49,536 nucleotides of DNA from a virus: IMG/VR virus record IMGVR_UViG_3300009506_000051, positions 1-49,536 of that record, one strand, 5' to 3'. Every line of letters starts with the position of its first letter. Position 1 is the first letter of the stretch. This document shows positions 1-49,536 of this stretch, piece after piece. The notes beneath the pieces were generated by a model. That model was not told the DNA's origin. It did not search any database and saw only the letters and a list, made by a program, of their open reading frames with translations. Both the position numbers and the translations under genes were made by a program.

Positions 1-195
1 ACCGAAGAGGACCTAGAGCTTGAGACAGGCAACTGCTACAATAACGAAATCTACACCTATCAACATTTGCCTAGATGGGTCTATCGCGGTGCGGATTACA
101 CTATGGTGATCGCAGATACGCATACAGATGGTAACAAATTTTTGCAGATTTTCGATAATGCGAAAGAACGACCATTGGCTAGCGATAGATCATAG
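1..195 (+). CDS. 3' part of a hypothetical protein gene that spans the window ends
   Basis: The frame is open from base 1 to a TAG at 193-195. It continues exactly the frame of the gene that starts at 49357: the last six codons of the window (TEEDLE) are the first six here. Joined through the 18-base overlap the protein would be 118 residues, acidic and rich in aromatic residues, with no signal peptide or membrane segment. I recognise no family. It is the last gene of the rightward block and ends two bases before the stop codon of the first leftward gene, so two transcription units converge here with no visible terminator between them. Confidence 0.8.
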   Translation, partial: TEEDLELETGNCYNNEIYTYQHLPRWVYRGADYTMVIADTHTDGNKFLQIFDNAKERPLASDRS

Positions 196-197
196 GT

Positions 198-677
198 TTA
201 TTGCTTCGGTGTATGCCCGTTCTGGATTCCGATGTGCTGATACAAGATCTTCCGATCATCTCGCACCTCTTCTCGTAGCGAAGTGATCTGGGATTGCATC
301 GAGTCGTCGCGAGCCTGGCCCTGAGCGCACCGGGATACCAGCTGCTCCACGCTTTGCCGCAAGGCCTCCATTACTGCGTGCTGGGTTTCCAGCGCATGCG
401 CGATCTCGTCCCACCTAGCCCGGTTGAACTCGCTCTTCGCCTTGATCTGGCCTTCGAGATCGTCTCGTAGTTGATTGCCCATCACGCTGGTGAAAACGTC
501 TTGTCCGGCGTGGGGATCGGTTTGCTGGTCTTCAAGCTGAACATAGGTCGTGCCACCGAGAGCCGTAGCAATCGCCACGAGCGCCGCGATAGTGGCCTGC
601 ATCCACCGATCTTTGTTGCTCCGCTGTTTACGAATCTCTTTGACTTGCTCTTGTGGGTCATTCATGCGAATTTTCAT
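198..677 (-). CDS. Membrane-anchored coiled-coil protein, candidate lysis (spanin-like) protein
   Basis: 159 residues. A charged N-terminal stretch (about 1-25) is followed by one hydrophobic segment (about 26-46, ATIAALVAIATALGG), then a long charged, heptad-like region to the C-terminus. This N-in type II topology with a periplasmic coiled coil is what inner-membrane spanins (Rz type) look like, but no family motif is visible. It is the last gene of the leftward late block, next to three other small membrane proteins. An internal ATG at 665 is an alternative start; neither start has a strong Shine-Dalgarno site. The spanin role is inference from position and topology. Confidence 0.65.
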   Translation of the reverse strand: MKIRMNDPQEQVKEIRKQRSNKDRWMQATIAALVAIATALGGTTYVQLEDQQTDPHAGQDVFTSVMGNQLRDDLEGQIKAKSEFNRARWDEIAHALETQHAVMEALRQSVEQLVSRCAQGQARDDSMQSQITSLREEVRDDRKILYQHIGIQNGHTPKQ

Positions 678-688
678 ATATCACTAAA

Positions 689-844
689 TCATTTCCAGAA
701 GAATAGCATAATCGAGCAAGGAATGGCCGCCGTTGTGGCTAGCCAACCTCTCCATAGTTTCGTATACCAGGAGCGCATGTCTGGCATTGTTTCGGCTCCC
801 TCACCACACCAGTATATAGACTTCCAGCATTCAATTACTCTCAT
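689..844 (-). CDS. Small hydrophobic-tail protein (51 aa), function unknown
   Basis: The start codon overlaps the stop of the gene upstream as ATGA (841-844), which argues for a real, translationally coupled gene. The product is Trp/Cys-rich at the N-terminus and has one hydrophobic stretch near the C-terminus (about 35-50, ending FFWK). It has no lipobox, so it is not an obvious outer-membrane spanin. It sits between two membrane proteins in the presumed lysis cluster; a holin or holin-modulator role is possible but unproven. Confidence 0.55.
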   Translation of the reverse strand: MRVIECWKSIYWCGEGAETMPDMRSWYTKLWRGWLATTAAIPCSIMLFFWK

Positions 845-1269
845 TTTCTAGATACCTTATCCTGTTCGAGCCGAACAATGCGCTCTCGTAAAGAAGTCAT
901 CTCGTCAGACAACCTACGCGAGTCCTCCAGTATTCTATCTGCCCGCTCGTCAAACGCCCTGCTTTGTCCCATAACAATCTCAAGAGAGCTTCTTATCCCT
1001 GCATTTAGTTCTCGTACTTCATGTCTTGCATATCGGTCAAGCTCTTGAGTGTCTTTCTTGGAAGACTCTTCGTTATGGACTATCCTGCGGTACAAAAACA
1101 TCGACAGCCCAAAAATAAGCGCAGCTAGCACACCATGCCAGGTAGCAATTATGAACTGTGCCTGTTCAAGTAGTTTGTCGAATTGATCTCCCGTTAGCGG
1201 GGACGAGGCCATTACGGTATTGGGTAACGTCAGAAAGATAATAAACAAATATTGGAATCGTATAATCAT
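841..1269 (-). CDS. Exported/membrane protein with signal-like N-terminus and C-terminal coiled coil
   Basis: 142 residues from the ATG at 1267-1269, chosen because it overlaps the upstream stop as ATGA. Residues 1-22 form a signal-like hydrophobic segment ending in a plausible cleavage motif (VMASS). A second membrane segment lies at about 43-62 (WHGVLAALIFGLSMFLY), followed by a charged helical region with heptad character to the end. The layout resembles the DUF2730-like or holin-associated membrane proteins found beside lysis genes, but I cannot assign a family. A longer in-frame reading to 1350 exists and is less likely. Confidence 0.6.
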   Translation of the reverse strand: MIIRFQYLFIIFLTLPNTVMASSPLTGDQFDKLLEQAQFIIATWHGVLAALIFGLSMFLYRRIVHNEESSKKDTQELDRYARHEVRELNAGIRSSLEIVMGQSRAFDERADRILEDSRRLSDEMTSLRERIVRLEQDKVSRK

Positions 1270-1373
1270 AATATAACAAGAACCGTAGCCATTGATGCTA
1301 GGGAAAACATGCATAAGACAATTAATAGCACCCCCGCGACTTGACGCCATAGGGTCTTCGTCTTATCGTTCAT
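1266..1373 (-). CDS. Single-span membrane mini-protein (35 aa), holin-like candidate
   Basis: MNDKTKTLWRQ is followed by one continuous hydrophobic segment to the C-terminus (VAGVLLIVLC..., about residues 13-35). A GGCGAG ribosome-binding site lies about 9 bases upstream of the ATG at 1371-1373, and the stop overlaps the next start as ATGA. Short charged head plus one span fits small phage holins or pinholin-like proteins; the assignment rests on topology and on the cluster of membrane proteins here. Confidence 0.55.
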   Translation of the reverse strand: MNDKTKTLWRQVAGVLLIVLCMFSLASMATVLVIL

Positions 1374-1539
1374 TTTGCATCTCGCCAAGATCATCGTACT
1401 GTTCACATAAGGTGCCCCATAATGGCCACCCCTCATGACCATTTGCACAACCAAACGGTCTGGTGTTGTGGCACCGCTCACAAGCCAGCAGCACACACGA
1501 CGGCACCACGGGATCGTCTACCACGGAATCGTCTATCAT
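1363..1539 (-). CDS. Small Cys-rich (zinc-ribbon-like) protein, paralogue of the next gene
   Basis: 58 residues from the ATG at 1537-1539. The block ACERC...C..G...WP..G..CEQ matches, with the same spacing over 31 residues, a block in the gene at 1581-1781, so the two are paralogues. The same frame is open upstream of this ATG and contains a further CxxC (NWCAYC) but no usable start codon, so the gene may be the second half of a longer protein broken by one base at a C5 run (1591-1595). Cysteine spacing suggests zinc binding; function is unknown. Confidence 0.5.
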   Translation of the reverse strand: MIDDSVVDDPVVPSCVLLACERCHNTRPFGCANGHEGWPLWGTLCEQYDDLGEMQNER

Positions 1540-1580
1540 ACGACGTGGATGATAGTTCTCGCAGTAGGCGCACCAGTTGT

Positions 1581-1781
1581 CTATCCTGCGCCCCCATGCT
1601 CAAAAGAGTCGCTACCTACCGCCCTTCCCTTGGTCTCGAATTGCTCGCACCGTCGCCCTGCCTTCGGCCAATAGGGTCGGCCCATGTCACAGCAAACCGT
1701 GCGGAAATGCTGGCAACGCTCGCACGCGTACTCGGGAGCGTAGCGCCGCAAACGTCTAGCCTTATTGACTACGTGGTGCAT
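1581..1781 (-). CDS. Small Cys-rich (zinc-ribbon-like) protein
   Basis: 66 residues from the ATG at 1779-1781 (MHHVVNKARRLRRY), overlapping the end of the upstream gene by 13 bases. The middle carries ACERC, CC, and CEQF in the same spacing as the downstream 58-residue gene. The N-terminus is strongly basic, compatible with nucleic-acid binding. The last residues (EHGGAG) lie just past a homopolymer where a -1 shift would join it to the downstream Cys-rich frame. No named family recognised. Confidence 0.55.
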   Translation of the reverse strand: MHHVVNKARRLRRYAPEYACERCQHFRTVCCDMGRPYWPKAGRRCEQFETKGRAVGSDSFEHGGAG

Positions 1782-1987
1782 TCGTGAGACTCCTGCCAAT
1801 CTTCTGGCGATAAGTCGTCGCTGTCGTAGAGGGGCAGCCAGCCCCAGCACCTAGCCGCGCCATCCGGACGGTCAGTGAAGTCACGATACCTGGATGTGGC
1901 GTCCGGCGTAGCTCGGTAGCGGTAGCAGTCATTGCGCTGCTGGCATTCCGCCAACGGACGACAGAGAACTAAGCAGGGAGTGTTCAT
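1769..1987 (-). CDS. Small Cys-rich protein
   Basis: 72 residues from the ATG at 1985-1987, which begins one base after the tail-spike stop (1989-1991). The N-terminus has four cysteines in about 20 residues (PCLVLC, AEC, NDCYRYR), a pattern seen in small uncharacterised phage proteins thought to bind zinc. The C-terminal half is acidic. It is the first of three tiny Cys-rich genes between tail spike and lysis region. Function unknown. Confidence 0.6.
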   Translation of the reverse strand: MNTPCLVLCRPLAECQQRNDCYRYRATPDATSRYRDFTDRPDGAARCWGWLPLYDSDDLSPEDWQESHECTT

Positions 1988-1988
1988 G

Positions 1989-4361
1989 CTAGGAAGTGGC
2001 GCCAAATGTCACCCATGTCGCAGGATTTCCTGTAACTGTGCAAACCTCCCCGATAAAACTGCTGCCACTCGGTTGGGGGTATAAACAGATATCCCCCCGA
2101 AAAGCAGCTGTAGGCGGTGTTGCGGCACGAGTGATGAGCTGCCCATTAATCCCGTTGTTATTTTGATAGAGCTTCGTGAAAGCAGCCGTGTCATTCGTAC
2201 AACCAACGGCAAACGGGATAGTAGCTTCTCCAAAATCATTATCCGAAATTCGGCCATAAGCAATGGTTCCGGCGCCCGAGTTCACGAATATAGGATAAGT
2301 CGTTGTTCCACCATAGCTGACATCGTTGCCGGTGCAGATCAGTTTGGTTATCGTCAGTGTAGCGTTAATCCGCAAGAACCCTTCCGCTGAAAACGCCCCG
2401 GTATTCACCTCGACAGCTGTATTGTTCTTGACCGCCAAGTGCTTGATATTGACTGCGCTTGCAGCGGCTATGAGTATTGCGCTAAGCGAGCTTCCGCCAA
2501 GCATATTATCGCTGATATCGACAAACTCCACCGCCGCGCCGTTACCAGGCCTAACCGCTATAGAATTAGTGACACCATCCTCTATCGTGTTGCCTTTGAT
2601 AACCACGCTGGTACATATTGTCGGAGATAGAATAAGTATCCCAGCCCCAAGCGCTCCTGGGTTAACGATACGATTGTTGGTTACAGTAACTCTGCCAACC
2701 GTTAGGAGAATTTGATGAAAGTTTGTATCAGGTACACAGTTATCTAACAAGTTGTTAGCTACCTCTACCACGCCAGCATTGGTCTGCGTTACAACAATGG
2801 CGCTTTTATTGAGTGTGTTTCTGATGATATTGTTTGATATATTTATCCTCCCCTGGTTTCCTGCCGCCCATGTGATTCCCCAAGTATTCGCAGCACTACG
2901 CATGTCTACGAAGTTATTGGTTATGATCACATCTGTAGGAACTTCGTACCCAAGAGAGACCGAAGTTTCAGTTGTGGCAAAAGCCGCGTCGCCTTCTATT
3001 CCTATTCCAATGTTTCCGATACAAACATTGTCGGAAATCACGCACCCCTTGTTCATCGCGCAGGCGATACCAACATCTCCGTTGTCGTTGCATACGTTGT
3101 TCGTGACGATTATCGCTCTGCTGTTCTGCGCTTCCGCTCCGGCATCCAGCATACCCATTGCGCTGATTCCGTTGCGTGTCCCGGCCGGTTGCCATAATCC
3201 GTTTCCGATGCATATATTGTCATCGATAAGACAATCGTATATGTTGACAGCACGAATCCCGGTCCCTGGAATGTTCTGACAAACCACCCCTGTGACAGAG
3301 CATCGTCTAGCAGCTATCAGGTAGATACCGGATAGCGTGTAATTGGCAGCTAGCACTGGACCCGCGTAGGTTGGTTTGATAGCGAAATCCTTGAAATGGA
3401 CGTCGGTTACAATCTTGCTTGGATCAACTATGTCTGACGCGCGCTCTCCTGCTAGATTCCCGGTGCTCGGATCTCCTGTCGTGAATACTCCATTGTTGGC
3501 TTTGGGCCACGGAAGGGTTGTCTCGTCAACCACTGTCGATATGTCTGGGACAATGATGCTTTGCCCACGCAGTCCGCTGATTGTGATGTTACTGGGTACG
3601 ATTACCGGGAGCGCGACGTTCCAGTTGTAACTTCCAGCAGGAATGAATACTTCTCCGCCGCCAAGAAAGCTCGCCATATTGACCGCAGCCTGTGCTCCTT
3701 GACGATTGACCAAAGCACTTGAGTTCGGATTTACGCCGAACCACGACATTTTTATTTTTCCAACAAATTGCCTCACCCATGCGCCAGTAGACCCGTCTCC
3801 ACCAGACGGAGCGCAATACAGTCCCTTGCGAGTGTCGGCAGCAACCTCGGCGCTCAAATCAGCCGTGCTCCATCTCCACCAACCATGCCCGCCATCCCCG
3901 GCAGTGGAGTAGCTCATCACGTAGAGCACGTCCCCGGCAACGAGGGCCCCAGTGTCTACCAAAGCAAGGGCTGCCACGTTGTCTACTGATTGCACCGGCT
4001 CGCTCAGGTTGCTGAGCAAAGTGAACACCACCTCGGTGGTGTCGGGAGTCCAGGTGCCGGTGAACTGGGCCCGCCGGATCGCCGAGGTCCCTGAGTCCAG
4101 CACCAGCACCCCGTTGACCACATCGTTGGCCGCGTTGAAGTCCTTTGTGCGGGTCCAGGCCCCGACCGCACAGTTGTAGAGTCCGTTCTCCGAGGCATCG
4201 GTCTGCCCGGTGACGCACACCCGTTGGCCGGCGGTCACCGCAACCCCGGCGACGGTCTGCTCTCCGGACAAGGTAATGTTCGTAGTGGCGGTTGCGACGA
4301 CGGGTGCCTTGATGCCCTCTTCTGGAGAGTCTCCAAGCCGGGTAGTATAAGAGCTTGCCAT
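1989..4361 (-). CDS. Tail spike / tail fibre with right-handed beta-helix
   Basis: 790 residues. The N-terminus (about 30-90) carries the common phage fibre motif GEQTVAGVAVTAGQRV...GQTDASENGLYNC..GAWTRTKDFN, probably part of the virion-attachment head. From about residue 200 to 700 the protein is a run of short N/I/V-rich coils (ITNNxV, IxxNxI, VSDNxC) typical of NosD/pectate-lyase-like parallel beta-helices, which in podoviruses bind or cut surface polysaccharide. No catalytic residues can be assigned. The start is preceded by AAGGAGAA at good spacing. A rearranged copy of the N-terminal motif occurs in the early gene at 37244-37747. Confidence 0.85.
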   Translation of the reverse strand: MASSYTTRLGDSPEEGIKAPVVATATTNITLSGEQTVAGVAVTAGQRVCVTGQTDASENGLYNCAVGAWTRTKDFNAANDVVNGVLVLDSGTSAIRRAQFTGTWTPDTTEVVFTLLSNLSEPVQSVDNVAALALVDTGALVAGDVLYVMSYSTAGDGGHGWWRWSTADLSAEVAADTRKGLYCAPSGGDGSTGAWVRQFVGKIKMSWFGVNPNSSALVNRQGAQAAVNMASFLGGGEVFIPAGSYNWNVALPVIVPSNITISGLRGQSIIVPDISTVVDETTLPWPKANNGVFTTGDPSTGNLAGERASDIVDPSKIVTDVHFKDFAIKPTYAGPVLAANYTLSGIYLIAARRCSVTGVVCQNIPGTGIRAVNIYDCLIDDNICIGNGLWQPAGTRNGISAMGMLDAGAEAQNSRAIIVTNNVCNDNGDVGIACAMNKGCVISDNVCIGNIGIGIEGDAAFATTETSVSLGYEVPTDVIITNNFVDMRSAANTWGITWAAGNQGRINISNNIIRNTLNKSAIVVTQTNAGVVEVANNLLDNCVPDTNFHQILLTVGRVTVTNNRIVNPGALGAGILILSPTICTSVVIKGNTIEDGVTNSIAVRPGNGAAVEFVDISDNMLGGSSLSAILIAAASAVNIKHLAVKNNTAVEVNTGAFSAEGFLRINATLTITKLICTGNDVSYGGTTTYPIFVNSGAGTIAYGRISDNDFGEATIPFAVGCTNDTAAFTKLYQNNNGINGQLITRAATPPTAAFRGDICLYPQPSGSSFIGEVCTVTGNPATWVTFGATS

Positions 4362-4380
4362 CTTGTGTTCTCCTTTGGGG

Positions 4381-7300
4381 TTATCTGCTCGGGCCCTGTA
4401 TGGGGGCCTGGTACCACCAGGGTGCGACCTGGGACTGTTTTTCGCCGCGCATAGATGCAGTCAAGAAGTCTACTGCCCTGAAGACGTTGCCGCTTCCCGG
4501 TACGCCAACAAAGGTAGCTAAGATCTTTGCTGCTGCGTTAGCACTCTCGACTACCGCTGTTCCACCATCTGCCGTTATCGCTTTATAAATGACTCCGGGT
4601 ATTTTACCAATTGCTCCAGCCGCACTCTGCGGCTGCGTGGTGGGGTGAAACCCCTGTGCTGCACTGGCAACGTCACGGACAACCGGCAGCATGCCCAGCA
4701 TGAACTTCCCGTATTCCAGCCCGGCCCATTTCCCAAACCAGGCCAGCCATTTGTCGTCATCTTCCAAATCGTCTGGGTCTGGACCCTCGACAATGATTAG
4801 CGCGGAGAGGATAGCGACAAACGCGGGGGTCATAAACACGGTACGCAGTGCGTCAGCTGATAGCCATACGGTGCCGCCCTGCGTTGCGGCGTAGATCTCG
4901 TTGAAGTAGTTATTGAAAAATGACCCAAAAACCGTAAAGGTCTTGATCCACTCCGGTTGATTCTGCTGGTACAAGGCACCCAATCGAATATCATTACCCG
5001 AGCCAACAACGCGTCCAACGATATCCGCGGCGGCCGATGCCGCGCGCTTGTCATCCCCGTGCAACTCCATCTGTTTCTCGTACACAGCCAACCATGTGGG
5101 GAACGAGATGAGTCGATCGATGATTGTTTGAAAAACGAAACCCATCTCCCCAAATCGTTGCACGAAGTATTTCATGCCCGAATCTGCGGACATTCTGCGC
5201 AGATACATCGCTGCTTCACGGTTGACCACCGTCTCGCGGTTCTTCATGTCAGGATCTCGGGACTTAACGAAGTCTACGAGGGACGGGTCTGCCATCATTC
5301 GCATGGCCGCGGATGTCCAGTCCAACGGGCCTACTCTGTTCATTACCCCGATCAAGGCAGGGAATTGTTGCAGGGCATTACGTATGGAGAAAGAGAGATA
5401 GCGGAAGGTCGCCGCGCGCCGCACCAATCGGGAGAATATCGCCAAATAACCGTCCGCCTCCGGGAGCGCGTTGTTTGCGGTTACCCCGTTAATCGTATCG
5501 ATTAGCGCATCAGTGAACCCAGGGCCGTGTTTCTTCTCGATAACGGATTTGACATCATCCGTTAGCAATCGCATTACCTCCGCAGCCGGTTCGGCAAAAG
5601 CGATATAGTGAGCGACCTCGTTCAGGTTGCGGGTGATATTGTTCTTGTCGAGGTCTACCGGTTTCCCTACGTGCTCTACTCGGGCAATCAAACTTCCCGT
5701 TGTGTCGGGCATAATCCGCGCAATTCGACCTGCGACCTGCTCGGCGGCCTTAACATCAATCCGAGAGGAGTCATAGTACAGGCGCATGTGCCCGCCAGTC
5801 AGTTGTACTCCGTTAATCTCGAAAGGTATGGGGGTGAGCTTGGGCGGCGCCACGCCTTTTAGTCGCACATACGCCGCTGATAGCTCCGGCCAGACGGATT
5901 CATTGATCTTCCACACCGCATTGGCTAGTCGCAGCTGGTCCTCGGTCAGGTCTGACACGATCCGCTCCATATCCTGCTCGGTCATCCCCGGGAACCCTTC
6001 CATGAGTCGCTGCCGGCTTGTCTCGGTGCCCATGTAGAGGAGCACCATAAACCGGTGCTCGGTCGCCAACGTATAGGTGGCACCGTTGGAGACTTCATAG
6101 GTGCGGGGGTCTGCATTCTTGTTCAGTCCCATCCGGTGTATGTCCCCAATCTCCTGCTCGAACCGTTCATAAAACTGCCGTTGAATCACCGTGCGATGGT
6201 TCATTGCGTCTTCTACTCGGCGGAAGACCTCGGTGTAGAAGGCGCCCAGGGTCTCGTCCGCACCTTGTCTAAATCCATCGAGCTTCCGGATCAGGTTGCG
6301 CAAGTTGGGAAGCTTGTTGAGCAGCCGGTAAAACGCCCGCCACTCCTTCTCTCGCTCGCGCGCCATCCCTCGTTGACCTTTCCAGTCCTCGCCACCATTG
6401 GCTTCCGCCTCTTCCTTCAGGTGCTCACGGGTCTCTTTGACCTTGGCGGCCGCCTCATCCGCCATCTGTCCGCCAATGTGCCTGAAGCTCTTTAGCTGAT
6501 CTTTGACAGAGCGTAGGTCCGCGTAGGTCATATCGTCCAAGGTAGGCAGCGTGAAGGGGATTGGCGGTTTCCCTTCGATCGCACGTTGTGCGTTCTCCTG
6601 CTCGTTGACATCCATCTGCAGGAGCAGGTGGTCAGTGACCTCAGGCTTGGCGAGGAGAAATTGATTCTTATCGGCGGCCTGATCCGCTACGAACTTCTGC
6701 ACCTGTTGAGCCAGTGCTGGCCGCAGCTCGGGTGCAGTCTTGTCTGCATCGTACATCCGGGCGTAGACCGGGATGATCTGTGCGAAGGGCTGCGAAACCT
6801 GGGTGGTCTTGTAGGCCCGACCCTGCATGGATTTGATGAACTTGATCCACTTGGGCGCGTTCTCGCGCGCGGCTCGCGCTTCCCTGTACAGGTAGTGATT
6901 GGCGAGTTGCTGGATTTTGTAATTGCGCGCGGCCGCTGGGTCGTTGCGCGACATCAATGCTTTCTGGGCGGCCCGGATCTCGGCGCGCTGGTACTTGCTC
7001 TCGTTCGCCCGGATTTCGCGTGGGGTGAGCTTCTCAACGGTCCTCGCCGCTTCGTTCTTGAGGTATTCCCGATCGATCTCCTGCCCGGTCTTCGACAGCC
7101 ACTTGATCTCCATTAGGAGCAACGTGGCCTCGGCCTCATTATGCAGCGCCAGACGCACCTCCTCTTCCAGGGTGCCATCGGCGAAGATGTCCCCGTAGGT
7201 AGCTACCATCCTGGCGTGCGCCTCCCTGCGGGCCGCCTGCTTGATCGTAGGGGCGGACGCCATCTCCTGCAGCATCTCGGCGGGGGTGCTATATCCCAGG

Positions 7301-8829
7301 TCTTCAGATAGCATTTCCGGGTCTCGGCCCCCGGTCTTGGTGAAGCGAGTGAGCTTTTTCGGCATACGGCCCAGGGCCTGCTTCACCAGGGTCGGGTCCA
7401 GTGGCGCCTCCAGTGCCCGCTCCCGTGCGCGGAACACCCGCTCCATCGGGTGCTCGGACGCACGCATGCGAGCCTCGGCCTCGTCCGCCAGGTCGTCCTC
7501 TTCTGCTTTCCACTCCTTCTTGCGCATCCGCTCGTAGGCCTTCATCGACTTGGCCATGACGTCTGCGCTCGCGTCATTGCGCACCCGTTGCGCGGCCTTC
7601 TGATAGGCGTCCCACTCCTCGGGCGACTTGCCGGCGGCCTGGGGCGAGGTGAAGAACTGGTCATACTGTGGGTCCGCGGCCGCCTGTCGGATCTCCTCCT
7701 CGGTGGCTAGCATCCGGTCCATCACCTCTTTGATCTCAGGGGTCAGGTCCGCACGGGCGAGGTGCTCGTCGATCTTGCCGAACTTGATTGCCTGGTAGAC
7801 CTGGATCAACCAGTCTTTGAACCGGGCGAAGTAGCGGGCCAGGGCGATCGAGGGTGCCTTCGCGGTCATCAGGTAGACCTCGAAGGTCTCGGCGAACTTC
7901 TCGTGCTCCTCGCGCCCGATCGATGTGAAGTCGGGCACCCCCAGCCAATCGAGTATCGTCTGCTGGTCCTCGGTGATCCCGTAGACTGTGGCGAGCCGGG
8001 CCTCGAAGGTCAGGAATAGATGCGCGGACTCATGCAAGAAGGTGCTGCGGTCGGCAGCCTGGAATAGGCGGATGACGGCATCCCCGCCAGCCATGATGTC
8101 GACGGGTGGGGTGAACGACCCACGGGTACCCTGGTAGATGGCTTTCGCTTCATCGAACACCGTCAGGTCCAGCACCTCGGAGATATAACTGGGCTCGGTC
8201 GTGATGACCCCGTCATGCCCTGCGGCGATAATCGTCTTGCTCAAGTTCTTTCCTCTCTTGCCTCCATAGCGATCGCTCAGGCGTTTCTTCCACTCCCCTC
8301 CGTTGTTCTCGATGACCAGAGGGTTCTGTAGTGTCAGAGTCCCAGAGATGAACCCCGGCAGGTTAGGTCGCGTCGCGTCGGAAGTGACCTGCATATACCG
8401 CCCGGAGGGTTCGTATCCCCGGAAAAAAGGCGCATCTTTCTTGGGCACCCCATAATGCTTGGTGGCGCTTTCGGTATTGTGGATGAAATCGAAAGTTACG
8501 GGCTGACCGGTTCGTACCTTTGCAATATCGCCTTCGCCAGTGAGCCTTGTGACAGCGGGGCCCTCTGCGCCCTCTTGGTACAGGGTCTGCGCCCCCTCTG
8601 CGGGCGCAAGATCCCCGTACATCACCCTTCCCAGATCCTCTTCACTCAGCGCCTCTCCGGTCTGCTGCTCGTAGACTTGGCGTATCTCCTGCGCCACGGC
8701 CTCGCGGTACTGCTGCGCGTTGGCCAGCAGGGCCTCGATGGCGGCCTGCGGATCCTCTGCGGCGGCAATCGTGTCCGCGTCTTCCGGGCCTAGGCCCTCG
8801 ATGGTGCGCAGGCAGTCGAAGAGGTTCAT
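4381..8829 (-). CDS. Giant internal/ejection protein with ADP-ribosyltransferase-like and HExxH metalloprotease-like regions
   Basis: 1482 residues, the largest gene. Residues about 95-235 resemble the ART domain of phage polyvalent proteins (GYEPSGRYMQV, LTLQNPLVI, AGHDGVI, SEVLDLTVFD). Residues 266-270 are HESAH in a hydrophobic helix context, a zincin signature, with a conserved-looking HEKFAETFEVYL about 40 residues later that could supply the third ligand. The long rest is mainly charged helix (several hundred residues of coiled coil) with a hydrophobic segment near the C-terminus. Size, composition and place after the internal virion genes suggest it is packaged and injected with the DNA. 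The domain calls are from motifs only. Confidence 0.75.
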   Translation of the reverse strand: MNLFDCLRTIEGLGPEDADTIAAAEDPQAAIEALLANAQQYREAVAQEIRQVYEQQTGEALSEEDLGRVMYGDLAPAEGAQTLYQEGAEGPAVTRLTGEGDIAKVRTGQPVTFDFIHNTESATKHYGVPKKDAPFFRGYEPSGRYMQVTSDATRPNLPGFISGTLTLQNPLVIENNGGEWKKRLSDRYGGKRGKNLSKTIIAAGHDGVITTEPSYISEVLDLTVFDEAKAIYQGTRGSFTPPVDIMAGGDAVIRLFQAADRSTFLHESAHLFLTFEARLATVYGITEDQQTILDWLGVPDFTSIGREEHEKFAETFEVYLMTAKAPSIALARYFARFKDWLIQVYQAIKFGKIDEHLARADLTPEIKEVMDRMLATEEEIRQAAADPQYDQFFTSPQAAGKSPEEWDAYQKAAQRVRNDASADVMAKSMKAYERMRKKEWKAEEDDLADEAEARMRASEHPMERVFRARERALEAPLDPTLVKQALGRMPKKLTRFTKTGGRDPEMLSEDLGYSTPAEMLQEMASAPTIKQAARREAHARMVATYGDIFADGTLEEEVRLALHNEAEATLLLMEIKWLSKTGQEIDREYLKNEAARTVEKLTPREIRANESKYQRAEIRAAQKALMSRNDPAAARNYKIQQLANHYLYREARAARENAPKWIKFIKSMQGRAYKTTQVSQPFAQIIPVYARMYDADKTAPELRPALAQQVQKFVADQAADKNQFLLAKPEVTDHLLLQMDVNEQENAQRAIEGKPPIPFTLPTLDDMTYADLRSVKDQLKSFRHIGGQMADEAAAKVKETREHLKEEAEANGGEDWKGQRGMAREREKEWRAFYRLLNKLPNLRNLIRKLDGFRQGADETLGAFYTEVFRRVEDAMNHRTVIQRQFYERFEQEIGDIHRMGLNKNADPRTYEVSNGATYTLATEHRFMVLLYMGTETSRQRLMEGFPGMTEQDMERIVSDLTEDQLRLANAVWKINESVWPELSAAYVRLKGVAPPKLTPIPFEINGVQLTGGHMRLYYDSSRIDVKAAEQVAGRIARIMPDTTGSLIARVEHVGKPVDLDKNNITRNLNEVAHYIAFAEPAAEVMRLLTDDVKSVIEKKHGPGFTDALIDTINGVTANNALPEADGYLAIFSRLVRRAATFRYLSFSIRNALQQFPALIGVMNRVGPLDWTSAAMRMMADPSLVDFVKSRDPDMKNRETVVNREAAMYLRRMSADSGMKYFVQRFGEMGFVFQTIIDRLISFPTWLAVYEKQMELHGDDKRAASAAADIVGRVVGSGNDIRLGALYQQNQPEWIKTFTVFGSFFNNYFNEIYAATQGGTVWLSADALRTVFMTPAFVAILSALIIVEGPDPDDLEDDDKWLAWFGKWAGLEYGKFMLGMLPVVRDVASAAQGFHPTTQPQSAAGAIGKIPGVIYKAITADGGTAVVESANAAAKILATFVGVPGSGNVFRAVDFLTASMRGEKQSQVAPWWYQAPIQGPSR

Positions 8830-9464
8830 AGCGTCGAGTAGGTCCTATTCCAGCGATAGGTGACGTCACCCCGGTGAGCGATCAGCTTTGATGCATCATG
8901 GTCCACATGCGCCACGAAACCCTCCTTGCGGGCGTTCAGGAAAAACGGCGTGTCCTCGGTGCTGTAGTGGTCGTCAGCGTAGAACGCCAGAAACCTGGGC
9001 CGCGGTAGCGCCTCGAACACTTTGCGCTCTATCAAGGAAAACCCGAACCCCATGACCAGGCATTCTTCCACCCCAGTGGACTCCGTGGTCGTGTCGATCC
9101 GCCCCTCAGCGTTCAGCGCCAGCGCGGTGAATTCCGCCGGCGGATGACGCATTCTGTAGTTGCACCCTACGATCGGGAGTTTTCGGCTAGCGAGAACATG
9201 CAGCGTGTGCGGCTCAAAGGCCATGTCCTCGTCGATGAACAAGACGTGCGTCATGCCCGGTTTCTCTAGGGCCCTGTCGATCAGCCAATCTCGATTGCTG
9301 CCGACCCCGCTGCCCTCTCGCACATCAAAATCCATGGCTTGGTCCGAGAATGCGGGGTCCACCCGGTGCTGCGCGAAATAGGCCACCATCTTCGCAAGTG
9401 AAATGGCGAAGACGTTTTTTGTCTGCCCATAGCTCGGGATCGCCACAACCACGTTCATGCTCAT
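8826..9464 (-). CDS. GT-A type glycosyltransferase-like protein
   Basis: 212 residues. It starts MNVVVAIPSYGQ, has a DxD-like FIDEDM at about 77-82, and later CNYRMR and EDTPFF, the general layout of nucleotide-sugar binding GT-A glycosyltransferases acting on polysaccharide or protein. It overlaps both neighbours as ATGA, lying between a repeat protein and the giant ejection protein. It may modify a virion or host-surface glycan; the acceptor is unknown. Confidence 0.7.
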   Translation of the reverse strand: MSMNVVVAIPSYGQTKNVFAISLAKMVAYFAQHRVDPAFSDQAMDFDVREGSGVGSNRDWLIDRALEKPGMTHVLFIDEDMAFEPHTLHVLASRKLPIVGCNYRMRHPPAEFTALALNAEGRIDTTTESTGVEECLVMGFGFSLIERKVFEALPRPRFLAFYADDHYSTEDTPFFLNARKEGFVAHVDHDASKLIAHRGDVTYRWNRTYSTL

Positions 9465-10231
9465 ATCAGATCCGCCATTATCAATATCTCGATCAACTCC
9501 AGTAGCTCCCGGTCATCCTGCGCAAGCCTTTGTTTGCGCAGCTCGTTGTCCCAATTGTAAACCTGTGAGGGCAGTTCCGTGACAGATTCTACGGTGACCG
9601 TTGCAGGATATGCGGTCAACGTAAATGATTCGGAGGCAGCTGAAACAATCGTGTTCCTCGCCCCCGTGACCGCCGCCGGATACGCGGTAAGGGTGAACGA
9701 TCCGGCGCTCGCTGCGACAGTGCGATCCGCTGAAACCGTAGCGGATTGGGAGGCGATACTGAATCCTGCAGAACTCGCATTGACCGCGCGGTCTGCAGAC
9801 ACCGCGGCCGGTTGAGCAGCGATTGTGAAACTTCCAGCGCTTGCATCAATTATGTTGCCGGTGGAAACCGCGGCATTCTGATTAGCGAGCGTGAAAGCGC
9901 CAGCAGAAGCATTGACCGTTCTGTCCGCCGCAACCGTCGCGGCTTGTCCTGCTAGCGTGAATGCCCCCGCGCCAGCGCTAACGGTTCTGTCAGCGGTTAC
10001 TGTGGCGTTTTGCGCGGCTAGCGTGAAACTAGCTGATGACGCGCTAACAGTTCTGTCAGCGGTTACTGTGGCGTTTTGCGCGGCTAGCGTGAAACTGGCT
10101 GATGCGGCATTAACCGTTGTATCGCCACCCGCTGCCGCAATAACAACAACACCAAACCCTGGAACGAGGTACTCGCCAGCCGTTGTAGGCTCGTTGAGTG
10201 CCCCAAACCCAGGAATTAATTTTTCAGCCAT
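9461..10231 (-). CDS. Tail-associated protein made of about nine 22-residue repeats
   Basis: 256 residues. From about residue 38 to 215 the chain is a run of a 22-residue unit of the form TVxASxxSFTLAAQxATVTADR. Such SFTLxGQxA repeats occur in tail proteins of many siphoviruses and podoviruses, where they are probably short beta-rich domains. The N-terminus is Gly/Pro-rich, and the last 40 residues change to a charged helix (LRKQRLAQDDRELLELIEIL), perhaps an oligomerisation or anchoring element. Function not established. Confidence 0.7.
   Translation of the reverse strand: MAEKLIPGFGALNEPTTAGEYLVPGFGVVVIAAAGGDTTVNAASASFTLAAQNATVTADRTVSASSASFTLAAQNATVTADRTVSAGAGAFTLAGQAATVAADRTVNASAGAFTLANQNAAVSTGNIIDASAGSFTIAAQPAAVSADRAVNASSAGFSIASQSATVSADRTVAASAGSFTLTAYPAAVTGARNTIVSAASESFTLTAYPATVTVESVTELPSQVYNWDNELRKQRLAQDDRELLELIEILIMADLI
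9985..10096 (-). repeat. Two perfect 46-bp copies at 66-bp period inside the repeat-protein gene
   Basis: Bases 9985-10030 and 10051-10096 are identical. They encode two adjacent copies of the 22-residue unit, while the other units of the gene have diverged, so this pair looks like a recent duplication or gene conversion that could change repeat number. Confidence 0.8.
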
Positions 10232-11527
10232 CTACCCTACCACAATCTCGGGGCAGACGTAGACCACCTGATCTTTCACGAGGCAGGCATATACCAAAGC
10301 CATGCAGGCTTTTCCGTCACTGATCGCTGAAGTAATACAATGTGCCGTAACCGGGTTAGAGAACCCACCGGTGCCGGTCCAACTTTCGCTGTTAGTTGTA
10401 AGATTCGATGGAGTTGTTGCCAAGCCAGGCGCTGTAGTAGCAATAAGTCCTAGGTTTGTCGTGTCGTCTGCGTACTCCACCTCAATCCAAAATTCGTCAT
10501 CCTGTAGCGGTGTCGCGCTGTCATAAGTAATATTAACCTTTATTGTTACACCGGCAGAGGCATCTATGCTTATCGCACCTAGCAAATACCGCAAGGATTG
10601 TACCTGTTCTTTTGCTCCATTCCCACTCGGGTCCATCAAGAAGCTGTACGAAGTGGTACCATCGCTCCCAGCCAAATATATACTGGTGGAATCGCTTACT
10701 TCTCCAAAATAATCTTTTACGTAGCGGTCAACGTTTGTGTTCCCAGCTCCAGAGTTGAACATCGAGATATAGGCACCCGGTATCAACGTCCCTGCTATCG
10801 TTTCTGCCGGGAACTTTGAATTTACTGTAATAGCCCTAGATGAGCCTGTGATGGCAAATATCGAACCGGAGAAACCACTTAGCGCCGACAAATCGCAATC
10901 CTTTACGAAAATACTGATCTCGTTGCCAGCATCATAGAAGAAGTTTACTGGGTCAGCATCAGTAAGCGCAGAAAATACACAATTGTCGAAGACATATCTT
11001 GTTCCTCTTGCCCCAGTAAAAGCGCCAGTTCCAGTAATTGCTGAATTTGTATTAACAAGAGTACAGCCGAAGAAATTAACCTCAACGCTGCTTGATGTGC
11101 AATTTAGCTGAAAGTCCGATGTTATATGACAATCAACAAACCTTCTATAAGAGTTATTTCCTACAGAAGGATTGATTAGGTCTGCAGAAAACATGATCCC
11201 GACCCAATACATACTGCCCGTGAGGGATAGGTCATCGGATGCAACAGTGTTCGTTCGAATCTGCGTGGAAGACCCGGCAGTATAGGTACCACCAGCTGCC
11301 CCAACAGGAGTCATAGATAGCACAACAACCGGAGCAGCGTCGGTCCCATTGCTGCAGGTCAGCGTCTGGTTTCCAGCGGACAATACCTCCGCATGATTCA
11401 CGCTCACCCATACTTCTTCCCCGGCGGCCGCATTGGTGAGCGCGGACTGGCTTGCTAGCCAGGCATTCGCCCAGTTTGTCCCGTTATTCGAACCACCGGT
11501 TGCGGTGCTATCCACATATTGTGTCAT
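10232..11527 (-). CDS. Beta-rich virion/tail protein, beta-helix-like N-terminal half
   Basis: 431 residues, rich in Ser/Thr/Asn with few charged residues. The first 250 residues (ATGGSNNGTNWANAW..., then short strands such as YVFDNCVFSAL and ISIFVKDCDLSAL) resemble the right-handed beta-helix proteins of phage tails. The C-terminal half (VTIKVNITYDSATPLQDDEFWIEVEY) looks like a beta-sandwich. It starts as ATGA over the stop of the upstream gene. A second adhesin or a fibre-associated protein is likely; no precise family. Confidence 0.65.
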   Translation of the reverse strand: MTQYVDSTATGGSNNGTNWANAWLASQSALTNAAAGEEVWVSVNHAEVLSAGNQTLTCSNGTDAAPVVVLSMTPVGAAGGTYTAGSSTQIRTNTVASDDLSLTGSMYWVGIMFSADLINPSVGNNSYRRFVDCHITSDFQLNCTSSSVEVNFFGCTLVNTNSAITGTGAFTGARGTRYVFDNCVFSALTDADPVNFFYDAGNEISIFVKDCDLSALSGFSGSIFAITGSSRAITVNSKFPAETIAGTLIPGAYISMFNSGAGNTNVDRYVKDYFGEVSDSTSIYLAGSDGTTSYSFLMDPSGNGAKEQVQSLRYLLGAISIDASAGVTIKVNITYDSATPLQDDEFWIEVEYADDTTNLGLIATTAPGLATTPSNLTTNSESWTGTGGFSNPVTAHCITSAISDGKACMALVYACLVKDQVVYVCPEIVVG

Positions 11528-12069
11528 GGTGCTCTGACCACGCAGGCTTCATCCACCCACGGCACATAGGCGGCCAGGGCAACAGAAGTATCATAGGCTG
11601 TCTGCACGTCTCCCCGGATACCTGTGGCCTGCTGCTGCGTCGCATCGAGCAGGGCCGTGAGATCTCCATTGCTGGTGTGGGATAGGTAGAGCAGAATATT
11701 CAGCAGTGCCAATTTGTCCGCCTGGGCGAGCCAGTAGCAGAGCACCGCCAGGCTGGCATCGTCCCAGCTAGTCCATTCCGGCACGACTTTTACAAAGAAT
11801 CCTCCGGCATCGTGCCAGAGCGTATCCTCACTGGCGTGATCAATGTGCCACTGCCGGTCCTCCTGCGCCAGATTCTGCAGCACGATCGGCGCCCTGGCCG
11901 TCAGCTCAGCCTGCTCATCCCAGTCTGACGGAACACCCAGGAAAGGTCCTACTTCGACAGTCCGCTCGACTGAGTTGTTACTCAGCGCCGTGAATCCCAA
12001 TTTCACGTCCCGAGTACCGTCTGCGTTTGCTCGATCGTAAACAATGTAGCTTTGCGTGATAGTAGCCAT
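11524..12069 (-). CDS. Phage structural-region hypothetical protein
   Basis: 181 residues. The N-terminal half is beta-rich (YIVYDRANADGTRDVKLGFTALSNN), the C-terminal half helical (VLCYWLAQADKLALLNILLYLS). No catalytic motif is visible. It sits in the tail/adhesin gene group and is coupled to the next gene through an ATGA overlap, which suggests an accessory tail component. I do not recognise a named family. Confidence 0.6.
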   Translation of the reverse strand: MATITQSYIVYDRANADGTRDVKLGFTALSNNSVERTVEVGPFLGVPSDWDEQAELTARAPIVLQNLAQEDRQWHIDHASEDTLWHDAGGFFVKVVPEWTSWDDASLAVLCYWLAQADKLALLNILLYLSHTSNGDLTALLDATQQQATGIRGDVQTAYDTSVALAAYVPWVDEACVVRAP

Positions 12070-12089
12070 ATTTATTTAGTTCTCATTCC

Positions 12090-12287
12090 TCATCGTGCCG
12101 CCTTCGTAAGCTGCACGATCAAATTGTGAATTCGCTTTACCAGAACCTCATCAACTCCTTTGTTGTTGAGGTCCATATCGGTGAGCTTCTTGCCATCCCA
12201 CCAGCGGATTTCCCAGGTAGGGTTGGTCTGCCGATAGGTGACCGTAGCGGCATTAGGGATGAGACGAGACTTGACGATGACTGACAT
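12090..12287 (-). CDS. Small hypothetical protein (65 aa)
   Basis: Starts at the ATG 12285-12287, which shares its first base with the upstream TAA (taATG) and has AGGTGA at good spacing. The sequence (MSVIVKSRLIPNAATV... EIRWWDGKKLTDMD...) is small, basic and without membrane segments. A longer in-frame reading to 12383 lies inside the upstream gene and is rejected. Position suggests a minor tail or neck-region protein. Confidence 0.6.
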   Translation of the reverse strand: MSVIVKSRLIPNAATVTYRQTNPTWEIRWWDGKKLTDMDLNNKGVDEVLVKRIHNLIVQLTKAAR

Positions 12288-12742
12288 TAGGTCACCTGGA
12301 AGATCCCGTTGGCGTGGAAGTTCACGTCCAAAGAGCCACCAACCAAGCTGATCGGCCCACCGAGATCGATCGCGAATAGGCAATCCTTGTTTGCATCGGT
12401 GTCGTTATAGCCGATCATCCAGTACCCATCTGTGAATCCGGAAGCGTCTTGCGCTAGCGTGGCAGGATCTGCGAAGTCGAGCCTGAACGTATTAGCTACG
12501 GCTTCTGACCAGACACCGCTTGCAAGCGCAACGGGTCCCGTATAACTGGTTCCACCAGTGGCTACCTGAAGTGCGGAATAATCCGTTGTCCCTCCTGCCC
12601 CCCAGGATGGATCGGCGGTATCTCTTGTCGGGGGTGTGGTGTTGTCCACGATCCCGTAGTTCCAGGTGTCAGCACCAACGTTAAACCCGTTGCCGAAATT
12701 CACCAATCCAGCGTCGAAAATAATCATGTCACCTTGTGCCAT
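12287..12742 (-). CDS. Phage tail-region hypothetical protein (151 aa)
   Basis: A beta-rich, acidic, low-lysine protein (MAQGDMIIFDAGLVNFGNG..., LQVATGGTSYTGPVAL, DGYWMIGYNDTDANKD). GAGGGTGA precedes the ATG. This composition is typical of small virion decoration or tail proteins, and the genes on both sides are of the same kind, but no named domain is apparent. Confidence 0.65.
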   Translation of the reverse strand: MAQGDMIIFDAGLVNFGNGFNVGADTWNYGIVDNTTPPTRDTADPSWGAGGTTDYSALQVATGGTSYTGPVALASGVWSEAVANTFRLDFADPATLAQDASGFTDGYWMIGYNDTDANKDCLFAIDLGGPISLVGGSLDVNFHANGIFQVT

Positions 12743-12753
12743 TGTCTCACCCT

Positions 12754-13161
12754 CTAGGTCTCTGGTTCCTCGATAATGTCAACCGTGCTGATCAGCCCGG
12801 CCAAGTCTCTTTTTACTACCAAGCGTTTGCGCTTGGGTTTCGAATCTTCTTTAGTATCGTCCTCCATCACCGTCACCTGCGCCGGTGGGATCGTAATCGG
12901 CGGAACCTGCACGTCGATCAGAGGCTCGAACTTGATCGGCGGGATCTCGATCGGCGGCACAGTAACCTCGATCCGCGGAGTCACGGTCACCTGGGGTGCC
13001 GGTGCGTCTATGCGCAGCTCACGAATCAGGGTGGTCATGGCCTCGACGAAGGCCGCGCGCTCTCGACTCATCTGCTCCATAGCGACAGACATAGATCGCA
13101 CGGGGTGCATGTCTAGCTCAGAGGTGCGGCGAAAGTTGGTTGAATCAGTTTGCACTGCCAC
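12754..13161 (-). CDS. Virion-associated protein with Pro/Ile strand repeats
   Basis: 135 residues from a GTG start with GAGGA eight bases upstream. A helical N-terminal half (SMSVAMEQMSRERAAFVEAM) is followed by short repeating strands at about 58-102 (VTVPPIEIPPIKFEPLIDV, VPPITIPP), an extended triple-strand-like motif of the sort seen in small fibres and trimerisation stems, and then a basic KPKRKR patch. The function is unknown; a trimeric linker in the tail is a reasonable guess. Confidence 0.6.
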   Translation of the reverse strand: MAVQTDSTNFRRTSELDMHPVRSMSVAMEQMSRERAAFVEAMTTLIRELRIDAPAPQVTVTPRIEVTVPPIEIPPIKFEPLIDVQVPPITIPPAQVTVMEDDTKEDSKPKRKRLVVKRDLAGLISTVDIIEEPET

Positions 13162-13171
13162 GGTTACGTCC

Positions 13172-15238
13172 TCATGCTCTCAGGCAATCAAGTAATTGCT
13201 GCAGGGCGCCTACCCTGTTGTCGGCTTCCGCTAGGGCGGGTAGCGCCTCCACGGGTCGCAGATCCCCTGTCTCCTGGTCCTGCAGCTCGATGTTCATCTG
13301 TTCCAGCTCTAGGCCCGCTGCATCGATCTGCTCGGCCGTCTTGCGTGCAGTCGCTGGGCCCTCGATGCGGATATTGAAGAAATCCTCGTAGAGCTGACGC
13401 ACCGTGGGCGCTCGCGTCCCCCGGGGTAGCGTCCCGGCGGCCTCCCGCTTCTTCAGCTCCTCGGCCTTGGTGGTCAGGTATGCCGGAATCAGCACCGAGC
13501 TGTACGTGGCCTCCTCAGGCCGTAGGATGCCGGTCGCGCGCAACTGCTCGCTGATCTGCTCCATGATCGCGCTGGCTTCGTCGTGCGTCTCCTTTGCCTT
13601 AGCGGCCTCCTCGACCATGCGCCGGACACCAGCCGACTCCCCGGCGGCCAGCTCCGCGCGGGACATCGCCATGGGGTCTACCTTCAGGTGCTCACGTAGC
13701 ACCTTGATGGCTTCGGGGTCTCGGGCCAGTTGGTTCACGAACAAGTCTGTAGGGATCTGTACATCCCCATTAGGATTCGCGGCTATCTGCTCCGCGAATG
13801 CCGGTAGATACTGTGTAGGTAGTTGCGAAACTACCTCGGCGGGGGCATAGAGGGAGAGAGGGCTGCGCAGGCTCGCCAAAAACTCGGCCATAGCCTCTGG
13901 CGCTCGTCCTGCGGTTTTGGACTGCTGCGCCAGCGTGATAACCCGGTCTATGGCGCTTTGATCGGCGATACTCTGAATCGCTTGCCGGGTCTCCACGTCT
14001 ACCTTTCGCCCGAGGGAGGAGATTTCGGTAATAGCACCCGCACCGGTGCCCGTGCCAAATCCAACCAGGCCTCCGATCGCCACATTACTTGCGAGGCCTT
14101 CGGACCAGGGCCGACCGGTCACGATGTTCTGGCCTATCTGCTCACCGAAGCTCTGGATCTGTTCCTCCAAGGATTCCTTTGCGCCAGCACCTAGTGTGCG
14201 CCCGGTGGCCCGCAAGAAACCTGGGGTTCTGCCCGCAAGGCCCCGTCCCGCCAGGGACCGACCGAGAGTCGCTTCGACGTCGCCCCCGGGGAGCGTTTTC
14301 GACAGGCCCAGGGACACGCCGGTAGTCCACGCGCCGGTCAGGATAGAAGGCAGTATTACTTCTGACCAAGGAACGCCCTCTTCTTCCGCTTGAAGCAGAG
14401 TCGATCCGGCTGACAGTGCGCCTTCTGTTCCCGCAGATACGGCCGCTATTCTGCCCGCGATATGTGGTTGAGCTAAGAAGGTAGCTGCCTCAGATGTCCC
14501 TACTTGGATGCCTTCTTTTTTCAACAGACCGAGTGCGAAAGATCTAGTAGCACCTGTGATTCCCACGAATGCGGGTACAGATCGCGCGGCAACCGCCGAC
14601 AACGCTGCAGGTCTCTGCAACGCTCGTGAAACCGTTTCCAGATATCCAACATCCTCTGTGAGGTACTGCAAGGATTCTCGAATCTGGGGAGACATTCCTT
14701 CGGTCAGTCTTTCTCTGGCACTACCGTCAGTGAATCCGAGACGCTCACCGGCCCCTTTATAGAGAACACCGAACCTCTCTCCCTGCATCCTCTCGGGATG
14801 GATCATCCGCACCAGGTCATCGATACCCAAGCCAAGATTTAGCGCCATATCTTTGAGAAAATCGCCCGAAGTATATCTGCGACCCCACGCCCTCTCGATC
14901 TCGGCCAGCGTGCCCACGTCATCGAAACTGATCGCGGCTTTCTCCTCATCGGACAGATAATCGTATGTGTTTGGTGCGTTCTCCTGCAAGCTTTTGACAT
15001 CGATGCCAAGTGCCCGTGTGAATTCCTTCAGCTGTTGTTCGTCTTTGCGAGCGAAATCAAGCGACATGCCGAGAGGTTTTGCCAGCTTGAGCAGCGCAGC
15101 GCTCCCGTCCGGATTGAACCGACTGGCCCGAGTAATCTTCGGCAGCACCTGTTTTGGGTCTGGCGGTGCGTCCGGCGCACCCGGTAAACTCGGTGACGCC
15201 AGACCGAACAGGCGAGCTTGTTCAGGGGGTAGGGGCAT
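13172..15238 (-). CDS. Internal virion (ejection) protein, membrane-active region predicted
   Basis: 688 residues. Residues about 1-190 are charged and helical. A central part (about 205-420) is Ala/Gly-rich with amphipathic or hydrophobic stretches (ALSAVAARSVPAFVGITG, VAIGGLVGFGTGTGAGA) that could insert in membrane. The C-terminus is again a charged helix. Together with its neighbours (631 and 192 residues) it fits the set of internal core proteins that podoviruses eject to form the DNA channel. No transglycosylase motif was seen. Confidence 0.7.
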   Translation of the reverse strand: MPLPPEQARLFGLASPSLPGAPDAPPDPKQVLPKITRASRFNPDGSAALLKLAKPLGMSLDFARKDEQQLKEFTRALGIDVKSLQENAPNTYDYLSDEEKAAISFDDVGTLAEIERAWGRRYTSGDFLKDMALNLGLGIDDLVRMIHPERMQGERFGVLYKGAGERLGFTDGSARERLTEGMSPQIRESLQYLTEDVGYLETVSRALQRPAALSAVAARSVPAFVGITGATRSFALGLLKKEGIQVGTSEAATFLAQPHIAGRIAAVSAGTEGALSAGSTLLQAEEEGVPWSEVILPSILTGAWTTGVSLGLSKTLPGGDVEATLGRSLAGRGLAGRTPGFLRATGRTLGAGAKESLEEQIQSFGEQIGQNIVTGRPWSEGLASNVAIGGLVGFGTGTGAGAITEISSLGRKVDVETRQAIQSIADQSAIDRVITLAQQSKTAGRAPEAMAEFLASLRSPLSLYAPAEVVSQLPTQYLPAFAEQIAANPNGDVQIPTDLFVNQLARDPEAIKVLREHLKVDPMAMSRAELAAGESAGVRRMVEEAAKAKETHDEASAIMEQISEQLRATGILRPEEATYSSVLIPAYLTTKAEELKKREAAGTLPRGTRAPTVRQLYEDFFNIRIEGPATARKTAEQIDAAGLELEQMNIELQDQETGDLRPVEALPALAEADNRVGALQQLLDCLRA

Positions 15239-17114
15239 TGTTCCGGTCTAGGTTGCGCAAGATGGTCGTAAAGATAATCGCAAACATCTCGTAGGAAATC
15301 TGCGAAGGAGGCACTTTATTTTGAATAAGTTTCCTCTCTGTGAGTTGAAAAGCCAAAGGACTTACGCTCCGTAAGTCTAGGATCTTCTGTTTCTCCGCTT
15401 CCATGTAGTTCGGAGGAAATTCAATTACCAGTGGAGCGCTTTCCTTAGTGGCGGGTTCTAACTTGGATGTTCCTTGGTACAGGGCGTTGAATCGCGCCAT
15501 GAAAACCGCAGGATCGTACTGTTTGTTCCCGGCTGCATCGGTCGTGAACTCTCCTGCATCGGTCATACGACGAAGCGTTTCCTCATAGAGTTGGCGATTG
15601 TTGGTATAATAATACGCCAACATATCGCTTTTCTGCTCGCTATCCATCGCACCCACGGGCATTGTTGAGTCCCAAACAACCCCAGGGCTGTAGATGACTT
15701 CTTCTAGAAGCTTGTCTATGCGGTTGTTAATCTCCGATTGGGCGGGGAACTGTCCTGTAGTATCACTGATACCATACATCCAGTCCCGCAGGTTTAGAAT
15801 CAGGCGACTCTGCTTCGCTTCATCGGTAATCGAGTTCAACGTGGCTCTTTGCCGTAGCGTGTCCTCCGCGTCTTTGACCGTAGGGGGCGTGATGTCCGCA
15901 CCGCCATAGGCAAATCCTCCGTATTCTTCGAACTTCTTGGGTGGCATCATCTTGACTACCTCCGGGTGTGTCTCCATCCATTGTCGAACATTGGCTTGCC
16001 CACCGAGTCCACCGCTGCCTTTGGCTCGAATCAATTCCAGCTCAGCGCTGTTATCCCATACAGCGGTTGGCGCTGGCGCTGCCGCCTCCGCTTCCAATTT
16101 CAAAAGAAAAGGGATGTCATTAGGAGTAGCGTCTCTCCACTGATCGTAGGTGATGTCCCGCGTTTTCATCTCCCCAGAAGCTACTAGGGGCACCGCCCGT
16201 TTCATAAACTCGTCACGGCGTTCTTGCCGTGCGTTAGCGATTTGTGATGCAGCTGCAGTAGCCGCATTATATAGACGTGCTTGCAAGAGCGGATCTTTGG
16301 TTTTTCTTATATCTGCGTGCATCTCGTTAAGGGATGCTTGCCTCTCGATCCATTTCGCCGCTTGTGTTGCGACCGCATCTGCGCGCTGTTTCTGACTGAT
16401 ACGATCTGCCTCCGCTCGGGCTTGGTCCTGCGCCTGGCGCAGTTTCACCATCCGAGTGTCTTCAGGTAAATACTTGTCAGCCCAGGATGCTTGTAGCTCC
16501 TGCACCTGCCGCCATGGGGGTAGCGTGTCGATGCGGCCAAGCGCCGCATCCACTTTCATCTTGTTAGCTAACTCCTGTTCTTGCTGGGCGTCGATGTTCC
16601 CCCTTGCACGAGCAACAGCTAGCTGCCCATCTACGAATTGACCATATTCGACCATGTTGCCTGACTTTATTGCGGCCTCTCTGCCCTTCACAAACCGGTC
16701 ATTCATTTCCGCGATTTCTGCATCCTTGCGCCGCACCTCAGCGATATCGTGTACTCTACCGTACCCCTCCAGCACCTGTAGTTGTGCTTTCTGTCGAAAC
16801 TGGTCTCTGGCAGAAGCTCGGGAAATGCCGGAAGAGGCCTCCGCTATAACATCGTCAAGTTTCTCTCTATACCGATCTGGGAGCGTGGTGTAATCGAGGT
16901 CCTCATCGGCCTGATTATCCGCTTCCGATTTGGCCATGAAGAACGCGCTTTCCGCATCGCCAATCTCCTTGGCGTCGGCCGCATCCATCTGCCTCTGCAT
17001 CTCCCGCTGCGCCGTGTCGCTCACCCCCGGCGCTTGTGGCATCGTGGCGATGGGCGAGCCTATCTGGAGGGTCTGCCGTGGGGCTAGCGTGCGGTAGTCG
17101 GGAATGACGGCCAT
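15222..17114 (-). CDS. Internal virion protein (long coiled-coil, gp15-like role)
   Basis: 630 residues from the ATG at 17112-17114; the TTG just upstream is an alternative. The protein is almost entirely charged helix with strong Ala/Gln/Glu/Arg content (residues about 40-330) and has no membrane segment, like the T7 gp15 class of internal core proteins in size and composition. It overlaps the following gene by 17 bases. Role inferred from order, length and composition rather than a motif. Confidence 0.7.
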   Translation of the reverse strand: MAVIPDYRTLAPRQTLQIGSPIATMPQAPGVSDTAQREMQRQMDAADAKEIGDAESAFFMAKSEADNQADEDLDYTTLPDRYREKLDDVIAEASSGISRASARDQFRQKAQLQVLEGYGRVHDIAEVRRKDAEIAEMNDRFVKGREAAIKSGNMVEYGQFVDGQLAVARARGNIDAQQEQELANKMKVDAALGRIDTLPPWRQVQELQASWADKYLPEDTRMVKLRQAQDQARAEADRISQKQRADAVATQAAKWIERQASLNEMHADIRKTKDPLLQARLYNAATAAASQIANARQERRDEFMKRAVPLVASGEMKTRDITYDQWRDATPNDIPFLLKLEAEAAAPAPTAVWDNSAELELIRAKGSGGLGGQANVRQWMETHPEVVKMMPPKKFEEYGGFAYGGADITPPTVKDAEDTLRQRATLNSITDEAKQSRLILNLRDWMYGISDTTGQFPAQSEINNRIDKLLEEVIYSPGVVWDSTMPVGAMDSEQKSDMLAYYYTNNRQLYEETLRRMTDAGEFTTDAAGNKQYDPAVFMARFNALYQGTSKLEPATKESAPLVIEFPPNYMEAEKQKILDLRSVSPLAFQLTERKLIQNKVPPSQISYEMFAIIFTTILRNLDRNNAPTP

Positions 17115-17125
17115 CAAGGGCTACC

Positions 17126-17704
17126 TCAGCGCAACGAGTCCATTGTGAAGTCCTTGAACTGTCCCCGCTTGTACCAGGGCTGATCCTTCCATAGCTGATA
17201 GCGGTTCCTCTCCTTCTGACTCCAGCTGGCCATCTCTTTCTCACTGGGGCCCTTGTAGTACTCGTCATAGATCGTAGACCCCTGGGACAGCATGGTACTG
17301 AGCCCGCTTGTGATCCCAGACAAGCGTTGCTGCTTGGCCTGCAGATCGTAGGTATTGGCCTGGGTCCTCAGCCCGTAAGCCCTCTGCTCGCCTTCGAACA
17401 TGGCGGCCAGCGCGTTGTATTGTGCGTCCCTGCCGACACGGGAGAGCAGCCGTGTCATTCCTGGGTCCATCGGGTCTCCGCCCCCGGCGGCCATAGCCGC
17501 TCGTGCGTCGGACTCCACGATCTTGCCTTCTTTGCCGGCGGCGTAGGCCCCGCGGGAGCCTGTGGCAATCGCCGCCCGGGCTGCCTGCTTGTACTGGCTC
17601 GCCGAATAACTGGCCTGATTTGCGGCGCCAATACCTTGCGCGATCTCTTTCGTACCAGAGACGAGTGTATTGATTGTCGCGATTTGGGCCGGATTCATGT
17701 CCAT
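17126..17704 (-). CDS. Internal virion protein (gp14-like role)
   Basis: 192 residues. The N-terminal half is Ala/Ser/Gln-rich helix (QIGAANQASYSASQYKQAARAA), then GAYAAGKEGKIVESDARAAM, the kind of sequence found in small podoviral internal core proteins that form the first part of the ejection channel. The C-terminal part is aromatic and basic (YQLWKDQPWYKRGQFKDF). The start at 17704 has GGAG at eight bases; a second ATG at 17698 overlaps the upstream stop. Confidence 0.7.
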   Translation of the reverse strand: MDMNPAQIATINTLVSGTKEIAQGIGAANQASYSASQYKQAARAAIATGSRGAYAAGKEGKIVESDARAAMAAGGGDPMDPGMTRLLSRVGRDAQYNALAAMFEGEQRAYGLRTQANTYDLQAKQQRLSGITSGLSTMLSQGSTIYDEYYKGPSEKEMASWSQKERNRYQLWKDQPWYKRGQFKDFTMDSLR

Positions 17705-18045
17705 ACATATATCTCCGCGTCTCGACTCTCATCCCGTCGAAAGCCCGCTTTCTTCAAGATCTCCCTGGCGTGCGGCTCGTTAGGGTCCGGGATCGCATAA
17801 ATCGGTTCGGAGTAACCATGGAGCAGCGTGGGGAAGGCCTTCACTGCGCGAAGGATGGTCGTGGGGTACCGTTCTTTCATCCGCGGCGTGACCTGACAGA
17901 ACGCCATCAGGGGGGTGGAATGGAATACGCCCATGATTCCCAGCACCTCTCCCTCGTGCTCGGCGACGACCGCGCGCAAGGTGAACTTCGCCGGATGCCC
18001 ATACAATGCCTCGATATCCGTTGCGGTCGCGGGCCGGATCTCCAC
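17695..18045 (-). CDS. GNAT-like acetyltransferase-fold protein
   Basis: 116 residues from a GTG start (MEIRPATATDIEAL). The opening is the beta1-alpha1 of GNAT proteins, EGEVLGIMGVF is the usual beta-strand pair, and EILKKAGFRRDE is the C-terminal signature helix and strand. It is shorter than most GNAT enzymes (about 140-150), and the R/QxxGxG/A acetyl-CoA loop is not clear, so it may be a structural or inactive form. Such genes often lie next to internal core genes of podoviruses. Confidence 0.6.
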   Translation of the reverse strand: MEIRPATATDIEALYGHPAKFTLRAVVAEHEGEVLGIMGVFHSTPLMAFCQVTPRMKERYPTTILRAVKAFPTLLHGYSEPIYAIPDPNEPHAREILKKAGFRRDESRDAEIYVWT

Positions 18046-18048
18046 GGG

Positions 18049-20748
18049 TCAGGCTCCCATCTTCGACAGGTCGACCGACCTGGCGGCGTACCCGCTCTCG
18101 ATCTCCAGCACCATGGCGAGGATGGTGCAGGCGGCGATCGCTTTGATGTACACCCGCGGATCGGTCTCGGTGTCCCCGTCGAACTCGAACGGGATCTCAT
18201 CGTATTCCCCGCTCACCACCTGGCCCTCTGTAAACGTGGTGCCGTTCTCGATGAGCGGCATGTCACCCAGCCCCGTGCTCGCGTTGTACCCCACCTGTAC
18301 CGCGCGATCGCGGTACTTGTACATGATCAAGGAGGATGACACGATCCGCTTCAGGCGGGACAGCACCGAACCTGCAGTGTATCCGTTGAGCTTGTTGCTG
18401 ATGTAGCCGGCGGTATAGGGAATCCCTACAACCAGGCTCGAATAGACCGCGGGCAACGTGATGCTGCCCCCCGCAGACACGCGATAGGTGGCCTCGATGT
18501 CCGCGCCAGAAGCGCGGATCGAGACTTTCTCACCGGCCAAGTGCGTGAGGCCCGAAATCGTAGCGCTCGTGTTTCCCGATATGGCCGTCCAACTGTCCAG
18601 TGTCTTTTCGAGGATGGCCGCTTCCGCATCCGCATAGGTGGAGAGCTTTTCCAGATAGGCTCCGCTGTTACGCGACACCACGAAATACAGTCGGTCCTCA
18701 TCGGGTCCCGGCACCACAGTCATGTCCTCAATTGTCCCGATGGTGACAAGCCTACTCCAGGCTTGCACGTCCTCTACGGGCTCGAAAGTCAGCACCCGGC
18801 ACTCTCCATCGTTCAGCAGAACGAATACCCGGGTTTCCGGGTTCTGTTGGATGGCGATGCGTTTGATCCCTGCGTCGCATAGGTCTTGGTTCAGTATCGA
18901 TCGGTCCGCCGCAGCGTTGATGTCGCGGTCAAGCTGGTAATCCAAACTCATCAGCCGGGTGCCGCTGCGATGCGCATAGAATACGGTGTCATCTAGTCGA
19001 ACTGCGTCGATGTTCGCGGTACCCTGTGTGCTGCCGCTCTTCAGGTTTGCGTTGAGCTGGGTCAATACCTCGCCAAAACTGTTTGTTCGTACCGCCACAA
19101 TATCCGTGGCGAGACCCAGCACCAAGCGGGTGCTCTCCGCCATCCATGATATGTCCTCAACTGGCCCGAACCCCACTGTCCGAGTGACCGGCGCTGAGTC
19201 TCCCTCGAGAAGATCGTCGAATGTGTAGTAGCGGTCAGACGCCGACAACCAGATCCTGGTACGGCCAGCCCACCCGAGCCGCCCTTCATAGAGGGATACC
19301 GATGTCGGGTGCCCGTTTACCGTGGACCAGGCGCCCTCGTACCAATCCCGCGTAGCATCAGTCGAAAGAAAGTCCTTCAGCACCTGGATGGTAACAACGG
19401 TTGTGGACGTGACCCCCGTCACCCGCGCGACACCCCCATCGATAGAGCCAGACAGCGTGCTAATCGAAAGCGATATGGTCCCCGAGGCGTAGTCACCCGT
19501 CTTGCAATAGAGCCGGTAATAGAAGATTGCATCGTCGAACCCATCGTTGTAGGTCTTGTCTGTATCGGCCGTGAACGTAACCATGTCGGCCCAGGTGATG
19601 TTGTCACTGGACCGCTGCAGCGTGATCGTACCCACCCCAGACCCGGTGGTGAAATCGAGGACCACCTGATAGTCCCGATTGTTCCCTGTGCCCACTACGC
19701 GCACCCCGGCGGTGCCCGTGTCCTCCGCAGTCACATCTGCTGTAGCTTGCTGCGTGGCGGACAGCACACGGAATAGACATCCCAGATGTCCCGCCTGAAA
19801 CAACGGAGCGCTAGCCGTAAGGGTGGTGTTGCCGGAAAGGGCGGCCGGAGTGAGCGTGATCGCAGTATCATTGATGGCCCGGAACGGTCCATCGTTCGCC
19901 TGATACCAGACAACCGACCATGATTTGGCCCCTCTCCGTTCCACTTTGAACTGCGCACCGGCGCTCCACGCCAGGAACATCACATCGGCGGACTGACGGT
20001 ACCGGATCGACGATAGATACGCAGTAGCGACAGGCGAGCCTATCGTAAACGTGCCGGTGGTCTCGAACGCGACTTCCGAGATCGCGGTCCGATACTTCTT
20101 GGAGTTCTCGAGCGTGATCGTGACATTGGCCGAGGTGGGCGTGAACACCAGCGAGTGGACCCCGACCCCCAGCTCCCCGTGAAATATGTCGCCGAGCTTC
20201 GCTGTCGTACCGTAGCCCAGGTAGACGACGACTGGCGCCTCTAGGACCGTGATCCGGATAGCATGCTCCGCACCTGTCTGCACCGTGCCGAATTGCTGCC
20301 AAATCGCGGCACTCGTACCCCCAGCACCGGTCAGTAGTGCGTAATCGTTGGTCGCGTCGTACCCCACGGTGGACCCGGCGCCCGACGCGTCCGTCCATCC
20401 AGACGACAGAGGGGTTACTGCGAAGTCCCCGTTGGTTATCGTCGTAGTAACCGAGGTGCGGGTGAGCAGGGTATCGTCTACCCAGACCCGCATCACCTGG
20501 TTTTCGAGCTCTAGTACCGTCTGCTCGTCGGTATCCAGCCCGGAAACGAACGGCACCAGGTGACTGTTCGCAGAAATGCAGGCGCCTATGTACTCGGTTC
20601 CCGGTCGGAACGACATCGGGCCCAGCCGGCCGGGGATAAAGTTTTCCATCAACGCGCACGAGTTGACCGCTTTGGTGAAGTCATCGCGCGCCAACGCTCG
20701 GGGATCTATCTCCCCACGGTTGAACTTGTTGACGATGAGGTTTTCCAC
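18049..20748 (-). CDS. Tail nozzle (tail tubular protein B-like)
   Basis: 899 residues from a GTG start with GGAG a few bases upstream. The N-terminus (NKFNRGEIDPRALARDDF...ALMENFIPGRLGPMSFRPGTEYIG) is the hallmark opening of podovirus nozzle or stabilisation proteins. The rest is beta-rich, with a repeated-blade character in the second half (VLGLATDIVAVRTN, LMSLDYQLDRDINAAADRS, RVFVLLNDGECRVLTFEP). It follows the adaptor gene as expected for the short tail tube. Confidence 0.8.
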   Translation of the reverse strand: MENLIVNKFNRGEIDPRALARDDFTKAVNSCALMENFIPGRLGPMSFRPGTEYIGACISANSHLVPFVSGLDTDEQTVLELENQVMRVWVDDTLLTRTSVTTTITNGDFAVTPLSSGWTDASGAGSTVGYDATNDYALLTGAGGTSAAIWQQFGTVQTGAEHAIRITVLEAPVVVYLGYGTTAKLGDIFHGELGVGVHSLVFTPTSANVTITLENSKKYRTAISEVAFETTGTFTIGSPVATAYLSSIRYRQSADVMFLAWSAGAQFKVERRGAKSWSVVWYQANDGPFRAINDTAITLTPAALSGNTTLTASAPLFQAGHLGCLFRVLSATQQATADVTAEDTGTAGVRVVGTGNNRDYQVVLDFTTGSGVGTITLQRSSDNITWADMVTFTADTDKTYNDGFDDAIFYYRLYCKTGDYASGTISLSISTLSGSIDGGVARVTGVTSTTVVTIQVLKDFLSTDATRDWYEGAWSTVNGHPTSVSLYEGRLGWAGRTRIWLSASDRYYTFDDLLEGDSAPVTRTVGFGPVEDISWMAESTRLVLGLATDIVAVRTNSFGEVLTQLNANLKSGSTQGTANIDAVRLDDTVFYAHRSGTRLMSLDYQLDRDINAAADRSILNQDLCDAGIKRIAIQQNPETRVFVLLNDGECRVLTFEPVEDVQAWSRLVTIGTIEDMTVVPGPDEDRLYFVVSRNSGAYLEKLSTYADAEAAILEKTLDSWTAISGNTSATISGLTHLAGEKVSIRASGADIEATYRVSAGGSITLPAVYSSLVVGIPYTAGYISNKLNGYTAGSVLSRLKRIVSSSLIMYKYRDRAVQVGYNASTGLGDMPLIENGTTFTEGQVVSGEYDEIPFEFDGDTETDPRVYIKAIAACTILAMVLEIESGYAARSVDLSKMGA

Positions 20749-20757
20749 CTACTCCAC

Positions 20758-21933
20758 CTACGGCCTCCCCCGATAGCCCTGCCGCCAGCGTGCGCCTACC
20801 CAGTTTCCGATAGCCAGGATCTTCGGCGGCGAGGCCACCGCGCTGTTGTTCAGCGCCTCGTATCGACGAGCCCGGTACTCACTCTCGGCGAGTACCAGGT
20901 CCGCACCCTGCCCGCGCAGCCGGGGAGCGGCGTCCTTCGCTAGCTTCGCCGCCACCAGCCGGCGGAAATACGCGGGCCAGAGGTTGGGCGAGGATAGATA
21001 GGTGTTATCGACATACTGTACGTAAATCGTGTCGAGGTCGCAGTGCCAGTACTGCTCCTCCTCCTTGTAGTCCCGCAACGGGGACTGCATACGCTCGTCT
21101 TGATAGATCCCGTCCAGCCGATGCATGGTTGTCGGGATGGCATGCGCCCGGGTGTATCCGAAGCTCGCTTCAGCTGATGGGTCGTAGGTGATCTTGTTCG
21201 ACGTGAGGGCGAAGATCCAACCGGTCTCCTCCAGCATGTCCTCGATTACCTGCGCATCGACTACCGTGTCCAGCACCGTACGGGCCAGCGTGTCCTCGGT
21301 GCCTGTGGTCAGCTTCTCCTGGCCCAAAATCAACAATGCGTCGTTATAGATGTGCCGCCAGGTCGCGGTCAGCGTACCCGTGATCTGTGGCGATCGGTCC
21401 TTCGATTCCCGCTCTTCCTCCAACGCTATCGCGGCCTTAGTGGCCTCGGTGAATGTCACCGTGGCCGCTTCTAGCTTGGTGGGGTCTATCTTTACCGCCG
21501 CCCGGGATGCGAGATACGCGGAGACTACCTGCGCAAACGATGCGGGCCAGGTGGCGTAGCTGGCACCGCTGTAGACGTGCCTCAGGTATACCGTGGCGTA
21601 GTCACACGCCAGCGTAGACCCCTCGACAATAAATCGAGTGATCTCTTGCGTCAGCTCCGCATCAGAGTAGACGCCAACAGTGGCGATGTAGTCCGAGGGG
21701 AGGCTGTAAACGTTGTCGAGGTCGTGCTGCGATGACGCGGTGGACGAGGTTAGCTTCGATGTTCGAGTTGCAAACCGGGGCTTGACCAGCTCCAGGCAGT
21801 AGTCCACCGCCCCCATGTTCCAGATGGCATCCAGTACATATCGGGGCTCCCGCGCCTCGGACTCGGAGGAGAGAACGCGCTGGCCCAGTGTGATCAGCGC
21901 GTTGTTGTACAGCGCTAGCTTCGTTACCGCCAT
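20758..21933 (-). CDS. Head-tail adaptor (tail tubular protein A-like), tandem duplicated
   Basis: 391 residues, about twice the usual T7 gp11-like length. Two copies of the same domain are visible: residues about 5-150 (KLALYNNALITLGQ...YLRHVY...WPASFAQVVSAYLASRAA) and about 190-345 (RHIYNDALLILGQ...VQYVDNT...WPAYFRRLVAAKLAKDAA). Each has the helix-rich start, the Leu-Gly-Gln turn and the later strand plus helix of the tail tubular A family. The protein would form the ring between portal and nozzle. Confidence 0.8.
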   Translation of the reverse strand: MAVTKLALYNNALITLGQRVLSSESEAREPRYVLDAIWNMGAVDYCLELVKPRFATRTSKLTSSTASSQHDLDNVYSLPSDYIATVGVYSDAELTQEITRFIVEGSTLACDYATVYLRHVYSGASYATWPASFAQVVSAYLASRAAVKIDPTKLEAATVTFTEATKAAIALEEERESKDRSPQITGTLTATWRHIYNDALLILGQEKLTTGTEDTLARTVLDTVVDAQVIEDMLEETGWIFALTSNKITYDPSAEASFGYTRAHAIPTTMHRLDGIYQDERMQSPLRDYKEEEQYWHCDLDTIYVQYVDNTYLSSPNLWPAYFRRLVAAKLAKDAAPRLRGQGADLVLAESEYRARRYEALNNSAVASPPKILAIGNWVGARWRQGYRGRP

Positions 21934-21957
21934 GGGTGCCTCTCCCCCTTCACCGCG

Positions 21958-22422
21958 TTACGCGGCCATCGCTTTCCGGATATCCATCAGCTCCTGCAGT
22001 GCCTTCGCTTTGTCGGGCAGGTTTTCCTTGACCGTTTCACCGGTACTGCGCTTGATGATGCACCAGCGCAGGGGCCCGCGCAGTCGGATCTCGTAATCGC
22101 TGTCGGTGTCCATCGAGGATAGATCCACCGTATCCAGCGGGACGAACTGCAGGATAGACACCCGCACCATACTGCCCTGAGCGAAGGTCACCAGAACGTT
22201 AGCCCAGAATGCTCCGGCCTCATCCAGGAACTGCACCTGATCGAAGGCGCGAATGCTGCGCGAAATGTGCTCGTAAAGCACAGGATTGAGGAGATCCTCG
22301 GCGCAAGTCACCCGAGTCTCCCGGCGCAGGATGACAGCGTGGGTGCGAAATGCGTGCTCGGCCAGCTTGCAATCAATCGGCCGAACCGGCTCAATCAGTT
22401 TAGGTTGTGAACGTGTCGCCAT
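21958..22422 (-). CDS. Structural-region hypothetical protein (154 aa)
   Basis: Start chosen at the ATG 22420-22422, with GAGGG eight bases upstream; a longer frame to 22449 enters the terminator. The protein mixes helix and strand (HAVILRRETRVTCAEDLLNP, ANVLVTFAQGSMVRVSILQFVPLD, YEIRLRGPLRWCIIKRSTGE). It lies between the capsid cassette and the adaptor, where podoviruses often carry a connector or minor head protein. I do not recognise the family. Confidence 0.6.
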   Translation of the reverse strand: MATRSQPKLIEPVRPIDCKLAEHAFRTHAVILRRETRVTCAEDLLNPVLYEHISRSIRAFDQVQFLDEAGAFWANVLVTFAQGSMVRVSILQFVPLDTVDLSSMDTDSDYEIRLRGPLRWCIIKRSTGETVKENLPDKAKALQELMDIRKAMAA

Positions 22423-22445
22423 ATCATGCCCTCTTTTCCGTGCTC

Positions 22446-22477
22446 TCAAAAACCCCGGGCCAGCGGCGGCTGGCCCG
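22446..22477 (-). terminator. Rho-independent terminator after the capsid cassette
   Basis: On the minus strand CGGGCCAGC and GCTGGCCCG form a perfect 9-bp stem with a 4-base loop (22456-22477), followed by GGG and five T. It lies directly downstream of the decoration-protein stop and would end or reduce the abundant capsid transcript before the adaptor genes. Confidence 0.8.
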
Positions 22478-22494
22478 AGAACCGGCGTTTACGC

Positions 22495-23169
22495 TTAGGC
22501 AGTCGAGAACGGTGTCGCGACGGTGCCGGTACCTAGCAGTGAACCGCGGATGACCCACTGCGAGGCAGATACTGCAGTCACCTCCACCTCAGAACCGACC
22601 AGACCGCCCGTAGTGCCTCCATTCATATCGAGGCTCAAATCCGCTGCGCCGTCACCACCGAATGCGTCAGCAGCCCCGTCCTCCGCACCTAGATTGACCA
22701 CGCCCAAGAGGAAGTCCCCGGAGGCGCAGTCGATACTGTCAGCATTAGACGTGACGGACGTGCCCACCACGAAACGGAAGTTGAGTCCCACAGCCGCTTC
22801 AGGCAACGTCACCACGATACCGGCGGCCCGATTGAGCAAGAACGTGGTGCCCGATTCCTGCGCGGCCGGCGCGTAGGTGGACGCGGTAATCGAGGCTACG
22901 GCACCGCTGGTGGTGGCCGCGGGACGCACGGTGGCAGCACCTCCCGATGTCACACCATCGACCACCAGGTCGTACTGGATATCGTTAGTCTCGTCGTAGT
23001 AGATGACCTTGTCGCCGTCCTTCATGCCGAGAGCATCGCCGTTGCTGAAGTAATCAGCTCCGAGCACCAGGGCCAAGGCATCTCCGTCACTGTAGAACCA
23101 TACAGCCCCATTACTCGCACCAACACGCTGAGCGATCAGGGCCGGGGGATTGGATGTCGCGTAAGCCAT
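22495..23169 (-). CDS. Capsid decoration / cementing protein (Bbp16-like position)
   Basis: 224 residues, low in charge and rich in Gly/Ala/Val/Thr, beta-rich (GIVVTLPEAAVGLNFRFVVG, EVEVTAVSASQWVIRG). GGGAGGAAT precedes the ATG. It lies immediately after the major capsid gene and before a terminator, the place of the cementing protein in BPP-1-like phages. The C-terminal half looks like the general phage stem or cementing beta domain. Identity inferred from position and composition. Confidence 0.65.
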   Translation of the reverse strand: MAYATSNPPALIAQRVGASNGAVWFYSDGDALALVLGADYFSNGDALGMKDGDKVIYYDETNDIQYDLVVDGVTSGGAATVRPAATTSGAVASITASTYAPAAQESGTTFLLNRAAGIVVTLPEAAVGLNFRFVVGTSVTSNADSIDCASGDFLLGVVNLGAEDGAADAFGGDGAADLSLDMNGGTTGGLVGSEVEVTAVSASQWVIRGSLLGTGTVATPFSTA

Positions 23170-23184
23170 TGCTATTCCTCCCGA

Positions 23185-24030
23185 TTACGCGCCGATGATC
23201 GTGCCATCAGCATGGGTGATTTTCACTACGCCCGAGTTTTGCAGCAATTTCGAGCCCATGTAGGTCGTGCAGCGGGCCCACGACTTGTCGTTCTTCTCGT
23301 CGTAGCCGACATGGGTGATGATACGCTCCATGTCGCAGGCGTGCCCTATGGCGTTCTTGCTGTAGATATAGCATGTGGAGCTAGATCCCATCCCGCTCAG
23401 TCCGGTATGCCTGATCCAGTTGACCCCGTTCCAGGCCCAGGCCGTGGACTTAGGCATGCCCTCAGGGAAGATCGGATTGCGCACGTAATCGCCAGACGAG
23501 ACCTGAGGAATGGTCATCATGTTGGCAAAGAACGCGGGAGTAACGAGCGCGCTGATCTGCGCGTCCTCGTCCGCGTTGGCTTCCGCCAACGTGACACTCA
23601 GGTCAAGCAGATCCGCCAGGAACGTAGCCGCGCTGGTCTGCGTCATCGTAAGGGTGACCGTGGCGGCCGAAAGGGCGGTGATGATGTCATCATCAATCTT
23701 GCGATTGATCACCGCCATGCTTGTCTCCTGCATGATACGGCGACCGTCGCCCTGGCTGGCGAAGATATTAAAGTTGGTGCGCTCGGGCACATCGTGCCAC
23801 TCTTGCAGGGTGGCGGTATACTGGGTCAAGTTATCCGGGCGGGTCGGGATGTCGCCGTTCACGCCGCGGGTAACCGCGGTCGCGCTGCCAGAATCAGCCA
23901 CGAGGAATACGGCGCTATTGCCCTTGACTTCGATTTCGGTGGTCACCGTGCTACGCGCACGACTCTGCCGGCGCTCGAATCCTTTGATGAATTCTTGCCG
24001 GTATTGTGTCTGATAGGCGTAATCAGCCAT
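23185..24030 (-). CDS. Major capsid protein
   Basis: 281 residues beginning MADYAYQTQYRQEFIKGFERRQS, with an early mixed alpha/beta E-loop-like region (TEIEVKGNSAVFLVADSG), a central helix (RRIMQETSMAVINRKIDDDIITAL) and a late beta region (GYDEKNDKSWARCTTYMGSKLLQ). Size, order (after scaffold, before decoration and adaptor), strong GGAGA site and its own flanking terminators support the call. The family is a P22/BPP-1-like HK97-fold coat by inference. Confidence 0.8.
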   Translation of the reverse strand: MADYAYQTQYRQEFIKGFERRQSRARSTVTTEIEVKGNSAVFLVADSGSATAVTRGVNGDIPTRPDNLTQYTATLQEWHDVPERTNFNIFASQGDGRRIMQETSMAVINRKIDDDIITALSAATVTLTMTQTSAATFLADLLDLSVTLAEANADEDAQISALVTPAFFANMMTIPQVSSGDYVRNPIFPEGMPKSTAWAWNGVNWIRHTGLSGMGSSSTCYIYSKNAIGHACDMERIITHVGYDEKNDKSWARCTTYMGSKLLQNSGVVKITHADGTIIGA

Positions 24031-24157
24031 TGCGGAAGTCTCCGAAAAATAAAGGTTTTTTCCAGAGCCGGCTCAAGGTAGCCGTCGTACTTCCGCTTGC
24101 GGGTTGGCCGTGGAGTTCGGGGCCGCGGGAAAGCGTCAGGGGTTTCGCCCGCTTACG

Positions 24158-24192
24158 AGGGATAATATAGCAGAATCAGATGGATAGGGAAA
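24158..24192 (-). promoter_or_regulatory. Possible promoter for the capsid cassette
   Basis: On the minus strand CTATATTATC (about 24161-24170) offers a good -10 (TATATT or TATTAT) between the upstream hairpin and the capsid start. No clear TTGACA lies 17 bases before it (TTTCCC instead), so the call is weak. The leader to the capsid start is about 120 bases and includes a GC-rich hairpin (GCGGG...CCCGC, 24124-24152). Confidence 0.3.
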
Positions 24193-24228
24193 AGGGCTAG
24201 TCACACGGAGAACTCAGCGGCTAGCCCT
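24189..24228 (-). terminator. Hairpin terminator upstream of the capsid gene
   Basis: On the minus strand AGGGCTAG (24221-24228) pairs perfectly with CTAGCCCT (24193-24200) across a 20-base loop, followed by TTTTCCC. It sits between the hypothetical gene ending at 24238 and the capsid leader. The loop is long, so partial termination or RNA processing is as likely as full termination. Confidence 0.5.
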
Positions 24229-24237
24229 GTCAGCCCC

Positions 24238-24522
24238 TCACTTCACACCCAAATATTCCGGCACATCGGCGACCAAATACGGGATGCCGTAGACCTGCGG
24301 ATGACCGTCGAACAGCATATCGCTCTCCTTCAGCCGGTAATTCACCCGCAGCTCTTCGAGCATCCGCTGGTGCGTGTCCCTTCCCAGGTACAGGAGGATG
24401 GGCCGCAGTTGCTCGTGATCCCGCTGGTACTCGGTGAAGGCTTCCTGGATTCTATCCAGTGTCGGATGTCCGTAGGCTCGGGCCTCTTTCCCGGTTACCA
24501 CCACACTTGTGCTCTCTTTCAC
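24238..24522 (-). CDS. Hypothetical protein upstream of capsid (94 aa)
   Basis: Start chosen at the GTG 24520-24522, because GGAGG lies four bases upstream and the codon overlaps the methyltransferase stop as GTGA. An in-frame ATG at 24552 has no good site. The product is helical and mildly acidic (ATG-less start KESTSVVVTGKEARAYGHP, then LDRIQEAFTEYQRDH, LLYLGRDTHQRMLEELRV). No family recognised. Gene order suggests a head-assembly accessory protein. Confidence 0.6.
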   Translation of the reverse strand: MKESTSVVVTGKEARAYGHPTLDRIQEAFTEYQRDHEQLRPILLYLGRDTHQRMLEELRVNYRLKESDMLFDGHPQVYGIPYLVADVPEYLGVK

Positions 24523-25070
24523 TTCGCCTCCGGTTTCTGGGCTGATGCCCATAGCGCATATCGCTCGTCTCTATGCAAGTCCAGGATTTTGAACCCGGTT
24601 TCCTCCAGCTTCCACTGCAAGGTCTCTGCGGTGAACGCAGTTTTGTGCGCCATGGCCGCGCGCCCCTTCTCCAACGATTCCCGATGTCCATACAGTATGT
24701 CGATCGCGCAAATGGGGCCCAGAGCCGACTCAAAGAGCGGGTCCTCCAGCCTCCCCTTCACCAGCTCTAGTGCCACTGCCTGTATGTCCGGCAGGGTGAC
24801 GAAGAAATGCCCTCCAGGTTTCAGCACCCGGTAGGACTCTCGCAAAGCCGTAGGCACCTGGTGGGAGTACAGATGCTCCAAGATGTGCGCGCAGAGCACT
24901 GCGTCTACACACCCATTGAATAGGGCCCCCATGTCGGTGATGTCCGCCAAAATGTCCGGTTGCGCGTCCGGGTCTATGTCCAGTCGGATCTCAGCCCAAC
25001 CCTCGTGGAATATTTCCGGAAGGTTCTCCAGATACGATCCACCGCAGCCGACATGAAGGAGTGTCTTCAT
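24519..25070 (-). CDS. SAM-dependent class I methyltransferase
   Basis: 183 residues. Motif I is LLHVGCGG (4-11), the acidic loop LDIDP follows at 30-34, then CAHILEHL (60-67) and YRVLKPGGHFFVTLPD (about 80-95), the full Methyltransf_11 type pattern. The C-terminal third (KTAFTAETLQWKLEETGF) is the usual last strand pair. It overlaps scaffold upstream and the next gene downstream by four bases, so it is co-translated with head genes. Substrate unknown; DNA, protein or small molecule cannot be told apart here. Confidence 0.85.
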   Translation of the reverse strand: MKTLLHVGCGGSYLENLPEIFHEGWAEIRLDIDPDAQPDILADITDMGALFNGCVDAVLCAHILEHLYSHQVPTALRESYRVLKPGGHFFVTLPDIQAVALELVKGRLEDPLFESALGPICAIDILYGHRESLEKGRAAMAHKTAFTAETLQWKLEETGFKILDLHRDERYALWASAQKPEAK

Positions 25071-25993
25071 TTCATGGCCTGCCGGGCGTCGATCAAGTCA
25101 CGGTACCGTTTCTGCGCCGCGTTGTCCTGGTACCACTCGGGCGTGCCCATGCGATCCTCTAGCCGCTTGATCTCGTCGTTGATTGACTGCATCGGGTTGT
25201 TGGAGTTGGGAACCACTGTGGCCGCAGGTGCTACCTTTCGCATCAGCTCAGCAACGTAATCCAGCACCTCGGGGCTGTTGAACAGTGCCTTGCCATCCGC
25301 CATCTTGGCAGATGCCACCAGACCGCGCACGCTTTCGGGGAGTTGCGAGACAAAGAGCGTAGCCAGGTTGACCTTGGTCTGGTATTCCTGCCCCCACGCT
25401 TCCTTCAGCTGCCGCTCAGCTTGCTGCTGGTCGAGCGCGTGCTGCGCTCGCTCAGCCTCCTCCTCCTGCTGCCGGCCGGCCAGCATCGCATTGGCTAGCG
25501 TGGAGAGCGTGGCGGCGGGAACATTAGCCGCATGCGCTGCAACTTGCACGGTCTTCAGGATACGAGAATCACTCTCGCCAAGCACCAAACCCTCGTCGAG
25601 AGTGAGGGCGTACTTATCCGGTGCCTCGGGCACCCCGTTGGCCTGCCGCCAAGCGGCGAGTTGATCCTCGGTGGGATTCTCTGGCAATCCGTTGCTCACT
25701 TCGCCTTTGCGGATTCGTTGCTGCGCCTCCCAACCGCTCTTGATCACTGAGCGCAGGTCCTTGTGTCTCTTCAGCGTGTTGAGCAGGGCCTCGTCGTCCC
25801 CTGCGATCGCCTCTCGCCAGTTGTCGGCGGGCGTGTCCAACCACTTAGCGTTGACTGCGGGTGCCCCCGCACCGTCGTCAACGACGCGTATGCTGCCCGT
25901 TTCGCCGGTTTCTTGACTCTCCGCACCCGTATTCCCGGTTGCCGGAGGCTGCGACTCGTCCATCATGGTTTGCCACAGTTCTCTTGCTCTCAT
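25067..25993 (-). CDS. Capsid scaffolding protein
   Basis: 308 residues, very acidic N-terminus, a central WxxAIAGDDEALLNTLKRHKDL-type segment and APDKYALTLDEG, then a long Gln/Glu/Ala coiled coil (about 175-225, RQQEEEAERAQHALDQQQAERQ) and a charged C-terminus. This is the usual form of podovirus scaffolds that guide coat assembly and leave the procapsid. Located between the Bbp19-like gene and the capsid genes; its start overlaps the upstream stop as ATGA. Confidence 0.8.
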   Translation of the reverse strand: MRARELWQTMMDESQPPATGNTGAESQETGETGSIRVVDDGAGAPAVNAKWLDTPADNWREAIAGDDEALLNTLKRHKDLRSVIKSGWEAQQRIRKGEVSNGLPENPTEDQLAAWRQANGVPEAPDKYALTLDEGLVLGESDSRILKTVQVAAHAANVPAATLSTLANAMLAGRQQEEEAERAQHALDQQQAERQLKEAWGQEYQTKVNLATLFVSQLPESVRGLVASAKMADGKALFNSPEVLDYVAELMRKVAPAATVVPNSNNPMQSINDEIKRLEDRMGTPEWYQDNAAQKRYRDLIDARQAMK

Positions 25994-26304
25994 GTTTTGC
26001 TCTCCTCTCGACTATCGATCTCCGCGGCTTGATCCGCGTAGACCAACTGGCCCAGGGGCCTGTTGATGCAATCAGTGATCTGCAGGGCGACGAATTGTCG
26101 CCCCGCCAGGAATGCGCTCTGCCCTGGATCACCCGGAACGAAAGCCGGCTGGGACATGCGCCCGAATTTATTGATGATGACCTGGAGTGCCAAGCGCTGT
26201 TGATGCGTCTGTGCGTCCCCGCGGTATAGGCTCTTGAGGGCCTGCACCTCCTCTTTGCTCAGTGGCTCCACATCCCAGCACCGCGCGCCCCCGGCACCGG
26301 TCAT
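25990..26304 (-). CDS. Bbp19-like phage structural-region protein
   Basis: 104 residues containing the characteristic core GRMSQPAFVPGDPGQSAFLAGRQFVALQI preceded by a helix (EEVQALKSLYRGDAQ...RLALQVIINKF); only parts are quoted here. This is the family named after Bordetella phage BPP-1 Bbp19, always found next to portal and scaffold. Function in assembly is not known. It overlaps the portal stop and the scaffold start by four bases each. Confidence 0.75.
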   Translation of the reverse strand: MTGAGGARCWDVEPLSKEEVQALKSLYRGDAQTHQQRLALQVIINKFGRMSQPAFVPGDPGQSAFLAGRQFVALQITDCINRPLGQLVYADQAAEIDSREESKT

Positions 26305-27887
26305 GCGGCCACCTCAGGCGTGGCGGCCTGGGCCGCAAGTGCAGCTTGTGCGGCACGTGCCATCGCGTCAGTCTGACGAATCTGCAGCACCTCGTTGACA
26401 GACCGCAACCAGCGCGCCGGGGCCCCGATTCCGGTGATCGCATCCCGTACAGCTACGTCAAAATTGACGTTGGCCGCCACCATCTGGTCCATTTGCGCCG
26501 CATCGCGCAGCAGTGCCGATGTCTGACTGAATCGCTGCGCCTTCTCTTCCTCCTCCGCCCGACTGAGCGGGGACTGGAATTTGAAGCTAACCTGCTGCCC
26601 GAGCAAAGACTGTGGCACATCCCGCGGCGAGCCCAACAGCCCATAGGAGAAAGCGACCTGGAACGCTTGCTCGCAGAGCTGACCGTTGTACTCCTCCTCC
26701 AGTGGGGTAAACAGCGGCAGGTTCTCCCGCCGATACTGCTTCATGCGTTCGTTCACCTCAAACGCTGTCATCTCGCGGGATGTCTCCGGGAGGCTGAGCT
26801 TATTGAGATAGAAGGCCGAGGCCAGGGTCTCCATGATCTGGCTGCGCTTCTCTTCACCGATCGGGAACCCCCCGCGATCCTGGAATATCGGACGCAAGGA
26901 CGCACCGAGACGCTCGTCGTAGTCTCGGTCCACCCATGTAATACCGTCTGCGTACAAATTGATATCACCCCGCACCACCTGTTGTGTTGCCAGCATCGGT
27001 GGTCGCGCATACCGCTCCCCTGCCTCCAACAGCGTGAACGTCATAGCCTGTAGGGTCCGGTTGTCCGGCAGCCCCGCAACCGTGGCAGGGGAATAGGCAT
27101 ACGGCGAGCCCGCGACTGTCTGGAAGCGGGGAATGATGTACTGCTTTTGCACCACACCGGTCTCTTCCAGGATGTGCTGGTGATCTGTATCGATGTATAG
27201 CGAAACGAAGGGATATTTCTCCGCTATCTGCTCGTCACCATACATCTCGGCAGGCATAGAGACGTGAAGACACTTCACCTCGCCGAATGGCTCACGGTGC
27301 ATTTTCTCGATGCACTCCTGATGCACCGTTTTAGGAAATAGACCGTACAGCTGACGTCGGGTTGGCGACCACCGTCGCACCACTCCCTCTATGCTTCCCG
27401 TTTCATCGTCCCACCAGCTACAGTCCCGCAAATGCCAGGTCTGGAATAACAATCCATCCCTGTTTTTATTCACAGTGACCTGTATCACCGGCTGCCCGAA
27501 CGTAACGAAGTCATGATCGGCTTCTTTAGTGGCCCGAGCGAAATTGCTGCGCACGTCTCCCATTAGGCGACGTAGCCTAGATGTCGCCCACTCTAACCAC
27601 ATCAGCGCCTCGTGATCCGGTTCGTCATACCGGGTGCGCATCTGGAACCACTGCCCGTCGCGCAGCATCGCCGCGATTCCGTTGCCGAGATCTCGGCGCA
27701 CGAGGATAGGGTAGCTATCTACCAATTGGTCTGATAGCTCCTGGCCCAGATTCCGAGCGAAAACGAAGTCGGCGCGCTCAGGATAGAAATACTCCGCGAG
27801 CGTCTGCCATAGGCTCAGCACCGGGGATTGCTGGTCCCGCAGATGGGAAGCGAACTCCAGGAGTTCCTGAACGGTCTTTTTTGCCAT
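26301..27887 (-). CDS. Portal (head-to-tail connector) protein
   Basis: 528 residues, typical length of the podovirus head-tail connecting family (T7 gp8-like). Recognisable parts are the N-terminal helices (LFEFASHLRDQ...PVLSLWQTLAEYFYPERADF), DLGNGIAAMLRDGQWFQMR, the central strand region (VIQVTVNKNRDGLLFQTWHL) and the late stem/crown helices (SLPETSREMTAFEVNERM, SRAEEEEKAQRFSQT). It forms the dodecameric ring for packaging and tail attachment. Confidence 0.9.
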   Translation of the reverse strand: MAKKTVQELLEFASHLRDQQSPVLSLWQTLAEYFYPERADFVFARNLGQELSDQLVDSYPILVRRDLGNGIAAMLRDGQWFQMRTRYDEPDHEALMWLEWATSRLRRLMGDVRSNFARATKEADHDFVTFGQPVIQVTVNKNRDGLLFQTWHLRDCSWWDDETGSIEGVVRRWSPTRRQLYGLFPKTVHQECIEKMHREPFGEVKCLHVSMPAEMYGDEQIAEKYPFVSLYIDTDHQHILEETGVVQKQYIIPRFQTVAGSPYAYSPATVAGLPDNRTLQAMTFTLLEAGERYARPPMLATQQVVRGDINLYADGITWVDRDYDERLGASLRPIFQDRGGFPIGEEKRSQIMETLASAFYLNKLSLPETSREMTAFEVNERMKQYRRENLPLFTPLEEEYNGQLCEQAFQVAFSYGLLGSPRDVPQSLLGQQVSFKFQSPLSRAEEEEKAQRFSQTSALLRDAAQMDQMVAANVNFDVAVRDAITGIGAPARWLRSVNEVLQIRQTDAMARAAQAALAAQAATPEVAA

Positions 27888-27890
27888 GGA

Positions 27891-28112
27891 TCACCCCAAC
27901 TTGTCACTCAGCACCGTGTTGGCCCCACTGTCTGAGCCCACCGGGCCCGTTGCTGCCCCGGCATAACGGGATTGCATCGACTGCACAGAGGTTTTGCGCC
28001 TATCGGCGCGCATCGCTGCAGTGCCGCCCGTCTTCTTACTGCCGCCCCCGCTTCCACCAAAAAGCTTCCCCAGCAGCGTGAATCCCGGGTCTAGCTTAGT
28101 CAATCCACTCAT
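27891..28112 (-). CDS. Small Gly/Ser-rich virion-region protein (73 aa)
   Basis: The sequence has a short hydrophobic start (LDPGFTLLGKLFGG), a GSGGGSKKTGG linker and a basic, polar remainder (RADRRKTSVQSMQSRYAG). GGAGA precedes the ATG. Located between portal and another small membrane protein. Possibly a minor internal or packaging-associated protein; no family recognised. Confidence 0.6.
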   Translation of the reverse strand: MSGLTKLDPGFTLLGKLFGGSGGGSKKTGGTAAMRADRRKTSVQSMQSRYAGAATGPVGSDSGANTVLSDKLG

Positions 28113-28137
28113 GTTCGCATCTCCTCTTCACTGTGCG

Positions 28138-28374
28138 TTATCCCAATACGTTCTGCGTTCCAGGGCCCCGTAGATTCGTACCCTCACGGCCCCCGGTCGC
28201 GTACATTGTACGCAACTGCCGCTCCCGGGCGATGCGCGCCGCCTCGTCGTCCGGAACTGGGGCCGTAGGCTTCTGACCCGGAATCTTGGGTTTTCGGGTA
28301 GCTGCGTACACTGTCCCCGCAGCGCCTATCACTGTGCCGATTGCCGCTATCATTGCTGGCGTCATGGCTGCCAT
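28138..28374 (-). CDS. Small membrane-segment protein (78 aa)
   Basis: Residues about 5-24 (TPAMIAAIGTVIGAAGTVYA) form one membrane-type helix, followed by a basic Pro-rich linker and a C-terminus (MYATGGREGTNLRGPGTQNVLG) of a type seen in small podovirus proteins next to terminase and portal, some of which are internal virion proteins. AGGAGAA precedes the ATG. Role not established. Confidence 0.6.
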   Translation of the reverse strand: MAAMTPAMIAAIGTVIGAAGTVYAATRKPKIPGQKPTAPVPDDEAARIARERQLRTMYATGGREGTNLRGPGTQNVLG

Positions 28375-28417
28375 TTCATTCTCCTATTCATCTGTAGATT
28401 CGAACAACACGATTTCA

Positions 28418-29827
28418 CTATCTCCGATTGACCCGTCGCACGTACTGCGCCGCACTGTGCGCGCGTGTGTTGACCGGTGGGGGAGTCCATACCCGGTCCT
28501 CCGAGTTCTTCACGAGCGCCGGGAAAAGCTCAGTCCAGCCCCAGATCAGCGCATCCGCCCGGTTGGGCGAGCGCTGACCTGTGTATCCAGACATGGTGAA
28601 ATGCTGCAGCTCATCCTCCAGCTCGGGGAAGTATCCAACATGGTGCAGTTTGCCTTGGTCATACAGAGCGCTGATCGGCTCAGCCCGCACCACCTTGCCC
28701 CGGCTCGCGTGAACCTCGCTGTACGGAATCGCGGTATCCTGGGCGTGAATGATCGCCCGTATCATGTCCCCACCAAAGTTAATCTCGCCGACAACCCTAT
28801 CCGCGTTGTGACGTCCATACGCATCGACAGCTACCCGGCCCCAATCCTCGGGGCGGTACTTACCGGTCAAATCCTCCAACAAGTAGCCATGACCATCAGT
28901 ACCCAGGGCTTGTACGGTAATCCCGATTTCATCAGAGCGCGTATCCTCGGGCCCTCGACTGCCCGAGGGATCGACCGCCACGATGACCCGCAGAAAATCA
29001 GGAAGCGTGCCCGCGTGCCCGAGCACCCGGGTTAGAGCGAGCATATCCTCAGTCCACAGCTGTCCAACCGTGTCGTCTGCATACAGCCCATAGAGGAACC
29101 GGCGTTGATCGCGCTCGGGTAGCGCCTTCAGCTCCTCGAGGTACTCGGGGTCAATGTTGTCGATATTATCGATCGGGTTGAGGTAGAAGTGAGCGTAGTT
29201 CAGCGGATTGGCGAGCGGCTGTTTTGTTTCGGGATTAATCTTATCGATAAACAGCCGATGCACCCACGATCCCCGGGCGTTGGGGTTCAAGTCGTAGAAG
29301 GCTTTGAGCTTCAGCGTCTTACACCTTTGAGCGAGACGGGTGACGGCGGTATTGCGGCTGAACCAGGGGATTTGCGAGCATTCATTGAAATACAGCGTCG
29401 CGAACTCACTTCCCAGAATCTTCTCTGTCCTCTCTTTGTCGTCCAGGCCCCCGAAAAAAAACCAACTTCCATTGGGAAACCCGATTGACAGATCCACGTT
29501 GTTGAAATTCAATACCTGGCGCAGCCCAGGCCAGCAAAGATCGAGGACTTTCGGTACTGTCTGGTTATACAGTGTCGCTTCGATTGCGTTGCGACGAAAT
29601 CGGAAAGCCGCGTGGAAGGTGCCGTCTTCAATGAGGGCCCGGAGGATGATCTGCCGAACGATTAGAAAAGTCTTGCCGCTGCGTCCCCCGCCGGCCAGGC
29701 ACACATGGCGAGCATCGGAGATCAGCACATCCTGCGCCAGATCCTGGCGTCTGGTGAGCCGGAAATCAGCTGCCACTGCGGCCCGTGTGGTGGGTATCTG
29801 GACGACGGAAGCAGAAGACGAGGGCAT
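28418..29827 (-). CDS. terL: Terminase large subunit
   Basis: 469 residues. ATPase: Walker A CLAGGGRSGKT (43-53), adenine/Walker B region EFATLYFNECSQI (about 141-153). Nuclease: IVAVDPSGSRGPED (about 266-279), a second acidic site at GEINFGGDM, and SPNRADALIWG near the C-terminus. It packages DNA with the small subunit into the portal. No good ribosome-binding site precedes the ATG at 29825-29827; translation may depend on coupling to the small subunit gene, which ends 16 bases upstream. Confidence 0.92.
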   Translation of the reverse strand: MPSSSASVVQIPTTRAAVAADFRLTRRQDLAQDVLISDARHVCLAGGGRSGKTFLIVRQIILRALIEDGTFHAAFRFRRNAIEATLYNQTVPKVLDLCWPGLRQVLNFNNVDLSIGFPNGSWFFFGGLDDKERTEKILGSEFATLYFNECSQIPWFSRNTAVTRLAQRCKTLKLKAFYDLNPNARGSWVHRLFIDKINPETKQPLANPLNYAHFYLNPIDNIDNIDPEYLEELKALPERDQRRFLYGLYADDTVGQLWTEDMLALTRVLGHAGTLPDFLRVIVAVDPSGSRGPEDTRSDEIGITVQALGTDGHGYLLEDLTGKYRPEDWGRVAVDAYGRHNADRVVGEINFGGDMIRAIIHAQDTAIPYSEVHASRGKVVRAEPISALYDQGKLHHVGYFPELEDELQHFTMSGYTGQRSPNRADALIWGWTELFPALVKNSEDRVWTPPPVNTRAHSAAQYVRRVNRR

Positions 29828-29842
29828 AGTATATGGAGGGGG

Positions 29843-30253
29843 CTAAGCTTGGGCGTCCTTTCCGCTGATCACGATAGTGAGCTTTCCCTCTTCCCGGGTG
29901 CGGACGACGTAGTGCCCCATCGCTTGGCCCCGCGATTTCTCAGCGGCGGCCGCGGCGCCATATTGCCCCGCAGCGCGCGCATCCTCCGCTATCCGACGCA
30001 GGTTTTCGAGGTGTTCTTCGAGGGATAACAGCACCTTTTCGGAGACTTTTTCACGATATTCAGTGATTTGTTGCTGAATCTGGCCGTGTGTCATCAAATC
30101 ATGCACTCGACGACTGATGGACCCTGCCGTTCCACGAATACTATACCCCGCTTCCCCGTAGGCTTTGCGCGGCTCCATGCCCTCCGCCACCAGCTCAGCA
30201 AACCGCGCCTGCCGCTGTGTGAGCCCGTTCGGCAGTTTCGCGCCTCGTCCCAC
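29843..30253 (-). CDS. terS: Terminase small subunit
   Basis: 136 residues if started at the GTG 30251-30253, which has GGGAGG five bases upstream; a GTG six bases earlier is in frame but touches the ribosome-binding site. The N-terminal helix-turn-helix (LTQRQARFAELVAEGMEPRKAYGEAGYS) is the terminase small subunit DNA-binding motif, followed by an oligomerisation coiled coil (SEKVLLSLEEHLENLRRIAE). It recognises the phage DNA for packaging. First gene of the leftward late block. Confidence 0.85.
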   Translation of the reverse strand: MGRGAKLPNGLTQRQARFAELVAEGMEPRKAYGEAGYSIRGTAGSISRRVHDLMTHGQIQQQITEYREKVSEKVLLSLEEHLENLRRIAEDARAAGQYGAAAAAEKSRGQAMGHYVVRTREEGKLTIVISGKDAQA

Positions 30254-30341
30254 CCGCACCTCCCAGAAAAAAAATTCCCCAACCCTCTCAATATCTTAGT
30301 CCCAAAGCCCCATCAACGGCAAAAAATTTCGTAGATATGTC

Positions 30342-30371
30342 TTGACGGAAGTCTAGACGTTCGTCTACTAT
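30342..30371 (+). promoter_or_regulatory. Sigma70-like early promoter P1 with palindromic spacer
   Basis: TTGACG (30342-30347), 18-base spacer, TACTAT (30366-30371). The spacer holds the perfect palindrome GTCTAGAC (30351-30358) and a second dyad GACGTTCGTC, positions suited to a repressor or activator. It drives the rightward cluster 30423-32360. The word GTCTAGA occurs at the same place in the promoter at 36951. The 163-base gap 30260-30422 also has to hold the leftward promoter of the terminase genes; only a weak candidate (TTGATG...TATTGA) is visible there. Confidence 0.75.
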
Positions 30372-30378
30372 TGTAGTC

Positions 30379-30400
30379 GAGGGGCAGGGAGACGAGCCCC
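30379..30400 (+). promoter_or_regulatory. Stem-loop at the predicted 5' end of the early transcript
   Basis: GGGGC (30381-30385) pairs with GCCCC (30396-30400). The first base of the stem lies about ten bases after the -10, so the hairpin would sit at the very 5' end of the mRNA. The 13-base word CGAGGGGCAGGGA is repeated, with a similar hairpin, just before the DNA polymerase gene (39800-39817). mRNA protection or binding of a regulator are both possible. Confidence 0.5.
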
Positions 30401-30422
30401 AGACCAACCAGGAAACCAAGCC

Positions 30423-30674
30423 ATGTCTGTTAAAACGTATCCCAATCGCTACTTCGTCATCCCCTGCTACGGCATCGTGGCCCGCGTGCCTTTCGGCAAA
30501 CCGGTCGATGTCTCTCTAGCCGAGGCCCTGCGCGACCCGCGCAACCCGTTGCCTGATTACGCCAGCCCACTCTGGGAGGAGATCAGCCCCCAGGAATGGT
30601 CGCAGTCCGATCCCGACTGGGAATGGAGCTACGGAAGGTGGACCCACTATTCCAACCTCAACAGCCTGATCTAA
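30423..30674 (+). CDS. Early hypothetical protein (83 aa)
   Basis: Preceded by AGGAAA at a suitable distance and first in the P1 transcript. The product is rich in Trp/Tyr/Pro and acidic in its second half (EEISPQEWSQSDPDWEWSYG). No membrane segment or motif. Small acidic early proteins of lytic phages often act on host proteins, but nothing here shows a target. Confidence 0.6.
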   Translation: MSVKTYPNRYFVIPCYGIVARVPFGKPVDVSLAEALRDPRNPLPDYASPLWEEISPQEWSQSDPDWEWSYGRWTHYSNLNSLI

Positions 30675-30721
30675 CACTACCACCACCGGCGCAAGGACGC
30701 GCCTCAACCGAGGATCACACC

Positions 30722-31345
30722 ATGACGACCGAAAATACCATTACCATCCCCCTTTCCTTTTTGCGCGCTGTTTCACTATTCGCCGCCTATCAGGACGTGC
30801 GCTACTACCTCAACGGGATCTATGTCGATCCCGATGGAGTCCTCGTCGCCAGCAACGGACACCAAATGATCGTCCATGAATTGGGCGAAAAATCCCCCCT
30901 GCCCGTTGACCCACTCAACGGCGCGACCATCATCCCTATAGATGCCGTCCAAGCTACCATCAGAGCCGGCCGTAGCACTTGTACGACAACCATCCCCGCC
31001 GACAATGTGACTATCGCCGCCAGCCAGCTGATCGTTCATACCAAATCGGGCGACGTATCCCTCCCCTACCAGCCCATCGACGGGAAGTTCGTCGACTGGC
31101 GCCAGATAGCCCGGTCCGTTAAGGAAACCGCCGAAAAAGCCCAAGGCGAGCGCAGCATCTGCTTCCACTGGCCCTACCTGGCCGATTGCCAGACCGCCTT
31201 CGACCTGATCGCGAAGGGTAGGCTTGGTCAGAACGCCAAAGAGGCCACTGCCGTGCAGCTCACTCTCAGCGACAACACAGCCGCCATCGCTACCTGCGCC
31301 GTCGTCCCTAGCACCACGTGCTACGTGATGCCCAAGCGCCCCTAG
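30722..31345 (+). CDS. DNA polymerase III beta-clamp-like protein
   Basis: 207 residues from the ATG 30722 with GAGGA upstream. The opening FLRAVSLFAAYQDVRYYLNGIYV, then GVLVASNGHQMIVHEL, IIPIDAV and the strand GDVSLPYQPIDGKFVDW follow the beta-clamp repeat (a strand-turn ...ATDGHRL-type element). It is about half the length of DnaN (about 370), so it holds one to two of the three clamp repeats and would need to assemble as an oligomer. It could serve the phage polymerase at 39838 or interfere with the host clamp. Confidence 0.7.
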   Translation: MTTENTITIPLSFLRAVSLFAAYQDVRYYLNGIYVDPDGVLVASNGHQMIVHELGEKSPLPVDPLNGATIIPIDAVQATIRAGRSTCTTTIPADNVTIAASQLIVHTKSGDVSLPYQPIDGKFVDWRQIARSVKETAEKAQGERSICFHWPYLADCQTAFDLIAKGRLGQNAKEATAVQLTLSDNTAAIATCAVVPSTTCYVMPKRP

Positions 31346-31398
31346 CCCACCACAATCACACCCGGGCCACGAGGCCCTGGCCAACCGGAGAGCACAAC

Positions 31399-31638
31399 AT
31401 GGATACGATCACAATCTACGCACCCATAAGCGGCGTCTACCGCGCGGTCTCCGCGGGCGCGGAAGAGTATCTGGTCCTGGCAGAGGAGCCGGGCGGCAAT
31501 CTGCGCAGGGAGGGCCCAGATTCTGGAGAGAGATTTTTCCCGTCTGATCCGCTCTGGTGGCTCGCTTTCGAAGTCCCAGACCCGCCAGCACGCATCGTAC
31601 TCACGGGCACCCTGGGGTCCCTGGAGATCCCACAATGA
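31399..31638 (+). CDS. Early hypothetical protein (79 aa)
   Basis: CGGAG precedes the ATG and the stop overlaps the next start (ATGA). The protein is acidic and beta-rich (MDTITIYAPISGVYRAVSAG, WWLAFEVPDPPARIVLTG). No family recognised. Confidence 0.55.
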   Translation: MDTITIYAPISGVYRAVSAGAEEYLVLAEEPGGNLRREGPDSGERFFPSDPLWWLAFEVPDPPARIVLTGTLGSLEIPQ

Positions 31639-31910
31639 CCATCAATACCGACATCAACAGCCTCCAGGAGCGCCTACGCGCTCGTCAGAAGGCACGACAG
31701 GCCACCCCCGCACCTACCACCCCACCCCGTCGCAAACACGCTGGCGGACGCCCTCTCAAGCACCAGGAGAGCATGGTGCGGGTAGCCTACCGGCTCCCGG
31801 GAAGCCTCGTCGCCCGGCTCAAATCCCTGGCAACAGCGAACGGCACCACCCAAACTGAGATTCTGATTAGAGCGATTGCAGAGTTAGACCGCTCCACACG
31901 CCAAACCTAA
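31635..31910 (+). CDS. Ribbon-helix-helix (CopG/Arc-type) DNA-binding protein
   Basis: 91 residues. The N-terminal half is basic, Pro/Ala/Arg-rich and probably disordered; the C-terminal half is a clear RHH fold: strand VRVAYRLP, helix GSLVARLKSLATANG, turn, helix TQTEILIRAIAELD. Such dimers bind direct or inverted repeats as repressors or partition factors. It is one of two RHH genes flanking the repeat array at 32931-33252 and may act there or at the GTCTAGA word of the early promoters. Confidence 0.75.
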   Translation: MTINTDINSLQERLRARQKARQATPAPTTPPRRKHAGGRPLKHQESMVRVAYRLPGSLVARLKSLATANGTTQTEILIRAIAELDRSTRQT

Positions 31911-32161
31911 GCGAGACCATCAGGAAAAAGAACCATGAAATATCGAAAGACGAAGGCGTCAAAGCCCACGTGGATTGGCCAGGATGGTGATACAACCGTC
32001 CTGATAACAAAAGACGACGATGGGGTTTTCCGCGGATGGACTACCGCGGCTGTCCCAGACAACAAGCGCTCTGATGCGTTCGACACGCTCGAAGACGCTA
32101 AAGAGTATTTCTGGCGCATGTCATAGGAACTGGACATCTCCACCCGCCAAACCTACGCGAG
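31892..32161 (+). repeat. 24-bp dispersed repeat at the ends of two small genes
   Basis: Bases 31892-31915 and 32138-32161 match except at two positions. The first spans the 3' end of the RHH gene and its stop; the second lies after the next gene, leading into the ribosome-binding site of the 62-residue gene. It looks like a small duplication that carried a translation start region. Confidence 0.65.
31935..32126 (+). CDS. Small hypothetical protein (63 aa)
   Basis: A compact beta-rich protein (TWIGQDGDTTVLITKDDDGVF, FDTLEDAKEYFWRMS) with a basic N-terminus. AGGAAAAAG lies just upstream of the ATG. The strand pattern followed by an EDAKEY helix is common in small phage proteins, but no function can be named. 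Confidence 0.6.
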   Translation: MKYRKTKASKPTWIGQDGDTTVLITKDDDGVFRGWTTAAVPDNKRSDAFDTLEDAKEYFWRMS

Positions 32162-32171
32162 GAAAACTCCC

Positions 32172-32360
32172 ATGAGAATAAAGACAGCATATGGATACTA
32201 CACTGGCCCGATGAATACCCTCACCGGCGCTGATCTCACCGGTGCTGATCTCACCGGTGCACGCCAGGAGAGTATGTATTCCCTGATAGCTGGGATACGA
32301 ATAGGTGGGCCGAGTGTAGTCACGGCATCCATTTCTTCCTTGATCCCGAGCATGCTCTAG
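32172..32360 (+). CDS. Small protein with three pentapeptide-like repeats
   Basis: 62 residues with GAGGAAAA upstream of the ATG. The centre is LTGADLTGADLTGARQE, that is three A(D/R)LTG pentapeptide-like units coded by a 15-base tandem repeat (about 32221-32262). The rest is Ile/Ser-rich. Three units are too few for a stable pentapeptide helix, so this may be a remnant or an expanding repeat. Last gene of the P1 cluster. Confidence 0.5.
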   Translation: MRIKTAYGYYTGPMNTLTGADLTGADLTGARQESMYSLIAGIRIGGPSVVTASISSLIPSML

Positions 32361-32423
32361 CGTGGAGGGAATAATAGGACCGGCACCTGGGGGGGGGTAC
32401 CCCTGCCCCCCGGCGCCCACCCC

Positions 32424-32585
32424 TCACCGCCTCTCGTCCTTCCAGCCCCGGTGGAACTTCGCCGGGGCCTTTCCCTCCTTCTTCCTCAAGCTGTTCTCTA
32501 TCTTCGCCGCCTTGGTCTTGCACCCGGCAGCACCCCCACCCTTTTTGATGCACGCATCCCGGATCGCTTCGTATCGCTTTGGCAT
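32424..32585 (-). CDS. Small basic protein (53 aa) next to the origin-like region
   Basis: Reads MPKRYEAIRDACIKKGGG, then KTKAAKIENSLRKKEGKAPAKFHRGWKDERR, with GGGAG eight bases upstream of the ATG at 32583-32585. The pattern (basic helix, two cysteines, charged tail) recurs as a small uncharacterised protein in many phages. It runs against the P1 cluster. A hairpin CCCCGG...CCGGGG inside it (32446-32467) followed on the plus strand by CCTTT might stop rightward transcription. Confidence 0.65.
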   Translation of the reverse strand: MPKRYEAIRDACIKKGGGAAGCKTKAAKIENSLRKKEGKAPAKFHRGWKDERR

Positions 32586-32640
32586 CTGGCATCTCCCAGT
32601 TCACCGTGAAATTTACCGAAAACCCCTCGCACCGGGGGTC

Positions 32641-32930
32641 ATCACAAAACGTGACGCCTTCGCGTCCCTTTTGTGACGCCATCAACCTCTTGATTCTACT
32701 GCTAAAACTGAGCAAAAGCACCCCTCGCATCACAAATCACAATCCGGTTTGAAGAGTATCAACCCCCTTACTCTTTTTCTTATCTTCTTTTTACTATTCC
32801 CCCTACCTTCTTTACTACTACCCCAATATTTTGTGATTATGTGATTTATATAAGGGAATCAAAGATTTACGACGTCACAAACCCATCACATCCCGCATCA
32901 CAAACACATTTTTTTTGCTGCTCCGAATTG
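32641..32930. other. AT-rich intergenic stretch with clustered TCACAAA words
   Basis: No gene is supported here. About nine copies of (A/G)TCACAAA or its complement lie between 32641 and 32905 (for example 32641, 32670 rc, 32729, 32736, 32830 rc, 32840 rc, 32874, 32884, 32896), on both strands. Bases 32760-32870 are pyrimidine- and AT-rich, a strong contrast to the GC-rich genome. Next to the repeat array this looks like the unwinding part of a replication origin, with short protein-binding boxes. Confidence 0.6.
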
Positions 32931-33252
32931 TTTACCTGTCTACTGTTGACCTGTACGCATTGTTTACCTGTCTACTGTTGACCTGTACGCATCGTTTACC
33001 TGTCTACTGTTGACCTGTACGCATCGTTTACCTGTCTACTGTTGACCTGTACGCATCGTTTACCTGTCTACTGTTGACCTGTACGCATCGTTTACCTGTC
33101 TACTGCTTACGAGGTACACTGTATTACCTGTCTACTGTTGACAGGTATGCCCCTGTTTACCTGTCTACTGCTTACGAGGTACACTGTATTACCTGTCTAC
33201 TTGTTTACGAGGTACACTGTATTACCTGTCTACTTGTTTACGAGGTACACAA
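32931..33252 (+). repeat. Array of ten 32-33 bp tandem repeats (iteron/operator-like)
   Basis: Ten units begin TTTACCTGTCTACT or ATTACCTGTCTACT at 32931, 32963, 32995, 33027, 33059, 33091, 33123, 33156, 33188 and 33221. Units 1-5 are nearly identical and carry a second ACCTGT half-site in direct orientation (TTGACCTGTACGC); units 6, 8, 9 and 10 carry it inverted (TTACGAGGTACAC), and unit 7 is intermediate with TTGACAGGTA. Half-sites are therefore spaced about 16 bases, on one face of the helix every three turns. The last unit supplies the GAGG ribosome-binding site of the RHH gene at 33257. Confidence 0.9.
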
Positions 33253-33256
33253 TCCC

Positions 33257-33682
33257 ATGAAAGCCAAACACCCTGCCCTCGGGTCTTCGCGGCCAACCAC
33301 CCACCGCCTGCCGTCGCACATCATAAACTGGCTGGCAGAAGCTGCGGACGAGGAAGGCCTATCCAAAAGCGAGTTCTTGATTCGCCTGATACAAAGCCAG
33401 CCGAATTACCGTGCGCCCGTAACCCCCGTTGCTCCCGACCACGCCCCACCTAAGCCCCGCCAAGGGCGCCGCCGCAAGTATCCACAATACGGTCCCTCGG
33501 TTGTCTTGTCCGTTCGCGTGCCCCTCGAGATCAAAGACAAGCTAACCAGAATAGCTAGCACCACAAACAGCACTCCAGCGGATGCCCTGGTACACATAGT
33601 TGAAGGTGCTTGGTCGCCTCCGATATACCCACCTGTGCCCCAGTATCCGTCGCCCGCTGAGTCTGACGATTTCGACGACTGA
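33257..33682 (+). CDS. Protein with two ribbon-helix-helix domains, array-linked
   Basis: 141 residues from the ATG 33257, the first after the array; a longer reading back to 33074 translates the repeats and is rejected. Domain one is THRLPSHIINWLAEAADEEG and SKSEFLIRLIQSQ (about 15-48); domain two is VLSVRVPLEIKDKLTRIAST, then STPADALVHIVEGAW (about 78-112). A basic linker (KPRQGRRRKYPQYG) joins them and an acidic tail ends it (ESDDFDD). Two RHH units in one chain mimic a dimer. Its ribosome-binding site lies in the last repeat, so binding would repress it. Confidence 0.75.
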   Translation: MKAKHPALGSSRPTTHRLPSHIINWLAEAADEEGLSKSEFLIRLIQSQPNYRAPVTPVAPDHAPPKPRQGRRRKYPQYGPSVVLSVRVPLEIKDKLTRIASTTNSTPADALVHIVEGAWSPPIYPPVPQYPSPAESDDFDD

Positions 33683-33710
33683 TCCGCCCGCCCGCTAAAT
33701 CTGAGCAGGC

Positions 33711-33736
33711 AAAAAAAAGCCGGTCTTTCGACCGGC
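33711..33736 (-). terminator. Strong rho-independent terminator after the primase/helicase gene
   Basis: On the minus strand GCCGGT and ACCGGC (33719-33736) form a perfect stem with loop CGAAAG, followed by eight T (33711-33718). It lies just downstream of the leftward stop at 33761, between this gene and the convergent RHH gene. Confidence 0.9.
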
Positions 33737-33760
33737 TCGTACAACTTCTGCCCCAAAGGA

Positions 33761-36748
33761 TCAGTCCGCAGGCACCATCCCGAACATCTTCTTTTGCCGC
33801 GGCATCAGGTAGGGCCGCACGGTCCCACTCCGCCGCGGATCTCGCATGTCCTTCCACCCCGTCTGCTGCCCGGTCATCTCCTTGAGCACTTGCATCACAA
33901 TCCCTCGCCCGGGCCCCTCCTTCCCCAGGTGCTGCAGCTCCCGCACCACCTCGGTCATAACCTCCTTGGTGGTCTTCGCCCAGCACCAGTCCAGTTGATC
34001 CCGCACCGCGTCTGCCCGATGCTGGAGGCTCGCCGTCTTCCACTCCTCACACTCGAAATCCCAGATCGACTCCAGAGCCTCCCGCGCTACGTCATACAGG
34101 TCCCCGCCGGAGACGAACGCTTGATTCGTATCCTTCACCCACTGGAGCTCGGCTCCCTCCAGCCACCACCGGCCCCGCTCCCCGCCGGCCCGATACCACT
34201 CCTGCACTTCAAGCCAGAACTGCCAGTGTTCCTCGCTCCCCTGCGGCCCCAGCACCGCCCACATTCGATCGAAGTCAACCATGCCCGAGATGCTGAGCAC
34301 AGCATACCGGCTGTTATGCCCCCGGTCCCGCAAGAAGTCCCACCGGTTCACCGTCCCCGCGAACACCGTCCTTCGCGGATGCGTCCGCGGGCCCCGGGCG
34401 TAGGGAGTGCGGTACGTGTCTTCATCGGCCGACAGGAAGGCCTTCAACGCCGGCATGTCGCCCCGGCCCAGCGTGGTGCTGTCCAGCTCCCCCAGCTCGC
34501 ACAACAGCGCCTCGGTCGCCTCCCGCTTCGAGTCCACCTTGTGCAGGTCCAACGACCGCCCCTCCGCAAACCATCGCGCATCGGGCAGCAACCGCCGGAG
34601 CCACGTTGTCTTACCGGTGTACTCCGCCCCTTGCAGCACCAAGACCAACCGCAGCGGGATCTTCCCCAGACCTGGAACATCACACGACTGCGCGGCCGCG
34701 CAGAACGATACCAACCACCTCCGCACCGATAGATCCCGCCACGCCTCGGCCTGCGCCTGTCCCTCACCCCGAGCGGGTGCTACGGGTAGGCACTCGATCA
34801 CCCGCTGTACGCGCTCCACCCCGTCCCAGCCGGCCCCACCCCCCTCTTGGGACCGCAGCCACAACCCCTCGGCGAACGGGTGGTACTGGTGCTGGAATGC
34901 AATCTCGTCCAGCACCCCGGGCAATCTCGCGGTCAGCGACCGGAAATGCGCCCTCTGCAGGATGTCCGCGATGGCCACCTCCACCGCATCCTTGCTTCGC
35001 TCGTCCGAGCATAGGTGCGCCATACCCTCGGCCACGGGCCGGCGTTTGCACAGGTCGAACCGGATCCGTATGTGCAACGCCTCCAGCACCAGCGTCACGT
35101 TGGCCACCGACGTGTATGGCAGCATTTGCGGGTCCCGGTCAGGATAGGGCAGCAGTTGCAGGTTCACTCCCTGCACTATGGGCCCCGTCTCCGAGCCCTC
35201 GCCCATCTTCCCCCACGCCTCGAACCACGCGTCTAGCTCCCGGCGCACGACCCGGAGCTGTGTTTTCATATCGGCCTTGCCGGCACCCAGCCGAACCCGA
35301 GCATGCTCGAGCACCCGGGCCTCATCGAGTGCCGTCAACCCTGTGCCCTGGGGCCCGGTTTCGCGTCGGCGCCACTCCACTAAGTCCGCCAGCCACTCAC
35401 TCACCAACGCTGAATCGCTGGTCGGAGACATCTTGTCCGCTCGCTCCCACAGGTCATCCTTCGCGTTCAGCGGAGGCAGGGATATAGAGTAGGGGGGTGC
35501 TGGGGTGTCGGAGGGAGCGGGGGTGGGCGGGGGTAGTGGTACGGAATCGAGAAGATTTGACGCCACTGTTGCGCTCGGATCTTTCGCGAAGGCCCTTGCC
35601 GCCAGATCGGCGGGTATCTCCGCGGCCTCATTGAGCCAGGTCTCCCAGCCCTTCGGTCCAGTTGACGGGAAGCGCACCACGTTCCCCCTCCCCGGCAGGT
35701 CCGCAGCCGCCTGCACTTGGAACGGTGCTGCTGCCTCTTGGTCAGCCCGGTGCTTGATCACTGCTCGAGCCACCTCGTCGGCGAGAAATTGTTGCGCCTT
35801 CTCCGTTCGGTGCGCCCGGTGGTCCATGGCAACGAGCCAAGACCCGGGAGAATAGATGAGCAGGGAGTAGATGAAGTCGTGAGACAGGTCCCGGTGAAGT
35901 AGAGAGCGAAGGGTAGAGCGAAGGACGACCGATCGATCTTGCCCGCCGGACTGTGCCCGGGTGTCCCAACCTTGCTCCAATAGCGATCGGTGATGCGGTT
36001 TCAGCAGGTCCCGCAGCCGCGCGTACTCCGCCCGCACCTCGGCTTCGTTCAACAGCGTCAACTCCCCGCCGATATCCGCTAGGTCGCCGCTCGCTGCGCG
36101 GTCTGCTCCGACGTCGGTCACTCCCCGCACCTTGATATACAAGGTCGCCAGACTCTCCTGGCTGATCGGCAGTACCTCGACCGAGCACCCCTCCACCCGA
36201 TGTCCGGTGAAAGTCACATATCGCGCGCTGAACCCCGCGTAGGCTTCCACCCCGATGTCGATCCCCCACTCCTCGTCCCTGATCGTCCCTCGCCCGATGT
36301 CGCCCCAGCCCGGGGGCACTTCCCCTACCCATACTGCTCTCAGTCCTCGGCCACTGGGGCTGCGCTCCCAGTAGGTAGGGTACTGGCGCATCAGATCTCG
36401 CATAATGGGTGCGATCTCGCCCCGCGCATTGATACACCCGTCAAAGTCCCAGAACGACAGGCCCCAGGCCGGCAGCACCAGCAGACCTAGACCGGCGCTG
36501 CTCGGGTTTGCGCAGTACCACTCCCAGGCTACGTTAAATGCGCCCCACATCTCGGGCTTCGTGGTCTTGGCGTTGCGCTCGGTGGCGGGACACACGGGGA
36601 TCTTCAGAGGTTTGCCGCCACCCGGCACAGATATGGCGCTCCACGGGCACCAACCCGATAATTGCCGTAAAATTAGGGGGATATTCTCAGGTATGGGGGC
36701 CAGGCCCCAGGGCTGTTGGTGTTGCTTTTTATGGTATTGTTGTGCCAT
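33761..36748 (-). CDS. Primase plus VapE-type helicase/ATPase
   Basis: 995 residues. The N-terminal third looks like the archaeo-eukaryotic/bifunctional prim-pol of phages: LSGWCPWS opening, catalytic-type SFWDFDG (D101, D103), then ERSPSGRGLRAVW (129-140). The C-terminal third is the VapE superfamily-3-like ATPase: LQGAEYTGKTTW Walker A near 706-716, ELGELDSTTLGRGDMPALKAFLSA, and FAGTVN...SRYAVLSI (sensor and Arg). It would start and unwind phage DNA. It is the only leftward gene between two rightward blocks and lies beside the origin-like region. GAGGA lies 11 bases before the ATG. Confidence 0.85.
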   Translation of the reverse strand: MAQQYHKKQHQQPWGLAPIPENIPLILRQLSGWCPWSAISVPGGGKPLKIPVCPATERNAKTTKPEMWGAFNVAWEWYCANPSSAGLGLLVLPAWGLSFWDFDGCINARGEIAPIMRDLMRQYPTYWERSPSGRGLRAVWVGEVPPGWGDIGRGTIRDEEWGIDIGVEAYAGFSARYVTFTGHRVEGCSVEVLPISQESLATLYIKVRGVTDVGADRAASGDLADIGGELTLLNEAEVRAEYARLRDLLKPHHRSLLEQGWDTRAQSGGQDRSVVLRSTLRSLLHRDLSHDFIYSLLIYSPGSWLVAMDHRAHRTEKAQQFLADEVARAVIKHRADQEAAAPFQVQAAADLPGRGNVVRFPSTGPKGWETWLNEAAEIPADLAARAFAKDPSATVASNLLDSVPLPPPTPAPSDTPAPPYSISLPPLNAKDDLWERADKMSPTSDSALVSEWLADLVEWRRRETGPQGTGLTALDEARVLEHARVRLGAGKADMKTQLRVVRRELDAWFEAWGKMGEGSETGPIVQGVNLQLLPYPDRDPQMLPYTSVANVTLVLEALHIRIRFDLCKRRPVAEGMAHLCSDERSKDAVEVAIADILQRAHFRSLTARLPGVLDEIAFQHQYHPFAEGLWLRSQEGGGAGWDGVERVQRVIECLPVAPARGEGQAQAEAWRDLSVRRWLVSFCAAAQSCDVPGLGKIPLRLVLVLQGAEYTGKTTWLRRLLPDARWFAEGRSLDLHKVDSKREATEALLCELGELDSTTLGRGDMPALKAFLSADEDTYRTPYARGPRTHPRRTVFAGTVNRWDFLRDRGHNSRYAVLSISGMVDFDRMWAVLGPQGSEEHWQFWLEVQEWYRAGGERGRWWLEGAELQWVKDTNQAFVSGGDLYDVAREALESIWDFECEEWKTASLQHRADAVRDQLDWCWAKTTKEVMTEVVRELQHLGKEGPGRGIVMQVLKEMTGQQTGWKDMRDPRRSGTVRPYLMPRQKKMFGMVPAD

Positions 36749-36907
36749 GATGTATTTGATCCTCGTGGTGCGGTGCGGTGACTTGGTCCAGGGGAAGCGG
36801 AGAGAGGGGGGCCAGGGGAGGTCCCCCTCAATCCATGGGCTTTTAGTTATACGCTTTTGAATTCGATTCTGCTACACTCCGTTGCCTGACTGCATAGTAC
36901 TTGCCCT
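36749..36907. other. Intergenic stretch upstream of the primase gene
   Basis: No gene is supported. On the minus strand CGTATAAC (about 36851-36858) is a possible -10 for the primase gene, with only a poor -35. A short rightward frame of 37 codons starting at 36747 lies here but has no ribosome-binding site and is probably chance. Confidence 0.4.
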
Positions 36908-36934
36908 AGCGCCCCCCGCTGGGGCTTTTTTTTT
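36908..36934 (+). terminator. Rho-independent terminator just upstream of promoter P2
   Basis: AGCGCCCC and TGGGGCT pair around a short CCGC loop (36908-36925), followed by nine T on the plus strand. It would stop rightward readthrough immediately before promoter P2, so the replication block is insulated and under its own control. Confidence 0.75.
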
Positions 36935-36950
36935 GCCTGCAGAAAAGGAG

Positions 36951-36979
36951 TTGACTTTTGTCTAGATAAGGAAGAGAAT
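36951..36979 (+). promoter_or_regulatory. Early promoter P2 for the replication block
   Basis: TTGACT (36951-36956), 17-base spacer, GAGAAT (36974-36979). The spacer has GTCTAGA at 36960-36966, nine bases after the first base of the -35, exactly as in P1 and P3. The leader to the first gene is about 150 bases and can form a hairpin (GCCGTCT...AGACGG, about 37083-37103). The poor first bases of the -10 suggest that it needs help. Confidence 0.6.
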
Positions 36980-37136
36980 TAAAAACGTACAGCAGCCCCA
37001 GCCGGCGGTGGGCCAAAACACCGGCAGTTGATCACGGTTTCTCCGTGCCCAGTTGTAAGGGTGTACATACCACCGGGGATCGGCCGTCTGGCCCACGAGA
37101 CGGGCCGCCCACTAACCAGAATGAGAGCAGAACGCT

Positions 37137-37241
37137 ATGCAGACCGTCTTTGATTTTCTTTTTCTTTTCGCATGCGTGGCTGGGGTGTTCACCGTCGCCG
37201 CGTTTGTGTCTGATATCATCCAAAAGATTTGGGAGGAGTAA
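37137..37241 (+). CDS. Single-span membrane mini-protein (34 aa)
   Basis: MQTVFDFLFLFACVAGVF and on to AAFVSDIIQKIWEE: one hydrophobic span with a short amphipathic tail. It lies between P2 and the next gene, whose GGAGG ribosome-binding site is contained in its last codons. Early membrane mini-proteins of this type can block superinfection or alter the host membrane, but nothing specific is seen. Confidence 0.5.
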   Translation: MQTVFDFLFLFACVAGVFTVAAFVSDIIQKIWEE

Positions 37242-37243
37242 AA

Positions 37244-37747
37244 ATGTTGAGTTTAGAAGACAAACGAGAAATCCTGGAGTTACTGGTGGATACACTCGTA
37301 GAGACACTCAACACGCTTCCTGAGACACCCGTGCCAGAGCCAGAGCCAGAGCCCGAGACGCCTGTGTTGCCCGTTACCGGACAGACCGATGCTGCGGAAA
37401 ACGGGCTCTATAGCTGTGCAGAAGGGTCCTGGGCCCATACAACAGAGATCAACGCGACTAACGATATGGAGCAAACCGGCGAGCAAACCGGCGAGCAAAC
37501 CGGCGAGCAAACCATTGACGGGGTTGCGGTGACCACCGGGGATAGGATGCGCGTATCTGTCCAAGCACCCACCCTGGAGCAGCTCCAAGGCTATCTCGCC
37601 TCGGTCGTCCCGATACTTGGCGGGCCGACGATCTACAAGATCATCTGTGAGACCACCCCCGCCGGCAAGATTACCGACCTGGACGCCCCGGGCCGTCTTG
37701 AGGTAGCGCTAGCTATCGCAAAGCAGATGGAAGGGAGGACAGCATGA
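37244..37747 (+). CDS. Early protein carrying a rearranged copy of the tail-spike N-terminal motif
   Basis: 167 residues from the ATG 37244 (GGGAGGAG upstream). The N-terminal helix (LEDKREILELLVDTLVETLN) is followed by a PEPEPEPE linker, then VTGQTDAAENGLYSCAEGSW (44-63), three GEQT repeats (79-90), and QTIDGVAVTTGDRMRV (89-104). In the tail spike the same two pieces occur in the opposite order (residues 32-50, then 51-81). The C-terminal part (LEQLQGYLASVVPILGG...) is different and unknown. The DNA of the pieces is also similar, so this is a duplication with rearrangement. Function unknown. Confidence 0.7.
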   Translation: MLSLEDKREILELLVDTLVETLNTLPETPVPEPEPEPETPVLPVTGQTDAAENGLYSCAEGSWAHTTEINATNDMEQTGEQTGEQTGEQTIDGVAVTTGDRMRVSVQAPTLEQLQGYLASVVPILGGPTIYKIICETTPAGKITDLDAPGRLEVALAIAKQMEGRTA

Positions 37748-39105
37748 GCGCGCAAACCCAACAACCAGAGTCGGCTAACGCTCGTCTTTCTTGCTCTGAC
37801 GGTGACCGCTGGGTTACCTGCCCCGGCTCAATTAACATGACCGCTTTCTACCCGGTAAGAGAAGCCAACGACGATATGCTCGAGGGCAGTACCGCGCACT
37901 GGGGCGGCTACTTGACGCTCAATCGCGGGCACTGGTCCTCAATCGAGGTCGTCGGTGAGATCTGTCCCGAGACGGGTCTGCCTTTTGAAAAGAGCATGGT
38001 AGAAGCGGTAGACGTGTATGTGAACTATGTGCGTGAGCGGTACGAGGCCCTGCGTAAAGAGACCGGCAAACCGGTAGCTATGCTGCTGGAGCAGTTGGTG
38101 AACCCGGGAAAGCTGATCGATAGGGACGATTGCTGGGGCCGGCTGGACTGCGGCCTCGTCTCCGAGGGCGTGATCGAGTCGGTAGACTACAAGCACGGCG
38201 AAGGAACGCTGGTGGACCCCGACACTGCCCAGAACAAGCTCTTTATCCTTGGTCTCAAAACCAAGGAGGGCGCACGTCCCTGGTACAAGTCCACGATCGT
38301 ACAGCCGCGGGCCTTTGACTCCGATCAACCCGTTCGGTCCATCGATATCCTGGGCGTAGATCTGGAGACCTTCCGGCAGAAGGCCGCATGGTCCGCGTGG
38401 CAGACGGACCTGCCCGACGCACCCCTGATCCCCTCGGAGAAGGGTTGCCGCTGGTGCCGAGCCAAAGGTGCTTGTGTCGCCTACGCCGAGGATGCTCTTC
38501 GCAAAGCACAGGTGCTGTTCGTGCCTCAGCCGCTGGCAGACATCTCAGCTCCTTCGCTTGCGTCGGAGATCACGTCTGCAACAGCCGACGTTGAGCAGAA
38601 AGCGAAGCAGCTCACCCCCGAGCAAAAGGTCGTCATCCTCGACAACCGGGCCATGATTCGAGCTCTACTCGACGCCGTAGAGAAAGACTGCTTCGAGGCA
38701 CTCATCGCGGGGACCGCCGAGCCGTCTATCTCTGACAGGTACAAGATCGTCGAGGGGCGGTCCGCTCGCCGCTGGGACCCGGACTTGAAAGAGGAGGAGA
38801 TCATCAAGAAGCTCCGGGGTATGGGCCTTAAGAAAGCTGATTACATCGAAGAGAGGCTGCGCTCGGCTCCCCGAATGGTTGACGACATCATCAAGCCGCT
38901 GCACCTCACCGAGCGCCGGCAGAAAGTTTTCGATGCGATGGTAGTCACCCCTCCAGGAAAACTCACACTAGTACCCAGGAGCGACACCCGGGTCTCTGCG
39001 GTGAAGACCCCTAAGGAAATGTTCACGCCTATGAAACAAGAGGACTTGCTCGCACCAACGATCGAGCCCCAAACCCAAACCCAAACCCAAACCCAGACCC
39101 ATTAA
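37744..39105 (+). CDS. DUF2800 protein, RecB/Cas4-like PD-(D/E)XK nuclease
   Basis: 453 residues. The opening SANARLSCSDGDRWVTCPGS is the DUF2800 signature; the nuclease core includes DCWGRLDCGLVSEG, VIESVDYKHGEG (acid-x-K) and a late Cys cluster GCRWCRAKGACVAYA that may hold a metal or Fe-S centre as in Cas4 (the count of Cys fits only in part). The C-terminus ends in QTQTQTQTQTH from a 6-base repeat. It lies before the DUF2815 and polymerase genes, the standard phage replication trio, and probably processes DNA ends for recombination. ATGA overlap with the upstream gene. Confidence 0.85.
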   Translation: MSAQTQQPESANARLSCSDGDRWVTCPGSINMTAFYPVREANDDMLEGSTAHWGGYLTLNRGHWSSIEVVGEICPETGLPFEKSMVEAVDVYVNYVRERYEALRKETGKPVAMLLEQLVNPGKLIDRDDCWGRLDCGLVSEGVIESVDYKHGEGTLVDPDTAQNKLFILGLKTKEGARPWYKSTIVQPRAFDSDQPVRSIDILGVDLETFRQKAAWSAWQTDLPDAPLIPSEKGCRWCRAKGACVAYAEDALRKAQVLFVPQPLADISAPSLASEITSATADVEQKAKQLTPEQKVVILDNRAMIRALLDAVEKDCFEALIAGTAEPSISDRYKIVEGRSARRWDPDLKEEEIIKKLRGMGLKKADYIEERLRSAPRMVDDIIKPLHLTERRQKVFDAMVVTPPGKLTLVPRSDTRVSAVKTPKEMFTPMKQEDLLAPTIEPQTQTQTQTQTH

Positions 39106-39118
39106 GGAGAACATCAAA

Positions 39119-39790
39119 ATGGCGACTCTATTGACACTCAAAGGTGTGGCCTCTTACGCGCATCTCGGCAAGCCCGAGCCGATCGGCCCCACGGGGCACA
39201 AGAGCGGCCCGCCGAAATATTCTGTGACCCTGATCCTGGACGACGACAACGATTGGGCGGCACTCAACGCGGAGCTAGAGGCCGAGAAGAAGGCCGGCTT
39301 TCCGAACGGTTGGCCCTCGACGGGAAAATGGCCATTGAAGCAGTACACGGAGCAGGACGCTCCGAACCAACAGTACGTGGGGAAGTGGCGCATCAACTAC
39401 TACTCGAGTACCCCGGTTCCGGTGGTTGACCGCAATGTGATCCCGATTCCGAAGGAGCAGATCGACGCGGAGGTCTACTCGGGCTCGCACATCATCATCT
39501 ATACCGCCATCACCGCCTACAGGAACCAGGGCCAGGGTGTGGGGTGCTACATGAATGGGGTGCAGAAGATCGGCGACGGTCCGCGCCTCGACAACCGGCC
39601 CACGGTGGCCCAAATGTTTAAACCCGTCGACGTGGCGCAAAACCTCCCTGGATACGATCCTGACGCCTTCCCACAGGGGACTGAGCAGAATCCGGGACCG
39701 CAGGCGGGACCGTCCTCGGCGGGCCCCGGGCCACAGGGCGGCAACGGTACTGCGGGCGGCATGGCCCCCGGCAAGATGCCGTGGGAATAG
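39119..39790 (+). CDS. DUF2815 single-stranded DNA-binding-type protein
   Basis: 223 residues. The OB-fold part shows LTLKGVASYAHLGKPEP, GPPKYSVTLILDDDNDW and HIIIYTAITAYRNQGQGVGC. The C-terminus is Gly/Pro-rich and disordered (QAGPSSAGPGPQGGNGTAGG) and ends in a short tip, like SSB proteins, though without a plain acidic tip. DUF2815 proteins are found between DUF2800 and family A polymerases in many phages. Confidence 0.85.
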   Translation: MATLLTLKGVASYAHLGKPEPIGPTGHKSGPPKYSVTLILDDDNDWAALNAELEAEKKAGFPNGWPSTGKWPLKQYTEQDAPNQQYVGKWRINYYSSTPVPVVDRNVIPIPKEQIDAEVYSGSHIIIYTAITAYRNQGQGVGCYMNGVQKIGDGPRLDNRPTVAQMFKPVDVAQNLPGYDPDAFPQGTEQNPGPQAGPSSAGPGPQGGNGTAGGMAPGKMPWE

Positions 39791-39798
39791 AGTAGATG

Positions 39799-39817
39799 CG
39801 AGGGGCAGGGACGCCCC
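39799..39817 (+). promoter_or_regulatory. Hairpin in the leader of the polymerase gene
   Basis: GGGGC (39802-39806) pairs with GCCCC (39813-39817). The sequence repeats the CGAGGGGCAGGGA word at the 5' end of the P1 transcript (30379-30391). It lies 20 bases before the polymerase ATG, where it could control translation. Confidence 0.5.
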
Positions 39818-39837
39818 GACAAACAGACAACAATATC

Positions 39838-41937
39838 ATGACCGAGTCCCTTTTCAACTTCGATCTCCCGCTCCCTGTCCCCCCGGGATGGGATGACGTG
39901 TGCGTGGTCGACCTAGAGTCCCGATCTACTGCGGACCTGACCAAGACCGGTACGTACAAATACGCCAAGCATCCGACGACAGAAATCACCATGGTGGCCT
40001 GGCAGATAGCGAGCTGGGGGGATAGAGAGAGGACGGAGTTGTGGACCCTGCCACAAGGAAAGGATGCCGCCGAGGAGTTCTTCGATATCCTCCATAATCC
40101 CCGCATCCTGCTGCTCGCGTATAACGCCCCCTTCGAGCGCACGATGTTTGCTGAGGTGTGGGGTATTCGCACCCCACTGGAACGCTGGCAGGACATTATG
40201 GTGATGGCCTATGCGCATGCCTTCAGCGGCCGACTGAAAGACGTATGCGCTCAGATGGAGATGCCCGAGGCCCTGGCGAAGGATGCCCACGGCAACGCAC
40301 TGGTGCTGAAGTTCTGCAAGTCCCGCGGCCGGAATCGAACGACCGGCGAGCTTGTCTGGTGGGACTGGATCTCGGCACCGAAGGACTGGACCGAGTTCGG
40401 GGCCTACTGTCGACGGGACGTTACCTCGGAGGCCCGGATCGCCGCGGCTCTGTCCCCCTGGCCCCTGCCCGACTGGCTGTGGGATCAGTGGCGGCTCGAC
40501 CAACGTATCAACGAGCGAGGGGCACCTATCGATATGGATCTGGTCTTGAGCGCGATCGAAATCGCCGAAACGGAAATCAAGGTGCGAGAGGAGTCCACCC
40601 GACGGATTACCGGAATCCAGAACCCCAACTCGGTGGTCCAGTTGCGTGCTTGGTTGAAAGAGCAGGGATGCGATTTTGCCAATCTGCAGAAAGCCACCGT
40701 CGCCGAGGCCTTGGCGCGTGCGGAGCAGTTCCCGGACGATGTTGTCCAGGTGCTGAAGAATAGACGAGAGGCCTCGAAGACCAATTGGAAGAAATTCTTG
40801 GCGATGGACGAGGCCCAGGTCGACGGGCGCTTGTACGGCATGTTTCAGTTCTGCGGTGCGGGTCGCACCGGGCGGGAGGCCGGCCGAATCGTACAACTGC
40901 AGAACCTAGCGCGCGGGGGGCTGAAAGATCCGGATGCAGCGGCCGAGCTGGTGAAGCACGGAAACTGGGATCTGGTCAGCAGCTGCTATGACGAGTCGGT
41001 CATGGAGGTGCTGACTGGGATCGTGCGCTCGGCGATCACTGCGCCGGAGGGCAAAGTCTTTACGATTGCTGACCTCAAGTCGATTGAGTCATGTGTCATT
41101 GCTTGGGAAGCTCAGTGCAAGACGATTACCGACCTGTTTTATCAGGGAAGAGACACTTATAAATATTTTGCAACTCAATATTACAATATCTCTTATGATC
41201 AAGTAACCAAAGAACAGCGCACTTTCTGTAAGCCCCCCGTTCTCGGCGCGGGCTATCAGCTCGGGTGGTTGGGACTAATTGAGTATGCAAAAGGTCTTGG
41301 AGTAAAACTGAAACCCCGGGAAGCGCAACGAAGTATTCGAGTCTTCCGGGACACTTTCTGGGAAATTCCGGAATGGTGGTATGCCCTCCGGGACGCCACT
41401 TTCGCCGCTCTTGCAAACCCTCACACGGTTTACGCTGCTGGTCCGTACATCCGCTATATGTACGACGGTACCTTCCTGCTCTGTGTTCTGCCGTCCGGAC
41501 GGGCCATCTACTACTATCGCCCCGAGGTGCAGCAGCGGGACCTGCGAGTGGCGAAGCTATACGAACTGGACGACGGCCGGGACCACGTTGAGCACGAGCA
41601 CGTCACCCTCGATACCCTGACCTACATGGGGATAAATCAGAAGGCCACCTCGCAGAAATGGCAACGGATCTCGGTCAGCCCGGGCTCGCTCGCGGAGAAC
41701 AATACGCAGGCAATCGCCCGTGACCTGTTCTACCACGGCTTGGAGCGCATGGATGGGATGCGTTTGCCGTCCGTCTGGCAGACCCACGACGACGCGGGCA
41801 ACGAGGTGCCTACCCGTGCAGCCCAGGAGGCCCTGCAGGCGCAGGTCCAGTGTATGACAACGCACCCCCCATGGGCTGGGCAGGATTTGTTCCTTGGGGC
41901 CGAAGGGGCCATCTGCAAGAGGAACCGAAAAACATGA
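39838..41937 (+). CDS. Family A DNA polymerase with 3'-5' exonuclease
   Basis: 699 residues from the ATG 39838; an in-frame ATG at 39796 would put the leader hairpin in the coding region. Exonuclease: CVVDLESRS (Asp25, Glu27), AYNAPFERTMF, YCRRDVTSEARI. Polymerase: GRTGREAGRIVQLQNL, motif A TIADLKSIESCVIAW (about 408-422), motif B KEQRTFCKPPVLGAGYQ with its Lys/Arg and Tyr, and motif C WQTHDDAGNE (about 647-656), with Asp-Asp in place of the common Asp-Glu. There is no 5' nuclease part. It is the replicative polymerase, between the ssDNA-binding protein and nuclease genes. Confidence 0.92.
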   Translation: MTESLFNFDLPLPVPPGWDDVCVVDLESRSTADLTKTGTYKYAKHPTTEITMVAWQIASWGDRERTELWTLPQGKDAAEEFFDILHNPRILLLAYNAPFERTMFAEVWGIRTPLERWQDIMVMAYAHAFSGRLKDVCAQMEMPEALAKDAHGNALVLKFCKSRGRNRTTGELVWWDWISAPKDWTEFGAYCRRDVTSEARIAAALSPWPLPDWLWDQWRLDQRINERGAPIDMDLVLSAIEIAETEIKVREESTRRITGIQNPNSVVQLRAWLKEQGCDFANLQKATVAEALARAEQFPDDVVQVLKNRREASKTNWKKFLAMDEAQVDGRLYGMFQFCGAGRTGREAGRIVQLQNLARGGLKDPDAAAELVKHGNWDLVSSCYDESVMEVLTGIVRSAITAPEGKVFTIADLKSIESCVIAWEAQCKTITDLFYQGRDTYKYFATQYYNISYDQVTKEQRTFCKPPVLGAGYQLGWLGLIEYAKGLGVKLKPREAQRSIRVFRDTFWEIPEWWYALRDATFAALANPHTVYAAGPYIRYMYDGTFLLCVLPSGRAIYYYRPEVQQRDLRVAKLYELDDGRDHVEHEHVTLDTLTYMGINQKATSQKWQRISVSPGSLAENNTQAIARDLFYHGLERMDGMRLPSVWQTHDDAGNEVPTRAAQEALQAQVQCMTTHPPWAGQDLFLGAEGAICKRNRKT

Positions 41938-42188
41938 GCGCAATTACTCGAACAATCGAAGATCTCAGGCCATGTCCTTGTGGCGAAACACCAGAAGCAC
42001 TAACCCTAGTGGAGGGAAGTAGTTGCAAATGGGCCTTCGTGTCGGGGAACTGTTGTAACGAGTGGCTTATAGAGTTTAGGACCGACTACTGCAACCTGGA
42101 TGCGTCCGAACCAGAGATAGAAGAGCGGATGATAGCGGCGTGGAATAACGCACCTCGAAAGGAAGAAGAGAATGAAAGCACCGGTTAA
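41934..42188 (+). CDS. Lar-like zinc-ribbon protein (84 aa)
   Basis: Overlaps the polymerase stop as ATGA. Pattern LRPCPCGETPEAL...W.FVSGNCCNEW.....Y.....EPEIEERMIAAWNNAPR is that of small restriction-alleviation (Lar) family proteins: two CxxC/CC zinc pairs and the final ...AAWN helix. Lar of Rac prophage modulates type I restriction; whether this one does is unknown. Confidence 0.75.
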   Translation: MSAITRTIEDLRPCPCGETPEALTLVEGSSCKWAFVSGNCCNEWLIEFRTDYCNLDASEPEIEERMIAAWNNAPRKEEENESTG

Positions 42189-42591
42189 ACCTCGCCTTCC
42201 TAAAGACCTCGGCCCCGACGGCCCGCGCCTGCTCGAAGCGGATATCGAGCGGAGAGTTTGCGAATACGCAGAGAATCTTGGCTGGCTACATTACAAATTC
42301 ACTACCCCTACACGTCGGTCTGTTCCAGATCGCATACTATTCCCTCCCAGAGGAGAGGTTGTGTTGTTTATCGAGTTCAAACGACCGGGACCGGGCGTCC
42401 ACATGACCGCAGCGCAGGAGGACGAGGCGGCGCGCCTGCAGCGTCAAAACCTGTGGGTATATTGTGTGGCGGGAGTGGAGGTGGGTAAGGCGCTGATCGA
42501 TGTGTGGACAACACACAAGATGTGGGGTGATCACGTTCCCGCTCTTGTGTTGGCGCAAGCACCTCGAGTGCTTGAGGATGAAGACTTATGA
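42172..42591 (+). CDS. VRR-NUC domain nuclease
   Basis: 139 residues. Core: EADIERRVCEYAENLGWLHYKF, TTPTRRSVPDRILFPPRGEVVLFIEFKRPG with the PD...E.K triad, then LQRQNLWVYCVAGVEVG. VRR-NUC proteins of phages act as structure-specific nucleases in replication and recombination. Overlaps the upstream gene by 17 bases and the next as ATGA. Confidence 0.9.
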   Translation: MKAPVKPRLPKDLGPDGPRLLEADIERRVCEYAENLGWLHYKFTTPTRRSVPDRILFPPRGEVVLFIEFKRPGPGVHMTAAQEDEAARLQRQNLWVYCVAGVEVGKALIDVWTTHKMWGDHVPALVLAQAPRVLEDEDL

Positions 42592-43056
42592 CTAAGCCTA
42601 TTTTGTGTTTGGATTTTGACGGTGTATGCCACAGCTATATTAGTGGTTGGAAGGGTGCTGCAGAGATCCCGGACCCGCATGTACCGGGATTATTCGAGTT
42701 TCTTGAGGATGCCTGCAAAGTGTTCCGCATCCAAGTATTCAGCACCCGTAGTCTGGCCCCCGGAGGACGGGATGCCATGGTGGCGTGGTTCTATCATGAG
42801 CGTAAACGCTGGCGGGAGGGGGGAGGGCAGGGTAACGAGGTATTGGAAATCAAGTTTCCGACCGAGAAGCCGCCAGCGCTAGTGACGCTAGACGACAGAG
42901 CGGTCACCTTCACTGGAGTGTGGCCTGATGTGTTCGAACTTCGGCGCTTCAAGCCCTGGAATAAATAAAAAGGTATCATGTGAAAACCATGTCCCTGCGC
43001 ACGTTTCGTGTTGTCAACGGCGTCCCGGGTACTCGAGGATAAAGACTTATGACTAC
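42562..43056 (+). repeat. Duplicated translation-start region
   Basis: The stretch ending at the HAD start (about 42562-42594) and the stretch ending at the next gene's start (about 43023-43055) share GAGGAT(G/A)AAGACTTATGACTA and a weaker match just upstream. In the first place this is the 3' end of the VRR-NUC gene; the second is the only thing in the 80-base gap before 43049, apart from a remnant-like stretch. Confidence 0.7.
42588..42968 (+). CDS. HAD-superfamily phosphatase-like protein
   Basis: 126 residues. Motif I CLDFDGVCH (7-15), motif II VFSTRS (about 49-54), and motif III/IV LDDRAVTF (about 101-108). The size and the DDRA element match small phage HAD hydrolases related to polynucleotide 3'-phosphatases. 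Positioned among nucleases and helicases, a DNA-end or nucleotide phosphatase role is plausible. There is no separate cap domain. Confidence 0.8.
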   Translation: MTKPILCLDFDGVCHSYISGWKGAAEIPDPHVPGLFEFLEDACKVFRIQVFSTRSLAPGGRDAMVAWFYHERKRWREGGGQGNEVLEIKFPTEKPPALVTLDDRAVTFTGVWPDVFELRRFKPWNK

Positions 43057-43450
43057 GTATTTGTTTGTAACAGACATAGCGGTAAAACAGTCTGATAAGC
43101 CGGACCTAATGATCTACAAGAAAGCGGATACAGAAGTTTGGCCAGCAAATGATGGTTCTGAGATACCGTCAATTGCATCCGAACACATAAAAGCAAAGGA
43201 GTATTGCGTTAATGGAACGTACGTACATATAGGTCTGTGCAGGAAAGTGGAAAACCTATTAGAGATTCCACTACGAGCACACGAAAACACGGAGAGAGAA
43301 ATCCGTCAACTAAGAAAAGAGTGCGAGCGTAGGATCGCGGAGACAAAAAAGTTCCAGAAGGCGTATGAGCGTGCAAGAAAGGTACTCGCAGACTTCTGGG
43401 AGCTTCCTTGGTACGCTCGTCTCTGGCTGGTGTTGCGTCGAGATTTCTAG
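43049..43450 (+). CDS. Hypothetical protein with C-terminal coiled coil (133 aa)
   Basis: The N-terminal 80 residues are beta-rich (YLFVTDIAVKQSDKPDLMIYK, TYVHIGLCRKVENLLE). A charged helix follows (about 80-120, REIRQLRKECERRIAETKKF) and then an amphipathic aromatic end (WELPWYARLWLVLRRDF) that may touch membrane. Base composition is less GC-rich than the neighbours, and the start region is a duplicate of the one at 42588, so the gene may be a later insertion. No family recognised. Confidence 0.6.
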   Translation: MTTYLFVTDIAVKQSDKPDLMIYKKADTEVWPANDGSEIPSIASEHIKAKEYCVNGTYVHIGLCRKVENLLEIPLRAHENTEREIRQLRKECERRIAETKKFQKAYERARKVLADFWELPWYARLWLVLRRDF

Positions 43451-43452
43451 CC

Positions 43453-44904
43453 ATGATCCTACGCACCCCCGCCGATCTCTACCCCTATCAGCGCGATATG
43501 GCCCGCGCCATCTGTGAGCATGTTACGCAGGGCTTGCCGCTGGCGGTGTGGGCCCGGGTGGGCGCAGGGAAGACGGCAGCCACGGCAACGGCGATCGCCA
43601 CTCTGCAGGCGTGGGAGCGACACACTCCGGGTGCAGGCATCAAGGCGGCCCTGGTGTTTGGCACCCGGCGTATTGCGCAGTCGGTGTGGCTTGCCGAGGT
43701 GCAGGCGTGGTCGCACCTGCGAAACCTGCGGGTTGCGGTGCTGCGCGGGCCGAACCGGGAGTACCTGCTGCGCACCCCCTCGGACATCTACGTGATCAAC
43801 TACGAGTCGATCCCGTGGCTCATTACCCAGCTTCACCACCACTTCTTTTCCCGGAGTGCGCCGCTGCTCTTCGATATGGTCGTCTTCGATGAACTGACGA
43901 AGCTCAAGCACGCTACCGGAAAGCGGTTCCGGTATCTCTTCGAAGGTCTCTTGCCCGCGATCAACAAGCGGGTGGGTCTCACAGGCACCCCAGCGCCCAA
44001 CGGATATGCGGATCTCCACGGCCAGGTCCAAGCCCTAGACAACGGTCGCAGGCTGGGCACTGAGATCGGTCACTACAAGGACCGGTTCTTCGACCGAGTT
44101 GGCTGGGGCGGGAAGAAGCTGGTACTGAAGAAGGGCGCTAAGGAAGAAATCCACAAACTGATTGCGGACGTGGTTATCCAGGTTGTCGTCCCCCGACGCA
44201 CCGCCGAGCCGGTCATCAATGATCTATGGGTGGAAATGCCGCCGGAAGCGGAGAAGGAATACGAGGAGCTGGAGAAGGAATTCTTCGTGGAGCTGGAAAC
44301 GGGGCACCGTGTTCGCGCGGTCAACGTATCCGCCAGGGACAGCAAGCTCTTGCAATACGCCGGGGGTGCTGTGATCCATGATACCGAGGCCAAAGCCTGG
44401 ACTGCCGTGCATGACGCGAAGCTGGAGGCGCTCGACGACCTACTCGAGGATCTCGGCGGCCGGCCCCTGCTGGTAGCGTATCAGTTCCGGGCAGACATGC
44501 GGCGAATTCGAGAGCGCTACGAGAAGAAGTACAAGGTAGCCTACATCGGCCCCGGTGTCGGTGATCGAGAGGGCAAAGAGATCGAGGACCGATGGAACGC
44601 GGGGGAATACAACCTCCTGCTCGGGCATCCGCAGTCGATCGGCCATGGGTTGAATTTTCAATACGGGGGTCACGAGATCTGCTTCTTCGGTGAGACCTGG
44701 AACCTAGAACTACACGACCAATTTATCGGCCGGCTGGACGATCGGCACGGGCAAGCTGAGCAGGTGATCATACACCGGATTTTGACCCGGAGGACCATGG
44801 ACGAGGTGGTGCGGACTGCGTTGATGAACAAAATTGAAGATCAAGAAGGGCTGAGGCAGGCGATGCTGGAGTACCGGCGGAAAAAGATGGAGACACAAGC
44901 ATGA
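43453..44904 (+). CDS. SNF2-type DEAD/DEAH helicase
   Basis: 483 residues from the ATG 43453. LYPYQRDMA (Q-motif-like), Walker A ARVGAGKT (34-41), motif II VFDELTKLKH, motif III GLTGTPAPNG, and in the second RecA domain QSIGHGLNFQYGG with motif VI QFIGRLDDRHGQ. This is the usual phage SNF2/superfamily 2 helicase found beside VRR-NUC and family A polymerase genes; it probably remodels or unwinds DNA in replication or recombination. Confidence 0.9.
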   Translation: MILRTPADLYPYQRDMARAICEHVTQGLPLAVWARVGAGKTAATATAIATLQAWERHTPGAGIKAALVFGTRRIAQSVWLAEVQAWSHLRNLRVAVLRGPNREYLLRTPSDIYVINYESIPWLITQLHHHFFSRSAPLLFDMVVFDELTKLKHATGKRFRYLFEGLLPAINKRVGLTGTPAPNGYADLHGQVQALDNGRRLGTEIGHYKDRFFDRVGWGGKKLVLKKGAKEEIHKLIADVVIQVVVPRRTAEPVINDLWVEMPPEAEKEYEELEKEFFVELETGHRVRAVNVSARDSKLLQYAGGAVIHDTEAKAWTAVHDAKLEALDDLLEDLGGRPLLVAYQFRADMRRIRERYEKKYKVAYIGPGVGDREGKEIEDRWNAGEYNLLLGHPQSIGHGLNFQYGGHEICFFGETWNLELHDQFIGRLDDRHGQAEQVIIHRILTRRTMDEVVRTALMNKIEDQEGLRQAMLEYRRKKMETQA

Positions 44905-45158
44905 CCACTCGCAGAACTAATATCCGAACTCCCACCTACGCCGAGAGGCACCCCGGCACCGAAGCCGCTGCCCTCACCGCGGCTCTCGCCGACATCTACA
45001 CCGAGGCCGAGGTGCGTGAGCGGCTGGACGACAACAACCGGCAGACGTGGTGGTATCGAAAGCAACAGATCCGGGATGCCTGTGGCTTCCGGGTGCGGCA
45101 AAACTGGTTCTACCATAAAGACCTGGTGGAAGGTTTTTTGATTTCAATACGTCCTTGA
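44901..45158 (+). CDS. Hypothetical protein, paralogue of the gene at 47835
   Basis: 85 residues, ATGA overlap with the helicase stop. The core AALADIYTEAEVRERL, WWYRKQ, ACGFRVRQNWFYHKDLV matches the gene at 47835-48140 (TEAELRNTL, NWFNHREKL, GVQFRDLWFYLPKGV). The conserved Trp/Tyr and Arg residues after a TEAE helix suggest a small winged-helix-like DNA-binding or excisionase-like fold, but this is a guess. The -35 of promoter P3 overlaps its stop codon. Confidence 0.65.
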   Translation: MTTRRTNIRTPTYAERHPGTEAAALTAALADIYTEAEVRERLDDNNRQTWWYRKQQIRDACGFRVRQNWFYHKDLVEGFLISIRP

Positions 45159-45183
45159 CTTTTGTCGAGAGCGGAGCGATACT
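45155..45183 (+). promoter_or_regulatory. Internal rightward promoter P3
   Basis: TTGACT (45155-45160), 17-base spacer, GATACT (45178-45183). GTCGAGA at 45164-45170 matches the GTCTAGA word of P1 and P2 at the same offset. The predicted start is about 25-30 bases before the next gene. Confidence 0.65.
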
Positions 45184-45217
45184 GAGCGTGTAGACCCACT
45201 TCAACGAGGAGCACGCC

Positions 45218-45421
45218 ATGAACCAGCAACTGAAAGCCAGAACCACCGCAGAACGAGTCCTATGGGGAAGTCGCCAGTATGATGTCCCGGATATGTACCT
45301 CATCGAGGAATACCGGGGGCGGGAGTATTACGACGACCACGACCAATGGTGCTGCAGGTTCCCGGACGGTAGCAGCCTGCGCCTGCAGGATAATGTCGGC
45401 CTGGTACTGTTTCGGGTCTAG
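45218..45421 (+). CDS. Hypothetical protein (67 aa)
   Basis: First gene after P3, with CGAGGAG upstream of the ATG. Acidic and aromatic (VPDMYLIEEYRGREYYDDHDQW, RFPDGSSLRLQDNVGLVLF). No motif recognised. Confidence 0.6.
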   Translation: MNQQLKARTTAERVLWGSRQYDVPDMYLIEEYRGREYYDDHDQWCCRFPDGSSLRLQDNVGLVLFRV

Positions 45422-45425
45422 CGCC

Positions 45426-45911
45426 ATGTCACACGCCCACCAGATCACCAGCTTCCCCGCCATCCGCCAGTACGTACTGGCGGGCGCAGCCGTCTTCACG
45501 TTGGCCAACGAGGACAACGGTCACCGGGTCACCTACAAGGTGACCCGCAAGCCCACCGCCGACAAGGCAGGGTTTGTTGCCGACGATACCTGGTTCGTTG
45601 GGTTCCTCAGCGGCCCGGACAACGAAGCCGACTACACCTACCTCGGCCTGCTGTCGAACCATGCCTGTTATGGTCTGCGTCTTTGGCAGACCCGGGCCAG
45701 CAGGCTGTCGAAAGACAGCGAAGCCTGGAAGGGTGCCGAGTGGCTGGTCAAGCATCTCGCTGACACCGGGGATATGCCGGCCCCAATGTCCTTTTTTATG
45801 TCTTCCTTCTGCGCTCGATGTGGACGCACCTTGACCACTCCTGAGTCCATCGTTTGGGGATTCGGTCCTGAGTGTTGGAAGAAGATGCACGAGGTGTCAA
45901 ATGGCATATAA
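45426..45911 (+). CDS. DUF6011-like protein with zinc ribbon
   Basis: 161 residues from the ATG 45426, four bases after the preceding stop. The N-terminal two thirds is a beta domain (AAVFTLANEDNGHRVTYKVTRK, DTWFVGFLSGPDNEADYTYLGLL), followed by FCARCGRTLTTPESIVWGFGPECW, a CxxC...C zinc ribbon, as in phage DUF6011 proteins. The longer reading from 45279 is a shadow of the previous gene. Function unknown; often found in phage early regions. Confidence 0.75.
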   Translation: MSHAHQITSFPAIRQYVLAGAAVFTLANEDNGHRVTYKVTRKPTADKAGFVADDTWFVGFLSGPDNEADYTYLGLLSNHACYGLRLWQTRASRLSKDSEAWKGAEWLVKHLADTGDMPAPMSFFMSSFCARCGRTLTTPESIVWGFGPECWKKMHEVSNGI

Positions 45912-46119
45912 ACATCTGCGTTATTGCGGCAAAGACCCCCGTTTTGCGGGCCAAATAGCCTTGACCGTGGAATACGAAGGGCAAAGACCTTCTAATACGG
46001 TATTAGTTCAATTCGATAGTCTTACGCTCACACCTTATTGCTTTGGATGGCATTCTTTCCCCGCGACGGACTTTGAGCCGCTAGAGGAAGGCGACACGGA
46101 AGTGAAGGACACACCATGA
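45901..46119 (+). CDS. Hypothetical protein (72 aa)
   Basis: Overlaps the upstream gene by 11 bases and the helicase start as ATGA. Beta-rich (FAGQIALTVEYEGQRP, LVQFDSLTLTPYCFGWHSFP) and acidic at the C-terminus. Looks like a small beta barrel or SH3-like protein; no family recognised. Confidence 0.6.
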   Translation: MAYKHLRYCGKDPRFAGQIALTVEYEGQRPSNTVLVQFDSLTLTPYCFGWHSFPATDFEPLEEGDTEVKDTP

Positions 46120-47675
46120 ACTCGAGCCCTCGTGTCCCTTTCGGAAAGCACAAGGGAACCCCGATCGACGAGATCGACCCCGGCTATCTCACCTGGATGC
46201 TGAAGAAGGCCAGAGAGGTAGACGCTTGGTCCGGCCTGGTGGACTTCGTATTTTCGCACGAGGCCGCCATCCGGGCGGCCATCGACGGACCCCAGCTCGC
46301 CAAGATGGAGGCCGCCGCCATGGACCTGCACCCGACCGCGCATCAGTCGGCCATCGCCGATCAAGTGCTGGAGGTGCTGCGAGAGCGCCGTATGGCTCGC
46401 CTGGAGGGCGGAGCAGGCTACGGAAAGTCCTACACTATTGCGGCTCTCTTGATCGCTTTGCGACGCGAGGGACGCCCCGTGCAGGCGTGCGCCAAGTCCT
46501 ACGTAGCTACCCAAGTGCTGCGCCAGCAGCTCGATCCCCTGGGCATCGAAGCCAACACGATCGCCCGCACCCTGCGCCTAGAGAAGAGCTGGAACGGAGG
46601 CGAAATAGATTATGTCCCTGGGGTCAAAACCGACGAGGCCCTGGAGGAAGTCTTTCAGGCGGGTGGGGTGCTGCTGGTGGACGAGTACAGCATGGTAAAT
46701 GACGAGATCGCGAGCCTTATGATCCGCGCCTGCCAGTGCTCGAAGGACGGATTGTTGGTCGTCGTCGGCGACATCAAGCAGCTTCCCCCGGTCAAGCAGG
46801 CCACGCCCAGCGTCTTCGTCGAGCGCGTTCCGTTGGGTGGCACCCTCACTATCCCGATGCGTTATGCTCAGGATTCCCTGCTCTATCAGCTAGAGCAGCA
46901 GGCCCGAGAGAATCCCTGGCGCCTGGATTTATCTGCTCTCCAGGGGCAAGAGGTGCAGCTTTGCCCGTCCATCGAATCTGCGCTTGATGCGTTCGTTGCC
47001 TCTTACCGCAAGAACCCGGGCTGGACTCACCGGGCGCTGTTCTTCAAGCGTAGGGATGTCGTTGGGACCAACCGATGGATTCGGGAAAAGCTCTATGGTG
47101 AGCAGGCAGCGCAAGAACCGGTGATCGAAGACGAGCAGTTGATTGTATTAGGCACCATGGATTACACGCTTTCTGACGGTGCAGCGCAGGAGGACGCTGT
47201 GAGGTACTATTCCGGCTCACTCTATAAGGTGCTACACCATGAGAAAGCCGAGCGGCAGATCATCGTAGGTGTTGCGGTGCATACAATCCCCTGTTACCAA
47301 CTCACACTGGACAACGACGAGGTGGTCTACGCACTATTTGCACTCGATGAAAACTCAGCAGTCCCAGAGACTCTAGGCGGGTACGAGTTCAACGCTGCAG
47401 TGCACGCGGCGGCGGACTGGGCGAAAGAGCAAGTTGATACGCATGGGGTGACCGAGGGAGTGGCGTGGAGTACCTATCGATACATCCAGAACACGTTCCT
47501 CAAGATCGGCTATGCCTACGCTACTACGCTGCACCGTGCGCAAGGGTCCAGCCTCGATGTCGTTCTTGTCGATCCCTCTACCATCCCGCAGTGGGGCGTC
47601 ATGAACCTGCGAAACGCGTTGGCGTATGTGGGTTTGACTCGGGCGAGCAAACGACTAATAATTCCGTATCAATAG
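46116..47675 (+). CDS. RecD/Dda-type helicase with N-terminal DUF3820 module
   Basis: 519 residues. Residues 5-30 (RVPFGKHKGTPIDEIDPGYL) are a DUF3820/ExoX-tail-like module. The helicase is superfamily 1B: Walker A LEGGAGYGKSY (96-106), motif II LLVDEYSMV, motif III VVVGDIKQLPPV, and in the last part TLHRAQGSSLDVVLVD with YVGLTRASKRLII. An insert between the two halves holds a long beta region (about 330-450). It would unwind or displace strands in replication and recombination. The DUF3820 tag may bind DNA ends or direct the enzyme. Confidence 0.88.
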   Translation: MNSSPRVPFGKHKGTPIDEIDPGYLTWMLKKAREVDAWSGLVDFVFSHEAAIRAAIDGPQLAKMEAAAMDLHPTAHQSAIADQVLEVLRERRMARLEGGAGYGKSYTIAALLIALRREGRPVQACAKSYVATQVLRQQLDPLGIEANTIARTLRLEKSWNGGEIDYVPGVKTDEALEEVFQAGGVLLVDEYSMVNDEIASLMIRACQCSKDGLLVVVGDIKQLPPVKQATPSVFVERVPLGGTLTIPMRYAQDSLLYQLEQQARENPWRLDLSALQGQEVQLCPSIESALDAFVASYRKNPGWTHRALFFKRRDVVGTNRWIREKLYGEQAAQEPVIEDEQLIVLGTMDYTLSDGAAQEDAVRYYSGSLYKVLHHEKAERQIIVGVAVHTIPCYQLTLDNDEVVYALFALDENSAVPETLGGYEFNAAVHAAADWAKEQVDTHGVTEGVAWSTYRYIQNTFLKIGYAYATTLHRAQGSSLDVVLVDPSTIPQWGVMNLRNALAYVGLTRASKRLIIPYQ

Positions 47676-47684
47676 GGGGTCGAA

Positions 47685-47810
47685 ATGACTAAAGGTCTTC
47701 GCTGGTGGTCGATAGTCATTGTCTTTTCGGCAATGATCTATGGTATTCTACTTGCGGCCGTCTATGGCGCTGCTGTATTTTTCTTTGGGTCAGGTTGCCT
47801 CTGCACCTGA
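47685..47810 (+). CDS. Single-span membrane mini-protein (41 aa)
   Basis: MTKGLRWWSIVIVFSAMIYG and on to FFFGSGCLCT: a basic aromatic head and one long membrane segment (about 9-35), ending in cysteines. GGGGGT lies a few bases before the ATG. Ten bases after the helicase gene. Possibly a membrane-acting early protein or a holin-related one; the position argues for early. Confidence 0.55.
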   Translation: MTKGLRWWSIVIVFSAMIYGILLAAVYGAAVFFFGSGCLCT

Positions 47811-47834
47811 TGTGTTTTTCTTTGGAGACATCTT

Positions 47835-48140
47835 ATGACGCGAGAGCAAGAACGTAAACAAGCCGCAATCGAGAAGACTCTCGGAAGTCTGCTCACCGAG
47901 GCTGAGCTGCGGAATACCCTGCCTGGTAGCGGGCAAAATTGGTTCAACCACAGAGAAAAGCTGCGCACCGAGGCAGGCGTGCAGTTCCGGGACTTGTGGT
48001 TCTACCTCCCTAAGGGGGTGGCGAAGGTCTTGGCCGTGATTGAAGAAAACCGTAAGCGCCGAATCTCCAGGGCAACGGTGCCGGTGAAAGCGGCACCAGG
48101 GCGCAAGAGCCGAAGCCGGGTGGCTCGTGACAACCCGTAG
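47835..48140 (+). CDS. Hypothetical protein, paralogue of the gene at 44901
   Basis: 101 residues with GGAGA upstream of the ATG. It shares the TEAELRNTL ... WFNHREKL ... GVQFRDLWFYLPKGV core with the gene at 44901. The C-terminal 30 residues are very basic (RKRRISRATVPVKAAPGRKSRSR), suggesting nucleic-acid binding. Function unknown. Confidence 0.65.
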   Translation: MTREQERKQAAIEKTLGSLLTEAELRNTLPGSGQNWFNHREKLRTEAGVQFRDLWFYLPKGVAKVLAVIEENRKRRISRATVPVKAAPGRKSRSRVARDNP

Positions 48141-48141
48141 G

Positions 48142-48507
48142 ATGCCGGATCGCACTGGATGCCCACCGTTTCTACGGTGGGCATCGGTATCCGGACGGGC
48201 TCCGGAACGACAGCTCCTGGTACGCGGGGATGATCTTCCTGAGGGCGTCGAGTGGATGTCCCTGAAGGATGCGGCTATCTATTGGGGCATATCACTGAAG
48301 GCTTTGAAGTACCGTGTACATCGCCTGATGACTACGCAACAAGGCGATTATGCTTCGTTATGCGCCGAATACGTACACACGCCCTCTGAGGCGCGTGAGC
48401 GGTGGGACCTGGTAATGAAGCATAGGGCGAGGGTCGCAAGAGCGCGGTATCCGACGCTACATCCCGGTTGGGTAGAGCGCTGGGTCGAGGGCGTGCAGGC
48501 AATGTAG
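48142..48507 (+). CDS. Probable helix-turn-helix protein, start uncertain
   Basis: 121 residues from the ATG 48142; a GTG at 48127 is also open. The centre WMSLKDAAIYWGISLKALKYRVHRL is a MerR/excisionase-like HTH element, and the C-terminus is basic. The first 20 codons lie in a perfect 11-bp hairpin (48158-48185), so translation may start later, for example at the ATG of WMSLKD (48256) or be controlled by the hairpin. Confidence 0.55.
   Translation: MPDRTGCPPFLRWASVSGRAPERQLLVRGDDLPEGVEWMSLKDAAIYWGISLKALKYRVHRLMTTQQGDYASLCAEYVHTPSEARERWDLVMKHRARVARARYPTLHPGWVERWVEGVQAM
48145..48194 (+). promoter_or_regulatory. Perfect 11-bp inverted repeat with outer arms
   Basis: GATGCCCACCG (48158-48168) pairs with CGGTGGGCATC (48175-48185) around a six-base loop; an outer CCGGAT/ATCCGG pair (48145-48150, 48189-48194) extends it. 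There is no T run, so it is not a plain terminator. It lies at the start of the HTH gene, where it could be an autoregulatory operator or an RNA switch. Confidence 0.6.
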
Positions 48508-48546
48508 TGCCCTGCTCTAGTGGCATCAACAGAATAGGGGATCGAA

Positions 48547-48834
48547 ATGATCGGAAGATATTGCATCGTTAGAACGTATTCAGCCGGCGTATTCGCTGGT
48601 ATTCTCGCTGAGCGGAACGGCAAAGAGGCTGTAGTTAAGGACGCGCGCCGCATCTGGCATTGGGATGGTGCGGCGTCGCTCTCGGAACTGGCGGTTAGCG
48701 GCACAAAAAAGCCGGAGAACTGCAAATTTCCAGTATCCGTCCCAGAGGTTCTCGTAACGGAAGTCATCGAGATTATTCCGACCACCACTGAAGCAGAGAA
48801 CTCTATTCGTAACGTGCCGGAGTGGTCAGCGTGA
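48547..48834 (+). CDS. DUF6948-like protein
   Basis: 95 residues: MIGRYCIVRTYSAGVFAGIL, RNGKEAVVKDARRIWHWDGA, ASLSELAVSGTKKPENCKFP, then VLVTEVIEIIPTTTEAENSI. This close pattern recurs in many tailed phages as DUF6948; the function is unknown. It is normally followed by a Gly/Ser-rich gene, as here, and its stop overlaps the next start (GTGA). Confidence 0.8.
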   Translation: MIGRYCIVRTYSAGVFAGILAERNGKEAVVKDARRIWHWDGAASLSELAVSGTKKPENCKFPVSVPEVLVTEVIEIIPTTTEAENSIRNVPEWSA

Positions 48835-49063
48835 TTGACCGCGACTCTGGCTACGGCGCCGGCTTCGGCTCCGGCTGCGGCTTCGGCTCCGGCTGCGGCC
48901 ACGGTTCCGGCTCCGGCTCAGGCTACGGCTTCGGCGTTGGCAATGGCGACGGCTCCGGTTACAGCTCTGGCTCTGGCTCCGGCTACGGTTTCGGTTTCGG
49001 TTACGGCGATGGCGACGGCTCTGGCTCCGACTCCGCATATGGCGACGAACAGGCGTGGTCCGC

Positions 49064-49067
<4 letters not shown>
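48831..49067 (+). CDS. Gly/Ser/aromatic-rich repeat protein (78 aa)
   Basis: From a GTG overlapping the upstream stop: VIDRDSGYGAGFGSGCGFGS and on in GSG, GYG and GFG units, ending DEQAWSA. Such GSGYG proteins follow DUF6948 genes in many phages. Composition resembles aggregating or silk-like low-complexity proteins. Its end (AWSA, then ATGATT) copies the end of the upstream gene (EWSA, then GTGATT), suggesting a tandem module. Confidence 0.65.
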
Positions 49068-49312
<245 letters not shown>

Positions 49313-49356
49313 ACGCAACCGGCACGATCCTCGCGAAATTGGAGGCAGGATTACCA

Positions 49357-49536
49357 ATGATGATAACAGAGCTTTTTGACCAATGGCAGTCGATAAGGCA
49401 ACAGATATTAGACTACTTTGGATATAAGGAAGATTGGCGAGTATTTCCTCTAGAGGATTCCAGAAAGTATTTTTGGAGACTCGACGGCGAAGGGCCAGGA
49501 GAGGTGATTTTCGCAGAGACCGAAGAGGACCTAGAG
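49357..49536 (+). CDS. 5' part of the hypothetical gene that wraps to base 195
   Basis: ATG at 49357 with GGAGG upstream. It reads MMITELFDQWQSIRQQILDY, then FGYKEDWRVFPLEDSRKYFW, RLDGEGPGEVIFAETEEDLE and runs to the last base without a stop; the frame resumes at base 19 of the window after the 18-base overlap. See the entry at 1-195. Bases 49282-49356 before it hold no gene if the repeat gene ends at 49281. Confidence 0.8.
   Translation, partial: MMITELFDQWQSIRQQILDYFGYKEDWRVFPLEDSRKYFWRLDGEGPGEVIFAETEEDLE
49519..49536. repeat. 18-base terminal direct repeat closing the circle
   Basis: Bases 49519-49536 (accgaagaggacctagag) are identical to bases 1-18. Because one reading frame runs through the join without a break, the repeat is best read as the overlap left when a circular or circularly permuted genome was linearised. 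It could also be a short real terminal repeat. Unique length would be 49518 bases. Confidence 0.85.

Follow-up and report, generated by a model that had tools for sequence, protein, structure and literature searches.

The analysed window is the whole of IMG/VR record IMGVR_UViG_3300009506_000051 (49,536 bases, positions 1 to 49,536), which derives from an uncultured tailed phage, has a G+C content of 57.8% and is possibly an incomplete fragment. Profile scans with Pfam and PHROGs identified leftward structural genes (major head protein, head-tail adaptor, tail proteins and terminase) and right-hand replication genes for a VapE-like primase-helicase, DUF2800, an Enc34-type single-stranded DNA-binding protein, DNA polymerase A, and SNF2-type and Dda-like helicases. 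Between a leftward small ORF, which extends to 32592, and a gene for a 141-aa protein lie 664 bp of non-coding DNA with 44% G+C. This region holds a repeat array that runs into the start of the 141-aa gene, whose product has two predicted ribbon-helix-helix (RHH) domains. The features of the locus are as follows:

About 30722-31345: sliding-clamp-like protein (DNA_pol3_beta_2, E 2e-4; PHROG processivity factor, E 4e-10)
31635-31910, plus strand: second RHH protein (91 aa) with a single domain akin to RHH domain 1 of the 141-aa protein; it could instead be the binder of the repeat array or of the motif cluster below
32640-32904, motifs in both orientations: second iterated motif cluster with 7 copies of (A/C)ATCACA and 6 of TCACAAA, candidate sites of another factor
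32751-32870: AT-rich stretch (32.5% G+C; only one other 120-bp window of the record is lower), a candidate unwinding element
32931-33090, plus strand: array units 1-5 (alpha), five almost identical 32-bp units TTTACCTGTCTACTGTTGACCTGTACGCATCG, each with the pseudo-dyad TACctGTCtACtGTtGACctGTA (8/11 pairs)
33091-33122, plus strand: unit 6 (beta), first half as in the other units, second half CTTACGAGGTACACTGT
33123-33155, plus strand: unit 7 (gamma), near-perfect 23-bp dyad TACCTGTCTACTGTTGACAGGTA at 33125-33147
33156-33250, plus strand: units 8-10 (beta); GAGGT, the ribosome-binding site for the 141-aa gene, lies in the last
33257-33682, plus strand: 141-aa protein (141 codons) with two predicted RHH domains, the proposed autoregulator
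33717-33738: terminator-like hairpin between the 141-aa RHH gene and the convergent VapE gene, with a T-run on the minus strand
33761-36748: VapE-like primase-helicase, convergent with the 141-aa gene

The array occupies 32931-33250 and ends in the ribosome-binding site of the 141-aa gene. Its units start at 32931, 32963, 32995, 33027, 33059, 33091, 33123, 33156, 33188 and 33221, at a spacing of 32 or 33, and fall into three types in the order alpha (five units, a count that may be misjudged for near-identical copies in a metagenomic short-read assembly), beta, gamma and three further beta. The mapped starts, Tandem Repeats Finder (scores 364 and 393) and a shuffle control bear out the ten units of 32-33 bp described in the initial annotation, and the array is not a product of chance. 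The first half of the unit is an invariant 13-mer, TTACCTGTCTACT, present in 10/10 units and without an exact copy elsewhere in the window, a confinement that fits a local target. With up to 3 mismatches allowed, it gave 15 matches against 6.2 ± 2.6 in shuffled sequence, and all ten exact copies lay within the array. When alpha and beta units are compared, 15/15 positions are identical in the first half and 5/17 in the second (Fisher p 3e-5). Because the first half is perfectly conserved and the second has diverged, this pattern suggests that the first half is the recognised part of the unit; homogenisation by recombination could contribute.

The array was also considered in other capacities. 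A role as RNA was rejected, as its folding was no better than that of shuffles (z -1.05), and nothing was found in favour of a pac site for the terminase (terS is 2.7 kb away). Regular 8-bp sub-repeats within the unit (GTnnAC boxes) were not convincing, with a max-statistic p of 0.84 for alpha and 0.045 for beta unit 6.

Direct second half-sites in units 1-5, inverted ones in units 6, 8, 9 and 10, and a spacing of about 16 bases had been proposed earlier. This split is not clean, because units 1-5 are themselves dyad-symmetric about the same centre as unit 7 (8/11 pairs, shuffle p 0.018). The second element of units 6, 8, 9 and 10 is TTACGAGGTAC; its ACCT/AGGT core is indeed inverted, but it spans only 4-5 bp and does not comprise ACCTGT, and the symmetry of the beta units is limited to the outer TACCT...AGGTA. 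Unit 7, which had been left out of the inverted set, is the strongest inverted case: its repeat TACCTGTC-TACTGTT-GACAGGTA has 10/11 symmetric pairs, a value reached by 0/3000 shuffles, and it is probably the best candidate for a single operator. The spacing varies as well, from ACCT to ACCT being 15 and 17 in units 1-5, and from ACCT to AGGT 17, 18 or 19. There are also 20 copies of a direct element, xTKAC, spaced 15-18 bp apart and spread over 10/10 units. At the level of sequence, direct and inverted readings coexist in the array, and each unit can be read as a single pseudo-dyad of 23-25 bp.

The likely ribosome-binding site, GAGGT, is located 10 nt before the ATG at 33257, in agreement with the earlier placement of the site in the last unit. 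This ATG is preferred as the start because it has its own ribosome-binding site; a longer ORF from a TTG start (33074-33682) was rejected, since it would translate the array itself. The encoded 141-aa protein is predicted to be a single-chain pseudo-dimer of two RHH domains. The predicted elements are a strand at residues 14-19 with helices at 20-33 and 37-46, and a strand at 81-86 with helices at 90-102 and 107-119; there is a basic, proline-rich linker, and the C-terminal end is acidic. Weak profile matches fall within the first half (RHH_1/RHH_5/Arc and HicB-like, residues 15-50) as well as the second (Arc-like repressor, residues 82-116), and an AlphaFold2 model made from the single sequence, with low confidence (mean pLDDT 59), shows strand-helix-helix twice. 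Prediction thus supports the earlier claim of two RHH domains in one chain. The best matches among solved structures, across residues 12-122, were F TraY (Z 10.4 over 87 residues, 2.1 Å), permuted single-chain Arc (Z 9.0) and AvtR (Z 8.9), and single RHH domains stayed below Z 6, well under the single-chain tandem RHH proteins. A phmmer search against all PDB chains returned nothing up to E 10. The likeness to AvtR and TraY is by fold only, which suggests that the protein works like single-chain tandem RHH regulators and does not imply a common lineage. An RHH antitoxin of a toxin-antitoxin pair was also considered and rejected: the operon contains no toxin gene, the RHH gene being followed by the terminator-like hairpin and the convergent VapE-like gene, and matches to RelB/VapB models were far below cut-off.

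Several known systems resemble parts of this arrangement. Arc of phage P22 binds as two dimers to a dyad operator of ~20 bp. Natural Arc is likewise a phage RHH repressor, and its permuted single-chain form is the second-best kind of structural match here, but each natural Arc chain contains one RHH, and its operator is single, with no array, whereas the present protein has two predicted RHH per chain and lies next to ten units. AvtR of Acidianus filamentous virus 6 (PDB 4hv0) carries two RHH motifs per chain; the monomer binds DNA, covers ~100 nt between promoters and acts as a repressor of the gene that encodes it (PMC5569661). It shares with the 141-aa protein a viral origin and two RHH in one chain, and in its virus, too, a neighbouring gene codes for another predicted RHH protein (gp30), comparable to the 91-aa protein. 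However, there is no detectable sequence similarity between the two, AvtR comes from an archaeal filamentous virus and the 141-aa protein from a tailed phage, and the AvtR sites are imperfect inverted repeats, no ten-unit array being described (PMC5569661). F plasmid TraY (PDB 9f0x and others), the best structural match, combines a whole RHH dimer fold in one polypeptide, and several molecules align on adjacent oriT sites (PMC12117103). Its role is in the conjugative relaxosome together with TraI and IHF, whereas no relaxase was seen among the proteins scanned in this record, and three TraY molecules on DNA compare with ten repeat units here.

An autoregulatory array is favoured because the position of the repeats over the gene start, the predicted fold and the behaviour of AvtR agree. 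Self-regulated RHH genes usually have an adjacent iterated array that overlaps the gene start. The most likely interpretation is an autoregulatory operator array of a single-chain repressor of the Arc/TraY/AvtR kind, in a region that may also be a replication origin. We assign a probability of roughly 0.55 to the array being a compound operator at which the downstream gene's own product binds, in negative autoregulation. The array abuts and overlaps the gene start, with the ribosome-binding site in the last unit, which counts for autoregulation, and the conserved half, the dyads in units 7 and 1-5 and the restriction of the 13-mer to the array count for an operator. Against it count the variable unit-to-unit spacing, the low confidence of the model, the second RHH protein of 91 aa, which could be the array binder, and the lack of a sigma-70-like promoter match within the array or immediately upstream of it.

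We infer that the 141-aa protein binds the array, that it binds cooperatively, and that it represses. Each unit of 32-33 bp would correspond to three helical turns and one Arc-like pseudo-dyad of 23-25 bp (TAC...GTA), and would seat two molecules. Since the units share one face of the DNA, bound molecules could form a continuous nucleoprotein filament over ~320 bp. Such a filament would cover the promoter and start region of the 141-aa gene and shut it off. Filling of the array would then report the level of the 141-aa protein, and might in addition set the timing of the neighbouring replication region. The arrangement is neat and not fundamentally new. Within a single chain, the halves of a DNA-binding unit that is normally symmetric can evolve apart, and ten natural sites of three types would allow study of direct, inverted and dyad reading and of spreading along DNA. 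The array further flags this stretch as a likely control or origin region of a phage group that is known from metagenomes only.

Just upstream of the array, and missed in the initial annotation, are the cluster of TCACAAA and ATCACA motifs and the AT-rich stretch. TCACAAA occurs 6 times in 340 bp and 2 times in the rest of the record; the Poisson p for the count of (A/C)ATCACA or TCACAAA is below 1e-10 in a region that was picked by eye beforehand. These motifs flank the AT-rich stretch and are separate from the ACCTGT array. Cluster and stretch may serve a further regulator as its operator, or form an origin. The chief alternative, possible but doubtful, is that the whole 664-bp non-coding region is the phage replication origin, with the ACCTGT units, the TCACAAA cluster or both serving as iterons, the AT-rich stretch melting, and RHH binding controlling initiation; the candidate initiator would be the VapE-like primase-helicase (33761-36748) or one of the RHH proteins. 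Because the AT-rich stretch and a second motif cluster adjoin the array, the origin suggested earlier is possible. Iterated sites beside an AT-rich unwinding stretch are expected of iteron origins; two motif families and such a stretch are present here, and its G+C content of 32.5% stands out against the 57.8% of the genome. The region is flanked on either side by replication genes (sliding clamp, VapE-like primase-helicase, DUF2800, ssDNA-binding protein, DNA polymerase A and helicases). In L059, a terminase relative, the non-coding DNA that separates the clamp-like gene from terS is AT-rich and contains repeats. However, DnaA-box-like sites are absent from the non-coding region, and the GC skew turns near 37-40 kb, where the gene strand turns, and not at the array.

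An unlikely extension joins origin and repressor in a replication-coupled copy or timing switch, in which an RHH filament on the ten-unit dyad array would repress its own gene and gate melting of the AT-rich origin. If true, an RHH-gated AT-rich phage origin would be of a kind not described.

We consider it quite improbable that another protein, the 91-aa RHH protein (31635-31910) or a host factor, binds the array and that the 141-aa protein acts elsewhere. The gene for the 91-aa protein, located 1.3 kb upstream, had escaped notice in the first reading of the sequence. Its product is similar to RHH domain 1 of the 141-aa protein (11/30 identical), so that a fusion of two such RHH genes may have given rise to the two-domain protein. 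The promoter of its operon (30342-30371) contains GTCTACTATTG, a match to GTCTACTNTTG in the array units, but this is a single 11-mer that could be due to chance, and the array adjoins and overlaps the 141-aa gene.

Partition, with the RHH protein as centromere-binding protein and the array as parS/parC, as in pSM19035 omega or R1 ParR, is very unlikely: the layout does resemble pSM19035 parS, with 7-10 direct and inverted heptads overlapping promoters (PMC9499535), and type II parC, with tandem repeats upstream of the operon (PMC5016525), but no ParA-type ATPase was found in the possibly incomplete record (PF13614 search, control positive in 14/14 genomes), no partition NTPase occurred among the ORFs scanned in Pfam/PHROGs, and the units are of 32-33 bp rather than contiguous 7- or 11-bp iterons. 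Since no ParA was found, partition as put forward earlier is unsupported. Nothing speaks directly for copy control, another role put forward earlier. A ParM search (PF06406) gave no match in the record, and likewise none in the controls. Omega (ParB) of pSM19035 is an RHH protein whose mixed direct and inverted repeats overlap promoters including its own (PMC9499535), but it is a small two-chain dimer with contiguous 7-bp heptads and a ParA partner. The upstream ATCACA motifs resemble the omega heptad WATCACW; they are mostly dispersed, and the resemblance may be coincidence. The phage had also been described as otherwise apparently lytic; no tyrosine integrase was found in the record, which may be a fragment.

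Homologues of the 141-aa protein were absent from the viral_contigs and genome_contigs collections, from the phages collection (one chance match, E 9), from the plasmids collection (two weak partial matches) and from 25 records of terminase relatives, the last a weak search without positive control. The exact half-site gave single isolated matches and no array in viral_contigs, a 19-mer of the unit had no match in genome_contigs, and the VapE, clamp and DNA polymerase proteins led to no close relatives. An apparent array in the terminase relative L061 is a pentapeptide-repeat gene upstream of its terminase and not an operator array; it is longer than the small ORF at 32172-32360 of the present record, which has LTGAD pentapeptide repeats (15-bp tandem repeat at 32220-32260). 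In two other terminase relatives, L059 (3749-4248) and L060, the DNA upstream of terS is non-coding and contains 17-19 bp repeats as well as an AT run; in L059 this region sits between the clamp-like gene and terS. These may be origin or control regions of the same type whose sequence differs.

Further observations concern the rest of the record. The top PHROG match of the clamp-like protein (30722-31345) is labelled RusA-like resolvase, a family label that may be wrong. Near the right end, ~420 bp (48845-49266) consist of degenerate 6-bp repeats (CTCCGG, 69 copies). A motif, GQTDA(A/S)ENGLY, is common to a short protein whose gene (37229-37747) opens the replication operon and a tail-fibre-like protein at the opposite genome end (1989-4361). 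Finally, the sigma-70-like promoters of rightward operons at 30342-30371, 36951-36979 and 45155-45183 share TTGACNNNNGTC(T/G)AGA, an element that extends into the spacer and suggests that they form one class of early promoters or have an operator in common.
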